Positions 1 to 64,000 of a stretch of DNA of 64,000 bases are shown piece by piece (position 1 is the stretch's first letter; each line of letters opens with the position of its first letter). Under the pieces are notes generated by a model that saw nothing but the letters and a program-made list of their open reading frames with translations, searched no databases and was not told the origin of the DNA. Position numbers and translations under genes: made by a program. The stretch is taken from NCBI RefSeq assembly GCF_958301595.1, contig NZ_CATQJU010000001.1, forward strand, positions 930,001 through 994,000, read 5' to 3'. The DNA is from Porphyromonas vaginalis. GTDB lineage: Bacteria > Bacteroidota > Bacteroidia > Bacteroidales > Porphyromonadaceae.

Positions 1-518
1 ATGTTGCTTCGTCCGAGGACTACCACATGTTTGCCCTCTGTGCTGATGTTGTAGTGCTTGAGTAGCTCGATGACCCCCTTAGGCGTGGCTGGCACGAGGC
101 ATGGCTCGCCAAGGCTGAGGAGTCCCACGTTGATCGGGTGGAAACCATCCACATCCTTGCGGTAGTCTACTGCGTGAATGACCGCCTGCTCGTCAATATG
201 CTTCGGCAGTGGTAGCTGGACGATAAAGCCATCCACCTCGGGATCTTTGTTGAGTTGCTCGATCTCAGCGATCAGCTCCTCCTGCGTGATCGACTCGTCA
301 AAGCGCTTCGTCAGCGAGATGAAGCCGACCTCCTCGCAAGCCTTGATCTTGCTCGCTATGTAGGTCTCGCTGGCACCGTCATGCCCCACGATGATAGCAC
401 CTAGACAGGGCGGACGCTGCCCCGCAGCGACCATCTGCTGTACCTCCTTGGCAATCTCCTTCTTGATCTCGGTCGCAGTGGTCTTGCCATCTAGGCGAAT
501 GAATGATTCTTGTGTCAT
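1..518 (-). CDS. folD: FolD bifunctional methylenetetrahydrofolate dehydrogenase/cyclohydrolase (partial, C-terminus outside window)
   Basis: FolD oxidises 5,10-methylene-THF to methenyl-THF and hydrolyses this to 10-formyl-THF in cytosolic one-carbon metabolism. Reading leftward from the ATG at 518, the first 172 residues are present. They contain [11 protein letters not shown], with the YxxxK catalytic motif, and VQLPLPKHI, followed by KDVDGFHP, all typical of the FolD substrate cleft. The window edge cuts the gene just as the NAD(P)-binding part begins (VVLGRSN). A promoter-like box lies about 100 bases upstream, so the gene is probably separate from the ABC-transporter operon that ends at 788. 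Confidence 0.93.
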
Positions 519-614
519 AGAGTGGTATTTGTATAGATGAATTTGTTGTTCTGCTTCTGATAGCGAGGTGGGCAAAGCTATCGCTGTGATGTCCCCCTCT
601 GCAAAGTTGCCGTA

Positions 615-622
615 CAAAGATA
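615..622 (-). promoter_or_regulatory. Promoter -7 box for folD
   Basis: The minus strand reads TATCTTTG, matching the Bacteroidota TAnnTTTG box, about 96 bases before the folD ATG. I see no clear TTG at the expected -33 distance, so the call rests on the -7 box and its position. Confidence 0.5.
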
Positions 623-688
623 CCGAAATCTAGGGGATTAACTCAGCCGTAGTCTACCCGCCAATAGTTTCCTACGGAAGAAACTGGA

Positions 689-728
689 GTGCCAACAGGG
701 GGGGACTAGAGTTCCACCCTATTGGCAC
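689..728 (-). terminator. Hairpin downstream of the ABC importer operon
   Basis: GTGCCAACAGGG (689-700) pairs with CCCTATTGGCAC (717-728), a 12-bp stem with one non-Watson-Crick pair and a 16-base loop. It lies 60 bases after the stop of the ATPase gene and before the folD promoter, as expected for a transcription terminator. There is no strong T run, so its efficiency is uncertain. Confidence 0.5.
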
Positions 729-787
729 CAATGTCTCAGGCGTATTGGAGGGTATGAAGGTTGGGAGCCACGAAGGAGAGCGGCTCG

Positions 788-1573
788 CTAGCGACGCTGG
801 GGGTAGATGTAGGGTCGGCCGGAGGCGGGGGCGGGCTGCACGAGGACGGTGGTGTGGTAGGCCGTCTGGAGGTGCGCCGCGGTAAGGACCGTCTGGGGCG
901 TGCCGTGCGCTAGCAGGCCATCGGAACCAAAGAGGATGAGCTCCTCGCAGTATTCGGAGGCTATGTTGATGTCGTGGAGGATCATCAGGATCGTCAGCCC
1001 CTCCGCGTGAAGGGTCTCGAGGAGCTGCATGATCTCGCTCGTGTAGCCGATGTCTAGGTGCGAGATCGGCTCGTCGAGGAGGAGGAGCTGTGGCTCCTGC
1101 GTGAGTGCTTGTGCTATGGCGACCATCTGCTGTTCGCCACCGCTCAGTTCGTCGAGTCGCTTGTCGGCTAGCCGGGTGATGCCAGTGCGCTCGATGTAGT
1201 GGGTGCAGCGTGCGTGATCCTCCTCGCTGTAACCGATCTGAAAGCGCTTGAAGTAGGGCAGTCGTCCCATGAGGACGTAGTCGTAGACCCTGAGTGGCTG
1301 AGGCGTGATCTGCTGATTGACCATCGAGACGAGGCGAGCACGCTCACGGAGGGTGTAGTGGGCGAGGGGTTTGTCGAGCAAACTTATCTTTCCAGAGAGT
1401 GGGAGAAGGACGCCCGTAAGGGTTTTGAAGCAGGTGCTTTTGCCCGCTCCATTAGGCCCGATGATGGCGGTCAGGGAGCCACGAGCTATGGCGAGGTCGA
1501 GGGGGCCGATGACCGCTTTGCGACCATAGCCACAGATGAGTTGCTCGGCACGTAAGATCGTCTGACTGGTCAT
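788..1573 (-). CDS. ABC importer ATP-binding subunit (BtuD/FecE type)
   Basis: This is the cytoplasmic ATPase of an importer for cobalamin, haem or an iron chelate. From the chosen start (MTSQTIL) the protein is 261 residues. It shows Walker A GPNGAGKST at about 39-47, the signature LSGGEQQ, and Walker B LLLLDEP followed by the D-loop SHLD. The open frame extends upstream to 1696, but that part is a shadow of the permease gene. The ATG at 1573 overlaps the permease stop as ATGA, indicating translational coupling. It is the last gene of the binding protein-permease-ATPase cluster. Substrate cannot be decided from the sequence. Confidence 0.88.
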   Translation of the reverse strand: MTSQTILRAEQLICGYGRKAVIGPLDLAIARGSLTAIIGPNGAGKSTCFKTLTGVLLPLSGKISLLDKPLAHYTLRERARLVSMVNQQITPQPLRVYDYVLMGRLPYFKRFQIGYSEEDHARCTHYIERTGITRLADKRLDELSGGEQQMVAIAQALTQEPQLLLLDEPISHLDIGYTSEIMQLLETLHAEGLTILMILHDINIASEYCEELILFGSDGLLAHGTPQTVLTAAHLQTAYHTTVLVQPAPASGRPYIYPQRR

Positions 1574-2580
1574 ATCTGGTGCGAGCGTCTGGTGCGGTGA
1601 ATGAGGTAGAGGAAGGCGACGCCACCGATCAAGCCAGTGATGACGCCTATCGGCAGCTCGATGGGCGAAAGGATGGTGCGTGCCAACATATCGCAAAGAA
1701 TGAGAAAGATGCCGCCATTGATGAAGCTCCCGATGAGGAGGACTCGGTAGTCATTGCCTAAAAGGATGCGTGTCGCCTGCGGGATGACTAGCCCGACGAA
1801 GCCGATGACGCCAGCGACGGCGACGCAGGCACTAGTCAGCAGCGAACTGAGTACGAAGAGCCACAACACGACCCGTCGGGTGTCGATGCCGAGCTGCTGC
1901 GCTTTGAGTTCGCCTAGACGAAGCGCATTGAGCGACTGCACGAAGAGGTAGCTGACCCCTAGGAGGAGCAAAGTGAAGAGGAGCATGCCCCAGACGATGA
2001 GCGGTTTACTCTCTTGTAGCGACCCCATCGTCCAGAAGATGATGCGGGAGAGTTGCTCGGCACGAGCTACCGAGAGGAGGAGCATGACGCCTGACGAAGC
2101 CATAAAGCTGACCATCACACCGACGAGGAGCATGCGCTGCACGCTTAGCCCGTGACGCTGGTAGCTATTGGCATAGACCAGTAAGATGGTGACCAAGGCC
2201 CCGATGAAGCCAAAGGCGGGGAGCGTCAAGAAGGCGGAGGACAAGCCTAAGACGATGGCGAGCGTTACTCCGAGCGAAGCACCGCCCGAGATGCCGAGGG
2301 TGTACGGCTCGACGAGTGGGTTGCGAAAAAGCCCCTGCAGGATAGCTCCACAGAGGCTTAGCCCGCCACCGATGGAGATGGCGTTGATGATGCGTGGCAG
2401 ACGTAGCTGCATTAGGATCGTGTACTCGACCGAGGTGGGGTCGGAGAGTATCTCCGAGAGCTGCCAGAGAGAGATGGGATGCGCCCCGACATGTAGCGAC
2501 AGGATGGCGACAAAGAGGAGCAGCAGCACCATCAGTGGAAGCGTCCAATAAGACTTCGCAAGAGTCTGTCGGTGAGGCAT
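1570..2580 (-). CDS. ABC importer permease (FecCD/BtuC family)
   Basis: A 336-residue polytopic inner-membrane protein, the usual size for the FecCD family, which forms homodimeric channels for B12, haem or siderophores. Family features include QLRLPRIINAISIGGGLSLCGAILQ near residues 58-82, RNPLVEPYTLGISGGA, and VIGFVGLVIPQATR close to the C-terminus, the region that contacts the ATPase. About ten hydrophobic segments are visible. It follows the lipoprotein gene by 60 bases and overlaps the ATPase gene by 4 bases. Confidence 0.9.
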   Translation of the reverse strand: MPHRQTLAKSYWTLPLMVLLLLFVAILSLHVGAHPISLWQLSEILSDPTSVEYTILMQLRLPRIINAISIGGGLSLCGAILQGLFRNPLVEPYTLGISGGASLGVTLAIVLGLSSAFLTLPAFGFIGALVTILLVYANSYQRHGLSVQRMLLVGVMVSFMASSGVMLLLSVARAEQLSRIIFWTMGSLQESKPLIVWGMLLFTLLLLGVSYLFVQSLNALRLGELKAQQLGIDTRRVVLWLFVLSSLLTSACVAVAGVIGFVGLVIPQATRILLGNDYRVLLIGSFINGGIFLILCDMLARTILSPIELPIGVITGLIGGVAFLYLIHRTRRSHQI

Positions 2581-2640
2581 GGGGAAAAGAACTTTTGCTA
2601 GATGAGGGGAACTCTAGGCGGGCGGAGGGGCTAGGTCCTT

Positions 2641-3507
2641 TTACTCACTAAGGTAGTCAGTCATCAGCTGCAGTGCCTCGACAAAGTGCTGTGGCGTGGG
2701 CTGGCTGACGACTTCTCCTGGGAGCGGGCAGTAGTTGCCTTGCTGCACAGCTGTGACCGAGCGCAGCTTGTGCCACGACTCTTCTGATCCGCTCTCGCTA
2801 CCATGATTGGTGATCAGGAAGAGCACCTCGGGGTCTTGCTCTACGACATACTCCAGATTGAGCTGACCATTGCCCGCCATGGTGACAATGTTTGTACAGC
2901 CGCTGAAGGTGATCAGATCGTTCATGTAAGTCGATGTGGAGGCACCAAAGAGCGGGTCAAAAGCTATCTGCATGAAGGCGCGCGGATGCCAAGGACGTAC
3001 CGCATTGAGCTCCTTGAGCCAGTCGACGCGTTGGTTGATCTCTGCGAGCTGAGCCTCGGCACGGTCGCTCGCGCCGACTAGCGTGGCAATCTGGCGGTAC
3101 TGCGCCTGTATGGCGTCGTAGCTGGCGGGGTTGGTGAACTGAACGACCTCGATGCCAGCGTTCTCTAGGGCGGAGATGGTCTGTGGAGCGGTGAAGTCTG
3201 AGGCGAAGACGAGGGTCGGACGCTGTGCGATGAGTAGCTCTAGATTGGTCTGTATGGCAGAGCCTACGATGGGGACGCTGTCGGCAATCGCTTTGGTGCA
3301 GTAAGAGGTGCAGCCGACGAGGAGCGAGTCACACGCGAGGTCGTAGATCTGATTGGTTACAGAGGGTACGAGCGAGACGATGCGTGGTGCTGGTGTCTCC
3401 TCTTCTTGCTGACTTGCTTTGTGGCAACCAACTAGGAGGGGGAGCAGGAGCAGGAGCGATAGCAGGCTCAGGAGCGGTCTGCGGGACGAAGAAGTTAGAG
3501 CGGTCAT
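2641..3507 (-). CDS. ABC importer substrate-binding lipoprotein (BtuF/FepB type)
   Basis: A 288-residue lipoprotein: a hydrophobic signal segment ends in the lipobox LLVGC at about residues 24-28. The mature part begins with PRIVSLVPSVTNQIYDL, the common opening of BtuF/TroA-like helical-backbone binding proteins, and continues with a typical two-lobe pattern (TLVFASDF, IEVVQF, PEVLFLITN). It probably captures cobalamin, haem or an iron complex and delivers it to the permease just downstream. It starts 6 bases after the nitrilase-like gene, so all four are probably co-transcribed. Confidence 0.85.
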   Translation of the reverse strand: MTALTSSSRRPLLSLLSLLLLLPLLVGCHKASQQEEETPAPRIVSLVPSVTNQIYDLACDSLLVGCTSYCTKAIADSVPIVGSAIQTNLELLIAQRPTLVFASDFTAPQTISALENAGIEVVQFTNPASYDAIQAQYRQIATLVGASDRAEAQLAEINQRVDWLKELNAVRPWHPRAFMQIAFDPLFGASTSTYMNDLITFSGCTNIVTMAGNGQLNLEYVVEQDPEVLFLITNHGSESGSEESWHKLRSVTAVQQGNYCPLPGEVVSQPTPQHFVEALQLMTDYLSE

Positions 3508-3513
3508 AGTACG

Positions 3514-4332
3514 TTAGGAGTGAATGGTAAAGGTGTCGCTGTCGCGCCATACGGGGAATTTTTGCCGAAAGGCTTCCAGAGGCTCTCGCTCTAGTGTGGC
3601 GCTGAGCTGTTGGTCTGCGTATGGCTCCACCTCGCAGATCGGCTGCCCGAGGTAGTCGTAGGCTAAGCTTTCGCCTGAATAGTCGGTGCCAAAGGGGTCA
3701 GAGCCGATGCGGTTGACACCGATGACGTAGGCGACATTCTCGATGGCACGAGCTTGTAGGAGTGCGCGCCAAGCGGTGATGCGGGGACGAGGCCAGTTGG
3801 CGACGACGAGTAGGAGGTCGTAGTCGAGCGATCCGTCCGTGTGGGTGCGGTTGCGGCACCAGACGGGGAAGCGCAGGTCGTAGCAGGTGATCAGTCGTAT
3901 GCGCCAGCCACGATAGGTGACGATGTCGTAGCCGTCGCCTGGCGTGAGTCGGCGATCTTCGCCAGCCATGGAGAAGAGGTGCCGCTTGTCCTGCGCATAG
4001 ATCGATCCGTCAGGGAGCATGATGTAGGCGCGGTTGTAGTAGTGTGTCGGTTGCGTCTCATCGTCCCATACGAAGGCTGAGGAGGCGATCGCTATCTGAT
4101 GCTCCTGCGCCAAGGCTCGAAGACGCTCCAGCTCAGCCCCTTGCCAGGGACGAGCTGACTGAGCCACCTTGAGGTTGAAGCCCGTGAGCATCACCTCGGG
4201 GAAGACGACGAGGTGCGCCCCCCCTTCGGCAACTGTGCGTATGTCCTCTGCCATGAGGCGAAGGTTTGCTTCGGGATCTGTCCAGACGATGGGACGCTGT
4301 GCGAGGAAGATCTGTAAAGCTTCGTGCTCCAT
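3514..4332 (-). CDS. Carbon-nitrogen hydrolase, omega-amidase-like (YafV/Nit2 type)
   Basis: A 272-residue nitrilase-superfamily amidohydrolase. The catalytic triad is visible: Glu in VVFPEVMLTGF (about residue 46), Lys in QDKRHLFSMAGE (about 117) and Cys in LITCYDLRFPVWCR (about 150). The SMAGEDR and CYDLRFPVW motifs resemble omega-amidases, which hydrolyse 2-oxoglutaramate and 2-oxosuccinamate or repair deaminated glutathione. It lies 12 bases after the acyltransferase gene and 6 before the binding-protein gene. I see no metabolic link between it and the transporter. Confidence 0.85.
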   Translation of the reverse strand: MEHEALQIFLAQRPIVWTDPEANLRLMAEDIRTVAEGGAHLVVFPEVMLTGFNLKVAQSARPWQGAELERLRALAQEHQIAIASSAFVWDDETQPTHYYNRAYIMLPDGSIYAQDKRHLFSMAGEDRRLTPGDGYDIVTYRGWRIRLITCYDLRFPVWCRNRTHTDGSLDYDLLLVVANWPRPRITAWRALLQARAIENVAYVIGVNRIGSDPFGTDYSGESLAYDYLGQPICEVEPYADQQLSATLEREPLEAFRQKFPVWRDSDTFTIHS

Positions 4333-4344
4333 GTCGAGGACTCC

Positions 4345-4884
4345 TTATGACTCCGCAAAGAGGTGAGGCTTCTTTGCTTGGTCGGCGTGGTACTTACTCC
4401 TTATATATAGTATGTCCTTGTCGAGGTCGCCCGTCGGGACAAACTGCTCGAAGATGCCCAGCACCTTACGCTTATAGTCGATGACGGCCAGCTGTATGGG
4501 TACGCCAGCCTCCTCAGCGATATGGTAGAAGCCAGTCTTCCACCTATCTCGAGCTTTACGCGAACCCTCAGGTGTGATTGCCACCGCAAAGTCGTCCTTA
4601 GCTCGAAAGCGATCTACGACCTGCCCGACTGTATTTCCCTTGCGACTACGATCTATCGGGATGCCTCCCATTGCCTTAAAGATCCAGCCGAGTGGCGGGA
4701 CAAAGAGCTCTTTTTTCATCAAGAAGTGCGCTCCCTGTCCCACCGCTTTGTAGTATAGCTTGCCCCATATAAAGTCCATATTGCTCGTGTGGGGAGCTAC
4801 ACAGATGACGCTCTGGCGTGGATAGGTGGCTGGCTCGAGGAGCTGCCAACCACACCAGCGCAGTATGAGCCGTGCTAGCTTCAT
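4345..4884 (-). CDS. PlsC-like 1-acylglycerol-3-phosphate acyltransferase family protein
   Basis: A short (179-residue) acyltransferase. The HX4D catalytic motif is present as HTSNMD at residues 32-37, and the second substrate motif as ITPEGSRKA near residue 100. The N-terminus has one hydrophobic stretch, fitting inner-membrane association. The length matches the small Bacteroidota branch of this family, which is shorter than typical PlsC. It could acylate lysophosphatidate or another lysolipid. It starts 8 bases after the preceding small gene, within a likely operon running from 6900 down to 788. Confidence 0.75.
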   Translation of the reverse strand: MKLARLILRWCGWQLLEPATYPRQSVICVAPHTSNMDFIWGKLYYKAVGQGAHFLMKKELFVPPLGWIFKAMGGIPIDRSRKGNTVGQVVDRFRAKDDFAVAITPEGSRKARDRWKTGFYHIAEEAGVPIQLAVIDYKRKVLGIFEQFVPTGDLDKDILYIRSKYHADQAKKPHLFAES

Positions 4885-4892
4885 GCGACAGA

Positions 4893-5198
4893 CTAAGCCT
4901 CGGGAACTAGAAGCTCATCGCAGAGCTTGTTAACCTCACCCTCGATCTCGTTGACGAAGTGTGTGTACTCCTCACGGAGCTTGTGGTAGTAGTTGCGGAC
5001 GAGCTTAGGCTCACCCTTGCCGTCTGTGTGCGAAATGCGAGCGACGAAGTCTCTCTCAGCATCGATCACCTTCATAATGAGCTGCTCGATGGCGTACTCA
5101 CGCTCCTCGGGAGCTACGGAGTAGAGGATAGATAGGTCAAAGAGCATCTCCTCAACCTCTGTGTGTATTGCTTGCTTTAGTTTTCTACGACTTGCCAT
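4893..5198 (-). CDS. Conserved small protein of unknown function
   Basis: A charged, mostly helical 101-residue protein (MASRRKLKQAI...ELLVPEA) without signal peptide or membrane segment. I do not recognise a domain. Alternating acidic and basic residues and many leucines suggest a soluble helical bundle. It starts 22 bases after the AspT-like transporter and ends 8 bases before the acyltransferase gene, so it is probably translated from the same message. Tight spacing and good codon structure support a real gene; the function is unknown. Confidence 0.7.
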   Translation of the reverse strand: MASRRKLKQAIHTEVEEMLFDLSILYSVAPEEREYAIEQLIMKVIDAERDFVARISHTDGKGEPKLVRNYYHKLREEYTHFVNEIEGEVNKLCDELLVPEA

Positions 5199-5220
5199 AG
5201 TTAAATTGGTTATTTGGTTC

Positions 5221-6900
5221 TTAGCTTACGAAAAATATGATGAGCATCTGTGCCGTCAAGACACGGAGGAACATCGTCAGTGGGTAGACCGTCGCATAGC
5301 CCACGGCGGGAGCATCCTCCTCGGTGAGTCCGTTGGCATAAGCGAGTGCAGGGGGATCGGTCATACTACCAGACATCACGCCAGAGAGGGTGAGATAGTT
5401 GACCTTAAAGAGCTTCTTGCCGAGGAAGCCGACGACCAGCATCGGTATGATGGTGATGATAAAGCCGTAGCCGACCCAGTGATAGCCCCCATTTACAATG
5501 GTATCAACGAAGCCATCGCCCGCACCAATACCGACACAGGTGAGGAAGAGTGCGATGCCGATCTCACGGATCATGAGGTTGGCACTCTGTGTTGTATAGG
5601 TTACGATGCCAAACTTAGGCCCGAAGTTGCTCAGTAGGATAGCTACGATGAGGGGACCGCCCGCTAGGCCTAGCTTGACAGGCTGTGGAATGCCGGGGAA
5701 CATGAAGGGAATAGAGCCGAGGAGCACACCGAGTGCGATACCGATGAAGATGCCGATTAGGTTCGGCTCGTTAAGATGCTTCTGCGAGTCACCGACCAGC
5801 TCACGCACCTTGTTGACAGAAGCGTCTGAGCCTACGACACGTATCTGGTCACCCATCTGCAGGCGCATACTAGGATGTGCTACGAGATCTACACCTGCAC
5901 GGGTCACGCGGGTCACGTTGACACCATAGATCTGACGTAGCTGTAGCTCTCCGAGACGCTTGCCGTTGAGCGTTTTCTTGGTGATAGTGTACTTGTTGCT
6001 GATGAGGTTTGACCCCGTGGGGATCCACTTCTTACGATCTATCTCGATGCGCTGTCCGAAGATTGCCTCTGTATGATCCAGCTCATGTGGCTGCCCGATG
6101 ACGAAGACGCGGTCATGCTCCTGCAGGATGGTGCTCCCGTTAGCGACCGTAATCTCTTGCGTCTCATGACTGTAGTGTCGTGATATGACGATGTCGCCAT
6201 GCGTGAAGTAGCTCGAGAGGAGCTCCATGATAGACTTACCAAAGATAGCGGGGTTTGCCACGACAAAGGATGCTGAGCGTGCCGTATGCTCCAATGCATC
6301 ATCTTGAGAGACGAAGTCCTGCTCCTCCTTGCGTAGGTTGATGCGCAAGACGGCGCGCACCACCATCATAGAGAGGATGATGCCGATCACCCCCAGCGGG
6401 TAGGCGACTGCATAGCCCATCGCTATGGAGGGGTCGGACGTACCCATGATGTCTGTGTAGGTCTGCTCAGCAGCACCTAGACCAGGCGTATTCGTTACGG
6501 CTCCCGAGAGGATACCGACCATCGTCGACATAGGTAGTCCCGAGAGGTACTTGATGACGATAGTGACGCCCACACCGAGCATGACGACTAGGACGGCTAG
6601 TAGGTTAAGCTTCAGACCTCCCTTCTTGAGCGAGGGAAAGAAGCCAGGACCCACCTGTAGACCGACTGCATAGATAAAGAGGATCAGTCCAAACTCCTTG
6701 ACAAAGTGTAGGACGCCAGGGTCGATCTGCATCCCTAGAGCACCAAAGAAGATACCCACGAAGAGTACCAGCGTGACGCCTAGGGAGACCTTGCCGATCT
6801 TGATGCGTCCTAGGAGCATCCCCACGGCGATGACTAGGGCTATCAGGAAGACAGAGTGCGCTATCCCCGTGCCGACAAATAAGTTTTCAAACCAATTCAT
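5221..6900 (-). CDS. AspT/YidE/YbjL-family transporter with two RCK_C (TrkA-C) domains
   Basis: A 559-residue inner-membrane protein with the duplicated hydrophobic layout of the aspartate:alanine exchanger family: about five membrane segments, a cytoplasmic central part (roughly residues 205-385) and a second membrane block. The central part holds two TrkA-C-like domains (around [11 protein letters not shown] and [16 protein letters not shown]). The repeated motifs [13 protein letters not shown] (about 133-145) and [14 protein letters not shown] (about 513-526) mark the two halves. The substrate is unknown; relatives exchange amino or dicarboxylic acids. It appears to be the first gene of the operon leading to the ABC importer. 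Confidence 0.88.
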
Positions 6901-6991
6901 TGTACAATAAGCTTTTTACTTGATATAATGTAGCGTATATAGTGATGAGATGTCTGTGTCACAAGAGGCCTATAGAGAGGTGACTGAGATG

Positions 6992-8680
6992 TTACTTTCC
7001 CTTGAGTAACTGATGATACGTGGTCAAGTCTCCTAGGAGCGAGACAGCGCGCTGTGCTACTTTGTCGCGAGACATATAGTACTCGAGCCTACCCTCATCG
7101 TAGTAGCAGCGTGAGAGGATCTCCATGTTGAGGTAGTCACGGATGAAGCTCTCGTAAGTCTTCATCAGCCGAGGCGTGTCGGCCTTGAGACTTTTCTGAA
7201 AAGCGGCAAACTCGTCCGATACTTCATCGTAGCGCTGCTCCCCCTTGAGTGCTTCCACCACCTTCTTGACCAGTTCGTCAGCGATAGACTTAAAGGTGAA
7301 ACCGCTCTCTATCACCTTCTGCTTGTAGGCTGCATACGCCTCGTCTCCGAGGTCGAAGCTCCTGAGCGTACTCCGCTCGGGAGCTTTGTGCGTCAGTAGG
7401 TAGTCGGTGACAAAGTCATAGGTGATCGCATCAAAGAGCAGGGTACCTAGCAACGATGGGATCGAGTCTGACGGGCAGACGATGTCGGGCATGATACCTC
7501 CGGCAGCGTAGACGGTCCGTCCGCCCGCAGTTAGATAGGGTGTACCTAGCGAATCGGTCGCATTGACCTGCTCAGCACCTCCACGATGGTTGTAGGAGAG
7601 CTTCTGTATCGAGCGTCCACTAGGTATGTAGTATCGAGCGGTAGTCAGCTTGAGTAGTCCGCCATCGGGTAACTCGAGCGTCCCCTGTACCAGGCCTTTG
7701 CCAAAGCTCTTGCGCCCCACGATCACCGCACGGTCATAGTCCTGTAAGGCACCCGCCACAATCTCCGAGGCAGAGGCCGAGCCTTCGTTGATTAGCACGA
7801 CGAGTGGGAGCTCTGTGTCAAGCGGCTCTTTAGTTGTCTTGTAGCTGTTGCTCTGCTGCGGGTAGCGTGCCTTGAGTGAGACTACCGGTTGCCCCTTAGG
7901 GATAAATAGATTGACCAGCTGTATCGCTTGCTCCATCAGCCCGCCACCATTGTCGCGGAGGTCTATGACTAGCCCGTTTAGCTTGCCACCAGCCTCTTTC
8001 TGCAGGCGGTCGTAAGCCTTGAGAAACTCCTGACTGGTAGTCGTGGAGAAGGTGTTTACCGAGATAAAGCCTATACGACCAGCGAGGAGCTCTGTGTAAG
8101 ATATGGGGTTTAGGTCGATGCGCTCACGATCGAAGATGACCGTCAGTGAATCCTGCGCATACCCAGGACGACGCACTACGAGCGTGATCGGTGTACCCGG
8201 CTCGCCACGTAGCTCGTTGCGTACATCGACTACCTTCGTGTGAGAGAAGTCCTTGCCGTTGATGCGCCAGATGATGTCGGCAGGGCGTAGCCCTGCTTTG
8301 TCGGCCGCTTTGCCCTGCATGAGCGAGCCAATGATGACGACCGAGTCTTGATGCTGTCGTAGTATCGCCCCGATACCTCCGTACAGCCCTGTCGTACTCT
8401 CTTCAAAGGCTTGGGTCTCCTCTTTGTTGAAATAAACCGTGTAGGGATCCAGTTGTTGTAGCATGTAGGTGAGTGCTCCGTCGTAGAGCGTGGTCAGGTC
8501 GACCGTGTCCACAAAGAAGTTGCGCACGTTGCTCAGTACGCTCCCCATCACTGCCATGGTGGTGGTAAAGTCATTCGCAGAGCGTGACGTAGAGTTCTCT
8601 TGAGCCGACAGCCTCGTCGGGGTCCATGCTAGGACGCTGAGGAGGAGTAGCGTGAGTAGGGTGTTGGGGAGTTGTTTCAT
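6992..8680 (-). CDS. S41-family C-terminal processing peptidase (CtpA/Prc type)
   Basis: A periplasmic serine protease of 562 residues with an N-terminal signal peptide (LLTLLLLSVLAWTPTRLSAQ). Domain order: N-terminal helical part; PDZ domain at about 100-175 (GLYGGIGAILRQ...GKAADKAGLRPADIIWRINGK); catalytic core with GSASASEI (nucleophile Ser) and GRKSFGKGLVQ (general-base Lys). Such Ser-Lys proteases trim or degrade exported proteins from the C-terminus. The gene is monocistronic by position: its own -7 box lies 21 bases upstream and the 91-base gap before the next gene separates it. Confidence 0.92.
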   Translation of the reverse strand: MKQLPNTLLTLLLLSVLAWTPTRLSAQENSTSRSANDFTTTMAVMGSVLSNVRNFFVDTVDLTTLYDGALTYMLQQLDPYTVYFNKEETQAFEESTTGLYGGIGAILRQHQDSVVIIGSLMQGKAADKAGLRPADIIWRINGKDFSHTKVVDVRNELRGEPGTPITLVVRRPGYAQDSLTVIFDRERIDLNPISYTELLAGRIGFISVNTFSTTTSQEFLKAYDRLQKEAGGKLNGLVIDLRDNGGGLMEQAIQLVNLFIPKGQPVVSLKARYPQQSNSYKTTKEPLDTELPLVVLINEGSASASEIVAGALQDYDRAVIVGRKSFGKGLVQGTLELPDGGLLKLTTARYYIPSGRSIQKLSYNHRGGAEQVNATDSLGTPYLTAGGRTVYAAGGIMPDIVCPSDSIPSLLGTLLFDAITYDFVTDYLLTHKAPERSTLRSFDLGDEAYAAYKQKVIESGFTFKSIADELVKKVVEALKGEQRYDEVSDEFAAFQKSLKADTPRLMKTYESFIRDYLNMEILSRCYYDEGRLEYYMSRDKVAQRAVSLLGDLTTYHQLLKGK

Positions 8681-8701
8681 GCGATATTCACGACATTGCT
8701 A

Positions 8702-8709
8702 CAAAGATA
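8702..8709 (-). promoter_or_regulatory. Promoter -7 box for the S41 peptidase
   Basis: TATCTTTG on the minus strand, 21 bases before the ATG at 8680. No good TTG is found at -33. Confidence 0.55.
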
Positions 8710-8728
8710 CGGAATAAGTAGATACCTC

Positions 8729-8768
8729 GTTAGAGGTTAGAGCTTAAAGATTAGAGGTTAGAGCTCCG
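8729..8768. repeat. TTAGAGG-type low-complexity repeat
   Basis: A short run of GTTAGAGGTTAGAGCTTAAAGATTAGAGGTT-like units just upstream of the S41 peptidase promoter, followed by GCTCCGAT and GCCAAC words. This is the same mixture of repeat types seen near 23.7, 42.5, 51.4 and 63.0 kb. Confidence 0.75.
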
Positions 8769-8790
8769 ATAGTTCCAGCCAACACCTCTG

Positions 8791-9087
8791 ACTGGGGAAA
8801 ATCGAACGATGACTCGTTACAATAATTTAGAGCCGATTACATATTGACGTGGTGCTATGTCGGGGAAAACTGATTTCCACGTGGATATTTCGAAATATCC
8901 AGGTGGAGAATAAAAAATTCCTCGGAGGAATGAAATGAAACTTCGGAGGAATGAAATGAAACTTCGGAAGAAATGATTCGCCCCCACGTGGGAAATAAAA
9001 AATATCCACGTGGAGATTTGAAATTCCCCACGTGGATACTCGAGAAAGGAGGGGATCGGACGAACTTCCCCGTAAAGATATGTAAAT
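8791..9087 (+). repeat. Dispersed ~296-bp palindromic element, copy 1
   Basis: Conserved outer ends run from GGGGAAAATCGAACG to CCCCGTAAAGATATGTAAA. The left flank carries ATTTCCACGTGGATATTTCG, the right flank several CCACGTGG words alternating with ATAAAAAAT. The core (about 8918-8980) has a 21-bp tandem unit, CTTCGGA followed by a 14-base spacer (GGAATGAAATGAAA), read here on the plus strand. Full copies recur at 23431-23728 and 51508-51802. A 60-codon open frame crosses it on the minus strand (8827-9009) but is broken in copy 2, so I do not call a gene. Confidence 0.88.
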
Positions 9088-9154
9088 AGAGATTAGAGGT
9101 TAGAGATTAGAGGTTAGAGATTAGAAGTTAGAGATTAGAAGTTAGAGATTAGAG
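9088..9154. repeat. 14-bp tandem repeat AGAGATTAGAGGTT
   Basis: Nearly five tandem copies of a 14-bp unit (AGAGATTAGAGGTT, later copies AGAGATTAGAAGTT) abut the right end of element copy 1 and stop 23 bases before the topB stop codon. The same word family abuts copies 2 and 3. Confidence 0.85.
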
Positions 9155-9176
9155 GGGAGCCTCTAGAGGACTTTAG

Positions 9177-11000
9177 TTAGAAGCCTCGCACCTCAGAGAC
9201 GAGCGTAGAGACCTGTGCTTTGAGTTCGTTGAGAAACTGTCCTGGGTCGTACTCCCGACTCTCTATCTGTCGTAGCTTGAGCTCCCAGCGACCCGTCAGC
9301 TCGGCACTCTTGAGTAGGGGATCTTGTATCGACTCGATCAGCTGTATGCCAGCCGGCGTGGCACGTAGCGACTTGCCCTCACGAACTATGTAGCCCCGCT
9401 TGAAGAGCGTCTCGATGATAGCTGCGCGTGTGGAGGGGCGACCGATGCCGTTCATCTTAAGCGCATCTCGTAGCTCCTCATCCTCGACACCCTTGCCTGC
9501 CGTCTCCATAGCACGTAGGAGCGTTGCCTCCGTGTAGTAGCGGGGTGGCGTAGAGGTGCTCTCACGTATCGATGGCTCGTGCGGTCCCGACTCGCCCTCC
9601 TTAAAGGGGGGGAGTGTCTGCTCCTTGTCTTTCTCTTTGGCACCCTCAGTGGTGTCGTCTCCCTCCTTGCCACTGTCGGGCTTGAGTACCTCACGCCATC
9701 CCTCCACGAGGATCGTCTTGCCAGAGGCGCGTAGCGGGTACTCCTCGACGGTAGCGCGTACGGTGGTCGTCGAGACCTTAGCATCGGGGTAGAAGGCGGC
9801 TATGTAGCGCAGTGCCACAAGGAGGTAGATCTGCTCCTCATCGGGCGTGAGTCCGCTACTCAGCTGTCCTGTTGGGATGATCGCATGGTGGTCGGTGATC
9901 TTCTTATTGTCAAAGACCTTCTTGCTCTTCTTCAGCGGTTTGCCACTGCTCAGTAGCGGTGCGATGAAGCCCCCGAGAGCCGCATGCCGTGCAATGCCTT
10001 GGAGTGTCTCTCCCACCTTAGGGTATTGGTCTTCGGGTAGGAAGGTGGTATCGACACGTGGGTAGGTGGTCACCTTCTTTTCGTAGAGAGACTGTATGAG
10101 TCGGAGCGTCTGCTCAGCCGTGTAGCCAAACTTCTTATTTGCCTCTACCTGTAGCGAGGTGAGGTCGAAGAGTCGTGGCGGGTACTCCGTCGACTTCTTC
10201 TGCTCGACCGCCTGCACGACGAGTGGCTCCTTAGCGATTCGCTCGATCAGCTCCTCAACCTGCTGTCGCTCGGCAAAGGTCACCTCGACCTCTTGCGTTG
10301 TGTCTGCCCTAAAGAGCGTCCCCCGGTAAGTGGTCTGCATCTCGTAGGTTGTGACCGGTACGAAGCTCTCGATCTCCGCCTGTCTGTCAACGACCAGTGC
10401 CAGTGTCGGGGTCTGCACACGACCTACTGAGCGCACACCTCGCTGCCGACCGCCATAGCGATCTGTGAGGGTGTAGAGACGTGTCCCGTTGATCCCTAGG
10501 AGCCAGTCGCCGATGGCTCGTGCCAAGCCAGCGTAGTAGAGTGTGTCTAGCTCTTTGCTGGGGCGCAAGTTGGCAAAGCCCTCGCGAATTGACTGGTCCG
10601 TCAGCGAGGAGATCCAGAGACGCTCCACGGGACAGGTGCAGCCCGCTAGTTGGAGTACCCAGCGCTGTATCAGCTCGCCCTCTTGGCCTGCATCGCCGCA
10701 GTTGATCACACGCTCAGCTTGCGAGACTAGCTCTTGGATAATGGCAAACTGCCGCTCGATGTGCTCCTCCTGGATCAGCTTGATGCCGAAGCGCTCTGGG
10801 ATCATCGGCAGCGAAGCGAGTCGCCATCCCTGCCAACTGGTCTGGTAGTCCTCTGGCTCCTTGAGCGTGCAGAGGTGACCATAGGTCCAGGTGACGGCAT
10901 AGCCATTGCCCTCGATATAGCCCGAGCGAGCTGTAGTGGCTCCGAGTATCTTGGCTATGTCACGCGCTACGGACGGTTTCTCAGCGATACAGACGATCAT
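9177..11000 (-). CDS. topB: DNA topoisomerase III
   Basis: Type IA topoisomerase (607 residues) that unlinks single-stranded DNA intermediates. It has the N-terminal Toprim domain (MIVCIAEKPSVARDIA, then NCGDAGQEGELIQRW with the metal-binding acidic residues) and the active-site tyrosine in KKVTTYPRVDTTFLPED near residue 310. The C-terminus ends soon after the domain containing NGIGRPSTRAAIIETL. No cysteine-rich zinc ribbons follow, so it is shorter than enterobacterial TopB. Its start lies 10 bases downstream of the prfB stop. Confidence 0.92.
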   Translation of the reverse strand: MIVCIAEKPSVARDIAKILGATTARSGYIEGNGYAVTWTYGHLCTLKEPEDYQTSWQGWRLASLPMIPERFGIKLIQEEHIERQFAIIQELVSQAERVINCGDAGQEGELIQRWVLQLAGCTCPVERLWISSLTDQSIREGFANLRPSKELDTLYYAGLARAIGDWLLGINGTRLYTLTDRYGGRQRGVRSVGRVQTPTLALVVDRQAEIESFVPVTTYEMQTTYRGTLFRADTTQEVEVTFAERQQVEELIERIAKEPLVVQAVEQKKSTEYPPRLFDLTSLQVEANKKFGYTAEQTLRLIQSLYEKKVTTYPRVDTTFLPEDQYPKVGETLQGIARHAALGGFIAPLLSSGKPLKKSKKVFDNKKITDHHAIIPTGQLSSGLTPDEEQIYLLVALRYIAAFYPDAKVSTTTVRATVEEYPLRASGKTILVEGWREVLKPDSGKEGDDTTEGAKEKDKEQTLPPFKEGESGPHEPSIRESTSTPPRYYTEATLLRAMETAGKGVEDEELRDALKMNGIGRPSTRAAIIETLFKRGYIVREGKSLRATPAGIQLIESIQDPLLKSAELTGRWELKLRQIESREYDPGQFLNELKAQVSTLVSEVRGF

Positions 11001-11010
11001 AGAGGGTTAC

Positions 11011-12133
11011 TTATTCATTAGTCGTACCAGCTCCCGTCTGCATCAGGTAAGCCTTGATAAAAGCGTCTAGATCGCCATCCATGACCCCGTTGACATCGGA
11101 AGTCTGATAGTTCGTACGGTGATCCTTGACACGACGATCATCGAAGACGTAGCTGCGTATCTGGGAGCCCCACTCGATCTTCTTCTTATTTGCCTCGACT
11201 TCGCTCTGAGCAGCACGGCGACGCTCCAGCTCCTTGTCGTAGAGCTGCGAGCGCAGGAGGCGCAGAGCGTTCTCACGATTGTCCATCTGTGAGCGGGTCT
11301 CAGTGTTTTCGATCACGATCTCCTCCGTCTCGCCTGTGTCGGGGTCGGTGTACTGGTAGTGGAGGCGTACGCCCGTCTCCACCTTGTTGACATTCTGCCC
11401 GCCAGCTCCGCTCGAGCGGAAGGTATCCCACGAGAGCAAGCCGGGGTTCACCTCGACCTCTATCGTATCGTCCACGAGGGGTACGACAAAGACTGAAGCA
11501 AACGAAGTCATTCGCTTGCCTTGTGCATTATAGGGAGAGACGCGTACGAGGCGGTGCACGCCGTTTTCACTCTTGAGGAAGCCGTAAGCCAGCTCGCCCT
11601 CGATCTGCATGGTGACCGTCTTGATGCCGGCATCGTCGCCGTCCTGCCAGTTGGTGATGGTCACCTTGTAGCCCGACCGCTCTGCCCAGCGCTGGTACAT
11701 ACGCACCAGCATAGAGGCCCAGTCCTGGCTCTCGGTGCCACCCGCACCCGCATTGATCTTGAGGACAGCCCCTAGGCGATCCTCCTCAGCGCTCAGCATA
11801 TTGCGCAGCTCGAGGTCTTCGACCAGCTTGATGGCACGGGCATAGGCGTCGTCCACATCTTGCTCTTCGATGGCCTCCTCTTTGTAAAAGTCGTACGCCA
11901 GAGCCACCTCTTGCGTTGCGGCATCGACAGCCTCAAAAGCCTCGATCCATGAGCGTATCTCGCCCACACGTCGCATCTGCTGCTGGGCTCGTGGCACATC
12001 ATCCCAAAAGTCTGGAGCTTGTGTCCGGAGCTCCTCTTCTTCTAGTTGGACACGTCGCTGGTCGATGTCAAAGATACCTCCCCAGCGCCTTCGTGCGCTC
12101 CAACAGCTCTGCTAGTTGGTCCTGTGTTATCAT
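11011..12133 (-). CDS. prfB: Peptide chain release factor 2, with programmed +1 frameshift
   Basis: RF2 ends translation at UGA and UAA. The zero-frame start is ATG at 12133 (MITQDQLAELLERTKALGRYL); this 21-codon frame ends at an in-frame TGA (12068-12070). A +1 shift at CTT TGA C joins it to the long frame that continues DIDQRRVQLEEEELR and carries the peptidyl-hydrolysis motif in GAGGQNVNKVET. The combined protein is about 373 residues, the normal RF2 size. The long frame alone (from 11997) would lack the N-terminal helices. Because the stop is UGA, RF2 shortage raises readthrough into the full product, the classical autoregulatory loop. Confidence 0.96.
12067..12083 (-). promoter_or_regulatory. 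prfB recoding site: internal Shine-Dalgarno-like stimulator plus CTTTGAC slip site
   Basis: The minus strand reads GGGGAGGTATCTTTGAC. The purine-rich GGGGAGG (12077-12083) lies three bases (TAT) upstream of the CTT codon, the same spacing as in the well-studied E. coli site, and the slip occurs at CTT-TGA-C. The downstream +1 frame begins GAC at 12069. Confidence 0.95.
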
Positions 12134-12211
12134 AATATATAGTGTTGTCTAGAGAGCGTATGTCACGATGGTGTGGCGCGCGCTCTTTGATTTATTGTGT
12201 GAAATGGGAGG

Positions 12212-14023
12212 TCAAAGGTACAGCTTTTCGATCAGCTCGGCGTACTGCTCGAGGATCGCTTTGCGCTTCAGCTTGAGCGTCGGGGTAAGTGTACCCGCCT
12301 CGATGGAGAATGGCTCGGCGAGCAGGGCGATGCGCTTGACCTTCTCAAAGCCCGCTAGGTGCGCCTGCAGGGGCTCTATGTGACTTAGGAGCATGTCGCA
12401 CACCTCGCTGCGCTGCGCTAGATCTGCCGTGGGGAGATCGGCCAGTGCCTCCTGACCACGCTCACGGAGTCGACGACGTAGCTGCTCGTAGTTCGGATAG
12501 ATCAGTGCTGCGACAAACTTGCGCTCGTCGGCCACCACAGCGCACTGCTCGATGAGCGGACTGCTACTCAGGAGTGACTCGATCTGCTGCGGAGCGATGT
12601 ACTTACCATTGCTCGTCTTGTACAGCTCTTTGATCCGCTCGGTGAAGAATAGTGTACTCCCTTCGAGCCGTCCGGCATCGCCCGTCCGGAACCACCCGTC
12701 CTCGGTGAAGGCGGCAGCATTTGCCTCATCATTGTGGTAGTATCCAGGCGTGATAGTCTCGCCACGTAGCTGTATCTCTTGCGTCTCGGGATCTATGCGT
12801 ACCTCTACGCCTGGCACGACTTCCCCGACGGAGCCTATGACGTAGCGCCCCAGTAGGTAGCAAGAGACTGTGGCTGAGGACTCGGAGAGCCCATAGCCGA
12901 CGACAATGTTAAAGCCGGCCGACTGCAGGAACTCGTTGATCTCATTCGAGAGGGGAGCCCCTGCTGTCGGGAAGAAGCGTCCTCGCTCCAGTCCTAAGAC
13001 ACGCTTGAGGATATAGAATACGGTGTAGCGGTAGAGGGCGTTGGAGATGCGTAGGCCCCACGGAGCTTTGCGCCCATGGATGCGGTAGTCGATATGATAC
13101 CTATGCCCCACGCGTAGTGCCTTCCTGTAGATGCGCTGCATCATAGGCTTCGCCTGCTCGATGTGCTCCTGTACGCCTTGGTAGACTTTCTCCCAATATC
13201 GTGGCACATTGCACATCACCGTGGGGCGTATCTGTGGCATCAGCTCCATGATGCGCTTTGGGTTCGTCACAACAACCACTTTGATAGCAGTGGCAAGGCA
13301 AAAGTAGACCCAGAGCTTCTCGAAGACATGGCTCAGCGGGAGGAAGTTGACCGAGACGTCATGATCGTTTAGCGTCGGGAAGAGCTTCTGGTGCCGCTCT
13401 ACCTGCGCTAAGATCATGTGATGGGTGATCTGTACTCCCTTGGGAGTGCCTGTGGTGCCTGAGGTGTAGATGATGACAGCTGTCTCATCGGCCGTGCCAG
13501 CACCCAGCTGCGCCCGCACCTCTGTCTCGTAGGGCATCGCATCGCCCATCGATAGGAAGGTATCAAAGTACTCACTCCGCTCGTCGGCTGGATCACGCAC
13601 CACTCGCTCGTCTAGTATGACCAGCTGCTGTAGTGTAGGGTGGGTCGCTAGGAGTGGGTAGACATTGTTGTACTGAAACTGCTCCCCCACGAGTATTAGC
13701 TTGACTCCTGCATGCTCCGTGATGTAGGCAACCTGCTCTGGTGAGCAAGTGGCATAGAGGGGTACGCAGACGGCACGTATAGCCATCAGTCCCAGCTCGG
13801 TGATGATGCCCTCCATCATGTTTTGCGAGTAGAGAGCCACGCGGTCGCCTGGCTGCACACCAGCCCGTACGAGAGCCTGTGCCGCCAGCATAATCTGCTC
13901 AGCAAACTGCTCTCCGCTCCATTCGTGCCACTGCTCCTCAGGAGTCCGATCCATATAGCGTAGGAGGGTCTTGTGGCGATAAGTGGTTGTAAAGAGTTTG
14001 AGCAGATCACTCAGATGGTTCAT
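12212..14023 (-). CDS. Long-chain fatty acid-CoA ligase (AMP-binding family)
   Basis: A 603-residue adenylate-forming enzyme that activates fatty acids to acyl-CoA through acyl-AMP. The phosphate-binding loop is IIYTSGTTGTPKG near residue 187. Further motifs are the adenine-binding YGLSESSATVS, the GWFRTGDAGRL hinge and TSNGKYIAPQQIE near the C-terminus. No membrane or signal segment is visible. It resembles the eukaryote-like FadD15/ACSL branch common in Bacteroidota. A MarR regulator lies 61 bases upstream on the same strand and could control it, which is inference from position only. Confidence 0.88.
   Translation of the reverse strand: MNHLSDLLKLFTTTYRHKTLLRYMDRTPEEQWHEWSGEQFAEQIMLAAQALVRAGVQPGDRVALYSQNMMEGIITELGLMAIRAVCVPLYATCSPEQVAYITEHAGVKLILVGEQFQYNNVYPLLATHPTLQQLVILDERVVRDPADERSEYFDTFLSMGDAMPYETEVRAQLGAGTADETAVIIYTSGTTGTPKGVQITHHMILAQVERHQKLFPTLNDHDVSVNFLPLSHVFEKLWVYFCLATAIKVVVVTNPKRIMELMPQIRPTVMCNVPRYWEKVYQGVQEHIEQAKPMMQRIYRKALRVGHRYHIDYRIHGRKAPWGLRISNALYRYTVFYILKRVLGLERGRFFPTAGAPLSNEINEFLQSAGFNIVVGYGLSESSATVSCYLLGRYVIGSVGEVVPGVEVRIDPETQEIQLRGETITPGYYHNDEANAAAFTEDGWFRTGDAGRLEGSTLFFTERIKELYKTSNGKYIAPQQIESLLSSSPLIEQCAVVADERKFVAALIYPNYEQLRRRLRERGQEALADLPTADLAQRSEVCDMLLSHIEPLQAHLAGFEKVKRIALLAEPFSIEAGTLTPTLKLKRKAILEQYAELIEKLYL
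12213..12220 (-). promoter_or_regulatory. Promoter -7 box for prfB
   Basis: TACCTTTG on the minus strand overlaps the last codons of the acyl-CoA synthetase gene and lies about 80 bases before the prfB ATG. No TTG is seen at -33. Confidence 0.45.
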
Positions 14024-14031
14024 GGTCAGGG

Positions 14032-14064
14032 TAGAGCTTAGAAGTTAGAGATTAGAGTTTAGAG
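14032..14064. repeat. TTAGAGG-type low-complexity repeat
   Basis: GTAGAGCTTAGAAGTTAGAG...TTTAGAGG units fill half of the 61-base gap between the MarR gene and the acyl-CoA synthetase gene. Confidence 0.7.
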
Positions 14065-14084
14065 GGAGCACTCCTTGTTGGCGG

Positions 14085-14744
14085 TTAGCGTGCGTGATGG
14101 TCGATAGGCATCTTCTGGACTAGCTCAGCTAGATCCGTATCTCGCTCTGAGAGAAAGAGTGGATGATTGCTCTCGTAGAGCTGCTCATGGAGTGAGTGGA
14201 GGAAGATCTTTTGGTCCCACGAGAGATCTCGTAGGAGTATATCGCTACTCTGCTGCATACGCGGTAGTAGCTCCTTGACTACCTCTCGCCCCTTAGGGGT
14301 GATGCTGAGGAGTAAGCTACGTCTATCCTGTAGATTGCGCGTCTGCGAGATCAGTCCTCCCTTGAGTAGACGACGGATGATCTCACTCCCAGAGGTTTTT
14401 TCGACTACGTTGTAGTTGTTGAGCTCGGTCTTGGTCATCTCCCCTTTTGCCATGAGTGTGATGAGGTAGGAATACTCATCGATGGTCTGCAGGGGTGTAT
14501 CTTTGATCGCTTTACGCACGAGGCTACGCATATAGCGGTAGACGAAGCTGATGTCACGAGCGATCATCGCATTGAGATAGGCATGACGATGTGCCCCTGT
14601 CTTAGGTTCTTCGGAGCTTTTTTGCTGCTCAAGGGACTGATCGGCAAAGTGCAAAAAGTTGCTCATTGACTGCTCTGCATTCCCACGAAACTCTTCGTAC
14701 CTCTCGACTAGGTCGAGCAGCTCATGTAATAAAGGATAACTCAT
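14085..14744 (-). CDS. MarR-family transcriptional regulator
   Basis: A 219-residue protein with an N-terminal helical extension and a winged helix-turn-helix at about 105-185: the recognition region NYNVVEKTSGSEIIRRLLKGGLI is followed by the wing with the family signature QDRRSLLLSITPKG. MarR proteins bind palindromic operators as dimers and usually respond to phenolics, fatty acids or oxidants. The likely targets are itself and the downstream acyl-CoA ligase. It is longer than a typical MarR (about 140-150 residues) because of the N-terminal extension. Confidence 0.85.
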   Translation of the reverse strand: MSYPLLHELLDLVERYEEFRGNAEQSMSNFLHFADQSLEQQKSSEEPKTGAHRHAYLNAMIARDISFVYRYMRSLVRKAIKDTPLQTIDEYSYLITLMAKGEMTKTELNNYNVVEKTSGSEIIRRLLKGGLISQTRNLQDRRSLLLSITPKGREVVKELLPRMQQSSDILLRDLSWDQKIFLHSLHEQLYESNHPLFLSERDTDLAELVQKMPIDHHAR

Positions 14745-14764
14745 AGTGCTGTGTGCTAAAGCCT

Positions 14765-14968
14765 TTAACGGTTTCTATACCGCTCTAGTGGGACGAAAAT
14801 CCACAACAGGACGTAGATGGGGATGCCCGCAAAAGCAGTTGTAAATGTAAGCACTAAGTAGATGAGCCGTACGATCGTCGGATCCCACCCGAAGTAGTCT
14901 GCGATGCCGCCACATACGCCTCCTATCCATGCTTCGCGAGAGCGATAAAGTCTCTTGTTGTTAGCCAT
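14765..14968 (-). CDS. PspC-domain membrane protein
   Basis: A 67-residue protein that is almost wholly a PspC domain: KRLYRSREAWIGGVCGGIADYFGWDPTIVRL, then one hydrophobic segment (LIYLVLTFTTAFAGIPIYVLLWIFV) and a basic tail. The open frame reaches 15040, but MANNKRLY at 14968 is the natural start because the domain begins at once. PspC-like proteins act in membrane-stress responses; no other psp gene is nearby. Its stop is 20 bases before the MarR ATG, so the two are probably co-transcribed. Confidence 0.85.
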   Translation of the reverse strand: MANNKRLYRSREAWIGGVCGGIADYFGWDPTIVRLIYLVLTFTTAFAGIPIYVLLWIFVPLERYRNR

Positions 14969-15051
14969 AGCTGTATTGGTTGGTTTTATATTGATAAGTC
15001 TATCGTAGTTTCTTAGGCCTGGACGACCTCGGAGCTGCACTGGTTCTGCTA

Positions 15052-15059
15052 CAAATGTA
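15052..15059 (-). promoter_or_regulatory. Promoter -7 box for the PspC gene
   Basis: TACATTTG on the minus strand, matching TAnnTTTG, 83 bases before the PspC start. Confidence 0.4.
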
Positions 15060-15354
15060 CAAAAAGTTCTAGACTCAGTAGACGAGCGAACTGTGAGATG
15101 CCCGACGGCTCCATGCGCACACTGCTCGGAGTGCTACAATCTGAGGAGCAGGTGGTCGCATCGTGGTACGTATCGTAAGCAATACTCCATCTCCATGTGG
15201 AGATTTAGAATTTTTACGTTGGAGTCCTCGCTTTCTCTTCGCGGGGGGGGGGAAGGATATCGACTCGGAACGAAGAAAAACGAACAAATGCCCCCGATTT
15301 GACCATAAAATGACTCTTAACAAGAGGATATTGAGAGATTTTTGCCCAAAATAG
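15060..15354. other. Gene-free region between PspC and HU, with element fragment and a 10-G run
   Basis: No supported gene. A degenerate piece of the CCACGTGG element is seen at about 15187-15230 (CTCCATGTGGAGATTTAGAA). A run of ten G residues occupies 15243-15252. The open frames across this stretch have no recognisable content. Confidence 0.6.
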
Positions 15355-15384
15355 TTGCAGAGAACGAAAAAACCACTATCTTTG
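15355..15384 (+). promoter_or_regulatory. Promoter of the HU gene
   Basis: TTG at 15355-15357, a 19-base spacer, then TATCTTTG at 15377-15384: a full match to the Bacteroidota housekeeping promoter. Transcription would give a leader of roughly 120 bases before the HU ATG at 15509. Confidence 0.85.
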
Positions 15385-15508
15385 AGGCGTGAATAGAACT
15401 GAACATCAAGCAGAACGACTCTAGAGAGCCACTTCGCAAGTCGTCAGAGCTATTCGCAAGAACCTATATGTAGGACAAATGTATTACTAATCATAAACAA
15501 GTTTATCT

Positions 15509-15781
15509 ATGAATAAAACAGATTTCATCAAGACTGTTGCCGAGAAGGCTCAGCTAACTCAGAAGGACGCAAAGGCTGTCTATGAGGCTATGGTAGAGAC
15601 CATCCACGAGGAGATGAAGAAGGGCGAGCGCCTTACACTCGTAGGCTTTGGCTCATTCTACGTTTCTCAGCGCGCTGCTCGCAAGGGCATCAACCCACAG
15701 TCTGGCAAGACAATCCAGATCAAGGCTAGCAAGTCTATCAAGTTTAAGCCTAGCTCAGCTCTAGACATCAACAAGAAGTAA
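15509..15781 (+). CDS. hup: HU-family DNA-binding protein
   Basis: A 90-residue nucleoid protein. The N-terminal helices MNKTDFIKTVAEKAQLTQKD, the hydrophobic core GERLTLVGFGSFYVSQRAARKG and the DNA-binding arm ending in INPQSGKTIQIKASKS are all typical of HU/IHF. It binds and bends DNA as a dimer. It has its own strong promoter and is followed by a terminator, so it is probably transcribed alone. The AT-rich codon choice differs slightly from its neighbours, as is common for highly expressed genes. Confidence 0.95.
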   Translation: MNKTDFIKTVAEKAQLTQKDAKAVYEAMVETIHEEMKKGERLTLVGFGSFYVSQRAARKGINPQSGKTIQIKASKSIKFKPSSALDINKK

Positions 15782-15843
15782 GCACTAGCTACGCACATGG
15801 ATACCATCGGGAGTGCTATCGCCCTCTCGAGGTGTATCAATAA

Positions 15844-15887
15844 AAGAGAGAGGGGCAGACTCCGTACAGAGTCTACCCCTCTCTCTT
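15844..15887. terminator. Bidirectional terminator between HU and the MATE gene
   Basis: AAGAGAGAGGGGCAGACTC (15844-15862) pairs with GAGTCTACCCCTCTCTCTT (15869-15887), a 19-bp stem with one mismatch and a 6-base loop. It lies between two convergent genes and can serve both. Confidence 0.9.
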
Positions 15888-15903
15888 AACTATAAGTTGC
15901 TTG

Positions 15904-17262
15904 CTATCGAGTCGCCCTACGGAAGGAGTACCTGAGGATGAGCCCCAAGAGCGTGAGGCTCACGGGGAAGGCAAACCAAATGCCCATCAATTGCAGTGGC
16001 GCACCATGCAGTCCGATGTTAAAGCCGAAGAGCCACGCCATAGCAGGCGCCACAATCAGGTGACACAGAGCAGCTGCGGGGGCCAGTACCGTCACACGAC
16101 TGATCCCTCTGAGCGCATTGGCATAGATGATCTGTAGTGCATCGCCTATCTGGTAGATGCAGAGTGGAATGAGTGCTAGGTAAGTCGCCTCAGCGACCGA
16201 GAGATCGGCATTGAAGAGGCGCACCACTGGCTCGCGAAACAGAACTAGGAGTGGCATCATCACAGCTGCTACAAAGAGACAGAGGTAGACGCCCGCACTA
16301 GCCACGTGGCGGGTCTCTTGTCGCTCTCCTTGTGCTAGGAGCGTGCTGCTACGTATCGCTGTGGCTGCGCCGATGCCGTAGTAGACCATGAAGCCCAGCG
16401 TACTGACTGTCGCAATGATCTGATGCGCTGCCAAGGCTGACGTACCGATCCGAGCGACCAAGATGACCGCTATCGAAAAGGAAGCTGCCTCCATACCCAT
16501 CTGCAGTGCTACGGGAGTGCCTAGTCGTAGCAATGGTGCCATCCCCTCACGCCACGACCAGCGCAAGCGCCGCAACCGCTCCAGGATCTCACGATAGCGT
16601 GGTAGCAGAGCAGTCACAGCAACGATTGCTAGCAGCATCGCTATACGACTGCTCAGCGTTGCTATGCCAGCACCATACAAGCCCCACTCGGGGAAGCCCC
16701 CTTTGCCATAGATGAGAAGGTAGTTGAGACCGATGTTGAGCACATTGCCCGCTAGGGTGATATACATCGGGATCTGCGTATCTCCCATCCCCTCGGTGTA
16801 CTGCTTGAACGTATTGAAAAGCATCACCACCATAAAGCCCAAGATCTGGATACGGTAGTAGGGTAGGGCTATGGCGTGTAGCTCATGGGGTAGGTTGAAC
16901 AGCTCCAGACTCCCCTCGAGGAGTAGGAGTCCCCCGCCGATTAAGAGGGCGATCAAGAGGTTGAGCAAGAAGCTATGCCCTAAGTAGTGCGCCACTTGAT
17001 CGGAGCGTCCCCACTCCTTATTGGTTGCCACCAGCGGTGTCAGACCGTAGGAGAAGCCCATCCCGAAGATGATGACTAGGTTGAGAAAGTTATTGACAAA
17101 GGAAGCTGCCGCCAGCTCGTCTAGGCTGTGATGGCTCACCATCACATTGTCGGCAAAGCCCACGAGGATCAGTCCCACCTGTCCGATGATCACGGGCAGG
17201 CCCAGCCGCAGCAAAGGCCTGTAATGCTCCCGACAGCTCCGATAGTATGCACTCCAGCTCAT
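15904..17262 (-). CDS. MATE-family multidrug/sodium antiporter
   Basis: A 452-residue inner-membrane exporter with twelve predicted hydrophobic segments in two halves, the normal MATE size. MATE-like stretches include LGLPVIIGQVGLILVGFADNVMVS at the start, YGLTPLVATNKEWG in the first half and YYGIGAATAIRSSTLLAQG in the second. Such proteins expel cationic drugs using a Na+ or H+ gradient. It lies 23 bases after the ligA stop on the same strand, so it may be read from the recR-ligA message. Confidence 0.9.
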   Translation of the reverse strand: MSWSAYYRSCREHYRPLLRLGLPVIIGQVGLILVGFADNVMVSHHSLDELAAASFVNNFLNLVIIFGMGFSYGLTPLVATNKEWGRSDQVAHYLGHSFLLNLLIALLIGGGLLLLEGSLELFNLPHELHAIALPYYRIQILGFMVVMLFNTFKQYTEGMGDTQIPMYITLAGNVLNIGLNYLLIYGKGGFPEWGLYGAGIATLSSRIAMLLAIVAVTALLPRYREILERLRRLRWSWREGMAPLLRLGTPVALQMGMEAASFSIAVILVARIGTSALAAHQIIATVSTLGFMVYYGIGAATAIRSSTLLAQGERQETRHVASAGVYLCLFVAAVMMPLLVLFREPVVRLFNADLSVAEATYLALIPLCIYQIGDALQIIYANALRGISRVTVLAPAAALCHLIVAPAMAWLFGFNIGLHGAPLQLMGIWFAFPVSLTLLGLILRYSFRRATR

Positions 17263-17285
17263 ATCAAACGAATCTCACCGGACGA

Positions 17286-19331
<2,046 letters not shown>

Positions 19332-19949
19332 TTACTTCACTTGGTCAAAGGGGGTGCGATTCGCGATGGCGCTCCCGAGCGTCACCTCGTCGGCATACTC
19401 GATCTCGTCACCGATAGAGATACCCCGTGCGATGAGCGAGACCAGCACACCCGTAGACTCTAGACGCTTATATATATAGTAGTTGGTCGTGTCACCCTCT
19501 AGGGTCGATCGTATGGCGAGGATCACCTCACGGACAGGCTCCTCCTGGACACGCTCGTAGAGAGACTCAATCTCCAGGTCGTTTGGTGTGATGCCATCTA
19601 TCGGAGAGATGATTCCGCCCAAGACGTGGTATAGACCTTTGTATCGGTGCGTCTGCTCGATGGTCAGCACGTCCTTCACCTGCTCGACGACGCAGACGGT
19701 GCTCTGGTCTCGCTGCGGATCGGAGCAAATGTCGCAGAGCGGGCTGTCGCTGATACAGTGGCATCGCTCGCAATAGCAGATCTTCTGGCGAAGGTCTATG
19801 ATTGCCTCCCCCAGATGCTGCGCATAGGAGGGCGGCTGACGAAGCAGGTGCAGCGCCATACGCATAGCAGTCTTGCGCCCTATGCCAGGAAGGAGGGAGA
19901 GCTGATCTACGGCACGCTCGAGCCATTGGGAGGGGTACTGATCTTTCAT
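19332..19949 (-). CDS. recR: Recombination protein RecR
   Basis: A 205-residue RecR, which acts with RecO/RecF to load RecA at gaps. It has the helix-hairpin-helix LSLLPGIGRKTAMRMAL, a C4 zinc finger (CERCHCISDSPLCDIC) and a Toprim domain (VCVVEQVKDVLTIEQ, then GLYHVLGGIISPIDGI). The length is normal. It leads the recR-ligA-MATE group, and a -7 box lies 17 bases upstream of its ATG. Confidence 0.95.
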   Translation of the reverse strand: MKDQYPSQWLERAVDQLSLLPGIGRKTAMRMALHLLRQPPSYAQHLGEAIIDLRQKICYCERCHCISDSPLCDICSDPQRDQSTVCVVEQVKDVLTIEQTHRYKGLYHVLGGIISPIDGITPNDLEIESLYERVQEEPVREVILAIRSTLEGDTTNYYIYKRLESTGVLVSLIARGISIGDEIEYADEVTLGSAIANRTPFDQVK

Positions 19950-19966
19950 AGTCTAGTAGGTCGCCA

Positions 19967-19974
19967 CAAAGATA
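19967..19974 (-). promoter_or_regulatory. Promoter -7 box for recR
   Basis: TATCTTTG on the minus strand, 17 bases before the recR ATG. No clear -33 TTG. Confidence 0.5.
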
Positions 19975-20012
19975 CGAAAATGGAGACTGTCGATTGTAGG
20001 ATATCAAGACGA

Positions 20013-20132
20013 GTAACGATTTGTAGGGACGCACGGTCGTGCGTCCGTTGTGTCAAAGATTACAGCATTGTGATTTAACGGGGACGGACGCCCTTCCGCT
20101 AGACACGACCGTGCGTCCCTACATATCGTTAC
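20013..20132. repeat. GTAGGGACGCAC inverted-repeat element, copy 1
   Basis: A 120-bp segment whose 29-base ends are inverted repeats with one mismatch: GTAACGATTTGTAGGGACGC onward at the left, and the reverse complement ending at 20132. Inside is CGTCCGTTGTGTCAAAG, which recurs in copy 2 (21672-21900). It has the form of a small non-coding mobile or REP-like element. It sits between the recR promoter and the tryptophanase terminator. Confidence 0.8.
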
Positions 20133-20140
20133 ACGTAATA

Positions 20141-20187
20141 GAGTCCCCCAGAGGGTCCTGAGCATGGCTCTTACCTCTAGGGGACTC
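20141..20187 (-). terminator. Terminator of the tryptophanase gene
   Basis: GAGTCCCC (20141-20148) pairs with GGGGACTC (20180-20187), extended inward by AGAGG/CCTCT. It lies 32 bases after the tryptophanase stop on the minus strand. Confidence 0.7.
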
Positions 20188-20218
20188 TATATATTGTATG
20201 TGCCGCTACGTAGCGTGC

Positions 20219-21598
20219 TTACTTAGCAGGCTCTAGCTCTACCGTGAAGTGACGTAGCACAGGCAGCTCACGGGTGATGACGTAGCCACGTGTGATCGAC
20301 TCACGACGGTCATAGACATTCTTGCAGGCAGCTGCGATGACGTCCATGTGGTTGTTCGTGTAGGTACGACGTGGTATAGCAAGGCGGAGTAGCTCTAGCT
20401 TAGGATAGCGGTTCTCACCCGTCTTAGGATCGCGGTCTGCTAGGATAGAGCCGATCTCGACGCCACGGATGCCAGCCTCTAGGTATAGCTCGATGCCGAG
20501 CGTCTGAGCGATAAACTCCTCCTTGGGGACGTGCGTCAGGATCTTCTTTGCATCGAGGAAGATCGCGTGTCCACCAGCAGGACGCTGATAGGGTACGCCG
20601 TACTCGTCTAGCTTGCTGCCAAGGTAAGCTACCTGACGGATGCGCGTGTCTAGCATGTCAAACTCCGTGTTCTCATCCAGACCGATAGCCAGTGCGTTCA
20701 TATCACGGCCGTTCATACCGCCGTAGGTGAGGAAGCCCTCATTCATTACAGCGTACATAGAGCACTTGTGATAGAGCTCCTCGTCACGCATAGCGAGGAA
20801 GCCACCCATGTTGACCACAGCGTCCTTCTTGCTAGACATGGTCATGATGTCAGCGTAGCTGAGCATCTCACGGACTATCTCCTTGATCGACTTGTCAGCA
20901 TAGCCCTCCTCACGAGTCTTGATGAAGTAAGCATTCTCAGCAAAGCGAGCGCCGTCGATCTGTAGCGGTATGCCGTACTTGTGGCACAGTTCGCTCGTCT
21001 CACGTACATTCTTCATAGAGACAGGCTGACCGCCAGCCGTGTTGTTGGTCACCGTCAGGACGCACATAGGGATCTGCTCCTTGGGGTACTTCTTGAAGCA
21101 ATCCTCCAGCTTGTTCAGATCCATCTCACCCTTGAAGGGTAGCTCTAGCTCCGTATTGCTAGCCGCATCGATCGTGCAGTCTACGGCTACAGCCTTGCGA
21201 AACTCGATGTGCCCCTTCGTTGTGTCAAAGTGTGAGTTGCCCGGTACGATGTCGCCCTCCTTGAGCGTAGCCGAGTAAAGCACATTCTCAGCAGCGCGGC
21301 CCTGGTGTGTAGGGATCACGAGGGGGAAGGTGCAGATCTTCTCGACAGCATCCTTGAGGTTTTGGAAAGAGGAAGCACCCGCATAGCTCTCATCGCCAAC
21401 CATGATGCCCGCCCACTGACGGTCACTCATAGCGCCCGTACCAGAGTCCGTGAGGACATCGATAAAGACCTGCGACGACTTGAGACTGAATAAGTTGTAG
21501 TGTGCTTGCTTAATCCACTGCTCGCGCTGCTCGCGCGTACTCTTGTGTATCGGCTCTACCATTTTAATGCGGTATGCCTCGGAAAAAGGTATCTCCAT
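20219..21598 (-). CDS. tnaA: Tryptophanase (L-tryptophan indole-lyase)
   Basis: A 459-residue PLP enzyme that cleaves tryptophan to indole, pyruvate and ammonia. The PLP lysine is in MTMSSKKDAVVNMGGF. LTDSGTGAMSDRQWAG and IPTHQGRAAEN match the beta-eliminating lyase family. The C-terminal LRHFTVEL has the His-Phe of tryptophanases, where tyrosine phenol-lyases have Phe-Phe, so I favour tryptophanase. Its promoter-like box gives only a short leader, with no room for a TnaC-type leader peptide. No tryptophan permease is adjacent. GTAGGGACGCAC elements lie on both sides. Confidence 0.92.
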   Translation of the reverse strand: MEIPFSEAYRIKMVEPIHKSTREQREQWIKQAHYNLFSLKSSQVFIDVLTDSGTGAMSDRQWAGIMVGDESYAGASSFQNLKDAVEKICTFPLVIPTHQGRAAENVLYSATLKEGDIVPGNSHFDTTKGHIEFRKAVAVDCTIDAASNTELELPFKGEMDLNKLEDCFKKYPKEQIPMCVLTVTNNTAGGQPVSMKNVRETSELCHKYGIPLQIDGARFAENAYFIKTREEGYADKSIKEIVREMLSYADIMTMSSKKDAVVNMGGFLAMRDEELYHKCSMYAVMNEGFLTYGGMNGRDMNALAIGLDENTEFDMLDTRIRQVAYLGSKLDEYGVPYQRPAGGHAIFLDAKKILTHVPKEEFIAQTLGIELYLEAGIRGVEIGSILADRDPKTGENRYPKLELLRLAIPRRTYTNNHMDVIAAACKNVYDRRESITRGYVITRELPVLRHFTVELEPAK

Positions 21599-21635
21599 AG
21601 TAGTTCTATTAAATTATTGTGTTCTTTTACTGCCC

Positions 21636-21643
21636 CAAAGATA
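21636..21643 (-). promoter_or_regulatory. Promoter -7 box for tnaA
   Basis: TATCTTTG on the minus strand, 37 bases upstream of the tnaA ATG. The -33 position shows no TTG. Confidence 0.5.
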
Positions 21644-21671
21644 CGGAAAAAGACACACTAATGGTGTACGA

Positions 21672-23274
<1,603 letters not shown>

Positions 23275-23293
23275 GTAGTCGGTGATCGTCTCC

Positions 23294-23318
23294 GAGCGGT
23301 CGCAATGCACGATCGCTC
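23294..23318 (+). terminator. Possible terminator hairpin after eno
   Basis: GAGCGGTCG pairs with CGATCGCTC around a 7-base loop, 20 bases after the eno stop. No T run follows, so this is tentative. Confidence 0.35.
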
Positions 23319-23339
23319 TCGTCGTTAGCCCAACAAATA

Positions 23340-23396
23340 GATATCCACGTGGAAACTCGCAATTTCCGCGTGGATATTTTTTATTCCCCATGTAGT
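23340..23396 (-). repeat. Partial, inverted copy of the CCACGTGG element
   Basis: Read on the minus strand, this stretch has GGGGAATAAAAAATATCCAC, then CGCGGAAATTG and TTTCCACGTGGATAT. It matches the right flank of the 296-bp element, but in the opposite orientation to the full copy starting at 23431. Confidence 0.7.
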
Positions 23397-23442
23397 TTAC
23401 TGGCTGTTGGCCGTTGGCTGTTAGCTGTTGGCTGGAGAAATT
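23397..23442. repeat. GCTGTTGGCT-type low-complexity repeat
   Basis: Runs of TGGCTGTTGGCCGTTGGCTG and TTAGCTGTTGGCT sit between the partial and the full CCACGTGG elements. Related runs are found near 23.8, 42.4, 51.4, 59.4-59.6 and 63.0 kb. Confidence 0.8.
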
Positions 23443-23728
23443 CAACGCTGGGCTGTTGCAATAATTTAGAGTTGATTACATATCGATGCGGGGTTGTGTC
23501 GGTGAAAACTGATTTCCACGTGGATATTTCAAAATCTCCACGTGGAGAATAAAAAATTCTTCGGAGGAATGAAATGAAACTTCGGAAGAATCAAATGAAA
23601 CTTCGGAAGAAATGATTCGCCCCCACGTGGAAAATAAAAAACATCCACGTGGGGATTTGAGATTTCCCACGTGGATATTCGAGAAAGGAGGGAATCGGAC
23701 GAATCTCCCCGTAAAGATATGTAAATAG
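23431..23728 (+). repeat. Dispersed ~296-bp palindromic element, copy 2
   Basis: Same ends and flanks as copy 1 (GCAATAATTTAGAG, GATTTCCACGTGGATATTTC, ATAAAAAAT, CCCCGTAAAGATATGTAAA). The core units are on the plus strand, as in copy 1: CTTCGGA repeated every 21 bases, with spacers GGAATGAAATGAAA and AGAATCAAATGAAA (23559-23607). A TGA breaks the small frame that is open in copies 1 and 3. Confidence 0.88.
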
Positions 23729-23870
23729 AGATTAGAGGTTAGAGTTTAGAAGTTAGAGATTAGAAGCTAGAGATTAGAGATCCGATCACTCTGATAGCTC
23801 CGATGGTTCCGATAGCTAACAGCCAATAGCTAACAGCCAATCCATGGGCTGACACATTTTATATATAATG
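23729..23870. repeat. Mixed low-complexity island (TTAGAGG, GCTCCGAT and AGCTAACAGCC types)
   Basis: GATTAGAGGTTAGAG-type units (23729-23791) pass into ATCACTCTGATAGCTCCGATGG (about 23793-23814), then AGCTAACAGCCAATAGCTAA units up to about 23845. No gene is seen. Confidence 0.75.
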
Positions 23871-23939
23871 AGCCCCCCAGAAAAAGAAAGTACCTACTAT
23901 TAGGTAGTGTCTAAATCTGAGCACTCGGTCAGCTTTTGC

Positions 23940-23947
23940 TAACTTTG
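23940..23947 (+). promoter_or_regulatory. Promoter -7 box for feoB, six bases from its ATG
   Basis: TAACTTTG followed by TGGCGC and then ATG at 23954. With a usual start of transcription 5-7 bases past the box, the message would begin at or next to the start codon. The 13-base word TAACTTTGTGGCG recurs upstream of the gene at 63221. Confidence 0.6.
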
Positions 23948-23953
23948 TGGCGC

Positions 23954-26476
23954 ATGAAATTGTCGGAGTTACATAATGGCGACCGGGCTCGTATCCTATC
24001 GGTCGGCGGGCATGGAGCCTTTCGCAAGCGTATCCTAGAGATGGGCTTCGTGCAGGGGCAGGTTGTGGAGGTGATCCAAGCGGCTCCGCTACGAGATCCT
24101 ATCTACTATCGGCTGATGGACTACAACGTCTCGCTGCGTCGCAAAGAGGCTGGACTCATCACGGTAGAGCTCATCGACCAGTCGTCCTCTGCGGAGGAGC
24201 TGCCACCGCTGGCACATACGTTCGTACATGGTGGTGCGGGGGCATCACTTACAGAGAGCGCAGCCTCCGATCGTGTCGCCATCTCCCGCTCGCTGAGGGT
24301 AGCACTCATAGGTAATCCCAACAGCGGCAAGACGACCCTCTTCAACCATGCCAGTGGGGCGCATGAGCGTGTCGGCAACTACAGCGGGGTGACTGTCGAG
24401 GCAAAGGAGGCGCACTTCGACTATCAAGGCGTTCGCTACGAACTGATTGACCTCCCCGGTACCTACTCGCTATCGCCCTATTCGCCAGAAGAGCTTTACA
24501 TTCGTGATTATCTGACCAACGTGGAGACGCGTCCCGACGTGGTCATCGATGTGCTCGACGCGACCAACCTAGAGCGTCAGCTATACCTAGCTGTGCAGGT
24601 ACGCGAGATGGGCATCCCGATGGTTATCGCACTCAACATGTGGGACGAGTTCGAGCAGAAGAAGAATCAGCTCGACATACAGCAGCTCTCCCACCTCCTC
24701 GGCACGCCGATGGTTCCGACCATCTGCCGCAAGGGTGTGGGGGTCTTTGAGCTTTTTGATAAGGTGCGCCAGCTCGTTGATGAAGATCTCTATGCCGATC
24801 GTCGCTTCCTGCAGATCAACTACGGGACGGATCTCGAGCAGAGCATAGCAAACCTTCAGGAGAAGCTCGCCGAGCATGCGACCTTCCCCGACCACTTGTC
24901 TCCGCGCTACTTAGCGGTCAAGCTCCTCGAGGGGGATCCGCACACGCAGAGCTTTATCAAGCAGCAAGCGAAGGGTGAGTACCTCCTCACCGCCACGGCC
25001 TACGAGGAGAATAGGCTGCGCAAGAACCACTCCAGCGAGGAGGACCTGGAGAACTATATCATCAATCAGCGGTACGGCTTCATCGCAGGCGCGCTCAGAG
25101 AGACCTACCGCCCGAACAAGCGGCGCATACGCACCATGACGGATCGTATAGACAACCTCCTCATACACCCTATTTGGGGCTATCCGATCTTCCTCGCCTT
25201 CCTCTTTATCATGTTTGAGGCGACCTTTGCCTTGGGAGCCTTCCCAATGGACTGGATCGAGACGGGCGTAGATGCTCTCGGTGCGTGGATCTATGGAATG
25301 ATGGCTCCAGGACCTCTGCGAGATCTACTGGTGACGGGTGTCATCGGTGGCGTGGGCGGTGTGCTCGTCTTCCTACCGAATATCCTCATCCTCTACCTCT
25401 TCATATCCATCATGGAGGACACGGGCTATATGGCTCGAGCCACCTTCCTGATGGATAAACTAATGCACCACATGGGACTGCACGGCAAGTCCTTCATCCC
25501 ACTCATCATGGGCTTCGGGTGCAATGTGCCAGCTGTGATGGCCTCCCGTACCATCGAGAGCAGGCAGAGCCGTATCATCACGGTACTAGTCACTTCGCTG
25601 ATGAGCTGTAGTGCCAGACTACCAGTTTACATACTCATTGCGGGTACCTTCTTCCCACAGCATGCGGGGCTGGTACTCTTCGGGCTGTACGCACTGGGTG
25701 TGCTACTGGCCTTCCTACTGGCGAAGCTTTTCCGCCGCGTACTCTTCAAGTCGGAGGATCTCCCCTTCGTCATGGAGCTACCTCCGTATCGTATCCCTAT
25801 GGCGCGTGCTGTGGGTATACACATGTGGGACAAAGCGCGTGAGTACCTCCACAAGATGGGATCAGTGATCCTCGTGGCGTCAGTCATCATCTGGGCTCTG
25901 GGCTATTATCCTCGCGAGGAGGTGATGTCTCGTGCGGAGGAGCAGATAGCTCAGGTGCAGCAGCAGAGTACGCTCTCTGAGGGCGAGCGCAGTGAGCAGG
26001 TCGCCGAGATAGAGCGTCAAGCGCACATGGAGCAGCAAGAGGGCTCTTACCTAGGACGCATCGGGCAGACGGTGCAGCCGGTCCTAGCACCGCTCGGCTT
26101 CGACTGGAAGCTCAGCGTAGCACTTGTGGCTGGCCTACCGGCCAAAGAGGTGGTCGTCAGCTCCCTCAGCGTCATCTATACGGGTAATGAGACGGTCGAC
26201 GAGGATAGCGAAGACTTTGCCGTGGGTAGTTCAGCGCTCTCCCGACAGATGCGCCAAGAGAAAGACCCCGTCACGGGAGAGCCTCTCTACACACCGCTGA
26301 TAGCGATCTGCTTCCTCATCTTCGTCCTTATTTATATTCCTTGTGTTGCCACTGTGGTGGCCGTCTCTAAGGAACTCAACAGTGGCTGGTGGGGGCTCTT
26401 TGTGGTCGTCTACACCTGCGTACTGGCCTGGATCGTCGCTTATCTGGCACGACTGATAGGACTACTCATTATATAA
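23954..26476 (+). CDS. feoB: Ferrous iron transporter FeoB with fused FeoA domain
   Basis: An 840-residue Fe2+ uptake protein. Residues 1-75 form an SH3-like FeoA domain (LSELHNGDRARILSVGG), normally a separate protein. Then comes the G domain: G1 GNPNSGKT at about 120-127, G3 DLPGTYSLS, G4-like NMWDEF. The membrane part has two gate regions (GFGCNVPAVMASRTIE and the cysteine-containing SLMSCSARLPVYILIA) and ends with several membrane segments. The frame is open from 23936, but the promoter box lies inside that extension, so MKLSELHNG at 23954 is the start. A small cysteine-rich membrane protein gene follows. Confidence 0.95.
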   Translation: MKLSELHNGDRARILSVGGHGAFRKRILEMGFVQGQVVEVIQAAPLRDPIYYRLMDYNVSLRRKEAGLITVELIDQSSSAEELPPLAHTFVHGGAGASLTESAASDRVAISRSLRVALIGNPNSGKTTLFNHASGAHERVGNYSGVTVEAKEAHFDYQGVRYELIDLPGTYSLSPYSPEELYIRDYLTNVETRPDVVIDVLDATNLERQLYLAVQVREMGIPMVIALNMWDEFEQKKNQLDIQQLSHLLGTPMVPTICRKGVGVFELFDKVRQLVDEDLYADRRFLQINYGTDLEQSIANLQEKLAEHATFPDHLSPRYLAVKLLEGDPHTQSFIKQQAKGEYLLTATAYEENRLRKNHSSEEDLENYIINQRYGFIAGALRETYRPNKRRIRTMTDRIDNLLIHPIWGYPIFLAFLFIMFEATFALGAFPMDWIETGVDALGAWIYGMMAPGPLRDLLVTGVIGGVGGVLVFLPNILILYLFISIMEDTGYMARATFLMDKLMHHMGLHGKSFIPLIMGFGCNVPAVMASRTIESRQSRIITVLVTSLMSCSARLPVYILIAGTFFPQHAGLVLFGLYALGVLLAFLLAKLFRRVLFKSEDLPFVMELPPYRIPMARAVGIHMWDKAREYLHKMGSVILVASVIIWALGYYPREEVMSRAEEQIAQVQQQSTLSEGERSEQVAEIERQAHMEQQEGSYLGRIGQTVQPVLAPLGFDWKLSVALVAGLPAKEVVVSSLSVIYTGNETVDEDSEDFAVGSSALSRQMRQEKDPVTGEPLYTPLIAICFLIFVLIYIPCVATVVAVSKELNSGWWGLFVVVYTCVLAWIVAYLARLIGLLII

Positions 26477-26489
26477 TATAGGTGTCACT

Positions 26490-26663
26490 ATGGATCTGCA
26501 GACAATCATTGTACTCCTCATTATCGCAATCACACTGCTCTACATCATTCGTAGTGTGTGGCGCCTGATCCGCCGACCGCGAGGAGCCTCAGGCTGTGCC
26601 GGTTGCTCTGCCTGCCACCATAGCAAGCCGATAGCAAAGCCGAGGGAGAAGTCGAGAGGTTAG
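26490..26663 (+). CDS. FeoB-associated cysteine-rich small membrane protein
   Basis: A 57-residue protein read from the ATG at 26490: one N-terminal membrane segment (TIIVLLIIAITLLYII), a basic stretch (RLIRRPRG) and a cysteine cluster CAGCSACHH, then a lysine-rich tail. This layout is typical of the short FeoB-associated Cys-rich proteins encoded after feoB, possible FeoC-like partners. The gene starts 13 bases after feoB, so it is very probably co-transcribed. The metal-binding role of the cysteines is inference. Confidence 0.85.
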   Translation: MDLQTIIVLLIIAITLLYIIRSVWRLIRRPRGASGCAGCSACHHSKPIAKPREKSRG

Positions 26664-26712
26664 CGGTGAGCGTCCCGACTTGCGGACACTAGGCGGTGTG
26701 GGATTATAGTCG

Positions 26713-26720
26713 TAACTTTG
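26713..26720 (+). promoter_or_regulatory. Promoter -7 box for the first MFS gene
   Basis: TAACTTTG, 65 bases before the GTG start at 26786. No TTG at -33. Confidence 0.45.
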
Positions 26721-26785
26721 GTCTTACGACGTAATCAGACAGCCTAGCAGGTCAACTACTAGACTGAGCACTAGTAGTATAAGTA

Positions 26786-28033
26786 GTGACAAAGCAACGA
26801 AGAAAGATAGGTTTGCGGAGTAGCTCTCCTGCACTGACGATCGTACTCCTCTTTGGAGTAGTCAGCATGCTGGGTGACCTTGTGCATGAGTCTGCTCGTA
26901 GTGTCAACGGGCAGTACCTCAGCTTGGTGGGGCTCTCAGCGACACAGGTGGGACTAGTCTTCGGGCTAGGCGAGTTCCTCGGCTATGCGCTGCGTCTGCT
27001 CTCAGGTGCTTGGCTGGACAAGAGCAAGCGCTACTGGCTCTTCCTCTTCATAGGCTATGGGGTGCATTTGGTGATTCCTCTGATGGGCTTGACCACCTCG
27101 TGGGGGTGGCTCTACACCTTTATCCTCCTCGAGCGAATAGGCAAAGCCTTACGCAGCCCAGCTAAAGACACAATCCTCTCAGCCGTCGCAGAGAATCAGA
27201 TAGGCTTGGGGTACGCCTTCGGCATTCAGGAGGCACTGGATCAGTTGGGCGCATTCCTAGGACCTCTCATCTTTACGGCACTCTTCTACTTCGTGGGGAG
27301 CAGTGGGCTAGAGGTTTTTCAGCTAGGCTACCAGTTGCTGGTTATTCCCTTTATCATCTTGATGGTAGTCCTCGCCCTGGTGCATCGCAAGTTTGTGCGA
27401 GAGGAGCTCACCCCGGAGGTGGACACCACCCAAAAGCCCCCTCGCCTACAACCAATCTTCTGGATTTACTCGGCATTTACCTTTTTCGTTGCCTTCGGAC
27501 TAATCAACTTCAGCCTGATAGGCTATCATCTTAAGACGCAGCAGATAGTTTCTGATGGGATGGTGCCGATCCTCTACGCTGTAGCCATGGCGGTGGATGC
27601 CCTCGTCGCAATCTTCATCGGAAAGGGTTACGACCGCCTGAAGCGCCAGCTGAGGCACAAGACGGGAGGCGTCTTGATTCTGCTCATTGTTCCGCTTCTG
27701 ACAGCCTTCGTGCCACTACTAACCTTGTCTCACTCGGTGAGTATGCTCTGGATCGGCATGGTGCTGATGGGGGTCGTACTGGGAGCGCACGAGACGGTCA
27801 TGAGGTCCGCCATCGCAGACATCACGCCCTTCAGTAAGCGTGGCATAGGGTTCGGAATCTTTAACACGGTCTACGGTCTGTCGCTACTCCTCGGCTCGCT
27901 CCTGATGGGATGGCTCTACGACCTGGAGCAACAGCCAATTATCGTCGCTATGACGATCATCTCTGAGGGTGCTGCTGTCGCTCTGTACGTCGTCCTCTAC
28001 AAGCGAATCCAGAGGGAGCGGGTCAGCAACTAG
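26786..28033 (+). CDS. Major facilitator superfamily transporter
   Basis: A 415-residue protein with about twelve hydrophobic segments. Family signs are GLVFGLGEFLGYALRLLSGAWLDKSKRYW, the loop 2-3 motif region, and an acidic-basic pattern in ERIGKALRSPAKD. It starts with GTG. The substrate is unknown; related Bacteroidota proteins are annotated only as MFS. It is followed after 83 bases by a second, unrelated MFS gene, but with no common promoter evidence. Confidence 0.82.
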   Translation: MTKQRRKIGLRSSSPALTIVLLFGVVSMLGDLVHESARSVNGQYLSLVGLSATQVGLVFGLGEFLGYALRLLSGAWLDKSKRYWLFLFIGYGVHLVIPLMGLTTSWGWLYTFILLERIGKALRSPAKDTILSAVAENQIGLGYAFGIQEALDQLGAFLGPLIFTALFYFVGSSGLEVFQLGYQLLVIPFIILMVVLALVHRKFVREELTPEVDTTQKPPRLQPIFWIYSAFTFFVAFGLINFSLIGYHLKTQQIVSDGMVPILYAVAMAVDALVAIFIGKGYDRLKRQLRHKTGGVLILLIVPLLTAFVPLLTLSHSVSMLWIGMVLMGVVLGAHETVMRSAIADITPFSKRGIGFGIFNTVYGLSLLLGSLLMGWLYDLEQQPIIVAMTIISEGAAVALYVVLYKRIQRERVSN

Positions 28034-28116
28034 CGCCAAACCTCTATGAGCGCCGTTTAGTAGGAGGTGAGAGAAATCAGAGAAAAAGCGTATTTTAGCA
28101 CTCAGAAAGCGAGCTA

Positions 28117-29604
28117 ATGCGCTTCTCCCATTACACGATGCAACAGACACCCCCCACAACCTACCAAGGCAACGATCGAGTCCTCTTCGGATTTATCTTT
28201 GGCTTGCTCTCCTTCTGGCTCTTTGCCATGACGCTCCTCAATATCCATGTGGATATGAACAAGGAGCTGGGACTCTCCATCTCGACGCTTAGCTTTGCCG
28301 TGTCGGTCACCTCGCTGGTGAGCGGCCTCTTTATCGTGGTCTTCGGAGGCTTGGCCGATCGCCTCGGACGTGTCAAGCTCATTCGCTGGGGCTTTTACGC
28401 AGCTATCCTAGGGGCTCTGTGCATCGCGCTGACACCCGCTCAGAGCGCTCTGACAGCACCGATACTTATCGCGGGTAGAGCCTTACAAGGTCTCTCGGGT
28501 GCGTGCATCATGCCCGCCTCGCTAGCCCTCCTCGGTGTCTACTGGAGTGGCAAAGGGCGACAGCGCGCAGTCAGTCTCTGGAGTATGGGTACGTGGGGAG
28601 GCTCTAGCTTTGCAGCCCTCTTCGGAGGCTTTATGATCAGCACTTTGGGGTGGCGAGCTATCTTCTACGTTTGCGCCCTATTTGCGATAATAGGGCTGCT
28701 GCTCATCAAGGGGCTCCCAGAGAGTCGTGCCGAGCAGCAACAAGCGAAGCGATTTGACATCTTCGGCTTTGTCACCTTCTTTGTGGGTATCTTGTCGCTA
28801 CAGCTTTTCATCGCCAATGCGCCCGTCTGGGGCTGGCTCAGTCTTTACTCGCTCTCCAGTATAGCGATCTCGGTCATTGCTATAGTGGTCTTCATCTATG
28901 TGGAGCATGGACGAGAGGGCGCCTTTATGAACTTTGCCCTCTTTCGCAATAAGACCTTCACAGGAGCGACCATATCCAACCTAATCCTCAATGCCACAGC
29001 GGGCGTACTCGTCGTGTCGCTCAGCGTACTACAGCAGGGCGGTCGTATCGATCCCGCCACGGCGGGCTACCTGACCATCGGCTATGGGGTCTCCATCTTG
29101 CTCTTCATCCGTGTGGGTGAGAAGCTCCTCCAGCGCTTTGGGCCTCGCAAGCCGATGATCTGGGGCTGTATGCTGATCATCGTCTCAATCATCCTCATGT
29201 CTCAGACGCAGCTCATGACGGGCGTCTATATGATCCTGACGGGTGTGGCGTACGTCCTCTTTGGTACTGGGCTAGCCTTCTATGCGACACCCTCGACCGA
29301 TGCGGCACTATCGAGCCTACCTCGAGATCTCTCGGGACAAGGATCCGGCATCTACAAGATGGCTTCGTCCCTTGGCGCTGCCTTCGGACTGGCCATATCA
29401 CAGGCTATCTACAATGGCATCCAAGTGTCGGGAGAGCCGATCGAACTGCTAGGCAATCTGATCAACTTCGTGGGGCAGCAGGGCAACCTCAACTTCCGTC
29501 ACGCAGCGATGGTGACCATGTCCTTCAATATAGGCCTGCTCCTCCTCGCTATCCTATCCATAGCTCTGACAATACCCAAGCAGAAGAAGCAGGCTGAGGC
29601 ATAG
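28117..29604 (+). CDS. MFS drug:H+ antiporter-type transporter (DHA2-like, 14 segments)
   Basis: A protein of 495 residues (or 488 from a second Met at 28138) with fourteen probable membrane segments, the layout of QacA/EmrB-type exporters. The loop motif GGLADRLGRVKLIRWG lies near residue 80, and GRALQGLSGACIMPASLALL matches the antiporter motif C region. It probably exports toxic compounds. It ends 29 bases before the M20 peptidase gene, so the two may be co-transcribed. Confidence 0.83.
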   Translation: MRFSHYTMQQTPPTTYQGNDRVLFGFIFGLLSFWLFAMTLLNIHVDMNKELGLSISTLSFAVSVTSLVSGLFIVVFGGLADRLGRVKLIRWGFYAAILGALCIALTPAQSALTAPILIAGRALQGLSGACIMPASLALLGVYWSGKGRQRAVSLWSMGTWGGSSFAALFGGFMISTLGWRAIFYVCALFAIIGLLLIKGLPESRAEQQQAKRFDIFGFVTFFVGILSLQLFIANAPVWGWLSLYSLSSIAISVIAIVVFIYVEHGREGAFMNFALFRNKTFTGATISNLILNATAGVLVVSLSVLQQGGRIDPATAGYLTIGYGVSILLFIRVGEKLLQRFGPRKPMIWGCMLIIVSIILMSQTQLMTGVYMILTGVAYVLFGTGLAFYATPSTDAALSSLPRDLSGQGSGIYKMASSLGAAFGLAISQAIYNGIQVSGEPIELLGNLINFVGQQGNLNFRHAAMVTMSFNIGLLLLAILSIALTIPKQKKQAEA

Positions 29605-29633
29605 ACACAACTAATATATAGACACACACAACT

Positions 29634-30785
29634 ATGAAATCTAAGATAAGTGAAGCCATCTGCCGAGATATGGAGCAGTGGTTCGAGAGCTTTCATCAAG
29701 CTCCAGAGACAGCTATGCAAGAGTACGACACCTCTCGCATCATCGCCGAGAGGCTACGCGACTTTGGCTATGAAGTGACGGAGGGTATCGGCAAGCTCGG
29801 CATCGTGGCTACGATGCAGCGTGGTGAGGGGACGCGCTCCCTAGGCATCCGTGCGGAGTTTGACGCACTAGCTATACAGGAGGAAAACGACCTGCCCTAC
29901 CGTAGTCGCATCCCGGGGCATGCACACCTCTGCGGGCACGATGGACATACGACGATGCTCCTCGGAGCTGCCAAGCAGTTGGCCGAGAGTGGTCACTTCA
30001 ATGGTAAGCTCACACTCATCTTTCAGCCCGGCGAGGAAACGATGCAGGGAGGTGCCGCAATGGTTGCCGATGGGCTCTTCGAGCGCTTTCCCGTGGACGC
30101 GGTCTATGCGATGCACAATCTGCCTGGTCTGCCCCTCGGCACGCTACACTTCTGCTCTGGCGAGATGATGTCTGCCGTGGACAACTGGGAGATCAAGCTC
30201 ATGGGTCGCGGCTCTCATGGCTCTATGCCTGAGCTTAGCATCGACCCCGTCGTCGCAGGGGCCTCGCTCGTCTTAGCTCTGCAGAGCATCGTCTCACGCA
30301 ATGTATCCCCTTGGCATCACAGCGTGGTGACTATCGGAGCCTTTCTCGCAGGGGATACGGGGAATACGATCCCCGACAGCGCTACCCTCAGACTCTCTAT
30401 CCGCAATATGGAGCCAAAGACGCGCGTTCAGGTGCTGGAGCGCATCCGCACCATCACGCAGCACCAAGCCGAGAGTTATGGCTGTGCCTATGAGATCACC
30501 GAGGGGCAGCCTGGAGCCGTCCTGATCAATAGCGAGGAGGAGACGCGCTATGCTGCCGAGGTGGCGCGCAAGACCTTTGGCGAGGAGCGGGTCGTCTACC
30601 CCAGCGCACGCTATATGAGTAGCGAGGACTTTGCCTTCATGCTACAGAAGCAGCGGGGCTGCTACCTAATGATAGGTAATGGCGAGACCCCGATGGTACA
30701 CAATCCTAAGTTTATCTTCAACAAGCAACTGCTTCCGATCGGCGCCTCCTATTGGGTTGCGCTAGCCGAGGACTACCTCCGCTAG
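29634..30785 (+). CDS. M20-family amidohydrolase (hippurate/IAA-amino acid hydrolase-like)
   Basis: A 383-residue cytosolic zinc hydrolase. Metal ligands are visible in HLCGHDGHTTMLLGAAK (about residues 97-113) and in FQPGEETMQGGAAMV. The dimerisation domain lies around GRGSHGSMPELSIDPV, with a last ligand near MVHNPKF. Enzymes of this subfamily remove acyl groups from N-acyl amino acids. The natural substrate cannot be told from sequence. It ends 44 bases before miaB. Confidence 0.87.
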   Translation: MKSKISEAICRDMEQWFESFHQAPETAMQEYDTSRIIAERLRDFGYEVTEGIGKLGIVATMQRGEGTRSLGIRAEFDALAIQEENDLPYRSRIPGHAHLCGHDGHTTMLLGAAKQLAESGHFNGKLTLIFQPGEETMQGGAAMVADGLFERFPVDAVYAMHNLPGLPLGTLHFCSGEMMSAVDNWEIKLMGRGSHGSMPELSIDPVVAGASLVLALQSIVSRNVSPWHHSVVTIGAFLAGDTGNTIPDSATLRLSIRNMEPKTRVQVLERIRTITQHQAESYGCAYEITEGQPGAVLINSEEETRYAAEVARKTFGEERVVYPSARYMSSEDFAFMLQKQRGCYLMIGNGETPMVHNPKFIFNKQLLPIGASYWVALAEDYLR

Positions 30786-30813
30786 TGGCTCACTGCTCTA
30801 CGTGGTAATTTCG

Positions 30814-30821
30814 TACCTTTG
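30814..30821 (+). promoter_or_regulatory. Promoter -7 box for miaB, eight bases from its ATG
   Basis: TACCTTTG, then GCTTATT-like spacer and ATG at 30830. As with feoB, the message would have almost no leader. No TTG at -33. Confidence 0.55.
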
Positions 30822-30829
30822 CGCTTATT

Positions 30830-32182
30830 ATGACCGAGAGAGTAGAGCAAGAGAACAAGTGGGTCTATATCGAGACCTACGGCTGTCAGATGAATGTGGC
30901 TGATAGCGAGATCATAGCTGCGCAGATGCAACTGGCGGGCTATCAGCTCACCGATCAGATCGATGAGGCGGATGCCGTACTCATCAATACCTGCTCGGTG
31001 CGCGACAATGCGGAGCTGCGTATCATACGTCGTCTGGACAATCTCAATGGTCAGCGCAAACGCTCGGGGCATCCGCAGATCGTTGGTGTGCTGGGCTGTA
31101 TGGCAGAGCGTGTGCAGGAGACGCTCATACGGGACCATGGCGTGGATCTGGTGGCAGGCCCTGATGCTTACACCGATCTGCCGCACCTGATAGCTGCCGC
31201 TGAGGCGGGTGAGCCGGCTATTAGCATTGAGCTGTCGAAGAGTGAGACCTACAGCGATGTGATCCCTGTGCGTCTCCCAGGCTTGCATATCAGTGGCTTC
31301 GTCTCGATCATGCGTGGGTGTAACAACTTCTGCACCTACTGCATCGTCCCCTACACACGAGGTCGTGAGCGTAGCCGTGATCCCGAGAGTATCATCCGAG
31401 AGGTGCAGCGTATGGCGCAAGAGGGCTACCGTGAGGTAACTCTCCTAGGGCAAAATGTCAACTCCTACTGCTGGCAGTCTGAGACGGGCGCCAATTACAC
31501 TTTTGCTGATCTGCTGCGCAGCGTTGCTGAGGCGGTGCCTACGATGCGCATTCGCTTTACCTCGCCTCACCCCAAGGATATGAAGGATGAGACGCTCGAG
31601 GAGATGAGCCACTATCCCAACATCTGTCGCCATATCCACTTCCCCCTGCAGAGCGGTAGTAATCGCATCCTAGAGCGTATGCACCGACGCTATACGCGTG
31701 AGTGGTACCTAGAGCGTGTGGATCGTATCCGTGAATATATGCCCGACTGCGGGTTGAGTACTGATGTCTTCTGTGGCTTCTCGGGTGAGACGGAGGAGGA
31801 CTTTCAGGAGACGCTGGAGGTGATGAGGCTGGCACGGCTGGATAGTGCCTTCATGTTTAAGTACTCGGAGCGTCCCGGCACCTACGCCTCGCGTCATCTC
31901 GTCGACGATGTCCCCGAGGAGGTCAAGGTAGAGCGGCTCAATCGTATGATCGCCCTGCAAAACGAGCTGAGCCTCGAGAGCAATGAGCGTGATGTGGGCA
32001 AGAGCTTTGAGGTGCTCATCGAGGGTTACAGCAAGCGCTCGCGCGATGACTTCTTCGGGCGTACCCAACAAAACAAGGTAATCGTCTTCCCCAAGGGTCA
32101 TAACCAGATCGGCAAGCTAGTGACCGTGCGTGTGGAGCGTGTCACCTCGGCAACGATGATCGGTAGCGAGGTCGAAGGGTAG
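30830..32182 (+). CDS. miaB: tRNA-2-methylthio-N6-dimethylallyladenosine synthase MiaB
   Basis: A 450-residue radical-SAM methylthiotransferase that modifies A37 of tRNAs reading UNN codons. The N-terminal UPF0004 domain supplies three cluster cysteines (TYGCQMN, NTCSVRD, LGCMAE). The radical-SAM motif is CNNFCTYCIVPYTRG near residues 163-177, and a C-terminal TRAM domain ends the protein (KVIVFPKGHNQIGKLVTVRVE). The length is normal. The start follows a -7 box by only eight bases. Confidence 0.96.
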   Translation: MTERVEQENKWVYIETYGCQMNVADSEIIAAQMQLAGYQLTDQIDEADAVLINTCSVRDNAELRIIRRLDNLNGQRKRSGHPQIVGVLGCMAERVQETLIRDHGVDLVAGPDAYTDLPHLIAAAEAGEPAISIELSKSETYSDVIPVRLPGLHISGFVSIMRGCNNFCTYCIVPYTRGRERSRDPESIIREVQRMAQEGYREVTLLGQNVNSYCWQSETGANYTFADLLRSVAEAVPTMRIRFTSPHPKDMKDETLEEMSHYPNICRHIHFPLQSGSNRILERMHRRYTREWYLERVDRIREYMPDCGLSTDVFCGFSGETEEDFQETLEVMRLARLDSAFMFKYSERPGTYASRHLVDDVPEEVKVERLNRMIALQNELSLESNERDVGKSFEVLIEGYSKRSRDDFFGRTQQNKVIVFPKGHNQIGKLVTVRVERVTSATMIGSEVEG

Positions 32183-32261
32183 GGGACAAGCTGGAGAGGC
32201 ATCCCAATAAGCAGGTAGCCGCAGGGTATCTTTAGCCTTTGCGAAGAAAAAAACATCATTC

Positions 32262-32281
32262 CAATACCTAGAAGTAGGTAT
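32262..32281. terminator. Short hairpin between miaB and ferredoxin
   Basis: AATACCTA pairs with TAGGTATT around a GAAG loop. It lies about 80 bases after miaB and just before the ferredoxin promoter. It may end the miaB message; the stem is AT-rich, so support is modest. Confidence 0.4.
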
Positions 32282-32297
32282 TCTCAGAAGTTTGTTG

Positions 32298-32305
32298 TAT
32301 CTTTG
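32298..32305 (+). promoter_or_regulatory. Promoter -7 box for the ferredoxin gene
   Basis: TATCTTTG, about 97 bases before the ferredoxin ATG at 32402. Confidence 0.55.
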
Positions 32306-32401
32306 CACTACCAAAGCATGAGAGATAACCTATTTTGGTGTCCCAAGGCGGTGGTAACATCATAGATAATCTTATACACTCAACTTAAAACCAATAAAAT
32401 T

Positions 32402-32566
32402 ATGGCACACGTAATCACTGACAGCTGTGTAGCTTGTGGCACTTGTATCGATGAGTGCCCCGTAGGCGCAATCTCTGAGGGCGATATCTACTCTATCGAC
32501 GCTGATACTTGCATCGATTGTGGCGCATGCGCTGCAGCTTGCCCATCAGGCGCTATCGAGGGTTAA
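32402..32566 (+). CDS. 2[4Fe-4S] ferredoxin
   Basis: A 54-residue clostridial-type ferredoxin: two CxxCxxCxxxCP motifs, CVACGTCIDECP and CIDCGACAAACP, each followed by a short GAI loop. It carries electrons for low-potential reactions such as pyruvate:ferredoxin oxidoreductase. It is short, acidic and without a signal, as usual. A promoter box lies 97 bases upstream and a strong hairpin about 100 bases downstream, so it is probably a single-gene transcript. Confidence 0.96.
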   Translation: MAHVITDSCVACGTCIDECPVGAISEGDIYSIDADTCIDCGACAAACPSGAIEG

Positions 32567-32667
32567 GATACACACGGAGGTGTCGCCCCTAGGGCTTCGC
32601 TACCTCCACACCCTCTAGCGTGTAGCCATCGCACACGGTCGCTACACACTTAACTACAGAAAAAAGG

Positions 32668-32707
32668 CGTCCCCCAGCTAGTGTCTATGTACACTAGCTG
32701 GGGGACG
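32668..32707. terminator. Strong hairpin terminator after ferredoxin
   Basis: CGTCCCCCAGCTAGTGT (32668-32684) and ACACTAGCTGGGGGACG (32691-32707) form a perfect 17-bp stem with a 6-base loop, preceded by a run of A. It separates ferredoxin from the dxs promoter. Confidence 0.85.
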
Positions 32708-32714
32708 GTCTCGT

Positions 32715-32744
32715 TTGAGGTGTTGTCGCATATTAGTATCTTTG
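32715..32744 (+). promoter_or_regulatory. Promoter of the dxs-trkA-trkH operon
   Basis: TTG at 32715-32717, a 19-base spacer, TATCTTTG at 32737-32744. The leader to the dxs ATG is about 90 bases. Confidence 0.85.
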
Positions 32745-32843
32745 CATAAGATAAGAAGGGTAGGCACCTGGCAGGAGCTTGCTACGTAAGTCAGCGACTG
32801 TCAATGCGGAGGAGCTACTCTTCGAATAGATACACACGACATC

Positions 32844-34745
32844 ATGAACGCTAGCGACTATCCTATACTCTCGCAGATCGATACACCTCATCAGTTACGT
32901 CAGCTACCTCTCTCGCAGCTCCCAGAGTTGTGCCGTGAGTTGCGCCGCTATGAGCTAGAGGTGCTCTCGCATGTGCCGGGTCACCTGGGTTCTAGTCTGG
33001 GTGCGGTAGAGCTCACGGTAGCTCTACACTACGTCTGTCGCACCCCCTACGATCGTATCGTCTGGGACGTGGGGCATCAAGCTTATGGGCACAAGATCTT
33101 GACTGGTCGACGCGATCGCTTTGAGACGCTACGACAGTGGGGCGGACTCTCGGGTTTTCCGCTCCCGAGCGAGAGTGAGTACGACACATTCCCCGCGGGG
33201 CATGCCTCGAACTCGATCTCCGCAGCGCTAGGTATGGCAATCGCTGCTAAGCTCAAGCAGGAGGAGCGTCATGTCGTGGCTGTCATCGGTGATGGATCGA
33301 TGACGGGCGGGCTAGCCTTCGAGGGGCTAAACAATGTGAGCTCTTATCCCAACGATCTGCTTGTGGTGGTCAATGATAACAACATGTCGATCGATGCCAA
33401 TGTGGGCGGGCTCAATAAGTATCTTGTCGACCTCAACACCAGCCACGCCTACAACACAATCCGCTACGACCTCTACCGTGGCTTGCGACAGATGAACCTG
33501 ATGAACGATCGTCGCAAGAAAAACATCCAGCGGATCAACAACAGTGTCAAGTCGCTCCTGACGCAAAACCACTCCTCCTTCTTTGACGGCCTAGGGATCC
33601 GTTACTTCGGTCCTGTAGATGGGCATGACGTAGAGCATCTCGTGGAGACGCTACGACGTATCCTCCCGATGCGGGGGCCGAAGATCCTACACCTCAGGAC
33701 AATCAAGGGCAAAGGGTATAAACCGGCTGAGGAGAATGCGACCGTATGGCACGCTCCTGGGTGCTTTGACGTGAAGACGGGAGAGCGCATCAAGAGCGAG
33801 CGAGGCGCACACCCGCCGAAGTTTCAAGAGGTCTTTGGGACGACGGTCACCGAGCTGGCTGCCGAGGACAAGCGGATCGTGGGGATCACGCCAGCGATGC
33901 CGTCGGGCAGTTCGCTGAATGTGATGATGCAAGCTTTCCCTGAGCGAAGCTATGATGTGGGCATTGCGGAGGCGCATGCGGTCACCTTTAGCGCGGGAAT
34001 GGCGCGTGAGGGGATGATCCCCTTCTGTGTCATCTACTCCTCCTTCCTACAGCGTGCTTACGATCAGCTGATACATGACGTCGCCCTGCCTGGCTACCAT
34101 GTAGTTCTTTGCATTGATCGTGCGGGCTTGGTCGGGCAGGATGGAGCGACCCATCAGGGAGCCTTCGACCTAGCTTATCTCTGTACCATCCCGAATATGA
34201 CGGTGGCAGCTCCGATGAATGAGCACTACCTGCGTCATCTGATGCGTACCGCTTACGAGGGGCAGGAGGGGCCTATGGCTATCCGCTATCCGCGTGGTGA
34301 GGGTTCGCTAGTTGACTGGCACTGTCCTGCGGAGCTTCTACCGATAGGCAAGGGACGTGTACTGCACGAGGGCGGACGTATCGCTCTGCTCTCTATCGGC
34401 ACCATCGGTGTGACCGCCGAGGAGGTGCGTGAGCGTCTGCTCGCTGAGGGTGTTGAGGTGGCGCACTATGACTTGATCTTTGCGAAGCCTCTAGACGAAG
34501 AGTTGATCACGACTGCTCTAGAGCGTTACGACCGCATTGCCACGCTCGAGGAGGGTACGCTCATCGGTGGGGTAGGCGAGCGGATCGCCGCACTGGCACA
34601 GCGTCAGGGCTTCCGAGGACGGATGATACATTTTGGTCTGCCCGACACTTTTGTTGAGCAAGGCACTGTCGCCGAGCAACGCCGCTACTGCGGCATTGAT
34701 GCCGACACAATATATAATAGAATCAAAGCTGAGCTATGCGAATAG
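32844..34745 (+). CDS. dxs: 1-deoxy-D-xylulose-5-phosphate synthase
   Basis: A 633-residue TPP enzyme that condenses pyruvate and glyceraldehyde-3-phosphate, the first step of the MEP isoprenoid pathway. TPP/Mg-binding [16 protein letters not shown] lies near residue 150. [19 protein letters not shown] and the transketolase-like part with [20 protein letters not shown] are present. The length is normal. It overlaps the trkA start by 10 bases, so the potassium-uptake genes are translated from the same message. Confidence 0.97.
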
Positions 34746-36079
34746 TTATTGCTGGTGCTGGCGAGGTGGGTACTCACCTAGCCTATAAGCTATCGGGCGA
34801 AGAGCAGCAGTCCACGACTCTCATTGACTCTGACAAGGAGCTGTTGCGTCGTGTACAGCGCAAGTTTGATGCCTACACGATCGTGGGCGACCCAACGAAG
34901 CTGGAGGATCTGCAGCTGACGGAGGTACATGACTGCGATCTCTTTGTGAGCGTGATGCCTGGCGAGGCGGAGAATCTACTCGCCTGTATGCTTGCGGCGC
35001 AACTGGGTGCCAAGCGAACCATAGCTCGTATCAATAATCACCGCTACCTGGCGGAGCATTATCGACGCTTCTTCGGGAGTCTCGGTATAGACCAGCTTAT
35101 CTACCCAGAGGAGCTGGCCGCTGAGGAGATAGCCAACAGCTTCAAGCACCCCTGGGCGAGAGTTTATGTGGAGCTACTCAATGGAGCTTTCGTCCTCGTG
35201 GGTGTCAAGGTGCGACAGGGAAGCATCCTCGTGGGGCGCCCGCTGAGCTGGACCAAGGGTCTAGACGACAAAGCCTTTCACGTGGTCTCTATCAAGCGTG
35301 GCGAAGAGACGCTCATACCTGATGGTCAGACGGTCATAGAGCATGGTGACGTGGTTTTCTTCACCTGTCTCAATAAGGACATAGACCTCGTCCGTCAGTA
35401 CTGCGACAAGGATCAGCGTCCCGTGAAGCGAGTGGTCATCCTCGGGGGTAGCCTTATTGCGCTTCGTACGGTCTCCAAGGCTCCGAGTAATATCGACTTT
35501 CACCTGATCGAGCGAGATCTGGAGCGCATCAAGGAGATCGAAGATGAGATCCCCTCTAATGTCAAGCTCTACGATGGCGATGGACGTGACCTTAACCTGA
35601 TCTCCGAGATAGGACTGGACGAGGAGAGCATCTTCGTAGCACTAACGGAAAACTCGGAGACAAACATCCTCGCTTGTCTTGCTGCCAAGCGCTTTCAGGT
35701 GGCTAAGACGATCGCTAAAGAGGAGAACATCGACTACATCCCCCTTGCTGAGAAGCTCGACATCGGTACGATCATCAATAAGAAGGTGATCGCTGCGGGC
35801 AACATCTTTCACGCACTCCTCGGCTCCGACACGAAGACCGTCAAGTCGCTCACCATCGCTCACACCGATGTAGCGGAGCTACAGGCTAAGAGCGGATCTA
35901 CCATTACTGAGCGTCCGGTCAAAGAGCTGGATCTACCGAAGGGTATCACCCTCGGAGGTCTGGTGCGCAATGGTGTGCCGATGCTGATCGACGGTGATAT
36001 GGAGATACAGCCCTACGACAGCGTCGTGGTCTTCTGTACCAATACACCTATGGAGCAGCTCTCTAAGCTATTTGACTAA
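34736..36079 (+). CDS. trkA: Trk system potassium uptake protein TrkA
   Basis: A 447-residue cytoplasmic regulator of the Trk channel with two RCK units. Each has a nucleotide-binding Rossmann fold, [19 protein letters not shown] at the start and [15 protein letters not shown] near residue 233, followed by a TrkA-C domain. The second fold lacks a full glycine-rich loop, as is common. It gates the membrane partner TrkH encoded directly downstream. Its start lies inside the end of dxs. Confidence 0.95.
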
Positions 36080-36130
36080 AGCCCCTCGGCTTTCTAATTT
36101 CTCTATTCTCTTTTTGATCCAACCAAGCTC

Positions 36131-37585
36131 ATGAGACGTATCAATCTACCCTTCGTAGGGAGCATCGTGGGGGGTATCTGTCTGATCGAGTGTATCTTCC
36201 TCCTCCTCAGTGTTGTCGTATCGCTCATCATGCGAGACTACACTGTAGTGCCACTCTTGGTCACGCTAGGGATATCCCTGCTGGTAGGCATAGTGCTACT
36301 CCTCTGTGGACGGCTGAAGCACAGCGACAAACTCGGTCGTCGCGAGGCTATGCTTGCCGTGTCGATGACGTGGCTGGTGGTGGCACTGATTGGTATGATC
36401 CCCTTCTTGGTGGGAGGCTATCTGCCACGCTTTAGTAACGCGCTCTTTGAGTCGGTCTCGGGCTTTACCACTACGGGCGCCTCGGCCTTTACCTCCGTGG
36501 AGCACCTCCCCAAGGGGATCCTCTTCTGGCGCTCCATCATACAGTGGCAGGGCGGTATCGGCATCGTCGTCTTCTCTCTAGCACTGAGTCCTGTGCTGGG
36601 CAAAGACATCGGACTCCTCTATCAAGCCGAGGTGACGGGCGTAGATCATGACCGCTTTATGCCACGCATCAAGGAGGTCGCTATACGACTGGCAGCTGTC
36701 TACACGCTCCTGACGATCGTGCTGATCGTGCTGCTACGACTCACGCCGATACCTTTGTTCGATGCTACTTGCATGGCTTTCACTTGTCTCTCGACAGGTG
36801 GCTTCTCTATCTATGATCAGCCCTTTGAGGTGATCAATAGTCCTTACTTTGAGACGATACTGATGATCTTTATGGTGATCGGTAGCCTTAACATGACGCT
36901 CATCTACTTTGCCTTCAAGGGGCAGGTCAAGCAGCTCTTCAAGGACGAGCAGACCCGCTGGTTCCTCGGCATCATCCTTGTCACAGCTACGCTCGTGACC
37001 CTACACCTTGTCATCAGCCAGATACAGCCTCACCTAGGGAAAGCTATCCGCGACGCTTTCTTTCAGATTATATCGCTCATCTCTACCACGGGATATGTCT
37101 ATGCGGACTATGGTAGCTGGGGCCCCTTCTTTATGCTGTGCGGGATCTTCGTCATGCTCATCTGTGGTTGTGCTGGATCCACGGCGGGCGGTCTCAAGGT
37201 GATCCGCTTCGTCATCATGTCCAAGACACTCCCCAAGGAGATTGCCCACCGCGTCTCTCCGAGCCTTGTGGCTCCTCTGCGGATCAATGGCAAGAGCGTC
37301 CCCGACGAAGTGGTCTACAAGGTGATGGGCTTCTTCTTTGGTTACATCGCCCTGATCTTCCTAGGCACCTTCTGTCTCACCTTCACAGGCAATGACTTTA
37401 TCTCTGCCAGCACAGCCTCTGTCACAGCCATCGGCAATGTGGGGCCCGCCTTCGGCGACTACGTCTTCAACTTTTCGAGAGCCTCTTCTTTTGACCTCCT
37501 TGTGCTGAGTTTTCTTATGCTGGCGGGTCGTCTAGAGCTTTTCACCGTGCTGAGTCTCTTCGCTCCAGCCTTCTGGCGTCGCTAG
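36131..37585 (+). CDS. trkH: Trk system potassium uptake protein TrkH
   Basis: The 484-residue membrane subunit of the K+ transporter. The four pore-loop repeats are recognisable from their TTG/STG filters: SGFTTTGASAF, CLSTGGFSIYD, STTGYVYADYG and AIGNVGPAFGD. About ten membrane segments are present. It ends 8 bases before the convergent LptF/G-type gene. It follows trkA by 51 bases in the dxs operon. Confidence 0.95.
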   Translation: MRRINLPFVGSIVGGICLIECIFLLLSVVVSLIMRDYTVVPLLVTLGISLLVGIVLLLCGRLKHSDKLGRREAMLAVSMTWLVVALIGMIPFLVGGYLPRFSNALFESVSGFTTTGASAFTSVEHLPKGILFWRSIIQWQGGIGIVVFSLALSPVLGKDIGLLYQAEVTGVDHDRFMPRIKEVAIRLAAVYTLLTIVLIVLLRLTPIPLFDATCMAFTCLSTGGFSIYDQPFEVINSPYFETILMIFMVIGSLNMTLIYFAFKGQVKQLFKDEQTRWFLGIILVTATLVTLHLVISQIQPHLGKAIRDAFFQIISLISTTGYVYADYGSWGPFFMLCGIFVMLICGCAGSTAGGLKVIRFVIMSKTLPKEIAHRVSPSLVAPLRINGKSVPDEVVYKVMGFFFGYIALIFLGTFCLTFTGNDFISASTASVTAIGNVGPAFGDYVFNFSRASSFDLLVLSFLMLAGRLELFTVLSLFAPAFWRR

Positions 37586-37593
37586 TCTCTTCA

Positions 37594-38679
37594 CTAGCGC
37601 GGTGCAAGACGGTAGAGTACGAAGGAGATGGCTAGGTAAACCAAGTTTGGTAACCAAGCTGCGACCATTGGCGACATGGCTCCCGTGACTGCAAAGGAGG
37701 AGGTGACCGTCATGAAGAGGATGTAGAGGAAGCTGAGCGACAGTCCCACCGCGAGGGCTAGCCCCATGCCGCCCTTGCGCTTGCGAGCCGAGAGCGAGAC
37801 GCCCATGAGCGTTAGTATGAAGGAGGCGGGGATCATCGCTATGCGCTTGTGTAGCTCGATAGCGTAGAGCTGTGTCGCAGCTCCTCTCATACGTTGCTGC
37901 TCGATCGTGTGGTATAGCTGTGGCGTGGTGAGCATCTCGACATCCCCCTCGGTGACGAGAAAGTCCTTGGGCGTGATCGGTATGATGGTGTCTAGCTGAT
38001 TGCCCCTACGGAGCGAGTCTTGCCTCTCGCCAAAGTATGTAATCGTATAGTCCTCCAGCTGCCAGTTGTGGAGGGTGTCGTAGACGATACTATTCGCTAT
38101 CACGCGACTCTTGAGATCTTTGCCCTCAAAGCGATCCATCGAAAAGGTGTACCCGACCTTGCTCTCATCATTGTAATAAGACATAAACATAAAGGTCTCG
38201 GGCGCCACCTGCATCTGGATCGCATTGGCGTAGGTGATGCGCTTGTCCTTGATATACTTATTCTGAAAGTCTATCCTGATGCGATTCCCCGGCGGTATGA
38301 CGAAGCTACTCAAGAGGAAAGTCAGTATCGCGATCACGGCAGCGCCCATCATGTACGGCTTGAGAAGCCTACGGAAGCTCACACCGCAGCTCAGGATGGC
38401 TATGATCTCACTATTCTCTGCTAGACGCGACGTGACGTAGATGACCGCTATGAAGACAAAGAGCGGACTAAAGAGGTTCGCATAGTAAGGAACGAAGTTC
38501 GCATAGTAGTCCCAAATGATGGCTCGTAGTGGGACCTCCGGCTGTAAAAGACTGTCTAGCTTTTCGGTTACGTCGAAGGCTATCGCCACGGCCAAGATCA
38601 GGACAATGGAGAAGAAATAGGTGGCCAGAAACTGGGTAAAGACGTACCTATCGACCGTAGAGATTACCTTGCGACGCAT
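37594..38679 (-). CDS. LptF/LptG-family permease (YjgP/YjgQ)
   Basis: A 361-residue inner-membrane protein with the Lpt layout: three membrane segments at the N-terminal end (DRYVFTQFLATYFFSIVLILAVAIAFD, NLFSPLFVFIAVIYVTSRLAENSEI), a periplasmic beta-jellyroll (about 130-270) and three at the C-terminus. LptF and LptG extract lipopolysaccharide from the inner membrane with the ATPase LptB. Whether this is the F or the G subunit cannot be decided here. It lies alone, convergent with trkH. Confidence 0.88.
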   Translation of the reverse strand: MRRKVISTVDRYVFTQFLATYFFSIVLILAVAIAFDVTEKLDSLLQPEVPLRAIIWDYYANFVPYYANLFSPLFVFIAVIYVTSRLAENSEIIAILSCGVSFRRLLKPYMMGAAVIAILTFLLSSFVIPPGNRIRIDFQNKYIKDKRITYANAIQMQVAPETFMFMSYYNDESKVGYTFSMDRFEGKDLKSRVIANSIVYDTLHNWQLEDYTITYFGERQDSLRRGNQLDTIIPITPKDFLVTEGDVEMLTTPQLYHTIEQQRMRGAATQLYAIELHKRIAMIPASFILTLMGVSLSARKRKGGMGLALAVGLSLSFLYILFMTVTSSFAVTGAMSPMVAAWLPNLVYLAISFVLYRLAPR

Positions 38680-38791
38680 CTGCCTTTCTAGACGTTTGAC
38701 TCTTTATATCGTAGCTTGAGACCTCGGGAGGATCACCTTCCGGGGGCTTGTACTATGGTATAGATCGATACTAGAGCTGGTCATAAGCTCA

Positions 38792-40426
38792 CTACTTAGC
38801 ATAGCTCACGGCACGAGTCTCACGGATCACCGTAATCTTGACCTGTCCTGGGTAGGTCATCTCGGTCTGTATCTTGTGAGCGATATCTGCCGAGAGCGTC
38901 TCGGTAGCCTGATCGTCGATCTCATCGGCACCGACGATGACACGCAGCTCACGACCCGCTTGGATCGCGTAGGTCTTGACCACGCCTGGATAAGAGAGTG
39001 CCAGCTGCTCGAGGTCTTTGAGACGCTTGATGTATGCCTCGACGATCTCGTGACGAGCCCCTGGTCTAGCACCGCTTATCGAGTCACAGATCTGCACGAT
39101 AGGGGCGAGGAGCGTCTCCATCTCCACCTCCTCATGGTGAGCACCGACGGCGTTGCAGATGTCGGGCTTCTCCTTGTACTTCTCACAGATCTTCATGCCG
39201 AGTATAGCGTGTGGTAGCTCAGGCTCCTCGTCAGACACCTTGCCAATGTCGTGTAGCAAGCCTGCACGACGAGCTTTCTTAGCATTAAGCCCCAGCTCAG
39301 AGGCCATCGCCGCACAGAGATTGGCCGTCTCACGCGCATGCTGCAGGAGGTTTTGCCCATAAGACGAGCGATACTTCATCTTACCCACCAGACGTACCAG
39401 CTCAGGGTGCATACCATGTATACCGAGGTCGATGATCGTCCGCTTGCCCGTCTCGATGATCTCCTCCTCGATCTGCTTGCTCACACGATCTACCACCTCC
39501 TCAATGCGAGCCGGGTGTATACGTCCGTCCTGTACCAACTGGTGCAGAGCTAGACGAGCTATCTCGCGGCGCACTGGGTCAAAGGCTGAGAGCACGATAG
39601 CCTCTGGCGTATCATCTACGATGATCTCCACACCCGTGGCAGCCTCTAGAGCGCGTATGTTACGCCCCTCACGACCGATGATGCGTCCCTTGACCTCGTC
39701 ATTGTCTATGTGAAAGACAGAGACAGAGTTCTCTACCGAGGTCTCCGTAGCGATACGCTGTATCGTCGCTACGATCAGTCGTCGAGCTTCTTGCGAAGCA
39801 TTCATCTTAGCCTCTTCGATCACCTCTGCGGTGTAGGCAGCCGCCTGATCACGAGCCTCTAGGCGTAGGGACTCGATGAGCTGCTCGCGAGCTTGCGCTG
39901 CGGATAGGCCACCTATCTCCTCCAGCTTAGCTTGCTGTGTGAGGATGGCGGCGCTTAGCTCCTCTTGCTTCTGAGCGACTAACTGCTCCTGCTGAGCCAT
40001 CTGCTTGCGCTCACGCTCTAGGTCAGTCGAGGCATCTTCCAGCTGCTTGGTACGTGCTGTGAGCGTCTGCTCGAGCTGCTGTAGGGTAGTCTCTCGGCTC
40101 TGTACCTGAGCCGTGCGATCGGCCAAACGCTCCTCCAGCTCCCCTTTGAGCTGCAAGGCGTATTCCTTAGCCTCGATCACCTTCTGTTGCTTAATTATCT
40201 CAGCATCCTGCTTAGCTTTCTCTAAGATGCTGTCAGCCTCATGTAGCTCCTTCTTTTTAGTCTTATGAGCCTCGAGGATAACCTGGTCGGCACTCTCCTG
40301 GGCCTCTTTTAGGATGCGCTCCGCTCTCTGCTTGTAGAGGCGCATCACGGCAAGCCATACGGCTCCACCGCCTACGACGAGGGCTAATAATATGAATAGT
40401 ATCAGTAGGTATATGCTAATCTCCAT
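38792..40426 (-). CDS. rny: Ribonuclease Y
   Basis: A 544-residue membrane-anchored endoribonuclease that starts mRNA decay. In order: one N-terminal membrane segment ([20 protein letters not shown]), a long coiled coil (about 35-225), a KH domain ([19 protein letters not shown]), and an HD domain whose metal site is in [12 protein letters not shown], then GAHHEEVEM. It is slightly longer than typical Rny because of the coiled coil. It follows zapA after 167 bases. Confidence 0.95.
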
Positions 40427-40593
40427 AAATCGTTATCACTAAAGTGTGTATATCTAATCCGTCACAATGTCTCTGACATGATCGGTAGAGATACAGACTC
40501 ACCCTAATGAGAGAAGTCCTAGTGGTCAAACGCGTGGATCCCAGCTATACATCCAGTCCTTGCTAACAAAGGAAAGAGACGTCCTCCCGCAGC

Positions 40594-40926
40594 CTACAAC
40601 TGTCGCTTTAGTAGGCTATTTACCTCAGAGAGACGCTTCAGCAGCTCTGTCGTGTCATTACTCTCCTTGAGTACCTCACACTGTACGGCTATATCCACAG
40701 CCGCCATAAGCCAGTGCAACTGCTCATCGCTCTCCGCAGGTTGCGGGTAGGCTGCACGATACTTCTTGACGAGAGCCGATATCGTATGCTGTGCACGACG
40801 ATAGTAAGGCTCCTCGCTGCGTGGCACATCGATGGGGATAGCGATACCATCGACAAGTAGCGTGATACTCTGCATCTCGTCCTGACGATGCTCTGGTTTA
40901 GTGCTATGCAGATCCATCTGTGCCAT
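40594..40926 (-). CDS. zapA: Cell division protein ZapA
   Basis: A 110-residue FtsZ-bundling protein. The family pattern is an N-terminal beta part (SITLLVDGIAIPIDVPRSEEPYYRRA) followed by a long helix (DIAVQCEVLKESNDTTELLKRLSEV) that forms the tetrameric coiled coil. Its ATG overlaps the stop of the upstream coiled-coil gene by one base (TAATG), so the two are translationally coupled. Confidence 0.85.
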   Translation of the reverse strand: MAQMDLHSTKPEHRQDEMQSITLLVDGIAIPIDVPRSEEPYYRRAQHTISALVKKYRAAYPQPAESDEQLHWLMAAVDIAVQCEVLKESNDTTELLKRLSEVNSLLKRQL

Positions 40927-41249
40927 TAGTGAGGCTGAGTTGTAGCTGTACTATGTTGTAGCTCTAGGAGAGCTATACTTTGGTCCATTCGTTTGATCAT
41001 CTGAGACAGTCGCTCCTTAGCGATGCCCATATCAGTACCACTGACGATAAGCGCACGCGCCATCAAGAGTTGCCGGTTGCGACTCTCGAGTCCCTCCAGC
41101 TCATCACACCGCTCACTGAGCCGTGCCTTGAGGTCTGCTATCTCCCTGCGCTGCGCCTCTATCTCTTGTTGCAGCGCATCACGCTGCTCGATGAGTCGCA
41201 GAGCATTCTGGTAGAGTGCATCCACCTGTAGTTGCTCGTCGTGCGTCAT
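40926..41249 (-). CDS. Small coiled-coil protein coupled to zapA
   Basis: A 107-residue soluble protein starting MTHDEQLQVDAL. The middle (about residues 15-65) is a leucine-containing coiled coil, EQRDALQQEIEAQRREIADL and onward. The frame is open to 41453, but that part crosses the promoter and lacks protein character, so I use the ATG at 41249. Its position directly before zapA with a one-base overlap suggests a role in division, perhaps like ZapB. I do not recognise it further. Confidence 0.75.
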   Translation of the reverse strand: MTHDEQLQVDALYQNALRLIEQRDALQQEIEAQRREIADLKARLSERCDELEGLESRNRQLLMARALIVSGTDMGIAKERLSQMIKRMDQSIALLELQHSTATTQPH

Positions 41250-41268
41250 TTCGTCACCATGTGTATCA

Positions 41269-41299
41269 CAAAGGTACAGAAAAAAAAGACTCATCCCAA
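41269..41299 (-). promoter_or_regulatory. Promoter of the coiled-coil/zapA pair
   Basis: On the minus strand, TTG (41297-41299), a 20-base spacer and TACCTTTG (41269-41276), 19 bases before the ATG at 41249. Confidence 0.75.
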
Positions 41300-41413
41300 G
41301 ATTTTGTCGCACCCTGCCCCGCAACGACACCTCCACACACCTACCCCAGCATCTCCAAAACAGGAGTTGGCCGTTTGTAATGCGGTTTGCGGAGTTGAAG
41401 GTCGGGTTGGCGT

Positions 41414-41444
41414 TTGGCGGTCTCAGATATTCTTCGTACCTTTG
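41414..41444 (+). promoter_or_regulatory. Promoter of tRNA-fMet
   Basis: TTG at 41414-41416, a 20-base spacer, TACCTTTG at 41437-41444, 14 bases before the tRNA. Confidence 0.8.
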
Positions 41445-41458
41445 CAGGTACAAACGAT

Positions 41459-41530
<72 letters not shown>

Positions 41531-41539
41531 CTAATGATA

Positions 41540-41571
41540 GACGCATTCCTCATTTGGGGTGCGTCTTTTTT
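41540..41571 (+). terminator. Terminator of tRNA-fMet
   Basis: GACGCATTCC pairs with GGGGTGCGTC (two G:T pairs), loop TCATTT, followed by a run of six T. It starts 10 bases after the tRNA. Confidence 0.85.
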
Positions 41572-41661
41572 GTTGTCCATACGCTATGGTGTGCGCTGAG
41601 CGGGGCGAAGAGGAATGGGACAGCCGTCGCTTTAGGAGTTTGCGGACAAAAGCTGTCAGAT

Positions 41662-41848
41662 GAGACTGTTGCAAAAGTCAACAGTCTCACAATCTTGCGA
41701 GCAAGATTGTCCTGACTTTGCAGAAGACTTTGCAGAAAGGATGAAGCGCAAGATGCTGAGGATGAGGTCTGAAGGAAGCATACCTCGGTATGTGACCGAA
41801 GGCGAATCCCGAAAGCAACACAGCGATTCGCCTTTATGCAACAGCCTC
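41662..41848. mobile_element. Putative 187-bp non-autonomous element with IS-like ends
   Basis: The ends are GAGACTGTTGCA (41662-41673) and TGCAACAGCCTC (41837-41848), 12-base inverted repeats with one mismatch. They resemble the CTGTTGCAAA ends seen in several insertion-sequence families. Inside are two perfect hairpins: GAGACTGTTG/CAACAGTCTC (from 41662) and ACAATCTTGC/GCAAGATTGT (about 41690-41711), and an AGGCGAATC/GATTCGCCT pair. Open frames on both strands cross it but show no protein family. It lies 130 bases after tRNA-fMet. Confidence 0.55.
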
Positions 41849-41857
41849 CAGATACGA

Positions 41858-41900
41858 AAAGCACGCTACACACCCCTCTCAAGGGTCTGTAGCGTGCTTT
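41858..41900. terminator. Terminator of rpmE
   Basis: AAAGCACGCTACA (41858-41870) pairs with TGTAGCGTGCTTT (41888-41900), a 13-bp perfect stem. On the minus strand it is followed by T residues and lies 56 bases after the rpmE stop. Confidence 0.85.
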
Positions 41901-41956
41901 GTGATTTAGGTGAAGCCGAGAGACGCAGACGGTGCTCTCAGACTGCGATATGTGGC

Positions 41957-42220
41957 TTACTTATCAGCCTTCTTACCACGATTGCCGTAGCGGCTCATGA
42001 ACTTATCGACACGTCCTGCCGTATCAACGAGCTTAGCCTTGCCCGTGTAGAAGGGGTGAGACGTATTGGAGATCTCTATCTTGATGAGCGGATAGGTCTC
42101 GCCATCGATCTCGATAGTCTCCTTAGCGTTGGCAGTACTCTTCGTGATGAAGACTTCGTCATTGGACATATCTTTGAATGCCACTGGACGGTAATTCTCA
42201 GGATGTAGATCCTTTTTCAT
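41957..42220 (-). CDS. rpmE2: Ribosomal protein bL31, type B
   Basis: An 87-residue bL31 (MKKDLHPENYRPVAFKDMSND...TSHPFYTGKAKLVDTAGRVDKFMSRYG). It lacks the four cysteines of zinc-binding L31, so it is the zinc-independent type B form usual in this group. The gene has a long leader (about 190 bases from the -7 box at 42408-42415) and a terminator just downstream. Confidence 0.95.
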   Translation of the reverse strand: MKKDLHPENYRPVAFKDMSNDEVFITKSTANAKETIEIDGETYPLIKIEISNTSHPFYTGKAKLVDTAGRVDKFMSRYGNRGKKADK

Positions 42221-42407
42221 TGCTTTGTTGCGTTTAAGTAGTTAATAATCTTGCAGGGGCGTGGCTCTCCTTCCTCCTAAATAGTAGTGAAAGAGGGCTA
42301 GCGAAAGGCCTTCCTCTCGTCTAGCACCACGTGGATACCGCAAGGGCTTGTCTCGATCAAGTAGCAATCGGTGAGCTGCTCACACTTGGGAGATAAGCTT
42401 CGGAGGG
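42221..42407 (-). other. Long untranslated leader of rpmE
   Basis: No gene is supported here; one open frame overlaps it but has no family character. If the -7 box at 42408 is used, this becomes a leader of about 185 bases. I cannot draw a convincing conserved fold from one sequence. Confidence 0.4.
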
Positions 42408-42415
42408 CAAAGGTA
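42408..42415 (-). promoter_or_regulatory. Promoter -7 box for rpmE
   Basis: TACCTTTG on the minus strand; no clear TTG at -33. Confidence 0.5.
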
Positions 42416-42446
42416 CAATAAATATCTGAATCTTCAGAATCTGGGT

Positions 42447-42580
42447 CTTGGCTGTTAGCTGGAGTGATCGGAGCTATCAGAGCTATCGGAGCCATCGGGA
42501 CTCCGCTCTCTAGTCTCTAACCTCTAACCCCTAATCTCTAGTCTCTAACCTCTAACCCCTAGTCTCTAATCTCTAAATTC
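42447..42580. repeat. Low-complexity island upstream of slyD
   Basis: CTTGGCTGTTAGCTGGAG passes into GATCGGAGCTATCAGAGCTA units (to about 42500), then CTCTAACCTCTAACCCCTAA units up to 42579. The last unit ends three bases before the slyD -7 box (TACCTTTG at 42582), so the -33 position lies inside the repeat. Confidence 0.8.
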
Positions 42581-42581
42581 G

Positions 42582-42589
42582 TACCTTTG
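42582..42589 (+). promoter_or_regulatory. Promoter -7 box for slyD
   Basis: TACCTTTG, 74 bases before the slyD ATG. The -33 region is repeat sequence without TTG. Confidence 0.55.
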
Positions 42590-42663
42590 CGGTAGCACCG
42601 ATGCGATGTGACAGTCGCTGCGGTGCCTGAACCGCATTTTATCACGAACAAAGTATACCTAAC

Positions 42664-43227
42664 ATGAAGATTACAAAAGATAGCTACGTAACCTGCGAAT
42701 ACGAACTCTACACAGGTGAAGGAAAGGGAGACATCGTCGAGAAGGCTACTCCCGAGGCTCCTCTAGCTCTGATCGTCGGAGCTGGATTTCTACTGGAGGC
42801 TTTCGAGAAGCAACTGATGGGACTAGAGCCTGGCGACAAGTTTGACTTTACCCTCAAGCCCGAGGAGGCGTATGGAGAGGTCTCTGACGCTTACATCCTG
42901 GAGCTGGAGAAGGATCTCTTCAAAAACGAGAAGGGCGAATTCCACTCAGATGTCGTTTTCGAGGGCAATGCTGTCCCTATGCTCGACAACCAAGGCAATC
43001 AGCTGGTTGGCATCGTCGAGAAGATCACCGACGATACGGTGACGATGGACTTTAACCACCCGCTGGCTGGTCAGACGCTACACTTCATCGGATCTGTCCT
43101 AGAGGCACGTCCTGCCACTGAGGAGGATCGTCAGAGACTGACGGCACAGTTCTCGGGCCATGCGGGCGGTTGCTGCGACGGCGACGATCACGAGGGTGGT
43201 TGCTCTTGCTGTAGCGGTTGCCACTAA
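42664..43227 (+). CDS. slyD: FKBP-type peptidyl-prolyl isomerase SlyD-like, with metal-binding tail
   Basis: A 187-residue cytosolic SlyD-type isomerase and chaperone. The FKBP part has VTCEYELYTGEG and PEAPLALIVGAGFLLEAFEK, with the inserted flap domain at about 75-120. The C-terminus carries a cysteine/histidine cluster (HAGGCCDGDDHEGGCSCC, then SGCH), fitting nickel or zinc binding as in SlyD. The aroC ATG follows 11 bases after the stop, so the two are probably co-transcribed. Confidence 0.9.
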   Translation: MKITKDSYVTCEYELYTGEGKGDIVEKATPEAPLALIVGAGFLLEAFEKQLMGLEPGDKFDFTLKPEEAYGEVSDAYILELEKDLFKNEKGEFHSDVVFEGNAVPMLDNQGNQLVGIVEKITDDTVTMDFNHPLAGQTLHFIGSVLEARPATEEDRQRLTAQFSGHAGGCCDGDDHEGGCSCCSGCH

Positions 43228-43238
43228 GCAATCACACG

Positions 43239-44327
43239 ATGAATAGCTTCGGACGGCATCTGCGACTGACCACCTTTGGGGAGTCGCACGGAGTGGCCAT
43301 GGGGGGAATCCTCGATGGTATGCCTGCGAGCTTCCGGATCGATCGGGAGGCTGTGCAGCACTTTGTCAACCTACGTCGTCCGGGCTACTCACGATCTACG
43401 ACAAAACGCCGAGAGCCAGACGAAGTGGTCTGGCTCTCAGGCTTGACTGACGAGGGACGGACGCTGGGGAGTCCGATAGCCTTCGTGATACAAAACAAGG
43501 ATGCTCGCTCGCAAGACTACGCCACCGCCACGAGTGAGCTAGGAAAACCCTTTAGAGCAAATCATGCCGACCTGACTTACTGGCTTAAGTATGGTCTCGA
43601 GCCACAGCCTGGTGGAGGTCGGTCGAGTGGTCGTGAGACGGTCGCTCGCGTGGTGGCGGGAGCCATTGCTCAGCAATGGTTAGAGCAGGAGCGAGGCGTC
43701 ACGGTGCAGGCTTTCATACAGCAGGTGGGTACTCTGTCGCTAGCTGGCGACTACACGACCTACCCCTTAGAGCATACTTATGACCGCCTCTGCTACTGTC
43801 CTGATGAGACACTAGATGAGGAGATAGCCACTTACCTGACTAAGGTACAAGCTGATCGAGACAGCGTGGGCGGTGTCGTGGGCTGTGTGGTGCGTGGTGT
43901 GCCTGCAGGCCTTGGAAACCCCGTATTTAACCGTATACCAGCACTCCTGAGCTATGCCGTGATGAGCATACCGGGGAGTCGTGCTTTTGCCTTTGGCGAT
44001 GGCTTTGACCTAGCGGGGCAGCGGGGTAGTGCCGTGCTAGACGAATTGCTCGCGATGAGCGATACGGGTATGGTGACCTTCGGCAGCAATCACAATGGCG
44101 GTGCGCTCGGCGGGATCACGACGGGACAGGATCTGGTGATGAAGGTAGCGTTTAAGCCGACCCCTACCATTGCCCGTCCGCAGCAGACGCTCACGACCGA
44201 TGGAGAGAGCGTGACACATACCTTCACGGGTCGTCACGACCCGTGCATAGCACTACGGGCGGTGCCTGTCGTGCAGTCGATGGTGACTCTGACTCTTGCC
44301 GACCTACTGATTGCTGTCGGCGATTAG
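43239..44327 (+). CDS. aroC: Chorismate synthase
   Basis: A 362-residue enzyme catalysing the last step of the shikimate pathway (EPSP to chorismate, with reduced FMN). Family signatures are GESHGVAMGGILDGMP at the start, FGSNHNGGALGGITTGQ and the FMN-contacting FKPTPTIARPQQT. The frame is open from 43218, but MNSFGRHLRLTTFGESHG at 43239 is the natural start. The last 24 bases overlap the end of the convergent hemG gene. Confidence 0.96.
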   Translation: MNSFGRHLRLTTFGESHGVAMGGILDGMPASFRIDREAVQHFVNLRRPGYSRSTTKRREPDEVVWLSGLTDEGRTLGSPIAFVIQNKDARSQDYATATSELGKPFRANHADLTYWLKYGLEPQPGGGRSSGRETVARVVAGAIAQQWLEQERGVTVQAFIQQVGTLSLAGDYTTYPLEHTYDRLCYCPDETLDEEIATYLTKVQADRDSVGGVVGCVVRGVPAGLGNPVFNRIPALLSYAVMSIPGSRAFAFGDGFDLAGQRGSAVLDELLAMSDTGMVTFGSNHNGGALGGITTGQDLVMKVAFKPTPTIARPQQTLTTDGESVTHTFTGRHDPCIALRAVPVVQSMVTLTLADLLIAVGD

Positions 44328-45677
44328 TTGCTGGGCGACCTGCGTGCCTTGCGTGATGCGGTGCGCCATACCGATACCATCCCGACAATTGCCCGCAATG
44401 ATGAGCCCCGGGTAACGATGCTCTACCTCCGCAATGGCTGCGCAGCGTCTCTCGCTGTCGGCACCGTACTGCGGGATCGCATGGCGGTGGCGCGAGATAT
44501 GCACCATACTAGGCACTATGCGTGGGTCGATGTCGAGCACTTTGTAGAGATCTTTGAGTGCCAAAGCTTGTAGCTCTTTCTCTTCCATATCGATTAAGTC
44601 GGGGCGTCGTGCGCCTCCCATGAAGATGCTGTAGAGTACCCCTTCGCTGGTCGGTGTACGGTCGGCAAAGCAGTCGGACGGGAAGAGAATCCCGAGGATG
44701 TCCACCGGCTCTGACGAAGGCATGAGCGCACCGAAGCCACGATAGTTGCTGACCTTATGGTCAAAGCCGACAGCCACCTCGACGATCGGCGCATAGTAGA
44801 GACTTGTAATGGGCGATAAGAGTTCGTCTGGGAGGGTTTCGCCGAGGAAGCTCGCCAAGGCGTGGGCACCTACGGTCGAGACCACCTGCTCGGCTGAGAC
44901 TTCGTGTAGCTCTCCGCCTTGCTGGTAGGTGACAAGCCAGTCGCCTGCAGCCCCCTGTCTGACTGAGGTGACGAGGGCTCCCGTGCGGACATGCTCCGTG
45001 CCGATCTGCTCGACCATCTCGTGGATCATTGTCTCCAGTCCGTGACGTGCTGAGTAGACCTCTTTGGTGGCTAGGCGATCACGGTCGCTCTTGGGCTCTT
45101 TGGCTTTTGCCATAGCTCCACGAATGAAGCTCCCATACTCCTGCTCTAGGTTGTAGAGCTTGGGGAGTGCGTGGCGGGTCTCTAGCTTCATCGGATCGCC
45201 GGCGTAGATGCCCCCGACGAAGGGGTCGACGGCATACTGCAGGAAGCTCTTGCCTAGACGTCGCTTCGCAAGAGAGCCGACAGACTCGTAGGGATCGTTG
45301 CCTTTCTTGCGCCACGGCTCACCGAGCAGGCGAAACTTATCGCCTAGCGTAAAGAGTGGTGTCGTGAGCCCGCTCCAAGGACCCGAAGGGAGCTGGTGCA
45401 GCCGTTCTTTCTTATAAATGTATCGACAGTTGCCCGCTGGTGTGGCGGCCTCGTAGCCTGAGGGCAAGAGCGCAAAGAGCTCGGCAACTTCGGGAAAAGA
45501 TATCGACCCTGTGTTAGGTCCCGTCTCGAAGGTGTAGCCCTCCTCCTGCAAAGTGCGGATTTGTCCACCTGCGCGCTCCGCCTCCTCGAGGACGAGTACG
45601 GGCAGTCCCGCTTTCCGTAGGTAGAGTGCCGTGGTGAGACCTGTGATACCTGCGCCAATGACTATCGTTTGTTTCAT
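44304..45677 (-). CDS. hemG: Protoporphyrinogen oxidase (HemY/HemG type, FAD)
   Basis: A 457-residue FAD enzyme oxidising (copro)protoporphyrinogen IX in haem synthesis. The dinucleotide-binding N-terminus is VIGAGITGLTTALYLRKAG, followed by ERAGGQIRTL. YSARHGLETMIHEMVEQIG and the C-terminal GLIIAGNCRDGIGMAHRI fit the family. It follows bioA by 12 bases, so a haem gene is placed in the biotin group. No other haem-synthesis gene is in the window; an incomplete haem pathway is known in P. gingivalis. Confidence 0.9.
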   Translation of the reverse strand: MKQTIVIGAGITGLTTALYLRKAGLPVLVLEEAERAGGQIRTLQEEGYTFETGPNTGSISFPEVAELFALLPSGYEAATPAGNCRYIYKKERLHQLPSGPWSGLTTPLFTLGDKFRLLGEPWRKKGNDPYESVGSLAKRRLGKSFLQYAVDPFVGGIYAGDPMKLETRHALPKLYNLEQEYGSFIRGAMAKAKEPKSDRDRLATKEVYSARHGLETMIHEMVEQIGTEHVRTGALVTSVRQGAAGDWLVTYQQGGELHEVSAEQVVSTVGAHALASFLGETLPDELLSPITSLYYAPIVEVAVGFDHKVSNYRGFGALMPSSEPVDILGILFPSDCFADRTPTSEGVLYSIFMGGARRPDLIDMEEKELQALALKDLYKVLDIDPRIVPSMVHISRHRHAIPQYGADSERRCAAIAEVEHRYPGLIIAGNCRDGIGMAHRITQGTQVAQQLIADSNQ

Positions 45678-45689
45678 ACTGCGTGACTT

Positions 45690-47003
45690 TTATCGTGATT
45701 GTCTCGTGACCATCTCCTGGACGACCGTGAGCAAGCCTGCGGTGAGCTGGGAGAGTTCGTCGGGTTGGATAATGTATGGGGGCATGATGTAGCAGAGCCG
45801 GCCGAAAGGTCGTACCCAGATGCCAAGCTCCACAAAGCGTCGCTGCATAAAGGCCATATCGACCGGCTCATCTAGCTCGATCACGCCGATAGTGCCGAGG
45901 ACGCGCACCTCAGTGACCCCTGCGAAGGTGCTGGCGGGTGCTAGCTCACGCTTCAGTTGCGCCTCGATCTTGGCAACACGCTCTAGCGTTGGTTCCCGCT
46001 GCAGGAGCTGCAGGCTGGCGAGAGCTACGGAGCAAGCCAGAGGGTTGGCCATAAATGTGGGGCCGTGCATAAAGCAGCCCGCCTCACCACGGCAAACGGT
46101 CTCAGCGACGCGCTGCGTCGTGACAATGGCGGAGAGCGTCATATAGCCTCCCGTGAGTGCCTTGCCGAGGGTGACGATGTCGGGCAAGACGCCCGCATGC
46201 TCCATCGCAAACATACGTCCCGTACGTCCGAAGCCTGTGGCTATCTCGTCGAAGATGAGCAGCACGCCATACTGATCGCACAGCTTGCGTGCCTCCACGA
46301 GGTAGTTGGGATGGTAGAAGTACATACCGCCGGCTCCCTGCACGATAGGCTCTAAGATGAGTGCTGCGATCTGCTCGCCGTGCTGAGCGAGCACTTGACG
46401 GAGAGGCTCCATAGCATCGTCACGCCACGGCTCGCCCCACTTGACCGAGGGCGGTGCGAGGAAGTGTTGTTGTGGTAGTGCCGTGCCGAAGATACTATGC
46501 ATCCCCGTGACAGGGTCGCAGACGCTCATAGCGTGCCAGGTGTCGCCGTGGTAGCCTCGACGAATGGTGACGAAGTGGTCTCGCTGCGTCTCACCGAGGG
46601 ACTGCTGGTACTGGATCGCCATCTTGAGCGCCACCTCGACAGCCACCGAACCGCTGTCTGCGTAGAAGATCCAATCAAAGCCATCGGGAAGCATTTTCAG
46701 GAGTTCCTCGCCTAGTGCTATGGCTGGCTGATGCGTTAGCCCGCCAAACATGACGTGGCTCATCTTCCCTATCTGCGTCTCCACGGCAGCATTGAGCACA
46801 GGGTGGTTGTACCCATGCACAGCGCACCACCAGGAGCTCATGCCGTCGATCAGCTCTGTGCCGTCGGCTAGGTAGATGCGTACCCCCTCGGCGTGTGATA
46901 CGGGGTAGACTGGTAGCGGATCTTCTGTTGATGTGTAGGGATGCCACAGGTGCTTGTGATCCCACTCTAAGGCTTGCTGGACTGTTGGGTCGTATTGCTT
47001 CAT
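45690..47003 (-). CDS. bioA: Adenosylmethionine-8-amino-7-oxononanoate aminotransferase
   Basis: A 437-residue PLP aminotransferase that makes 7,8-diaminopelargonate, using SAM as amino donor. Motifs: [16 protein letters not shown] (substrate entrance), [12 protein letters not shown], the cofactor aspartate in [15 protein letters not shown], and the PLP lysine in [16 protein letters not shown]. The length is normal. It starts 3 bases after the bioB stop, forming bioB-bioA-hemG on the minus strand. Confidence 0.95.
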
Positions 47004-47006
47004 AGT

Positions 47007-48017
47007 TTAAGCGGTTTCTTCGGTACGCCAATCCTTTTCGTTGGTATTGCGATAGCCCATCTCGGCGATGAGCTGCATATCTTCGCGCGCCTGCATACCG
47101 CTGGTCGTCAGCATGTCGCCCGTGATGGCACTATTGATGCCGATGTACATAGCTTGGCGCATCACCTCTGGCGAAAGCCTCAGCCGCCCCCCACTAAAGC
47201 GCAGGAAAGCCGTCGGATTGATCAGACGAAAGAGTGCCACCGTGCGCAGATACTCCTCGTCCGTCAGGCGAGGCTCGTCGGCTAGTGGCGTCCCAGCGAT
47301 CGGCTGGAGTATATTAATAGGTATGGAGCGTATGGCGAGCGAACGGAGATAGCAGGCGAACTCGATGCGCTGTGCCATCGTCTCGCCCATGCCGATGATC
47401 CCTCCCGAGCAAACTTGCAGCCCTACCTCCCGAGCCCAACGAATGGTCTGCTCTTTCTCTGCCTGCGTGTGGGTCGTGCAGAGCTTGGGAAAGTGTGACG
47501 GAGCACTCTCTAGATTGCAGTGATAGGTGGTGACACCCGCCTCGTGCAGGCGTCGGAGCTGCTCCTTCGTTAGCAGTCCCATAGAGGCGCAAAGCTTGAT
47601 GTCGCTCGCCTGGTGCATCGCCTCATAGTGCTGCGCGATACGCTCTATCTCCCGATCACTCTGTCCGCGTCCACTGGCCACGAGTGCGATGCGCCCGATG
47701 CCCGCCTGACGATTGGCTCGTGACTCATCCACGCACGGCTCGACATCCAGCAGCGGATAGGCCTCCGCTTGCGTATGGTAGTGAGCACTCTGCGCACACC
47801 AGTGACAATCCTCGGAGCAGTGTCCGCTCTTGACGTTGATGATCGAGCAAGTGTCGAAAGCGTCTCCCATACAGTGCCGCGTCACGCGGTGGGCTGCCTC
47901 GTAGAGAGCCTCGCTAGTTGCTTCTTTGGCGAGTTGGAGTGCTTCTTCTTGTGTTACCTCCACGGGATCGGAAGAGCAGAGAGAGGTAACGATGTCTGAT
48001 AAAGGTCTCATGAGCAT
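47007..48017 (-). CDS. bioB: Biotin synthase
   Basis: A 336-residue radical-SAM enzyme that inserts sulphur into dethiobiotin. The cluster motif is [14 protein letters not shown] near residues 65-78. Conserved patches follow: [26 protein letters not shown], and the C-terminal SGGRLRLS with the [2Fe-2S] arginine. It leads the bioB-bioA-hemG group. BioD and BioF are not in the window, and no BirA operator is recognisable upstream. Confidence 0.96.
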
Positions 48018-48039
48018 TCTATTGTATATCTATAATCGA

Positions 48040-48092
48040 ATGGACGCATCGCCCACCCCTTGCTTAGTAAAGGAGTCTGCGATACGTCCATC
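48040..48092. repeat. Inverted repeat between bioB and the peptide transporter
   Basis: ATGGACGCATCGC pairs with GCGATACGTCCAT (one mismatch) around a loop of about 26 bases. A second hairpin, ACAGTC/GACTGT with an extra pair, lies at about 48113-48134. One of them may terminate the transporter message, or act in the bioB leader. Confidence 0.5.
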
Positions 48093-48154
48093 GTTATTGG
48101 TGGAGAATTGATACAGTCTTTTGTTGGAGACTGTTATCTCATAGTACAGCCTCT

Positions 48155-50194
48155 TTAGTCTGCCGTAGCGCGCTCGAGTCGCTTCATAACAGCAAATATG
48201 AAAGCGGCAGAGAGTAGACAGCAGATGATTAGCACGCCCCAGAACCAGCCCATAGGCATCTTGTCCCAGAGAGAGCCCATCACGCCGACGAGCAGGTTAC
48301 CTATAGCGGTTGCTGCGAGCCAGCCACCCTGCATAAGACCAGCGTACTGTGGAGGAGCTACCTTAGAGACGAAGGAAAGACCCATCGGGCTAAGGAAGAG
48401 CTCCGCAAGTGTCAGTACGAAGTAGGTGCCGATCAGCCAATTAGGCGATACGAGCGTATCACTGGTACCATGGATATGAGCAGGAGCGGGTAGTGCGTAC
48501 ATAATCGTTGGAAGCAGTAGTACGCAGAATCCAACAGCTGCTAGGAGCATACCGATACCTATCTTGCGAGGAGCTGAGGGCTCCTTACCACGACTGGCTA
48601 GGTAACCAAAGAGACCTACCGTGATAGGCGTTAGCAGGATGATGAAGAATGGGTTGAACTGCTGGAAGATCTGAGGTGTAATGTTTCTCAGAGCATCACC
48701 GATAGGCTTGATGTCTACGAAGTATCCACCAGCGAGACCAGCGATACCTAGCACAACGAGGATTAAGCCTGTCTTGACATTCTTCTTACCGCCTAGTAGT
48801 CCGAAGGTAGAGAGATAAATACCGTACATGAAGCAGATGAAAGGTATCAGCATCAGTAGACTAAACGGCATATAGCCCGCAGCGTCTACACGTGATACGG
48901 TATAGTCTCGTGCGAAGAAGGTCATCGTCAAGCCGTTCTGGTGGAAAGCCATCCAGAAGAAGATCACAACGAAGAAGACCAGTCCTAGTGCGATGAGACG
49001 CTCCTTAACCTCAGCCTTAGACATCTCGACGACATGCGCTGAGCTGTCGCCCTGTGCTGCCATAGCCTTAGCTTGCTTGACGGTTACGTCTGCTGCCTTC
49101 CAGGTCTTACGACAGAGTACGAAGACCAAGATAGATATGATCAAGCTGATACAAGCCACAAAGAACGAGAGACTATAAGATTGTGACAAGGTCGTCGACA
49201 CATAGTGCTCACCGAAGGCACGCTCGAAGCTTAACTCTTGAGCTGCTTCACCTCTGTCTTCACGCTCCGCATTGAGCTTGTTGTTTAGATCAGCCGTCCA
49301 CTCAGCTGGGATCTGCAGCATAGCCACGCGCTCATTGATAGCAAACTTGGCTGGTTCGTCCTTAGCATTGCGACTGATGAGGATCTCATGGTCGGCATCT
49401 GTGATCTGCAGTTGAGGATCACTCACTAGCCCAGCTTTAGTATACTGGCGGAGAGCTGCTATACGTAGGTCGTGAAGAACCTGTGCCTCGTCCTCGGGGA
49501 ACATGACGCCAGCCTTCTTCTTAGCAGCTGAGATCTTTTGAGCCTGCTCCTCAGCCGTCAGCTGAGCATACTCAGGGTGCTTAGCTTGTAGCTCTGCGAT
49601 AAAGGCGTCAGCATCGACCGTCTCGTCGTTGAGCTTATTGTAGTTTGCAGGAACGGTTGCATCGTAGAAGTAGTTCTCCTTAGCTAGTACATTGTTCGTA
49701 ATCCAGTTACCCATGCTAGGAGCAAAGAAGGCACCGATATTGATGAACATGTAGAAGATAGAGAACGCCATATCACGTCCCTTAGAGTAGCGTGGGTCGT
49801 CATAGATCTTACCCACGAGTGCCTGTAGGTTACCCTTGAAGAGTCCCGTACCAGCAGCAATCAGGAAGAGGGACAAGAGCATGATCGTGATACCTGCACT
49901 TCCAGAGCCAAAAGGTAGCCCCAGGAGGAGGTAACCAGCGAACATGATCGTGACACCTGTAAAGATGGTCTTACCATATCCGAGCCATTTATCAGCTATG
50001 ATACCACCGAAGATTGGGAGGAAGTAGACCAGCGCTAGGAAGGTCCCATACAGCATACTAGTCGTTGCCGAGGAGAAGCCGAACTTCGCCTGTAGGTAGA
50101 GCGTCAATATGGCTAGCATCGTGTAGTAGCCGAAGCGCTCTCCCATGTTCGTTAGGGCCAATACGATAAGCCCCTTGGGGTGTTTATTTTCCAT
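48155..50194 (-). CDS. POT/PTR-family peptide transporter with a large hydrophilic insertion
   Basis: A 679-residue proton-coupled oligopeptide transporter, longer than the usual 450-520 residues. The excess is a hydrophilic segment at about 175-340 between membrane segments, rich in Ala, Glu and Lys. The N-terminal family motif reads NMGERFGYY: the first Glu of the usual ExxERFxYY proton motif is Asn here (residue 16). Other signs are GLFKGNLQALVGKIYDD and about fourteen hydrophobic segments. Peptide uptake suits an asaccharolytic, peptide-fermenting lifestyle. Confidence 0.9.
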   Translation of the reverse strand: MENKHPKGLIVLALTNMGERFGYYTMLAILTLYLQAKFGFSSATTSMLYGTFLALVYFLPIFGGIIADKWLGYGKTIFTGVTIMFAGYLLLGLPFGSGSAGITIMLLSLFLIAAGTGLFKGNLQALVGKIYDDPRYSKGRDMAFSIFYMFINIGAFFAPSMGNWITNNVLAKENYFYDATVPANYNKLNDETVDADAFIAELQAKHPEYAQLTAEEQAQKISAAKKKAGVMFPEDEAQVLHDLRIAALRQYTKAGLVSDPQLQITDADHEILISRNAKDEPAKFAINERVAMLQIPAEWTADLNNKLNAEREDRGEAAQELSFERAFGEHYVSTTLSQSYSLSFFVACISLIISILVFVLCRKTWKAADVTVKQAKAMAAQGDSSAHVVEMSKAEVKERLIALGLVFFVVIFFWMAFHQNGLTMTFFARDYTVSRVDAAGYMPFSLLMLIPFICFMYGIYLSTFGLLGGKKNVKTGLILVVLGIAGLAGGYFVDIKPIGDALRNITPQIFQQFNPFFIILLTPITVGLFGYLASRGKEPSAPRKIGIGMLLAAVGFCVLLLPTIMYALPAPAHIHGTSDTLVSPNWLIGTYFVLTLAELFLSPMGLSFVSKVAPPQYAGLMQGGWLAATAIGNLLVGVMGSLWDKMPMGWFWGVLIICCLLSAAFIFAVMKRLERATAD

Positions 50195-50233
50195 ATGAAT
50201 GGTTCGTTTATAGATTAGTATTTTTCAAGTTAT

Positions 50234-51343
50234 TCATTGCTGCGGTAGCTCGATCAGCTTGATAGAGCCACTCGTGAGGTCGAAGTATATCGTGTAGGGC
50301 AGCTGGCCTAGCTTGTCAGCACCGAGCTTGTGCTCTAGGAGTGCTGTACGCCCCCACTGCGCCACCGAGAACTCTAGCATGATCGCCTGGCTCCGCTCGG
50401 GCAGCTGTAGTGCTACACGAGCTCGTCCTGGCTCGATGTAGCGCAGTGCCTTGCTCTTGGTCAACTTATGTAGTTCCGCATCGCTCTGCTGCGTGGGATG
50501 ATCTAGTGCCTCGACACTTATGTATATAGGAGCTCCCGAGAGATCTGCCTTGTCGACCAAGCCGTACTGTGGCGCAAAGCGAGCCACCACCTGCTGTGAG
50601 GCCGGCTCGTCAATGGGTACGTCCACGATCTCCTCGTAGTATCGTCTCGTAGTACGACCAGCGAAGAGTGCCTGCAGTGCTGCTATCTCTTTGTCCAGTC
50701 CGTCTAGAACCATCTTGAGTGCTGGCCCGTCGCACGGCATCGTCTCGACTTGACCCGAGAGCAGCTCCACACGGCGCTCTCGTAGCTCGAAGAGTCTACT
50801 GGCCGCCACCTCAGCCTGCTTGGCACGTGAGGTCGCTAGGGCATACTCTTGAGGCAGTGCCTGGCTAGCCTCCTGTTGGGTTACCCCCTTAGGATAGTCC
50901 GCGAGGTAGTCTGTCGTGGAGGGCTTGTACGCCTTGCCGTGGAGTGAGTAGAGCAGCCCTTCGGGCGTTAGTGCCACCAGCTGCTCGACAGAGGGTGTCG
51001 CCACCGACTGGATCAGATAGCTCTGTGTCGTGTCGGGTACGCCATGAGCGTGCATCGCCACACGCTCTATCTGGTAGCGTGTCGTGGGCTGCGTCGCATA
51101 GCTCTCACCTAGATACCTAGAAGCGTAAGCGACCAGTGCACCAGGCTCAAACTGCTCCTCTGAGATAACAAAGTGTATACGTAGTTGTGTCTTCGGTAGA
51201 TAGTAAACGACCCCGTTCGCAGGCTGTTCGTCAGCCACGTACGGAGTCACAGTCGCCTGACGACTAGCGCAGCTCGTGAGCCACACCATCGTCATCGCAA
51301 GTACCCATCTAATTAGTCGGGTAGGGGTCTTAGGTCTGTGCAT
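50234..51343 (-). CDS. DUF4831-type lipoprotein
   Basis: A 369-residue exported lipoprotein: basic start (MHRPKTPTRLIRW), hydrophobic segment and lipobox LTSCASR. The mature part begins NGVVYYLPKTQLRIHFVI, as in Bacteroidota proteins of domain family DUF4831; the assignment is from memory of that pattern. There are repeated beta-like stretches and no catalytic motif. Function unknown. The gene stands alone, with its own -7 box 28 bases upstream. Confidence 0.7.
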   Translation of the reverse strand: MHRPKTPTRLIRWVLAMTMVWLTSCASRQATVTPYVADEQPANGVVYYLPKTQLRIHFVISEEQFEPGALVAYASRYLGESYATQPTTRYQIERVAMHAHGVPDTTQSYLIQSVATPSVEQLVALTPEGLLYSLHGKAYKPSTTDYLADYPKGVTQQEASQALPQEYALATSRAKQAEVAASRLFELRERRVELLSGQVETMPCDGPALKMVLDGLDKEIAALQALFAGRTTRRYYEEIVDVPIDEPASQQVVARFAPQYGLVDKADLSGAPIYISVEALDHPTQQSDAELHKLTKSKALRYIEPGRARVALQLPERSQAIMLEFSVAQWGRTALLEHKLGADKLGQLPYTIYFDLTSGSIKLIELPQQ

Positions 51344-51371
51344 AATCTACCAGTGAAAAATAGACTTGGGA

Positions 51372-51379
51372 CAAAGATA
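51372..51379 (-). promoter_or_regulatory. Promoter -7 box for the DUF4831 gene
   Basis: TATCTTTG on the minus strand, 28 bases before the ATG at 51343. Confidence 0.5.
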
Positions 51380-51385
51380 CGAAAA

Positions 51386-51495
51386 AGAGATTAGAGATCA
51401 GAAGTTAGAAGTTAGCTGTTGGCACTAGCACTCCGATTACTCCGATGGCTCCGATAGATCCGATTACTCCGGTAGCTCTAGCCAACAGCAACCCC
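51386..51495. repeat. Mixed low-complexity island
   Basis: AGATTAGAGATCAGAAGTTA units, then GCTGTTGGCAC, then ACTCCGATTACTCCGATGGC units and AGCCAACAGC. The same three repeat types in the same order occur beside element copies 1 and 2. Confidence 0.75.
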
Positions 51496-51507
51496 CCTCA
51501 AAAAAAA

Positions 51508-51802
51508 CTGGGCAAATTCGACGTCAGATCGCTGCAATAATTTAGAGTTGACTACATATCGATACGAGTCGGTGTCGGGGAAAAGTGATTTCCACGTGGA
51601 TATTTCGAAATGCCCACGTGGAGAATAAAAAATTCCTCCGAAGTTTCATTTGATTCTTCCGAAGTTTCATTTCATTCCTCCGAAGTTTTATTTCGCGCCC
51701 ACGTGGAAAATAAAAAATATCCACGTGGAGATTTGAGATTTACCACGTGGATATTCGAGAAAGGAGGGAATCGGACGATTTCCCCCGTAAAGATATGTAA
51801 AG
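51508..51802 (+). repeat. Dispersed ~296-bp palindromic element, copy 3, with reversed core
   Basis: The flanks match copies 1 and 2 in order and orientation (GCAATAATTTAGAG, TTTCCACGTGGATATTTCG, CCCCGTAAAGATATGTAAA). The core (about 51632-51690) is reversed. The 49 bases at 51637-51685 are the exact reverse complement of 23559-23607 in copy 2, including the order of its two different spacer variants. It lies between the DUF4831 and U32 genes. Confidence 0.9.
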
Positions 51803-51838
51803 GTGCTAGGGGTTAGAAGTTAGAGATCAGAGATTAGT
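51803..51838. repeat. TTAGAGG-type low-complexity repeat
   Basis: GTGCTAGGGGTTAGAAGTTA and following TTAGAGATCAGAGATTAG units abut the right end of element copy 3 and run into the last codons of the U32 peptidase gene. Confidence 0.65.
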
Positions 51839-53764
51839 TTGAGGAGAATCTAGCCACAGGGTCATCATGCAGTGGCGACAGTCGTTTGCGACGCGCAGCC
51901 GATCTCGCCCACGGACTAGATAGAGTGGCAACGCAAAGGGTGGCTTGCGCCCCGTCCGTGTACAGTAGCCGAGCTGATGCAGTAGGCAGTGACGGGTAAA
52001 CATCACGGGGATTGATCCCTCGGGACGCTCAACCTCGAGGGCGGGAGCGATGCTCCCTGAGACGCCTAGCTGGCGGTAGAGCTGACGTGCCGACTCATTG
52101 GCCACATTGTAGGTGAAGTCTAGCGTGTCGGGCAGACCATACCGCTGACGTGCCGTAGGGTCTGGCGTGTGGAGTCGGTCGATGCGCTTCTGCTGTAGTG
52201 GCTTACCGATGGCATCTCTGCGCTGTAGTGCTAGAGCGATGCATTGACGCTGCAGCTCCTCCGCGAGCTCTCGTCGCAGCTCCGCAACGAGCGAGGGCGG
52301 GACGAAGAGTCCGTATAACTTTATGGTCACCTCTGTAGCTCTGTATGGTGTGTCGCCGAGCTTGCGAAGGGTGCGCTCTACGTGAGCCGTATTGTCTCGC
52401 TGCGCAGGCTCTAGCGTGACCGATCGGCTACGTGTGATCGACAGGTCGGGTGCCTCCGTGAGTTGCATTTGTAGTGCGAGCCGGTCGGGCGTTGCCTCCA
52501 GATGTAGCGACACCGGTATAGTGCGGGTAGAGGCATCGGGGCGTAGGAGCTGAGCCTCTAGGAGATGATTGAGGTTGCGCCAGAGCGTCGACCCCTGTGG
52601 CAGTTCTAGCGCTTGGGAGAGACGCAGACGATAGTGTCCTGCTCGCCTAGCGGGCGTCACTTGGTTGATCTGTGCTCCGATGAGCTTCTTGTCGATAGCG
52701 TAAGCGACCACCCCGTCGCCATTAGCGAGCATGATGTCGTCGCTCAGGAGTGCTATCTCTAGCTCTTTGCCTCGGCTCTGGATTACCGTACCGATCGGCT
52801 GACCGAGGCTTTTGCTGCTAAAGGGTGTGATGCTGTCGGTAGGAATAGGCGAACCGAGGGGCGTATTGTAGCTAGTAAAGGGGCGGGCAAAGGTCGCCTC
52901 AGGCTGCGGCGTGAAGGTGTACTCCGCCACTCCCCATGAGGGACGTCGCAACTCGCCACTACGACGAGTCAAGATCTCGTCTAGCACTCTACGATAGTGG
53001 GCGATGACGTTGCGCACGTAAGGGATCGCCTTGAGTCGCCCCTCCACCTTGAAGGAGCTGACGCCCGCATCGATCATCTCTTCGATGATCTCGGTGCGGT
53101 TGAGATCTTTCAGAGAGAGTAGGTGCTCGCCCTGGCGTAGCTTTTGTCCCTGAGCATCGACGAGATCATAAGTCATGCGGCAGTACTGAGCGCATTGCCC
53201 CCGATTGGCACTGCGCTGCGAGAGTGCCTCGGAGATAAAGCAGCGACCACTGTAAGAGACGCAGAGTGCCCCATGGACGAACGCCTCTAGTCGCAGCGGG
53301 GTCTTGTCGCGCACCGCCACAATGTCCTGACAGCTCCACTCGCGTGGCAAGACAGCCTGCTCGAAGCCTAGATCGGAGAGCATCTGCAGCTGCTCTAGCG
53401 AGTGATTATGGCACTGCGTGCTAGCGTGTAGCGGGATAGGCGGTAGCTCCTGGGTGAGTAGTCCGAGATCCTGTATGATGAGTGCGTCTGCGCCCGCCTC
53501 GTAGAGCTGATGCGCCATCTCGACGGCGTGCGTTAATTGACTATCAGTGAGGATCGTATTGAGCGCTACATAGACTCGTGCGGCATAGCTGTGAGCTGCA
53601 TCGCAGAGTTGCCGTATATCTTCGAGCGAGACCCCGACAGCACTCCTAGCACCATACTGAGGAGCGCCTACGTAGACCGCATCGGCACCCGCCGAGAGTG
53701 CCACCAGACCACCCTCGAGCGAGGAGGCTGGAGCCAAGAGCTCTATGTCGCGTAGTGTAGTCAA
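51827..53764 (-). CDS. U32-family peptidase/RlhA-like protein
   Basis: A 645-residue protein of the collagenase-like U32 family (PrtC, YegQ/RlhA). The family signature is EAFVHGALCVSYSGRCFIS at about residues 167-185. Further conserved cysteines lie in NRGQCAQYCRMTYD and, in the C-terminal part, HCLLHQLGYCTRTG and NDCRHCMM, probably an iron-sulphur site. Members act as proteases or in 23S rRNA cytidine hydroxylation. The extra C-terminal part (from about 400) is usual for the long form. It starts 13 bases after upp, so the two form an operon. Confidence 0.88.
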   Translation of the reverse strand: MTTLRDIELLAPASSLEGGLVALSAGADAVYVGAPQYGARSAVGVSLEDIRQLCDAAHSYAARVYVALNTILTDSQLTHAVEMAHQLYEAGADALIIQDLGLLTQELPPIPLHASTQCHNHSLEQLQMLSDLGFEQAVLPREWSCQDIVAVRDKTPLRLEAFVHGALCVSYSGRCFISEALSQRSANRGQCAQYCRMTYDLVDAQGQKLRQGEHLLSLKDLNRTEIIEEMIDAGVSSFKVEGRLKAIPYVRNVIAHYRRVLDEILTRRSGELRRPSWGVAEYTFTPQPEATFARPFTSYNTPLGSPIPTDSITPFSSKSLGQPIGTVIQSRGKELEIALLSDDIMLANGDGVVAYAIDKKLIGAQINQVTPARRAGHYRLRLSQALELPQGSTLWRNLNHLLEAQLLRPDASTRTIPVSLHLEATPDRLALQMQLTEAPDLSITRSRSVTLEPAQRDNTAHVERTLRKLGDTPYRATEVTIKLYGLFVPPSLVAELRRELAEELQRQCIALALQRRDAIGKPLQQKRIDRLHTPDPTARQRYGLPDTLDFTYNVANESARQLYRQLGVSGSIAPALEVERPEGSIPVMFTRHCLLHQLGYCTRTGRKPPFALPLYLVRGRDRLRVANDCRHCMMTLWLDSPQTNL

Positions 53765-53777
53765 CGGAGCTACTCTT

Positions 53778-54437
53778 TTAGAGCTTACTACCGAAGGCTA
53801 GATCGCCTGCATCGCCTAGTCCTGGGACGATGTAAGCATGCTCGTTGAGTGCTGGGTCGATGACAGCCACCCAGAGTGTGACGGGATCCTTGTCGTCAAA
53901 CTGAGACTGGAGGAAGTCGATAGCTTGCTGGCTAGCCACGATGGCGACCATGTGGGTGTGGCGAGGTGTGCCACAGCTCTTGAGGAGCGCCTGCCAGGAT
54001 AGATGCATAGAGCCTCCCGTGGCGAGCATCGGGTCAACGAGGAGTAGCTCCTTGCCAGTCAAGTCTGGCGCAGCAACATACTCGACATGGATGTCAAAGT
54101 CTTCGTCATCCTTGACTTTGCGATAGGCGGAGATGAAAGCATTTTCGGCACGATCGAAGAAGTCTAGGAAGCCGTGATGAAGGGGTAGTCCAGCACGGAG
54201 GATCGTTGCCACGACGAGCTGCTCGTCTAGTACGGCTGTGGGGGCAGTGCCGAGTGGCGTCTCCACGGGACGTGTCTGGTAGTGGAGCTGCTTGCTCAGC
54301 TCGTAAGCCATGATGTGGCCGATGCGCTCGATGTTTGCTCTAAAGCGTAGGGGATCTCTCTGGATCTCTCGGTCTCGTATCTCAGAGATGAAGTGGGTCA
54401 GGAGTGAAGGTCTCTCGGATAGATTGTATACCTGCAT
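53778..54437 (-). CDS. upp: Uracil phosphoribosyltransferase
   Basis: A 219-residue pyrimidine-salvage enzyme making UMP from uracil and PRPP. The PRPP loop is LLVDPMLATGGSM near residues 133-145. TILRAGLPLHHGF and the C-terminal uracil-binding NEHAYIVPGLGDAGD are present. The length is slightly above that of E. coli Upp. Its promoter overlaps that of the divergent porT-like gene. Confidence 0.94.
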   Translation of the reverse strand: MQVYNLSERPSLLTHFISEIRDREIQRDPLRFRANIERIGHIMAYELSKQLHYQTRPVETPLGTAPTAVLDEQLVVATILRAGLPLHHGFLDFFDRAENAFISAYRKVKDDEDFDIHVEYVAAPDLTGKELLLVDPMLATGGSMHLSWQALLKSCGTPRHTHMVAIVASQQAIDFLQSQFDDKDPVTLWVAVIDPALNEHAYIVPGLGDAGDLAFGSKL

Positions 54438-54469
54438 GAGCTTTACTATGTTTGGGTGCTTAAATTAGG

Positions 54470-54477
54470 CAAATATA
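54470..54477 (-). promoter_or_regulatory. Promoter -7 box for upp
   Basis: TATATTTG on the minus strand, 32 bases before the upp ATG. It is only three bases from the -7 box of the divergent gene. Confidence 0.5.
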
Positions 54478-54480
54478 CAA

Positions 54481-54488
54481 TATCTTTG
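54481..54488 (+). promoter_or_regulatory. Promoter -7 box for the porT-like gene
   Basis: TATCTTTG on the plus strand. It lies inside the longest open frame (ATG at 54456), so the true start must be further downstream, for example TTG 54501 or GTG 54528. Confidence 0.55.
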
Positions 54489-54527
54489 CCGGATAGACGT
54501 TTGAATCACGTAGTCAATTACTCTTTT

Positions 54528-55292
54528 GTGAAGCAAGACGCAAGTACATATCATACCTATTCACTAGGTCGTCGCCATGGGCTGGTGGGGCTGCTGCTAC
54601 TGCTGCTACTGGTGCCGATGGCTACCACGCTCTCAGCACAGACGGCGCGACCGATGACGCGACCCTATGCGGATCATAGACGATTTAACTGGGGATTTCA
54701 CGTGGGAGTGCATGTGGAGGATCTAATCATCGACAACCTAGGCCCGACGGAGGGGGAGGCGCAAACGCTCTATGCGGCAGTGCCGAGCTATAGTCCAGGC
54801 TTTAGCGTAGGGGTCATAGCCAACTACAACCCGCACATGGACTGGAGTATACGACTGCTTCCGACACTACACTTTGGGGAGCAGCGATTGCTCTTTAGGT
54901 CTTGGGAGGCAACGGGCGACGAGGCTTTTGAATCGATGCCGATGCGCAACAGTCAGATCGAGTTACCACTGCTGGTTAAGTACAGCTCTGTGCGCTTTAA
55001 CGACACCCGCCCATATCTCGTGGGGGGCGTCTACGGCTTGCTACACATGGGTCAGAAAAAGGGTGCCCCCTTGCAGTTCGCACCGCTCTCAGCGGGCTGG
55101 ACCTTTGGCGTAGGGTGCGACATTTACCTGCGCTACTTCAAGCTCTCGCCGGAGCTACGCTTTGACTTTGGCTTTACTGACCTGATCCGTCACAACAGAC
55201 CCGACCTGGATGAGGGTGCTAGCATGCGCTACACCAATGCATTGCGCCGTGGTACGGGGCGGATGATCATGCTCACCTTCTGCTTCGAGTAG
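54528..55292 (+). CDS. porT: PorT-like outer-membrane beta-barrel protein (type IX secretion)
   Basis: A protein of about 254 residues with a signal peptide (GLVGLLLLLLLVPMATTLSAQ), then a beta-barrel pattern: FNWGFHVGVHVEDL, PGFSVGVIANYNPHMDWSIRLLPTLHFG, YLVGGVYGLLHMG, ending in an aromatic residue near the C-terminus (MLTFCFE). PorT of P. gingivalis has this size and is needed for type IX secretion of gingipains; the match is from memory, not a search. The frame is open from an ATG at 54456, but a promoter box at 54481 lies inside it. I therefore use GTG 54528; TTG 54501 is possible. Confidence 0.75.
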   Translation: MKQDASTYHTYSLGRRHGLVGLLLLLLLVPMATTLSAQTARPMTRPYADHRRFNWGFHVGVHVEDLIIDNLGPTEGEAQTLYAAVPSYSPGFSVGVIANYNPHMDWSIRLLPTLHFGEQRLLFRSWEATGDEAFESMPMRNSQIELPLLVKYSSVRFNDTRPYLVGGVYGLLHMGQKKGAPLQFAPLSAGWTFGVGCDIYLRYFKLSPELRFDFGFTDLIRHNRPDLDEGASMRYTNALRRGTGRMIMLTFCFE

Positions 55293-55308
55293 GCGAGACG
55301 GCACACAG

Positions 55309-56445
55309 CTACTCCTCCGACTTCCACTGCGTAGAGAGCGCGTGGTAGATCCTCTCGGCTGCCACCTGCGAGGCTACTCGTGACGGCTCTAGTCGCTGGC
55401 GCACCATACGATATTGCGCTTGCTGCGTCTGATAGGCTGTGCTCTCACGATCGAGAAGTGGCGTCAGCGCTTGAACTAGTCGCTGCGCTGTCACAGCATC
55501 GCCCAGCAGTTCCTCGACGACGGGAGACTCGGCAATCAAGTTGACCAATGAAAAGTATCGGATCGGCAGGAGATGGTCGAACGCCCAACGCGCTAAGCGC
55601 CCTGCAGGGAGACGATAGGCGACCACTTGTGGGGTGCCTATGAGTGCTGTCTCAAGCGTGGCTGTCCCGGAGGTGACCAACGCTGCCGAGGCGCCAGCCA
55701 AGAGCGGGAGCGTCTCATCGATGACGAGCTCTATGCGCTCACTGAGATAGGGTGTGTAGTGCGCTGGATCGATGCTCGGTGCTCCTGCGATGACGGCTCG
55801 CCAGGGAGCGGGTAGGAGGTCTATCGCTCGGCGCATGATCGGTAGGTTACGGGCTATCTCAGCTTCGCGACTCCCTGGGAGGAGTGCTACGTAAGGTCGT
55901 TCCGTATCGCACAGCTTAGCATTGCTATCCAGTAGCTCGCCCACGCTCTGTATACTCGGATTGCCCACGTAGCGGGCATTGACGCCACGCTGCGAGAGGT
56001 AGTCCGCCTCAAAGGGGAGGATCGTCAAGCAGAGATCCGTGTAGCTCCGGAGACGCTTGATGCGTCTACGACGAGAGGCCCACACCTTAGGCGGGATGTA
56101 GTAAACCACTGGCACGCCGTGACGATGCGCCATCGGGAGCGTGTAGCGCAGGTTAAAGCCTCCGTAGTCGATCGGGATGACTACGTCAGGCGGATTCGAG
56201 CGCATCTCCTCTTGTAGTAGGCGCGCTGCTAGTCTTATCTTGCTCATACTGCGCAGCACACTCGTGAAGCCCATGACCGCTATCTCACGGTAGTGGTAAA
56301 GGGGAGCTACACCCGCCTGCTGCGCCATCTTGTCCCCCCCAATAAAGGCAAAAGCGGCCTTCGCATCGACCGCTTTGAGTGAGGCGATGAGCCGTGCACC
56401 ATGCTCGTCGCCAGAGGCTTCGCCAGCTATGAGGAGGTATTTCAT
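55309..56445 (-). CDS. lpxB: Lipid-A-disaccharide synthase
   Basis: A 378-residue GT19 glycosyltransferase that joins UDP-2,3-diacylglucosamine and lipid X. It begins MKYLLIAGEASGDEHGARLI, the typical LpxB opening. It also has VVIPIDYGGFNLRY, PVVYYIPPKVWASRRRRI, VALLPGSREAEIARNLPI and SGTATLETALIGTPQVVAYR. It follows surE by 19 bases in the glyS-FKBP-surE-lpxB group on the minus strand. Confidence 0.96.
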   Translation of the reverse strand: MKYLLIAGEASGDEHGARLIASLKAVDAKAAFAFIGGDKMAQQAGVAPLYHYREIAVMGFTSVLRSMSKIRLAARLLQEEMRSNPPDVVIPIDYGGFNLRYTLPMAHRHGVPVVYYIPPKVWASRRRRIKRLRSYTDLCLTILPFEADYLSQRGVNARYVGNPSIQSVGELLDSNAKLCDTERPYVALLPGSREAEIARNLPIMRRAIDLLPAPWRAVIAGAPSIDPAHYTPYLSERIELVIDETLPLLAGASAALVTSGTATLETALIGTPQVVAYRLPAGRLARWAFDHLLPIRYFSLVNLIAESPVVEELLGDAVTAQRLVQALTPLLDRESTAYQTQQAQYRMVRQRLEPSRVASQVAAERIYHALSTQWKSEE

Positions 56446-56464
56446 AGCTTGTCTGTCTATTGCT

Positions 56465-57229
56465 CTAGAGATGTAGCGGCCACTGCTGGGCGACCTGCTC
56501 TAGGAAGGGGTGATCTGTCATATCGATCTGCAGGGGTGAGATCGTAGCGTAGCCCTCGATGAGCCAGTAGTGATCCGTCCCCGTACGTTGATCGGGATCG
56601 ACCTGATCGCCCTGCATCCAGTAGACAGGAGTGCCGTGCGGCGTCTCGGCACGCATATACTCATTGACGAAGCGACCCGTACCTTGTGGTGCCCACTTGA
56701 TACCCTTGGCAGAACCCTTCGGGAAGTTGACATTGAGCATCGTCGTATGCGGTAGCCCATGCTCGACCACCTGCGGGATGAACTGCTTGGCAAAAGCGCA
56801 TACCTCGCTAAAGTCGCACTTGTCGCTGTGGTTAGCTAGCGAGAAAGCAACCGCTGGTATACGTGCTATGGCGGCCTCTATGGCAGCTCCCACGGTACCT
56901 GAGTAGATGGCGCAGATGCCGTCGTTGCGCCCATGGTTGATCCCTGAGATCACCAGGTCTGGCAGCTCAGAGGCAAAGAGCGTATTAAGAGCCAGCTTGA
57001 CACAATCTACGGGCGTACCCGAGCAACTGTAGAGCTGATAGGGGAGCTGCGCACTCTCCTCCATAAAGGAGAGCCGTAGCGGTGTGCGGGAGGTAATCTG
57101 CGAAGAGGCTCCCGAGCGGGGCTCCGTGGGGGCGACGACCGTCACCGTCGCTATCTGGGCAAGCGTCTCCGCCAGCTCACGGATCCCCTGCGCATGGACG
57201 CCATCATCGTTAGTCAGTAGTATCTTCAT
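56465..57229 (-). CDS. surE: 5'/3'-nucleotidase SurE
   Basis: A 254-residue phosphatase acting on nucleoside monophosphates and short polyphosphate. The metal-binding start is MKILLTNDDGVHAQGI. SGINHGRNDGICAIYSGTVGAAIEA carries the other ligands. The length is normal. It lies between the FKBP-lipoprotein gene and lpxB. Confidence 0.95.
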   Translation of the reverse strand: MKILLTNDDGVHAQGIRELAETLAQIATVTVVAPTEPRSGASSQITSRTPLRLSFMEESAQLPYQLYSCSGTPVDCVKLALNTLFASELPDLVISGINHGRNDGICAIYSGTVGAAIEAAIARIPAVAFSLANHSDKCDFSEVCAFAKQFIPQVVEHGLPHTTMLNVNFPKGSAKGIKWAPQGTGRFVNEYMRAETPHGTPVYWMQGDQVDPDQRTGTDHYWLIEGYATISPLQIDMTDHPFLEQVAQQWPLHL

Positions 57230-57263
57230 AGTGTATAGATTTAAGGTTTACAGTAGGACAAGT

Positions 57264-57809
57264 CTAGTCTTCAGCCACCGCCGAGCGCTGGCTCTCGGGG
57301 ATGATCTCCTCGAGCTTGACACGAAACTTCAGTGCCGTGTAGGGGTTGATCTCGCCAGAGCGTCTCTCGCCATAGCCTAGATACCAGGGGATGATGATCT
57401 CCGCCTCATCGCCTACGACCATCTGCTGGAGACCTATGCGGGCTCCCTCGACGAGCTGATTTTTCGGGCCACGATTGATCGCAAACTCGGCTGGACGCTC
57501 TGACCCGTAGTTACCATCGACCACCTTGTCGCCTACGAGCAGACGCATCTCGTAGTGGCACTTGATGCGTGAGGTCTCGATGGGGTGCTCCTTGCCTTCG
57601 CCATGAGCCAGCCACTTCATATAGACGTAGGCTGAGGAGCCTTCGATAGAGGCTTTGGAGTACTCCTCCTTAGAGCCATACTCATTGAAAGAACTCTCAT
57701 TATTGATCCGCCACTGAGTGGTCGCATCAATAGGATCTTCGCAAGCTGTGAGTAGGAGCAGCGAGAGCAGTGCTAGGAGGCTCGCTCTCAGGGATAGATT
57801 ATATTTCAT
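57264..57809 (-). CDS. FKBP-type peptidyl-prolyl isomerase lipoprotein
   Basis: A 181-residue exported lipoprotein from MKYNLSLRASL: the lipobox is LLTACEDP at about 19-26. The C-terminal half is FKBP-like (VEGARIGLQQMVVGDEAEIIIPWYLGYGERR, then INPYTALKFRVKLEEI). The open frame extends to 57863 but is glyS shadow. The chosen start overlaps the glyS stop by 11 bases. It probably assists folding in the periplasm. Confidence 0.87.
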   Translation of the reverse strand: MKYNLSLRASLLALLSLLLLTACEDPIDATTQWRINNESSFNEYGSKEEYSKASIEGSSAYVYMKWLAHGEGKEHPIETSRIKCHYEMRLLVGDKVVDGNYGSERPAEFAINRGPKNQLVEGARIGLQQMVVGDEAEIIIPWYLGYGERRSGEINPYTALKFRVKLEEIIPESQRSAVAED

Positions 57810-59352
57810 CTTCGATCTTCTTGAGTAAGGTGTTGATACTAGTGCGCTCGGCAATGAGGTCATGTAGCGCAGAGATAGCTATACGCTCCTGCTGCATTGT
57901 GTCGCGGTCACGTAGGGTGACTGTGTTGTCTTCGAGCGTCTGATGATCCACGGTGATGCAGTAAGGCGTACCGATAGCATCCTGACGGCGGTAGCGCTTG
58001 CCGATGCTATCCTTCTCGTCATATTGGCAGGTGAAGTCGAGATGCAGGAGACGGACCACCTCCTGTGCCTTTTCATCCAGCCCGTCCTTGCGTACGAGCG
58101 GCAGGACAGCCAGCTTGACCGGTGCTAGTGCAGGCGGTAGCGAAAGCACGACACGGGTCTCGCCATTCTCTGTCTGCTCCTCCTTGTAAGAGCCACAGAG
58201 CACAGAGAGGAACATACGATCCACACCGATACTGGTCTCCACGACGTAGGGAATGTAAGACTCCTTCGTGTCGGGATCGTAGTAGCGGAGCTTCTTGCCC
58301 GAGAACTCCTCGTGGCGTGATAGGTCAAAGTCCGTACGACTATGGATCCCCTCGACCTCCTTGTAGCCAAAGGGCATGAGGTACTCGATGTCGGTCGCAG
58401 CGTTGGCATAGTGCGCCAGCTTCTCGTGATCGTGGTAGCGGTAGTCGCTCTGCGGGAAGCCTAGAGCGTAGTGCCAGTGCAGGCGCAGCTTCTTCCAATA
58501 CTCAAACCACTCCAGCTCAGTGCCTGGCTGTACGAAGTACTGCATCTCCATCTGCTCAAACTCACGCATACGGAAGATAAACTGACGTGCTACGATCTCA
58601 TTGCGAAAGGCTTTACCGATCTGTGCGATACCGAAGGGGAGCTTCATGCGTCCCGTCTTCTGCACGTTGAGGTAGTTGACAAAGATTCCTTGCGCCGTCT
58701 CGGGGCGTAGGTAGATTGTCGAAGCGCCCTCGGCCGTCGAACCAACCTCGGTGGCAAACATCAGGTTAAACTGACGCACCTCCGTCCAGTTTGTCGTGCC
58801 ACTGATGGGGCAGACGATCTTTTCGTCGATGATGATCTGGCGTAGCTCCTCGAGGTCGTTATCGTTGAGTGCCTTTGCCATGCGCTGGCGCAGAGCCTCC
58901 GCCTGCTCGAGGTACCCCTTGACACGAGGATTGGTCGTGCGGTAGAGAGACTCGTCAAAGGAGTCTCCAAAGCGCTTGCGCGCCTTCTCGATCTCTTTCT
59001 CCGCCTTACCCTCGATCTTTGCAATCTGATCCTCAATGAGAACGTCCGCGCGGTAGCGCTTCTTGGAGTCTTTATTGTCGATCAATGGATCGTTGAAAGC
59101 ATCTATATGTCCCGATGCCCGCCAGATGTCTGGGTGCATAAAGATCGACGAGTCGATGCCGACCACGTTGGGGTGCAGGCGTGTCATCGCCTCCCACCAG
59201 TAGCGCTTGATGTTGTTCTTAAGCTCTACACCGTTCTGACCGTAGTCGTAGACAGCGCTCAGTCCATCGTAAATATCAGATGAGGGAAAGACAAACCCAT
59301 ACTCCTTACAGTGGGATACAATCTTCTTAAAGAGGTCTTCTTGTGATGCCAT
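57799..59352 (-). CDS. glyS: Glycyl-tRNA synthetase (single-chain, alpha2 type)
   Basis: A 517-residue class II synthetase. It is the single-polypeptide form of archaea, eukaryotes and some bacteria, not the alpha2beta2 enzyme. Motifs: KIVSHCKEYGFVFPSSDIYDG, YLRPETAQGIFVNY, AFRNEIVARQFIFRMREFEQMEMQYF (motif 2 region) and the C-terminal anticodon-binding part from about 400. It has its own -7 box 30 bases upstream and heads the FKBP-surE-lpxB group. Confidence 0.95.
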   Translation of the reverse strand: MASQEDLFKKIVSHCKEYGFVFPSSDIYDGLSAVYDYGQNGVELKNNIKRYWWEAMTRLHPNVVGIDSSIFMHPDIWRASGHIDAFNDPLIDNKDSKKRYRADVLIEDQIAKIEGKAEKEIEKARKRFGDSFDESLYRTTNPRVKGYLEQAEALRQRMAKALNDNDLEELRQIIIDEKIVCPISGTTNWTEVRQFNLMFATEVGSTAEGASTIYLRPETAQGIFVNYLNVQKTGRMKLPFGIAQIGKAFRNEIVARQFIFRMREFEQMEMQYFVQPGTELEWFEYWKKLRLHWHYALGFPQSDYRYHDHEKLAHYANAATDIEYLMPFGYKEVEGIHSRTDFDLSRHEEFSGKKLRYYDPDTKESYIPYVVETSIGVDRMFLSVLCGSYKEEQTENGETRVVLSLPPALAPVKLAVLPLVRKDGLDEKAQEVVRLLHLDFTCQYDEKDSIGKRYRRQDAIGTPYCITVDHQTLEDNTVTLRDRDTMQQERIAISALHDLIAERTSINTLLKKIEDEI

Positions 59353-59382
59353 AATGATTTCTTGTCCTAATTCTTATGGTTA

Positions 59383-59390
59383 CAAAGATA
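59383..59390 (-). promoter_or_regulatory. Promoter -7 box for glyS
   Basis: TATCTTTG on the minus strand, 30 bases before the glyS ATG; the repeat island begins about ten bases further upstream. Confidence 0.5.
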
Positions 59391-59400
59391 CGAAAAAGAG

Positions 59401-59580
59401 GTTAGTTGCTGGCCTTTGGCTGTTTGCTCTTGGCTCTTGGCTCTTGGCTGTTGGCTCTGATCACTCCGATGGCTCCGATAGCTCTGATAGCTCTGATAGC
59501 TCTGATAGCTCTGATAGCTCTGATAGCTCCGATCACTCCAGCTAACAGCCAATAGCCAACAGCTAACAGCCAATAGCCAA
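59401..59580. repeat. Low-complexity island with GATAGCTCT 9-bp array and inverted arms
   Basis: The left arm has TTGGCTCTTGGCTGTTGGCT units, the middle six tandem units of TGATAGCTC (about 59474-59530) with variants CACTCCGATGG, and the right arm AGCTAACAGCCAATAGCCAA units. The arms are inverted relative to each other. The middle gives Ser-Asp-Ser repeats in one frame, but no gene signal is present. Confidence 0.85.
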
Positions 59581-60336
59581 CTACGCCGTTACCGTGCCGA
59601 CCGCTAGGACGCCGACAGAGACTTGTGCTAGGGGCGTGTCCGCTAGGGCATTGAGCGCAGCCGTGAGGGTCGCTCCAGTCGTGAGCACATCGTCTAGAAG
59701 TAGGATGTGGCTATCTGGGGGGATCGCTTCGCTACCTAGAGTGAAGCTCCCGAGCATAGCCTCCAGACGATGCGTGCGGTCACGATGCGTCTGACTACCC
59801 TGAAAGCGCGTACGTCGCAAAGCGTGTGGCAGATAGGGGATACCCGTGACCGAAGAGATTCCCTCGGCCAGCAGTACAGCCTGATTATACCCTCGCTCCA
59901 GTGTGCGGGCCGGCGTTAGCGGCACAGGTATGATGTAGTCTACCTGCTCCCGCTCTAGCGGTAGGAGCGTGCCCATGAGGCGACCCATATACCTTGCGAG
60001 TGGCTTATTGCCGTGATACTTGATGTCGTGGACGATCAGTGCCATCGCATCGTCACGAGCATAGAGATAGGGCGCCAGCACCCTGCGAGGCATCGGGTGG
60101 GCACCACGCAGACGGTCCAGCGCACCGACCGTACGCTCGTGATAGCGTCCCAGTGCGCCTTGACAGGTGAGGCAGAGGGGCGGAGCATTCGGCGGGAGTA
60201 GCGTGTGACAGACAGGGCACCAGCGCGGGTAGAGGAGCTGTAGGAGCGACTCACGAGCCGTCGCCCGCCATCCTTGTGGCGGTGGCGGGGCGATGCGTCC
60301 TGCGGAGGGGCTTTTCGTTGGTCTGTGGCTCATCAA
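59581..60336 (-). CDS. ComF-family phosphoribosyltransferase-like protein
   Basis: A 251-residue ComF-like protein. The N-terminus has a zinc-ribbon pattern CPVCHTLLPPNAPPLCLTC near residues 40-58. The C-terminus has a PRTase fold with HILLLDDVLTTGATLTAAL and ERGYNQAVLLAEGI. ComF aids DNA uptake in naturally competent bacteria; in other groups the role is less clear. The start is followed by a proline-rich stretch, so a later start is possible. It lies 20 bases after recX. Confidence 0.85.
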   Translation of the reverse strand: MMSHRPTKSPSAGRIAPPPPQGWRATARESLLQLLYPRWCPVCHTLLPPNAPPLCLTCQGALGRYHERTVGALDRLRGAHPMPRRVLAPYLYARDDAMALIVHDIKYHGNKPLARYMGRLMGTLLPLEREQVDYIIPVPLTPARTLERGYNQAVLLAEGISSVTGIPYLPHALRRTRFQGSQTHRDRTHRLEAMLGSFTLGSEAIPPDSHILLLDDVLTTGATLTAALNALADTPLAQVSVGVLAVGTVTA

Positions 60337-60356
60337 GGTACGGCTGCTTTTACACT

Positions 60357-60854
60357 TTACTCCTCCTCCGACTCGTTATCCTCTTCCTCCTCTCGCATCC
60401 TCTGGAGCACCTCTTGCAGTGCTTCGTACACTTCGCTCGGGGGGTAGCCACGCCCCACACCATAGCGCATCATCTTGTCAAAGAGCGCACGAGGCGTCCG
60501 TGCCGAGGTGCGACGCAGCTTGCTCTCGAGTAGCTCCGCGAGGGAGTAGTTCGGCTGCTCCGCCTCGATGATCTCTGGCAGCACCGCGTCGATGATCTCT
60601 GTCGGCACCTCCTGCATACGCAGTGCTTGACGTATCTTGCGAGGGCCTTGGCTCATGTCGCGATAGCGTGTGCGGGCGTAGCTCTCGGCGTAGCGCTGCG
60701 GGTCGTAGTAGCGACCCTCTTGGAGCAGGGCGAGATACTCGTCAATCTCGTCCGAGGGTACCTCCCGACGCATTAGGAAGAGGCGCAGATTGCGGGGCGA
60801 CCGCTCGGCGCGTGCGCAGTAGTACTTGGCTTTGTTGAGTATATCGGTGTCCAT
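60357..60854 (-). CDS. recX: Regulatory protein RecX
   Basis: A 165-residue RecA modulator made of three-helix repeats. Family-like stretches are AKYYCARAERSPRNLRLFLMRREVP, YAESYARTRYRDMSQGPRKIRQALR and the acidic tail EEEEDNESEEE. The frame is open to 60887, overlapping prmC. I choose MDTDILNKA at 60854, which starts 10 bases after the prmC stop and fits the family N-terminus. Confidence 0.88.
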   Translation of the reverse strand: MDTDILNKAKYYCARAERSPRNLRLFLMRREVPSDEIDEYLALLQEGRYYDPQRYAESYARTRYRDMSQGPRKIRQALRMQEVPTEIIDAVLPEIIEAEQPNYSLAELLESKLRRTSARTPRALFDKMMRYGVGRGYPPSEVYEALQEVLQRMREEEEDNESEEE

Positions 60855-60864
60855 GGTTTCGTTT

Positions 60865-61773
60865 TTACTGAAAAGTGGCTTGTACAAATCGCTCTCGACC
60901 CGTCAAGTCTTTGAGCACTTCTGACGAAGCTGCTCCCGCCTGTTCGCACAGTGCTGCCACTTCGTGCGCCAGCTGGTGATGTGTCTCGCAGTAGAGCGTA
61001 CATGGTGCGTGAGGCGAGCGGATCTGTGGCACGAGCGTCACGAGTGCTCGGTAGTAGCGGAGCGGATCGGCATCTGGTACGAAGAGTGCCTCACGAGGCT
61101 CTCCCACGAGTACGTTGGGGCGCATCGTCGCTTGGTCGCATTCGGGGATGTAGGGCGGATTGCTCACCAAAAGGTCTATCGGAGGAAGCTTGGCGGGGAT
61201 ACCTTTCCCCTGACACCAGGCGAAGAGGTCGCCACGGAAGAGCTGGACGGCGACACCTGTCTGGCGAACGTTTTGCTCTGCATAGCCTAGCGCCTGCTCT
61301 GACTGATCCATCGCATAGAGGCTCCACTGAGGGCGCTCGCTACCTATATAGATAGGGATGCAGGCAGAGCCACACCCCACGTCGAGGAGTCGCAGAGGAG
61401 CCACCGTGGCGGGGTGACGAGCGAGGATCAGTTCGCACAGCTCGGCCGTCTCGGGGCGTGGTATGAGCACCCCCTTGCCGACCGCTAGATCGAATGAGCC
61501 AAAGGGTGTCACCCCTAAGATATACTGTATCGGCTCATCGTGCGCCAGTCGCTCGAGCGCCTGCCGGAGCCAAGCGGCCTCCGTGTCGGACAATTGTCTA
61601 ACTTTGTGGTCAAGCAGATAGCTTGTCTGGCTGAGCCTGGTGATATGCTGCAGGAGCATCTCGCTCATAGCCCGACGCTCCCGCACCTCGGCATAGTACC
61701 CAGGCAGCGCCTCCGCTATCGCCAGTGCCGCATCACGCAGCGTCATACCAGCAACTATCATAGCCTCACTCAT
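60865..61773 (-). CDS. prmC: Peptide chain release factor N5-glutamine methyltransferase PrmC
   Basis: A 302-residue SAM-dependent enzyme that methylates the Gln of the GGQ motif in release factors. The substrate motif NPPYIPECD lies near residue 193. The SAM loop is LLDVGCGSACIPIYIG, preceded by VLIPRPETAEL. MSEAMIVAGM at 61773 is taken as start; the open frame to 61851 overlaps the divergent ribD gene. It modifies RF2, whose gene prfB is in this window. Confidence 0.94.
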   Translation of the reverse strand: MSEAMIVAGMTLRDAALAIAEALPGYYAEVRERRAMSEMLLQHITRLSQTSYLLDHKVRQLSDTEAAWLRQALERLAHDEPIQYILGVTPFGSFDLAVGKGVLIPRPETAELCELILARHPATVAPLRLLDVGCGSACIPIYIGSERPQWSLYAMDQSEQALGYAEQNVRQTGVAVQLFRGDLFAWCQGKGIPAKLPPIDLLVSNPPYIPECDQATMRPNVLVGEPREALFVPDADPLRYYRALVTLVPQIRSPHAPCTLYCETHHQLAHEVAALCEQAGAASSEVLKDLTGRERFVQATFQ

Positions 61774-61794
61774 TTTGTAGCGACCTTTACTTAG

Positions 61795-62877
61795 ATGAAA
61801 CATACAGCACCTACCACACCAGACGAGATCTATATGCAGCGCTGTCTGCAACTCGCAGCCTTAGCGCAGGGACGCACCAGTCCCAATCCGATGGTCGGCT
61901 CGGTAATTGTCTACAAAGATAAGATTATTGGCGAAGGTTACCACCATTACGCCGGTGCTCCCCATGCCGAAGTGATGGCGTGGCGTAGCGTCCCCGAGGA
62001 GCTGCGGAGCGTTATCGGCGAGGCGACCTGGTATGTGAGCTTAGAGCCTTGCGCTCACTACGGCAAGACACCACCCTGCGCAGAACTCATTGCGGGGTTG
62101 CGACCCGCCCGAGTGGTCATCGCGATGCTGGATCCCTTTGCCAAAGTGGACGGACGAGGCGTGGCACGCCTTCGCAAAGCGGGTATAGAGGTCTCGGTCG
62201 GATGCTTAGAGCAAGAGGCTATCGCGCTCAACCGCCACTTCCTCGTGGCGCAAACCTTAGGACGCCCCTACGTCACGCTCAAGTGGGCTGAGAGTGCCGA
62301 CCACTACATCGACCGCCTGCGTCACGATGCGAGCGATGCGCCTTACATCTTCAGCTCGCCACTCCGCCAGCACTCGGTGCATCATCTGCGAGCACTTCAC
62401 GACGCTATCTTGGTGGGGCATCACACGGCCGAGCTGGACGACCCACTCCTGACCAATCGCTCGGGTAGTGGCGGTCAGCCGATCCGTCTCCTCTGGTGTC
62501 ACAGTCGGCTACCTCGTCCCGAGCTGCGTATGCTACAAGACGCTACGGCACCAACGATCATTCTCCTCCCGCCTGCACTCCTCAAGCAAGTGTCCGATGG
62601 GCAATACCCGCCCCACGTCTCCTGCCTCGCCACGACGGGCGAGGTGCGCGACCTGCTCACGCTCCTGCATAGTCAGGGCATCGAGTCGCTCCTCGTCGAG
62701 GGAGGCGCACAGCTCCTGCAGCGCTTCCTAGACGCCGACCTCTACGACGAACTCAACGTCGAGCATGCCCCCGTCCAGCTCCACAACGGCGTCCCCGCCC
62801 CTCACGACGCAGACCATCAGAACGCAGACCGTCGGAACGCACATCTCGTGCATCCCGACGGTTTGACTCACCAGTAA
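61795..62877 (+). CDS. ribD: Bifunctional riboflavin biosynthesis protein RibD
   Basis: A 360-residue enzyme: N-terminal cytidine-deaminase-like domain (HAEVMAW and EPCAHYGKTPPC, the zinc ligands) and C-terminal reductase domain (from about 150, with LRALHDAILVGHHTAELDDP and IESLLVEGGAQLLQ). It deaminates and reduces the pyrimidine intermediate of riboflavin synthesis. The tail after residue 335 (Asp/His/Asn-rich) lacks family character. The gene is divergent from prmC; no FMN riboswitch is seen in the 21-base gap. Confidence 0.94.
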   Translation: MKHTAPTTPDEIYMQRCLQLAALAQGRTSPNPMVGSVIVYKDKIIGEGYHHYAGAPHAEVMAWRSVPEELRSVIGEATWYVSLEPCAHYGKTPPCAELIAGLRPARVVIAMLDPFAKVDGRGVARLRKAGIEVSVGCLEQEAIALNRHFLVAQTLGRPYVTLKWAESADHYIDRLRHDASDAPYIFSSPLRQHSVHHLRALHDAILVGHHTAELDDPLLTNRSGSGGQPIRLLWCHSRLPRPELRMLQDATAPTIILLPPALLKQVSDGQYPPHVSCLATTGEVRDLLTLLHSQGIESLLVEGGAQLLQRFLDADLYDELNVEHAPVQLHNGVPAPHDADHQNADRRNAHLVHPDGLTHQ

Positions 62878-62969
62878 CTTAATATAGTAGCTGTCGAAAA
62901 CTGAGAGGAGGCGTAGCAGCGGAACTTGCGTGCCGACTGGTTACGCACTCTCCTCAGAACTACTAACAG

Positions 62970-63105
62970 CTATTTTTTGTTGGCTGTTGGCTCTTGGCTG
63001 TTAGCTTTTAGCTGTTGGCTGGGATCACCTGTTGCACTAGTGCTACTAGTGGCACTAGAGGTACTAGCCACACTAGCCCTTCTAGAGAAAGCCTCTAATC
63101 TCTAA
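62970..63105. repeat. Low-complexity island upstream of the last gene
   Basis: TTGGCTGTTGGCTCTTGGCTG units (62978-63022), then CACTAGTGCTACTAGTGGCACTAG-like units (63035-63080), then CCTCTAATCTCTAATTA (to about 63106). It fills most of the gene-free gap 62878-63220. Confidence 0.75.
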
Positions 63106-63144
63106 TTACACTCCGATCTTTTCTCCTAAGAGAAAACAAAAGGT

Positions 63145-63152
63145 TAACTTTG
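63145..63152 (+). promoter_or_regulatory. Promoter -7 box for the last gene
   Basis: TAACTTTG, followed by TGGCG as at feoB; 68 bases before the ATG at 63221. Confidence 0.5.
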
Positions 63153-63220
63153 TGGCGTGGAAACTTAGCCGGAGCTCTTACGGAGCACCGCTATCTAGGT
63201 AAAATAATCAGCAACAGGAT

Positions 63221-64000
63221 ATGAAACGAGACTTATTACGACTCCTTGCGATGCTTCCGCTTTGGGTGCTCGCGACGCTCTACACGACCGCTCAGCAACC
63301 AGCGGCAGCTCCGTCAGCTACGACGGATCAACCAGACACCCTCACCATCGTACCGCTACAGGTGCAGCAGTATCGGGTGATGATGCCGTTTATCTCGGAT
63401 AGTCTCGATGTGCAGGGCAAGGCGTACGACGCTACCGACCTACTCAAGCCGGTGAACCATATCAAGCTGAGCCAGGCGCATGGCACCCTGCCCTTTGCGA
63501 AGGAGGGCGTCGTCACGCTGCGCACCGCAGAGGATGCGATTACGACCTATGCGGTACGCCTGCGCACGCCGAGCTATGAGCAGGCGACGCTACAGATCGA
63601 GGCGTCGGTACCCTTTGTCTTAGCACTCGATGGTGCCAAGCTCTCGTCTGCTACGCTGTATCAGAGCGAGCTAAAGCTGGCTTCGCCTGCGTCACTCACG
63701 CTGACGCCTGGACGGTCGCACCTGCTCACGCTGCAGCTACTCACCAAGGGGGGCGAGCCGGCGCAGTATCGTATGAAGCTCATCCCTGCCAAGGCTGACA
63801 GCCAAATAGAGCTACGTCACGACGACAAGGAGTACTTGAGTCTAGAGTATATGATGACAGGTCGCAATCTCTACTCAGTCTCTGTGTCGCCTACGGGTCG
63901 CTATACGCTTCTCATAGAGCGCGAGACGAACGCTCTGAAGAGCAATTACCGCACCTATCTGTACCAAGGCGATAAGCTCCTCTCCACGCTAAGCGAGGAG
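63221..64000 (+). CDS. Secreted protein, N-terminal part (possibly an S9-type peptidase)
   Basis: The first 260 residues of a protein running past the window edge. A signal peptide (LLAMLPLWVLATLYTTAQQ) is followed by a mostly beta-rich part with repeated short strands (VPLQVQQYRVMMPFISDSLDV; LYSVSVSPTGRYTLLIERET). The last segment resembles blades of the propeller of prolyl-oligopeptidase-like enzymes, but the catalytic domain would lie outside, so I cannot confirm this. Codon use is like its neighbours. Confidence 0.5.
   Translation, partial: MKRDLLRLLAMLPLWVLATLYTTAQQPAAAPSATTDQPDTLTIVPLQVQQYRVMMPFISDSLDVQGKAYDATDLLKPVNHIKLSQAHGTLPFAKEGVVTLRTAEDAITTYAVRLRTPSYEQATLQIEASVPFVLALDGAKLSSATLYQSELKLASPASLTLTPGRSHLLTLQLLTKGGEPAQYRMKLIPAKADSQIELRHDDKEYLSLEYMMTGRNLYSVSVSPTGRYTLLIERETNALKSNYRTYLYQGDKLLSTLSEE

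Follow-up and report, generated by a model that had tools for sequence, protein, structure and literature searches.

A reversed core in a high-copy ISAs1-type repeat family of Porphyromonas: probably an old array version rather than an active DNA switch

How a repeated element comes to carry its core the other way round between flanks that keep their orientation is the question raised by one locus in the window, by which we mean the whole 64,000-nucleotide stretch analysed here (G000:C1:930001-994000, G000 being the genome that holds it). The window contains three copies of the element on the + strand. Copy 1 (8792-9086; array 8877-9035) and copy 2 (23457-23725; array 23516-23674, core 23559-23607) have forward cores. 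The flanks of copies 2 and 3 are co-oriented and align at 84% identity over 269 bp, and copy 1 aligns at 80%. In copy 3, direct comparison shows that all 49 bases at 51637-51685 match 23559-23607 once one of the two is reverse-complemented. The first-pass annotation had described this reversal, the shared orientation of the flanks and the proximity of U32 and DUF4831 genes, and our analysis bears out all three; it had taken them to indicate either a past inversion or an active switch.

Copy 3 (51508-51802, + strand) is a long element composed of a 5′ conserved segment, a palindromic array and a 3′ conserved segment. Its 159-bp array (51592-51750, + strand) has CCACGTGG boxes at 51592, 51614, 51699, 51721 and 51743, and core motifs TCCGAAG at 51637, 51658 and 51679 that occupy the same spacing of about 21-22 bp as the boxes. 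The reversed minisatellite core (51637-51685, − strand) amounts to two 21-bp units plus a bit. It is preceded by an A-rich left junction, AGAATAAAAAATTCC (51622-51636, + strand), oriented as in forward copies, and followed by a right junction, TTTTATTTCGCGC (51686-51698, + strand), which is also of the reversed kind, so that the difference from copy 2 extends beyond the 49 bases. On one side lies the DUF4831 gene (50234-51343, − strand; PF16115, E 9.5e-94), whose predicted start faces copy 3 from 165 bp away, and on the other the U32 peptidase gene (51827-53764, − strand; PF01136, E 1.9e-66), whose 3′ end abuts it. The best segment of the U32 protein is 97% identical to that of an uncultured Porphyromonas MAG, and the corresponding value for two P. 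uenonis genomes is 91%, which places the window in a Porphyromonas close to P. uenonis. An Rfam search gave a sole weak match, to tsr1 (18.9 bits against a gathering threshold of 235, E 0.007), which we take as chance. Short tandem repeats of the TTAGAGATTAGAAG, TCCGATAGCTCCGATGG and AACAGCCAATAGC kinds flank the copies (9082-9150, 23729-23850 and 51376-51500 in the window), and at one locus the element insertion sits within such an array.

The three copies belong to a large family. A search with the 3′ end of the element gave 96 matches in the 2.52-Mb genome G000 and none with the reversed control; the copy number is thus at least 96, with at least one more diverged copy (array at 1479043). 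By layout, 71 copies are forward, 8 reversed, 5 FWD-B (the junction of the reversed cassette turned back together with one box), 4 FWD-P (one extra box and one core unit fewer) and 8 disrupted (broken by an insertion sequence, truncated or down to one box); one layout tally covers 95 copies, the locus L003 being equal to L002. Genus-wide, the element is matched in 6 of 26 genomes including G000, the other anchor occurrences numbering 23 in G001, 20 in G022, 2 in G024 and 1 each in G016 and G025. A literature search found no published description of the family, which full texts may mention.

Several observations concern how the copies are placed. The 5′-side neighbour gene points away from the element at 56 of 95 copies, towards it at 34 and is undetermined at 5, a weak tally based on simple ORF calls. 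Element strand follows the sign of GC skew in sampled stretches (39 + and 9 − at 0.9-2.3 Mb, 18 + and 30 − elsewhere); the agreement of 69 of 96 copies (binomial p 2e-5) comes from hand counts, with breakpoints picked after the data had been seen and a skew sampled unevenly, in which bins 0 and 1000 kb disagree. One and the same IS-like end (...AGGAGAGGACA) adjoins the element, at differing inner positions, in L034, L066, L073 and L080 of G000 and L120 of G001, and the element seems to be a target for the other IS that owns this end.

We found that the element forms the interior of an ISAs1-type MITE, whose length is mostly 0.5-0.75 kb. TIR-like ends CAGGGCTGACGCATTAT were present in the searched flanks of 44 of the 96 copies on the left, 52 on the right and 26 on both sides, leaving 70 copies without one or both. 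The 26 two-ended copies yield 30 end pairs, of which 11 are bounded by direct repeats of 9-11 bp (9 exact and 2 with the one mismatch allowed), compared with 0 of 750 cross-locus control pairs. Ten of the 11 units bearing such target-site duplications (TSDs) measure 518-753 bp; the eleventh, at 2,091 bp, contains the IS. This IS, about 1.3 kb long and lying beside L002 and L003, has the same ends as the MITE and encodes an ISAs1 transposase (NF033564, E 1.6e-85). ISAs1-family elements and the MITE thus share their TIRs, but the MITE lacks the transposase and holds a palindromic array. The reversed copies L002 and L003 are each joined with the IS in one 2,092-bp unit, 100% identical at the two sites; an 11-bp direct repeat surrounds the unit at L002, and L003 has no clean TSD. 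Comparison of genomes points the same way, as one G001 copy forms a unit of about 620 bp for which the matching G000 site is empty, and one G000 copy is absent at the matching G001 site. The family therefore has TIRs matching those of an autonomous IS, TSDs, and short units without a transposase gene. For copy 3 itself no TIRs were found: a window-wide scan allowing three mismatches gave only 23846 (+) and 46728 (−), none of them around copy 3, and among the listed ORFs of at least 100 aa, read by eye, there was no transposase around it. Ends of the GAGACTGTTGCA type, resembling those of ISPg4 and MITEPgRS as given in Table 2 of PMC4596501, occur in the 5′ flanks of L020 and L005.

We then asked what it says about the origin of the reversed core that copies 2 and 3 match exactly. 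Of the 80 intact non-reversed copies of G000, 17 contain the 49-mer, whose unit order is the second commonest, accounting for 20 of 67 matches to the two-unit forward pattern. The match is due to homology and not to chance, yet it is uninformative on the copy 3 locus: a common haplotype suffices to produce it, and it therefore neither dates nor places the inversion. With this, the argument that the preserved order of spacer variants marks an inversion at a single locus falls away. For six of the eight reversed copies, no forward copy is an exact reverse complement.

The junctions are more telling. The motif CGAAGTTT[TC]ATTTC[AG]CG before the right box is found in all 8 reversed copies and in none of the 88 others, 8 of which are disrupted. 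The TTCATTCGTTTC unit occurs in 5 of the 8 reversed copies and, in either direction, in none of the other 88. FWD-B copies carry the reversed-type right junction in the opposite direction, a class defined by the same junction motif that was later counted in it, so that this count is not independent evidence. A simple flip between CCACGTGG boxes would leave junctions that, at up to two mismatches, were seen in 0 of 96 copies. We also compared reversed copies with random sets drawn from 68 forward copies, leaving aside L003, which does not differ from L002, and L008, whose 5′ end has been replaced. In the 93-bp inside, identity is 94.6% among the remaining six reversed copies and 93.3% among the forward sets, 14% of which are at least as alike; the forward sets equal or exceed the likeness of the reversed copies in 29% of cases for the 5′ segment and in 98% for the 3′ segment. 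The junction common to all eight reversed copies suggests one old event that was copied later. These comparisons do not prove a single recent origin, since the insides do not clearly exceed those of forward sets in similarity; one junction in all reversed copies, combined with flanks no more alike than random, is read as one old cassette on many backgrounds.

An alternative is that inversions recur, each reversed copy being its own event of template switching at the quasi-palindromic core. Consistent with this, other inverted layouts exist, such as the turned-back junction with its box in FWD-B, one G001 array (at 1276016) looks flipped box to box, and the reversed copies neither group by their flanks nor have clearly more similar insides than forward copies. 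We nevertheless regard independent inversions as unlikely in view of the single junction that unites the reversed copies and is absent elsewhere, and of the unit variant confined to them.

Scoring core orientation at orthologous positions in relatives was a check that the first-pass annotation had put forward. From flank matches, 17 locus pairs were chosen between G000 and either G022 or G001, with one genome per species; L094, L114, L115, L120, L129 and L130 were left out for conflicting, repeat-only, one-sided or IS-linked matches. Three pairs (L104, L109 and L131) had no scorable core. Of the 14 that did, 11 were matched on both flanks, one of them weakly (L122, right flank 76-79%), and L106, L107 and L123 on a single flank. 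Core orientation agrees in 13 of the 14 scorable pairs and differs in one, which lends no support to a switch. In the pair L105 (G022) and L005 (G000) both cores are reversed and identical over the 151 bases compared, with flanks 95-98% identical. A short array at 1409970 in G000 and 1261265 in G001, lying within a 17.8-kb alignment, likewise agrees in core orientation between the two genomes. The insides of 8 of the 13 ortholog pairs with a figure are only 50-70% identical, although the comparison is ungapped and frame shifts between 159- and 160-bp arrays lower some values. Arrays have thus been partly rewritten over time, with orientation mostly kept.

The discordant pair is L124 of G001 and L046+ of G000, which are oppositely oriented at one orthologous locus. 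The difference is not a clean flip, as the G001 copy is without the 5′ part of the element. What is apparently one locus exists in three states: full and forward in G000 (L046_+_1561), reversed without the 5′ part in G001 (L124), and reduced to a single box in G022 (L104, matched to this locus by its left flank only).

The U32 locus offered no scorable orthologous core in the relatives inspected. The array is degenerate in the MAG (L091), a different array lies beside other genes in P. uenonis 60-3 (L093), and the 900 bases inspected in DSM 23387 (L092) contain no array. The diverged L093 array, downstream of U32 at about 7000, has reversed-type junctions and runs in the opposite direction relative to U32 from that in the window; the sequence beside it also differs from the window's.

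The identical reversed copy at a matching locus in G022, which is a locus other than that of copy 3, also bears on the possibility that the reversed core was created by assembly or base calling. Repeats present in about 100 copies can be mis-assembled, but G000 has eight reversed copies with a common junction and its assembly consists of 2 contigs and is 99.78% complete. An artefact at the copy 3 locus is extremely improbable.

In invertase-driven phase-variable DNA, a segment occurs both ways round between similar sequences. The present family is like such systems in having both orientations; it differs in that the bordering sequences are direct repeats, no invertase is nearby and orientation is mostly stable per locus. 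For copy 3, an active switch would mean that a host recombinase flips the core and thereby alters DUF4831 or U32 expression. The occurrence of both core orientations in the family and the position of the element 165 bp upstream of the predicted DUF4831 start are compatible with this, as are 18 tyrosine-recombinase hits in G000 (17 above the cut-off, counted as a group). None of these hits, however, lies within about 500 kb of the copy 3 locus, and G000 has no serine-recombinase match. The words CCACGTGG-N3-ATAAAAAAT, which had been proposed as the recombination sites, occur at 8984, 23538, 51614 and 51699, always on the + strand, and a + strand search of the window for the opposite form, ATTTTTTAT-N3-CCACGTGG, gave no match. 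The words bordering the core of copy 3 are therefore direct repeats, which would excise rather than invert, and with box-to-box flip junctions missing from all 96 copies the proposal does not hold. CCACGTGG alone, being a palindrome, may still act as a recombination site. A sigma-70 scan of 51300-52000, using a model that may not fit promoters of this phylum, gave no promoter-like site, and a terminator scan gave none in copy 3; we accordingly dropped copy 3 as a candidate promoter or terminator. Given the orientation conserved at 13 of 14 scorable orthologous loci, direct repeats, absent flip junctions and the lack of a nearby recombinase, we reject the active switch as unsupported and consider it very unlikely. 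Of the two possibilities originally raised, a past inversion stands for the family and an active switch does not.

The reading that we favour, and consider likely, is that copy 3 belongs to, or is left over from, a high-copy ISAs1-type non-autonomous family and that its reversed core is an old version of the array, inverted probably once in an ancestor, copied, and kept in its orientation thereafter. The inside of the family is an array of about 160 bp with some eight short palindrome-like sites spaced about 21-22 bp apart. An inversion within this array, to which the junctions point indirectly, would have produced a cassette of about 93 bp, which transposition then carried to other loci, as seen for the locus pair L002 and L003, and which probably spread by gene conversion between copies as well. 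Each locus would then have held its orientation, as most scorable orthologous loci do. The inversion itself most likely came about by template switching or non-reciprocal recombination among the palindromes without a dedicated invertase, and the reversal may have been tolerated because palindromes and spacing read alike both ways. Against this account stand the orientation difference between L124 and L046+, L003 without a clean TSD, copy 3 without TIRs and 70 of the 96 copies short of one or both, reversed insides not clearly more similar than forward ones, the low identity of many ortholog insides, and the U32 locus, which gave no scorable orthologous core.

Whether the array is itself under selection is a further question. 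Among the 88 intact G000 copies, it measures 159 bp in 81, 160 bp in 4, 158 bp in 1 and 138 bp in 2. We rejected this constancy as proof of selection, since the flanking segments are just as constant (5′, 58 bp in 85 of 86; 3′, 43 bp in 88 of 88); constant length within G000 therefore reflects recent spread. The relative G001 is more informative. In 400 kb of its sequence, 22 arrays were parsed, and despite differing layouts 17 are exactly 160 bp long, with two of 182 bp, one of 204 bp and two of 116 bp; 15 of the 22 lack the 3′ flank of the long element. By eye, the 116-bp arrays look like 160-bp arrays whose last boxes are too changed for the parser, and the 182-bp arrays include an extra weak box, possibly a chance one. 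Many apparent reversed cores in the G001 parser output were discounted as mostly whole arrays read from the other strand.

A second carrier was found in G001: elements that are about 279 bp long and have GGCTAATTNNTATTTTGAGGTGCTGG ends. The 8-mers flanking four such spans in the 400 kb match at 8, 8, 7 and 1 of 8 positions, compared with at most 4 in 26 control pairs. All 8 further GGCTAATTNNTATTTTGAGGTGCTGG-ended spans inspected in G001 (279-343 bp) hold an array, and their flanking 8-mers match at 8 of 8 positions in one, 6 of 8 in three and at most 5 in four. The same ends bound six spans of 1,658 bp, and the two inspected both have exact 8-bp repeats; a similar GGCTAATTNNTATTTTGAGGTGCTGG-ended span in G000 has no exact 8-bp repeats. 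The transposase of the one 1,658-bp G001 span that was translated has an ISL3-type domain (PF01610, E 1.5e-34), with NCBIfam matches to ISAon1 and ISL3 below the model cut-offs. By eye, the other 10 of the 15 short-type arrays show no GGCTAATTNNTATTTTGAGGTGCTGG ends within 170 bases on each side. A similar palindromic array of about 160 bp therefore also lies within ISL3-like MITEs of this relative.

These data raise the possibility of a functional scaffold, in which the boxes are sites for a dimeric protein on one helix face, or form hairpins, and selection acts only on site identity and phase, which leaves the inside free to turn round. The 160-bp arrays of G001 with their varied layouts and often missing 3′ flank are in favour of it, as is the carriage of arrays by two unrelated MITE types. 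Predicted folding of copy 3 is better than that of shuffles for both RNA strands (z −4.3 and −4.8). Among 51 arrays, mostly from G001 and G022, boxes 7 and 8 covary, staying complementary in all 3 arrays in which both are altered against a shuffle mean of 0.17, but two of the three carry the same change. The other box pairs do not clearly covary, with one or two complementary cases at most (B2-B3, 1 against 0.02 expected; B3-B6, 2 against 0.93; B1-B8, 1 against 0.17; the rest 0). The other five G001 lengths fall in 22-bp steps, but these are partly built into a parser that seeks weak extra boxes only at 21-23 bp and hence favours such steps. The length constancy within G000, shared by the flanks, shows recent spread only, and copy 3 contains no terminator that the scan could find. 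We regard a selected scaffold as possible but doubtful. A broader and speculative version, which we also hold to be rather improbable, is that the lattice of eight phased palindromes spanning about 160 bp is a captured module taken up separately by unrelated ISAs1-type and ISL3-like MITEs, with site count and phase kept and spacers and core freely inverted, duplicated or swapped; it would then act as an orientation-blind binding or hairpin module that aids its carriers. Such aid might take the form of intergenic tolerance, insulation or host-factor recruitment.

The family invites comparison with two described kinds of repeat. BrickBuilt, a MITE of Porphyromonas gingivalis, has IS5-type TIRs, a 23-nt minisatellite and 19 copies in ATCC 33277, according to the abstract and Table 2 of PMC4596501. 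Like the present elements, it is intergenic, repeated and non-autonomous, belongs to Porphyromonas and has small inverted-repeat ends around a tandem minisatellite. The present family, in contrast, has a 21-bp unit, TIR CAGGGCTGACGCATTAT, an ISAs1 transposase, at least 96 copies and CCACGTGG boxes, and on the strength of the different TIR and unit length given in those parts of the source we do not identify it with BrickBuilt. The words 'ISAs1' and 'asaccharolytica' do not occur in the main text of PMC4596501. BIMEs built of REP palindromes, as described in part of PMC2817692, resemble our arrays in the regular spacing of palindromes, modules both ways round and high copy number. REPs, however, go with REP-associated tyrosine (Y1) transposases, whereas the present arrays travel inside DDE-transposase MITEs. 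The Y1 (RAYT) transposase family PF01797 has no match in G000, the control being positive in 5 of 14 genomes, and we therefore reject mobilisation by a REP/RAYT system.

These results describe an intergenic repeat family of high copy number in the P. uenonis / P. asaccharolytica group, together with its likely mobiliser. They also illustrate that what looks like good evidence for a DNA switch can come from a stable variant of a mobile repeat, the two being told apart by haplotype frequency, junctions and orthologous loci. The palindromic array common to two unrelated transposon types lends itself to tests for protein binding or for hairpins in RNA.
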